Notes under the pieces: model-generated
Seen by the model: only the letters and a program-made list of their open reading frames with translations
What the model was told of the DNA's origin: nothing
Database searches by the model: none
Made by a program: the position numbers and the translations under genes
Shown here: in pieces, positions 1 through 6,380 of the stretch
How the letters are laid out: each line of letters starts with the position of its first letter
Position numbering within the stretch: the first letter of the stretch is position 1
Assembly (NCBI GenBank): GCA_018623675.1
Contig: JAAZVJ010000060.1
Coordinates: 1 to 6,380, forward strand
Source: Synechococcus sp. HW_metabat.54
GTDB taxonomy: Bacteria > Cyanobacteriota > Cyanobacteriia > PCC-6307 > Cyanobiaceae
Length of the DNA stretch: 6,380 nt
Reading direction: 5' to 3'

Positions 1-552
1 GAGTAGACCACCTGGCCAGCGGGGGGTGGGGGCCGGCAGCAACTGCAGGCTGTGGCCATGACTCAGAGGCAGGCTTTGTTCCTGGCGGATCACCCGCAGC
101 GATGGCAAGGCCGGCAGGGGAGGCCGGTTGTCGACTTCGCCTGGTGGCAGCGGTTTGCGCTGTTGCCAAAGCTCCTGCAGCAGCTTGGCCCCAGGGTTGG
201 AGCAGATCAGGGTCAGCTGGGGGTAGACCTCGGCCAGGCTTCGCAGAAGGGCGACCCGGTTGGGGTTGACGTGACCCACCACCACCAGCAGGGGGGTGTC
301 GCCTGCCGGCAGTGCTTCAGCGAGTGCCGGCAGAAAGGCGTCGCGATAGGCCGCTCCGGGGGGATGGACCAACACCGCTGGTGCGCCGTCGCCGGCTTCG
401 AACAACACGCTGTTGGCAGTGCTGCCGCGCTCCAGGGCGTATTCCAGCTCGAACCGGTGCCGCTGGGGGCTGAGCCCCCGCAGCGCCACCACCCCGGCGT
501 CTATCGGCAGCTGGATCGTGCGGCGGAGGGCGGCGGTGCTGGTCACGCTCAT
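1..552 (-). CDS. flv1: Flavodiiron protein Flv1, N-terminal part (3' end outside window)
   Basis: Partial gene: the first 184 codons are present, starting with ATG at 552-550, and the frame is open to the left edge. The translation (MSVTSTAALRRTIQLP...) follows the same metallo-beta-lactamase-like plan as the neighbouring Flv3. The di-iron ligand positions are degenerate: where Flv3 has HxExDH, this protein has H94-V-N96-P-N98-R99, and the later ligand histidine (H171 in Flv3) is replaced by R178 in PTPRWPGG. Loss of canonical ligands is the known mark of cyanobacterial Flv1 and Flv2. I choose Flv1 because the partner is adjacent and the extra small gene found between flv4 and flv2 in other cyanobacteria is absent. 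Flv1 is known to act with Flv3 in reducing O2 to water downstream of photosystem I. The start codon overlaps the flv3 stop by one base (TGATG), and the Shine-Dalgarno is weak (GGGGAA about 10 bases upstream), so translation is probably coupled to flv3. The flavodoxin-like and flavin-reductase domains expected after residue ~280 lie outside the window. Confidence 0.88.
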   Translation of the reverse strand, partial: MSVTSTAALRRTIQLPIDAGVVALRGLSPQRHRFELEYALERGSTANSVLFEAGDGAPAVLVHPPGAAYRDAFLPALAEALPAGDTPLLVVVGHVNPNRVALLRSLAEVYPQLTLICSNPGAKLLQELWQQRKPLPPGEVDNRPPLPALPSLRVIRQEQSLPLSHGHSLQLLPAPTPRWPGGLL

Positions 553-2324
553 CAGTAGTGGTTCCCCACTTTGCGGTGGTGCACGGCCGTCACCGCTTCG
601 GTGTCGGCCACATTGCCCTGTTCCACCACGGCATAGATGATCCAGTGATCGGGCCCTTCCATCCGCTGTTCCACCCGGCAGCCCAGGTAGGCCAGGGCGT
701 CGCTGAGCACCGGACCGCCATCGGCCACGCCTTCCAGCACATTGACCCCTTCAAAACGATCAGCTCCGGGCCGGAAGCGCTTGAGGAAGTGACGCAGCAG
801 GGGTTGGTGGTTGTCTTCCCGCAGCACGTTGAGAACAAAACGATCCCCCACTTGCATCAGGGTTTCGATGGCGCGGTCTTTGGCTACGGCCACGGTGAGA
901 CCTGGGGGCGTGAAGCTGGCTTGGCTCACCCAGCTGGCCACCATGGCGCTTCGGCGCAGGCTTTCTCCCTCCCCCTGGCTGGCGGTCACCACATACAGGC
1001 CACCACTGAGGCGTCCTAGGGCTTTATCGAGGTCGCCATCGAGGCTCTTCATCGCTGCGATGGTTTTCTCGCGGGTGAGAAGTTGCCCCAGGTCGGTGCC
1101 TGATTCCTCGCAACGCTGGTAGTCGGCCCCTGAGGGCAACTGACGGATGCGCAGGGGGGCGAAGGCTTCCTTCTGCCCTTGGCTGCGCAGTTGGTTGGCT
1201 ACCGAATCAATCGGTTCATCGTCGCCGCCGAATGCGTCGTAGACGCCCACCCATTGCTTGCTGTTCAGGGCTGCCAGCAAGGTGCCGATGGAGCTCTGCA
1301 ACTCGGCATCGGGATTGGCCGGCCAGGTGGGAACCACCACAGCCTTTGCATCGCCGACAAGGGCTGTGAGCTCCTGGGGATCGGTGGCTCGCAGGTCCAC
1401 CAGTTGCACTTGGGCTTCCGCTTTACCGATGCCATGGGCAATCGCCTGGCTGACGCGATCACAGAACCCGTATTGGCTCACGTAACAAACCGCGGCATAG
1501 CTCTCGCCCTTGCTGCGTTGACCACTCCATTCGCGGTAGTCGTTAATCCAATGCTCGAGGTGTTCACGCAGCAGGGGGCCGTGTCCCACCGCGATGGTGT
1601 TGATCTCCGGGAGCCCGTCCATGCGTTTGAGGGCCTGCAGCACGCTGCGGGCGTTGGGCCCCATCAGGCAGTCGTAGTAGAAGCGGAAATCAGGGGCAAT
1701 GGCGCCAGGGTCACTGTCGAAGACTGCGTCGGAGCAGTAATGCAGGCCAAAGGCGTCGCAGGTGTAAAGGATGCCGGTGCCGTGGTCGAACGAAAAGATC
1801 GTGTCGGGCCAGTGCAGATTGGGGGCGCTGAGGAATTCGAAGCGGTGGTGCACGCCGCTGCTGGGATTGGTGCCGAGGTCGAGTTCCTCGCCACTTTTGA
1901 CGGCTCGTGATTGGAACGGTCGGTGCACCTGGTTCTCCAGGAACTGAATGGCCACCTTCGAACCCACAATTTCAATGTTGGGGTTGAGGTCGATCAGATC
2001 ACCAATCAGGCCGGAATGGTCGGGTTCGGTATGGCTGACGATTAAGACATCGATGTCTTGAGGATCAATTTCCCCTTGCAGTAAGGGAATCCAGGTGTCG
2101 CGGAATTTCGCGTGGCTGGTGTCGATCAGGGCCGTGCGCTCTCCGCGCACCAAAAAGCTGTTGTAGGTGGTGCCGTTGCGTAGGCCGAATTCGATATCGA
2201 AACGGCTGCGGTCCCAGTCGAGGGAACGGATCGTGGTGGTGTCGGCAGCGATCGCCTCGCATTGCAGCGACAGGCGGGGGGCCACAGCGGAAGTTTCTGT
2301 GCTGCTCAGGTTTGCCGTGACCAT
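552..2324 (-). CDS. flv3: Class C flavodiiron protein Flv3 (O2 reductase)
   Basis: Complete 590-residue protein, a normal length for cyanobacterial class C flavodiiron proteins. Three domains can be seen. A metallo-beta-lactamase-like di-iron domain (about 30-265) has the full ligand set: H98, E100, D102 and H103 in SHTEPDHSG, H171 in APNLHWPD, D190 in YTCDAFG and H248 in VGHGPLL. A flavodoxin-like FMN domain (about 275-415) includes YVSQYGFCDRVSQAI near 281-295 and VPTWPANPDA at 331-340. A flavin-reductase-like domain (about 430-590) begins at ALGRLSGGLYVVTAS. In cyanobacteria Flv3, with Flv1, passes NAD(P)H- or ferredoxin-derived electrons to O2, giving water without reactive oxygen; it acts in the cytosol or at the thylakoid surface. 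The ATG at 2324 is preceded by AGGG about 4-7 bases upstream. Only 38 bases separate it from dctM, and flv1 follows with a one-base overlap. Intact ligands favour Flv3 (or Flv4) over Flv1/Flv2; the absence of the flv4-flv2 type intervening gene favours Flv3. Confidence 0.93.
   Translation of the reverse strand: MVTANLSSTETSAVAPRLSLQCEAIAADTTTIRSLDWDRSRFDIEFGLRNGTTYNSFLVRGERTALIDTSHAKFRDTWIPLLQGEIDPQDIDVLIVSHTEPDHSGLIGDLIDLNPNIEIVGSKVAIQFLENQVHRPFQSRAVKSGEELDLGTNPSSGVHHRFEFLSAPNLHWPDTIFSFDHGTGILYTCDAFGLHYCSDAVFDSDPGAIAPDFRFYYDCLMGPNARSVLQALKRMDGLPEINTIAVGHGPLLREHLEHWINDYREWSGQRSKGESYAAVCYVSQYGFCDRVSQAIAHGIGKAEAQVQLVDLRATDPQELTALVGDAKAVVVPTWPANPDAELQSSIGTLLAALNSKQWVGVYDAFGGDDEPIDSVANQLRSQGQKEAFAPLRIRQLPSGADYQRCEESGTDLGQLLTREKTIAAMKSLDGDLDKALGRLSGGLYVVTASQGEGESLRRSAMVASWVSQASFTPPGLTVAVAKDRAIETLMQVGDRFVLNVLREDNHQPLLRHFLKRFRPGADRFEGVNVLEGVADGGPVLSDALAYLGCRVEQRMEGPDHWIIYAVVEQGNVADTEAVTAVHHRKVGNHY
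2248..2255. repeat. HIP1 octamer (GCGATCGC)
   Basis: A single palindromic HIP1 copy in the first codons of flv3 (the EAIAAD segment). It is consistent with a cyanobacterial host but too short to prove it. Confidence 0.6.
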
Positions 2325-2362
2325 GACCCTATTGCTCGCTTAACTGAACTCTACGGAGATCT

Positions 2363-3754
2363 TCAGGTGAGCGGCCCGGGTGCCAGGGCTCCTGCAAGGC
2401 GAGGTAACCAGTCCACCAGTCCTGGCATAGCAATGAGCAGGGCCAGGACCGCCACTTGCAGCCCAACGAAGGGCAGTGCTCCTTTGTAGATATCCCGGGT
2501 CCCCACCTCATCCGGGGCCACGCCACGCAAATAGAACAGTGCGAAGCCGAAGGGAGGGGTGAGAAACGACGTTTGCAGGTTGGCGCCGATCAACACGCCG
2601 AACCACACCAGCGCCTCGGGGCCGAGCAGTTGACGGGCTGCGGGCAGCAACAGAGGCACGGCGATGAAGGCGATTTCGAAGAAATCAATGAAGAAGCCCA
2701 GCAAAAAGATGATCAACATGCTGAACACCAGGAAGCCGATGCGTCCGCCTGGAAGATTGAGCAGCAGCTCGGAAATCAGTTGATCGCCGCCGACGCCTCG
2801 GAACACCAGGCTGAAGGCGGTGGAACCCATCAGGATCGCCATCACCATCGAGGTGGTGCGCATGGTGCTTTCGCACACGCTGGAGAGCTGGCTGCGGCTG
2901 AAGCCACCGTTGAGGGCGGCCAGCAGCATGGCGCCCACAGCCCCAATCACGCCGGCCTCGGTGGGGGTGGCGATGCCAAAGAAAATGCTGCCCAGCACTG
3001 CCACGATCAGGGCGATGGGTGGAAGCACGGATTGGATCAGCTGCCATGGCGTGCTGCTACCGGCTGCTTCAGGTGGCAGCTGCGGTGCCAACTCCGGCTT
3101 CAGCGCACTGATCACCACCACGTAGATGGCAAACACGGCCGACATCAGCAGGCCGGGGAGTAAGGCTCCAATGAACAGATCCCCCACCGAGATGCCCAGC
3201 TGGTCGCCCAGCACCACCAGCACGATGCTGGGGGGAATGATTTGCCCGAGGGTGCCGGAGGCCACGATCACACCGGTGGCCAGGCTTTTGTCGTAGCCGG
3301 CCCGGAGCATGGCCGGGAGGGAGATCAGTCCCATGGTGGTGACTGTTGCAGCCACCACACCAGTGGTGGCTGCCAGCAGGGATCCCACCAGCACCACCGC
3401 GAGAGCTAACCCACCGCGCAAGCGTCCAAGCAGCCGGCCCATGGTCTCCAGCAGGCGTTCGGCGATCCCTGAGCTCTCGAGCATGGAGCCCATGAACACG
3501 AAGGCGGGAATGGCCAGCAGAGTGAAGTTGGCCATGATCCCCAGGATTCGTTGGGGTAAGGCGGTGACGAATTGAGGCTCGATTTCACCGCTGAGCATGC
3601 CCAGCAGGGCAAAGATCACCCCAATGCCCCCGAGGCAGAAGGCCACGGGAAAACCGCTGAGGAGCGCCACGATCAGCGCCAGGAACATCCCAGGGGCGAG
3701 TACGGCTGAGGGATCAATGCTGATGATCCAGCCGAGGGCTTCGATTTCGATCAC
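2363..3754 (-). CDS. dctM: TRAP transporter large membrane subunit (DctM/TakM type)
   Basis: 463-residue, very hydrophobic protein with roughly a dozen membrane segments, matching the DctM large subunit of tripartite ATP-independent periplasmic transporters. Family-type stretches include the glycine/proline-rich GVIVASGTLGQIIPPS at 161-176, GIATPTEAGVIGAVGA at 260-275 and TSFLTPPFGFALFYLRG at 395-411. DctM subunits carry the translocation path and couple uptake to an ion gradient, usually Na+. The start is GTG at 3754-3752, overlapping the dctQ stop in GTGA; a strong Shine-Dalgarno (GGGAGGG, 3763-3769) lies 8 bases upstream, which decides this start. The length is at the upper end for DctM, as is common in the mannitol/chloroaromatic (FcbT3/TakM) subgroup, and agrees with the TakP-like binding protein upstream. 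No terminator is visible between its stop and flv3. The subunit type is certain; the substrate is inferred from the binding protein only. Confidence 0.94.
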   Translation of the reverse strand: MIEIEALGWIISIDPSAVLAPGMFLALIVALLSGFPVAFCLGGIGVIFALLGMLSGEIEPQFVTALPQRILGIMANFTLLAIPAFVFMGSMLESSGIAERLLETMGRLLGRLRGGLALAVVLVGSLLAATTGVVAATVTTMGLISLPAMLRAGYDKSLATGVIVASGTLGQIIPPSIVLVVLGDQLGISVGDLFIGALLPGLLMSAVFAIYVVVISALKPELAPQLPPEAAGSSTPWQLIQSVLPPIALIVAVLGSIFFGIATPTEAGVIGAVGAMLLAALNGGFSRSQLSSVCESTMRTTSMVMAILMGSTAFSLVFRGVGGDQLISELLLNLPGGRIGFLVFSMLIIFLLGFFIDFFEIAFIAVPLLLPAARQLLGPEALVWFGVLIGANLQTSFLTPPFGFALFYLRGVAPDEVGTRDIYKGALPFVGLQVAVLALLIAMPGLVDWLPRLAGALAPGPLT

Positions 3755-4320
3755 AGCGCTGGCCCTCCCTGGTGTTGCCCATCGGTTGCTGGGTCGGTTT
3801 CGCCCTTCTGAAGTGCCATACGCAGGCGTAGGGCCTCGGCGACGCCTTGAAGGCCAAGCAACAGGAAGCCCAGAGGGATCAGGGTTTTCACCCAGGTCCG
3901 CGGCAGGCCACCAGGGTCTGGCGAGAGCTCACCGATGCTCCAGGCCCGTAGGGCTGGTGCGATCGCGATCGCCATCACCCCGAAGGCAAAAGGCAGCAGC
4001 AACACCAAAAGCCCCTTGAGTTCCTGGCGATTGCGCCGCCGTTCTGACCAGCGGCTTTGCAGCACATCCACGCGCACGTGCCCGCCTTTCTGCAGCGTCC
4101 AGCCGAGCCCCAGCAGGAAAATCAGATCGAACAGATACCACTGGGCTTCGATCAAGCCATTGGAGCTGAGGTTGATGCCAATTGCCGATCCCAGGTAGCG
4201 GCCGATCACATTCCAAATGCCAATGGCCAGCATCAGCAGCACGGCCCAACGGGCCAACCAGGCGGCACCCGCATTGATCCGATCGAACAGCCGCACCACC
4301 TGCGTTTGTGTGCTGCTCAT
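3751..4320 (-). CDS. dctQ: TRAP transporter small membrane subunit (DctQ/TakQ type)
   Basis: 189-residue membrane protein with four hydrophobic segments, roughly 20-40, 60-78, 103-125 and 143-162, the standard topology of the DctQ small subunit. The segment around WNVIGRYLG (36-44) and the WYLFDLIFLLGLGWTLQKGGHVRVDVL region (61-87) resemble DctQ proteins, where this subunit pairs with DctM and the binding protein to form the working transporter in the cytoplasmic membrane. The ATG at 4320 overlaps the dctP stop in ATGA, and AAGAGG (4328-4333) lies 7 bases upstream within the end of dctP, so coupled translation is likely. Its own stop overlaps the dctM GTG start. DctQ sequences diverge strongly, so the assignment rests on topology and position between the other two subunits as much as on motifs. 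Confidence 0.92.
   Translation of the reverse strand: MSSTQTQVVRLFDRINAGAAWLARWAVLLMLAIGIWNVIGRYLGSAIGINLSSNGLIEAQWYLFDLIFLLGLGWTLQKGGHVRVDVLQSRWSERRRNRQELKGLLVLLLPFAFGVMAIAIAPALRAWSIGELSPDPGGLPRTWVKTLIPLGFLLLGLQGVAEALRLRMALQKGETDPATDGQHQGGPAL
3959..3972. repeat. Two overlapping HIP1 octamers (GCGATCGC)
   Basis: GCGATCGCGATCGC holds two copies of the palindromic cyanobacterial HIP1 octamer sharing two bases, inside dctQ. A third copy is at 2248-2255 inside flv3. HIP1 is highly repeated in many cyanobacterial genomes, less so in marine picocyanobacteria. Confidence 0.7.
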
Positions 4321-5438
4321 GGTTTGACCTCTTGTTGGCTGTTGAACTGCGCCAGGGGCAGTTCGTTGATTCGGTTCCAGTTGATGGTTTCGCGTTGGAA
4401 CAGGCGCCAGCGTTCGAGCAGATCCCGGAATCCGGCATCGCCAGCAGCCAATTCAGCAAACATTTCTTGGGTGGCATCGCGAGCTGCCGTGAGGATGTCG
4501 TCGCTGTAGCGCTCGAGCTTGATCCCCTGGCGACCTAAGCGCAGTAGCGCCTCGCTGTTGCGCTGTTCGTACTCGCTGAGCATGCCCAGATTGGCCTCGT
4601 AACAGGCCGTGCTGAACATGGCTTGGTACTCCTCTGGCAACGCATCCCAGGCCTTGCGGTTCACCAGTGCACACAAGCTTGGGCCGGGCTCCCACCAGCC
4701 TGGGTAGTAGTAGTGCTTGGCCGCTTTGTGCAGGCCTAGCTTTTCGTCGTCGTAGGGGCCTGTGAATTCAGCGGCATCGATCGCTCCCCGTTCAAGGGCG
4801 AGGTAGATCTCCCCACCGGGAAGCACCTGCACATTCACGCCGAGGCGAGCCATCACCTTTCCCCCGAGCCCGGGGATGCGCATCTTCAGGCCTTTCAGCG
4901 ATGCCAGGTTGTCGACGGGACGTTTGAACCACCCCCCGAGTTGGCCGCCCGTATTGCCGGCAGGGAAGCTTTTGGTTCCGAAGTCGGCGAACAGTGCGTC
5001 CATCGCTTCATTGCCGCCCCCTTGATAAAACCAGGCGTTTTGCTGCTGGGCGGTGAGGCCAAAGGGAACCGCGGTGCCAAAGGCGAATGCGGGGTTTTTA
5101 CCCACGTAGTAGTAGCTGGCGGTGTGGCCGCACTCCACGGAGCCGGCCTGCACGGCATCCAGCACCTCCAGGCCGGGAACAATCTCACCAGCGGCAAAGG
5201 GTTCGATGCTGAAGTTGCCCCCACTCATCGCTTCCACCCGTTGGCAGATGGTTTCTGCCCCTCCATAGATGGTGTCGAGTGACACGGGCCAGCTGGTGGC
5301 CATCCGCCAGCGCACCTGAGGGAGACCACCGCTTTGGGTTTTCTCCGCACGACGGATCGTGCAGGCGCTCAGGGCTCCGGCTCCAGCGGCAGCGGCGAGG
5401 GCTTGCCCACTGGTCCGGAGCAGCTGCCGTCGTTGCAT
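4317..5438 (-). CDS. dctP: TRAP transporter substrate-binding lipoprotein, TakP-like (2-oxoacid/carboxylate)
   Basis: 373-residue periplasmic binding protein. From memory of the family it closely resembles Rhodobacter sphaeroides TakP, the 2-oxoacid-binding protein: shared stretches include SLDTIYGGAE (53-62), AGEIVPGLEVLDAV (83-96), GPYDDEKLG (227-235) and HYYYPGWWEPGPS (about 242-254). Residues matching the TakP ligand site are visible: Q166 (GGQLGGWF), R187 (LKMRIPG; the arginine that holds the carboxylate in DctP proteins) and E224 (DAAEFTGP). TakP has tryptophan after this glutamate; here it is F225. The N-terminus has a twin-arginine start (MQRRQLLRTSG), an alanine-rich hydrophobic core and a lipobox L23-S24-A25-C26, so it is probably a Tat-exported lipoprotein. 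AGGAG (5445-5449) lies 6 bases before the ATG. It is first in the dctPQM run. Pyruvate or another 2-oxoacid is the best guess; a related lactate-binding group means lactate or another carboxylate is also possible. Confidence 0.93.
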   Translation of the reverse strand: MQRRQLLRTSGQALAAAAGAGALSACTIRRAEKTQSGGLPQVRWRMATSWPVSLDTIYGGAETICQRVEAMSGGNFSIEPFAAGEIVPGLEVLDAVQAGSVECGHTASYYYVGKNPAFAFGTAVPFGLTAQQQNAWFYQGGGNEAMDALFADFGTKSFPAGNTGGQLGGWFKRPVDNLASLKGLKMRIPGLGGKVMARLGVNVQVLPGGEIYLALERGAIDAAEFTGPYDDEKLGLHKAAKHYYYPGWWEPGPSLCALVNRKAWDALPEEYQAMFSTACYEANLGMLSEYEQRNSEALLRLGRQGIKLERYSDDILTAARDATQEMFAELAAGDAGFRDLLERWRLFQRETINWNRINELPLAQFNSQQEVKP

Positions 5439-5527
5439 GGCGTGCTCCTGCGGTAGTCGCGACTGTCGGCGACCGTTGCTATTCGCAGCCTATTGATCGT
5501 TGTTCGACTGTCTCTGTTTTTGCAATC
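5439..5527 (-). other. Leader/promoter region of the dctPQM-flv3-flv1 run
   Basis: This 89-base stretch lies between the hsp20 terminator and the dctP start, so it should hold the promoter for the transporter run. I see no convincing -35/-10 pair: TTGCAA just after the T tract resembles a -35, but no good -10 lies at 16-18 bases. Apart from the ribosome binding site nothing else can be called. Confidence 0.4.
5445..5449 (-). promoter_or_regulatory. Shine-Dalgarno site of dctP
   Basis: AGGAG on the minus strand, 6 bases before the ATG at 5438. It fixes the start that carries the twin-arginine/lipobox signal peptide. Confidence 0.8.
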
Positions 5528-5556
5528 AAAAAAAGCCCCCCGCATTCGCGGAGGGC
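5528..5556 (-). terminator. Intrinsic terminator after hsp20
   Basis: Read on the minus strand, GCCCTCCGC - GAAT - GCGGGGGGC forms a 9-bp stem with one T-G wobble and a 4-base loop, followed at once by seven T residues (positions 5534 down to 5528). This is a classical Rho-independent terminator. It lies 67 bases beyond the hsp20 stop and about 90 bases before dctP, so it ends the hsp20 transcript and separates the two units. There is no T tract on the plus-strand side, so it works in the minus direction only. Confidence 0.92.
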
Positions 5557-5622
5557 GCTTCCGTTCTCTGGTGTGGGGTGTGTTGTCGTTGGCTACTGCT
5601 CGCTTCTGGGAGTGGTCGATCG
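5557..5622. other. 3' untranslated stretch of hsp20
   Basis: Sixty-six bases between the hsp20 stop and its terminator. The part near 5569-5592 is strongly G/T-biased on the plus strand (C/A on the transcript side). I see no ORF or clear structure in it. Confidence 0.4.
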
Positions 5623-6057
5623 TCAGCTTTCAACCGTGACCGACACCGTGGTGCGGTTGTCGGCCTTGGCCGCGGAGATCGCCAGGATGCCGTCGCGGTA
5701 GGTGGCCCTTAGTTGGTCGCGATCAAGAGGCTGGGCAAAGCGGAAGCTGCGGCTCCAGGTGCCAGGCCGAAATTCGCTGAACACTTGCTGTGGGGCTCCG
5801 TTGTTTGGAGCATCGGTTTCGGAGTTGGTGTCGTCTGCTTCGGAGATCGCGCTTGCACGACGCTCGGCGCTGATCACGAGGGTGCGATCGGTGGCTTTGA
5901 CATCGATGGAGTCGCGATCGACGCCGGGTAATTCGAGATGCACGGTGTAGCTGTTGGCATCTTCGAGAACTTCGGCAGCCGGGACGCGTTCGGCCTGGGC
6001 CACTTGCTGTTCGAGGCGCTCCAGCAGGTCGAAGGGGGATTGGCGAAGGGTGAGCAT
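5623..6057 (-). CDS. Small heat-shock protein, Hsp20/alpha-crystallin family
   Basis: 144-residue protein with the layout of bacterial small heat-shock proteins, ATP-independent holdases that bind unfolding proteins in the cytosol and, in cyanobacteria, also membranes. A short N-terminal arm (1-27, MLTLRQSPFDLLERLEQQ) leads to an alpha-crystallin domain at about 28-131. That domain starts with YTVHLELPGVDRDSIDV and ends with the typical ATYRDGILAISAAK (118-131), where the A-x-x-x-x-G-[IVL]-L signature sits. The short tail contains V138-S-V140-T-V142, which can serve as the I/V-x-I/V anchoring motif used in oligomer assembly. Residues 69-92 are an acidic, N/D/E/S-rich insertion in the loop between the domain halves, longer than in many homologues. 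I choose the ATG at 6057 because GGAGG (6065-6069) lies 7 bases upstream and the protein then begins as family members do; an open frame extends to 6303 but overlaps the preceding gene. Monocistronic, with its own terminator at 5528-5556. Confidence 0.93.
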   Translation of the reverse strand: MLTLRQSPFDLLERLEQQVAQAERVPAAEVLEDANSYTVHLELPGVDRDSIDVKATDRTLVISAERRASAISEADDTNSETDAPNNGAPQQVFSEFRPGTWSRSFRFAQPLDRDQLRATYRDGILAISAAKADNRTTVSVTVES

Positions 6058-6064
6058 GGTGAAT

Positions 6065-6069
6065 CCTCC
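6065..6069 (-). promoter_or_regulatory. Shine-Dalgarno site deciding the hsp20 start
   Basis: GGAGG on the minus strand within CTGGAGGATT, 7 bases before the ATG at 6057. It supports the 144-residue product over the 226-residue in-frame extension. Confidence 0.82.
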
Positions 6070-6244
6070 AGGCGGAGAGTTGGGTTGGGTGGGTGTCACC
6101 CACAACGACAATCTGCGCCTGCTGGATGGAGATGAGGAGCCGGAGAACCGCCCTGTTGTGTTCGGTCTGGACGACCGAGTTCGGTTGCTACGACAGCAAT
6201 GGTGGGAGAACCGAAAAGCATTTGCCTCTGAAAGGTTGTGTGGC
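6070..6244 (-). promoter_or_regulatory. hsp20 upstream region with short inverted and direct repeats
   Basis: Non-coding gap between the preceding gene's stop and hsp20, expected to hold the hsp20 promoter and 5' leader. It contains two inverted repeats: TCGGTC-tggac-GACCGA at 6162-6178 and TTGCT-acgac-AGCAA at 6185-6199. It also contains a direct repeat of GGAGAACCG at 6142-6150 and 6205-6213. The CIRCE operator (TTAGCACTC-N9-GAGTGCTAA) used by HrcA is not present. No clear -35/-10 pair could be picked out, and no terminator for the preceding gene was seen. Confidence 0.45.
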
Positions 6245-6380
6245 TCAGATCCACCACCAGCGAGCAAAGCTTGCGGCCTGGCCGCAGCGCTCTCCTTGCT
6301 CATCCCAGAGGGTCCAGATGCGGGCGTTGTCGATCACAAACTTGCGTCCTTCGCGATCCATACGGATCCCGCGATAGCCC
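6245..6380 (-). CDS. C-terminal end of an unrecognised protein (5' end outside window)
   Basis: An open frame enters from the right edge and stops with TGA at 6247-6245. It gives 44 visible residues: GYRGIRMDREGRKFVIDNAR followed by IWTLWDEQGERCGQAAS and the tail FARWWWI. The amino-acid pattern (hydrophobic positions alternating with charged ones, G/D turns, W-rich end) looks like genuine protein, and the codon choice is G/C-rich at third positions like its neighbours. I do not recognise the family. An in-frame ATG at 6362-6360 could in principle start a 38-residue peptide, but I see no good ribosome binding site before it and the frame continues upstream, so a longer gene is more likely. It lies 187 bases before hsp20 on the same strand. 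Confidence 0.6.
   Translation of the reverse strand, partial: GYRGIRMDREGRKFVIDNARIWTLWDEQGERCGQAASFARWWWI

Follow-up and report, generated by a model that had tools for sequence, protein, structure and literature searches.

The genes of a likely keto-acid importer, dctPQM, lie head-to-tail with flv3-flv1, which likely encode oxygen-reducing safety-valve proteins, in a 6,380-nt stretch of DNA (the window) from a cyanobacterium, likely a marine Synechococcus; the window is one whole contig of an assembly of 1.36 Mb with a rated completeness of 63.6%. Judged from comparison with relatives, the second gene set likely has its own promoter in the spacer and probably receives some read-through from the first, and we hold this explanation as a whole with reasonable confidence. 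The importer and valve genes therefore likely form a conserved neighbourhood, across which read-through is possible, and not one obligatory functional unit.

The five genes dctP-dctQ-dctM-flv3-flv1 are all on the minus strand in that order (Table 1), with 4-base overlaps at the dctP/dctQ and dctQ/dctM junctions, a gap of 38 bases between dctM and flv3 (spacer 2325-2362), and a 1-base overlap between flv3 and flv1. These gene calls, the single strand and the junctions had been proposed in the sequence-only reading, and were confirmed by coordinates and family matches or, for flv1, by position and motif. The terminator-like hairpin and hsp20 found upstream of dctP go beyond that reading. Rfam and tRNA scans of the window gave no matches. 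As in a single operon, the run shows one strand, short gaps and no terminator, but a single operon also lacks an internal promoter, and here a conserved predicted TAnAGT element stands before flv3.

Table 1. Genes and predicted signals in the window, in order of transcription.
Feature	Position	Strand	Description
hsp20	6057-5623	minus	PF00011; upstream neighbour of dctP, outside the five-gene run
Intrinsic terminator-like hairpin	5556-5535	minus	After hsp20; separates hsp20 from dctP
Inverted repeat, predicted dctP 5′ leader	5473-5456	minus	Immediately before the likely ribosome-binding site
dctP	5438-4317	minus	373 aa; TRAP solute-binding protein, TakP-like (2-oxoacid type)
dctQ	4320-3751	minus	189 aa; small TRAP membrane subunit; PF04290
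dctM	3754-2363	minus	463 aa; GTG start; large TRAP membrane subunit; TIGR00786 (371 bits), PF06808
TAGAGT, predicted −10 element of flv3	2353-2348	minus	In the dctM-flv3 spacer; comparative TAnAGT
flv3	2324-552	minus	590 aa; class C flavodiiron protein, canonical diiron motif
flv1 fragment	552-1	minus	184 codons from the start; truncated at the contig end

The importer has the composition of a TakP-type TRAP system, that is, a DctP-family binding protein (PF03480) with DctQ and DctM membrane subunits (PF04290, PF06808 and TIGR00786, the last scoring above its cut-off for DctM). The best solved relative of DctP is PDB 7ug8 (650 bits), which was deposited under the name "Ketoacid-binding protein", and TakP (2hzk) matches with 351 bits. 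The displayed fragment of 7ug8 is an exact match to dctP of one relative (G020) at the same locus, where dctP is followed by dctQM-flv3. Comparison with the pocket of TakP from Rhodobacter sphaeroides (PDB 2hzk/2hzl; Tyr100, Gln156, Arg177, Glu214, Trp215 through its main chain, and Glu240) found that five of the six residues reported for sodium-pyruvate binding are identical in DctP (Y110, Q166, R187, E224 and E250), while the sixth, Trp215, which gives only a main-chain carbonyl to the cation in TakP, is replaced by F225. The earlier assignment of DctP as a TakP-like, 2-oxoacid-type binding protein is supported by the sequence matches to both structures and by the pocket residues. For binding and import of 2-oxoacids with a cation, the pointer is an indirect one, the name under which 7ug8 was deposited. 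Unlike in TakP systems, the importer genes here precede flv3. Inspection by eye also suggested a lipoprotein-type signal in DctP.

Flv3 comprises three domains: an ODP/lactamase domain (PF19583/PF00753), a flavodoxin-like domain at residues 279-408, whose match falls slightly under the Pfam cut-off (23.7 vs 25 bits), and a flavin reductase domain (PF01613). It carries the canonical diiron motif SHTEPDHSG at residue 97 and matches the flavodiiron core of 6h0c with 224 bits. The flv1 fragment had no Pfam or NCBIfam match over its 184 codons, and was named Flv1 because of where it lies and because its motif (the only one read for Flv1) is non-canonical, GHVNPNR against SHTEPDH in Flv3; in the relatives flv1 is found downstream of flv3. 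The available portion of PMC4390876 describes flv3-flv1 operons of alpha-cyanobacteria with canonical diiron ligands in Flv3 and non-canonical ones in Flv1, the same gene order and motif split as here, and in that portion the word "transporter" is absent and TRAP genes go unmentioned. A literature search whose coverage left out most subscription papers found no report of TRAP genes together with Flv3 or flavodiiron genes, which is not proof that the arrangement is unpublished.

Among 50 same-family genomes with dctM, 48 were decidable, and in 45 of these, spread over 27 genus codes, dctM lies directly before flv3; in 44 of the 45 loci the two genes are 33-113 bases apart (starts were chosen by rule, and the wrong upstream start picked in G031 gave a printed gap of −35). 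Since the genomes share ancestry, the 45 adjacencies are not independent events; the adjacency is nevertheless more than chance. The gene-order comparison proposed in the sequence-only reading thus showed it to be kept in many relatives, including ones labelled Synechococcus and Prochlorococcus. Both its frequency and the short gaps speak for one functional operon, dctPQM-flv3-flv1, in which transcription from the dctP promoter would dominate and would raise organic-acid uptake and the O2 valve jointly, a reading that we consider improbable on the evidence given below. The surrounding block speaks for a different reading, that the adjacency is purely a by-product of stable chromosomal order with no shared expression or function. 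Upstream sequence of 6 kb or more was available for 38 TRAP-flv3 loci, and a SWIM-finger gene lies there on the same strand in all of them. The upstream genes SNF2 - SWIM-finger - MEKHLA - (hsp20), which have no evident tie to O2 reduction, are linked as tightly as flv3. In many loci without TRAP, hsp20 is directly before flv3; in G038 the TRAP genes follow hsp20 with flv3 on a separate contig, and in G039 and G054 they are located away from flv3. This purely positional reading also appears unlikely, for reasons that come from the spacers and from the 5′-end of flv3.

The TAnAGT element was found ahead of flv3 in 33 of 45 upstream sequences with dctM and in 76 of 95 without it, compared with shuffle means of 0.84 (n=45) and 0.55 (n=95), respectively, and a shuffle maximum of 4. 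Its commonest position, 29 nt before the flv3 ATG, accounts for 52 of the 109 occurrences between −44 and −24, and it precedes flv3 whichever the upstream neighbour is: dctM, hsp20 or a divergent Nramp-family gene. Strict TAnAGT was absent from −44 to −24 in 12/45 sequences with dctM, all of them outside the window's genus, and in 19/95 without. A few of these misses come from start codons wrongly chosen by the rule, which erred in some loci (G031, as above, and G075, with the hexamer at −12) and picked no ATG in L077, L103 and L130. The looser pattern TAnnnT, which had no shuffle control, matched 38/45 and 89/95 sequences. Because TAnAGT stands there with or without dctM upstream, flv3 probably has its own promoter, and the conservation of the element in both contexts argues against one operon driven mainly from dctP. 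The interpretation offered in the sequence-only reading, that uptake and O2 reduction are expressed together, thus finds partial support and does not stand as first worded. A generic sigma-70 scan of the window returned no promoter, the flv3 element having come from comparison alone, and no canonical −35 was conserved among the compared upstream sequences. The main alternative named earlier, a flv promoter inside dctM, held in that an own promoter-like element is conserved, but the element sits in the spacer and a promoter within dctM is unneeded. TAnAGT gives a concrete predicted start site for flv3.

As had been noted from the sequence, no terminator-like site was found at the dctM-flv3 junction of the window, and the same was true of the 45 dctM-flv3 spacers of relatives (0/45); one weak hairpin seen in G071 in a first pass was dropped by a stricter test. 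Terminator-like sites were found in 18/18 hsp20-dctP spacers and in 16/31 hsp20-flv3 spacers without TRAP. The difference between the open dctM-flv3 junctions and the terminator-like closure before dctP favours one operon. The open junctions also count against a purely positional by-product, since some read-through is expected where no spacer carries such a site. However, shuffled spacers gave 0-1/45, so the absence of terminators is what spacers this short would give anyway, which weakens its value for the single operon. Read-through from dctPQM into flv3-flv1 is put forward as possible.

Across 149 relatives, a Flv3-like protein was found in 142 and DctM in 69; among the 111 genomes of good quality the counts were 111 and 44. 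TRAP presence changes at least 11 times on the Flv3 tree (unrooted, with many weak forks) while flv3 stays. That Flv3 is retained in genomes without TRAP argues against one operon, as does G023, in which only the 3′-end of dctM is left as a scar next to a full-length flv3 with its TAnAGT element. The DctM of G001 was considered as a frameshifted or broken copy and this was rejected, its two matches sharing one frame in a 436 aa protein with a gap of 27 residues that keeps the frame. Among close relatives, long-form first codons of flv3 occurred in 19/19 genomes with TRAP vs 0/12 without. Possible recombination at the flv3 start was also considered: the first 90 nt of flv3 group by TRAP status, and this grouping is not clear in the remainder. 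Because the long-form start tracks TRAP, the importer and the flv3 5′-end appear to have been inherited or exchanged together, which goes against the adjacency being a mere by-product of the block.

In the preferred explanation, an own spacer promoter with some read-through, TAnAGT would be the −10 hexamer, and the transcription start would lie about 17 nt upstream of the flv3 ATG. DctP would bind 2-oxoacids and a cation together, and DctQM would carry them into the cell with sodium, while Flv3 and Flv1 would hand surplus photosynthetic electrons to O2, yielding water. The importer would be an optional cassette, present or absent at one place in a conserved chromosomal block, and its position before flv3 would reflect block synteny and at most mild co-expression. 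Operons with internal promoters (suboperons) are a known kind of arrangement. They likewise have head-to-tail genes with no terminator and an internal start, as predicted here, but the upstream genes here would be an optional cassette. More tentatively, the importer may be a plug-in cassette with the hsp20 terminator on one side and the flv3 promoter on the other; lacking its own terminator, it would make the valve a two-input gene set, served by its own promoter and by importer read-through, so that organic-acid uptake automatically raises O2 reduction in the picocyanobacteria that carry it, a proposal that we regard as doubtful.

Should read-through occur, these cyanobacteria would have a presence/absence polymorphism that couples mixotrophic organic-acid uptake to the main O2-reducing electron outlet; if there is none, the locus would be a warning case, in which adjacency over 27 genus codes is explicable by block synteny and the conserved promoter-like element points to independence of the downstream genes. 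Separately, the stem of the inverted repeat in the predicted dctP leader was seen by eye to be retained with changed letters in relatives of the genus.

Across 149 relatives of the window's genome, DctM and DctP each gave matches in 69, and 142 had a Flv3-like protein (E no higher than 1e-60). Fifty of the 69 DctM genomes belong to the window's family, Cyanobiaceae, and in 45 of these 50 (two, G029 and G032, being undecidable at contig ends) dctM was found directly upstream of flv3 on the same strand. This count takes in genome G023, where dctM is reduced to its final part (39 residues matched; 297 bases from the hsp20 end to flv3), and G001 (locus L191), which has dctP, dctQ and flv3 but a DctM shorter by 27 residues, in frame (436 versus 463 aa). 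In three family genomes (G038, G039 and G054) the TRAP trio was not next to flv3, and the adjacency was seen in none of the 19 DctM genomes of other families when DctM matches were compared with the best Flv3 match listed (G145 having no listed Flv3 matches); several of the 19 carry DctM and Flv3 on separate contigs. Of 80 named genome loci recovered by Flv3 search, seven have dctM ahead of flv3 and 73 do not; some of the 73 have short upstream DNA, and many are titled Cyanobium, Vulcanococcus or lake MAG. The gene run described in the sequence-only reading is confirmed, and the check it proposed, whether relatives retain the TRAP genes beside flv3, came out positive. A literature search found no paper describing the dctPQM-flv3-flv1 arrangement; its component parts are already known.

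The window is one complete contig (G000:C174) of a 1.36 Mb assembly rated 63.6% complete, and the junctions first read between dctP, dctQ, dctM, flv3 and flv1 agree with the gene coordinates. Gene names were consistent with family searches, except for the flv1 fragment, which gave no family match in them and was named from its position and non-canonical motif. The flv3-flv1 order is that of most alpha-cyanobacteria, according to passages of a 2015 review (PMC4390876).

Features of the window, in minus-strand order
Feature	Coordinates	Strand	Remark
MEKHLA-domain gene (probable)	right edge		final codons only; assigned by eye from relatives' identified gene
hsp20		minus
Inverted repeat	5456-5473	minus	dctP leader, directly 5′ of likely ribosome-binding site
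dctP	5438-4317	minus
dctQ		minus
dctM	3754-2363	minus
dctM-flv3 spacer	2325-2362
TAGAGT	2353-2348	minus	window copy of TAnAGT
flv3	2324-552	minus
flv1		minus	5′ part only

Adjacency by itself is weak evidence of function, and the surrounding chromosomal block was used as a control. Its order is SNF2 helicase, SWIM-finger protein (assigned at 20.3 bits, cut-off 19.6), MEKHLA protein, hsp20, Nramp-family gene, TRAP trio (dctP-dctQ-dctM), flv3, flv1, rubrerythrin and FMN reductase, in which the divergent Nramp-family gene and the TRAP trio are optional and rubrerythrin occurs only sometimes. All 38 TRAP-flv3 loci whose sequence extends 6 kb or more upstream of flv3 had a same-strand SWIM-finger gene, and 17 had hsp20; hsp20 was not found in most TRAP-bearing family genomes outside the window's genus. 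Since these 38 loci all keep the SWIM-finger gene, the dctM-flv3 link is no tighter than that of dctP to a gene without evident O2-reduction role, and synteny of the block predicts a conserved dctM-flv3 adjacency.

The hexamer TAnAGT, in many cases with a cTnC stretch before it, lies upstream of flv3 between −41 and −27, most frequently at −29 (52 of 109 occurrences). Of the distinct upstream sequences, 33 of 45 with dctM and 76 of 95 in which dctM was not seen contain it, compared with means of 0.84 and 0.55, respectively, and a maximum of 4 in dinucleotide shuffles of each set. Clustered at 60% identity, the two sets gave 19/31 and 36/53, and TAnAGT was the commonest one-wildcard hexamer in this stretch (55/84 clusters). 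The hexamer fits a −10 element, and excerpts of a review (PMC2758279) describe a cyanobacterial promoter class with a −10 hexamer alone. Because TAnAGT persists whether the upstream neighbour is dctM, hsp20 or a divergent gene, flv3-flv1 is taken to possess a putative promoter of its own. Against this, the strict hexamer is absent from 12 of the 45 sequences with dctM, all outside the window's genus, and from 19 of the 95 others, which are of mixed origin. A separate flv promoter, listed as the alternative by the sequence-only reading, is the better reading.

By a single rule applied across all spacers, a terminator-like hairpin was found in none of 45 distinct dctM-flv3 spacers, in 18 of 18 hsp20-dctP spacers, the window's own among them, and in 16 of 31 hsp20-flv3 spacers without TRAP. 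Three mononucleotide shuffles per spacer set gave 0-1 matches, so that the hsp20 terminators are a real signal and, the dctM-flv3 spacers being short (median 68 bases), the zero there is no more than would be expected. As transcripts begun before dctP would meet no intrinsic stop at dctM-flv3, some degree of read-through into flv3 is expected, and a co-expression effect by this route is plausible. Such possible read-through is the part of the sequence-only proposal, that dctPQM could be expressed together with flv3-flv1, which remains viable.

On an unrooted Flv3 tree of 80 family genomes (quick method), TRAP presence requires 11 or more changes; counting starred branches alone, the label 'none' requires at least 7. 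Flv3 length was compared in 31 close relatives, two from a neighbouring genus and 29, the window's own genome among them, from the window's genus. It is 590-591 residues, with a longer N-terminus, in all 19 that have dctM or a remnant at flv3, and 580-584 residues in the 11 TRAP-less relatives and in G029, whose flv3 contig carries no TRAP genes. Since Flv3 length tracks TRAP status, the flv3 start and the TRAP block appear to travel together, as if exchanged or lost jointly. On the DctM tree, G039 groups with G054, both carrying TRAP elsewhere, and G078 (TRAP before flv3) and G038 (TRAP after hsp20 in the same block, flv3 on another contig) form a separate lineage. At L145 and L151 (G039, G054) the trio directly follows a gene with a glutamate-1-semialdehyde aminomutase-like C-terminus (by eye), which suggests a second place for the cassette. 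In G029 (L211, L212) the trio lies on a 3.1 kb contig, the flv3 contig has the TRAP-less layout, and the DctM branch is longer than its neighbours'; given the 3% contamination recorded for this genome, the short contig may be foreign. TRAP-less loci L193-L200 and L072 carry a divergent Nramp-family transporter gene between hsp20 and flv3, in the slot of the trio elsewhere; genomes of the G014/G020 group have this gene ahead of hsp20 instead. At TRAP-less L173 (G047) a divergent alanyl-tRNA-synthetase-like gene (by eye) lies upstream of flv3, so that the usual block is broken, and TAnAGT is still at −29.

In 64 of 79 loci (one genome counted twice, as G010 and L072) no more than 15 bases separate flv3 from flv1. 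The separation exceeds 300 bases in ten (L191, L183, L181, L061, L063, L215, L203, L205, L207 and L208), with methyltransferase-like, dioxygenase-like, solute-binding-like or small proteins encoded between them (by eye); the junction therefore accepts insertions in some lineages.

The window's DctP scored 650 bits against PDB 7ug8, deposited as ketoacid-binding protein, and 351 bits against TakP of Rhodobacter. Of the six residues named around sodium-pyruvate in TakP in excerpts of PMC1839085, five are identical in the window's DctP, and the sixth, a Trp with a main-chain contact, is Phe. The 7ug8 fragment exactly matches a protein encoded in G020, where dctQ, dctM and flv3 come next. From these matches, the pocket residues and the G020 identity, a 2-oxoacid is the likely substrate of DctP. 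Relatives in the genus (e.g. L186, L190 and L061) have equivalents of the inverted repeat in the dctP leader, placed directly upstream of dctP; because pairing is retained although the stem letters vary by clade (GTCGCC/GGCGAC, GTCGAT/ATCGAC), the repeat may be a conserved leader hairpin.
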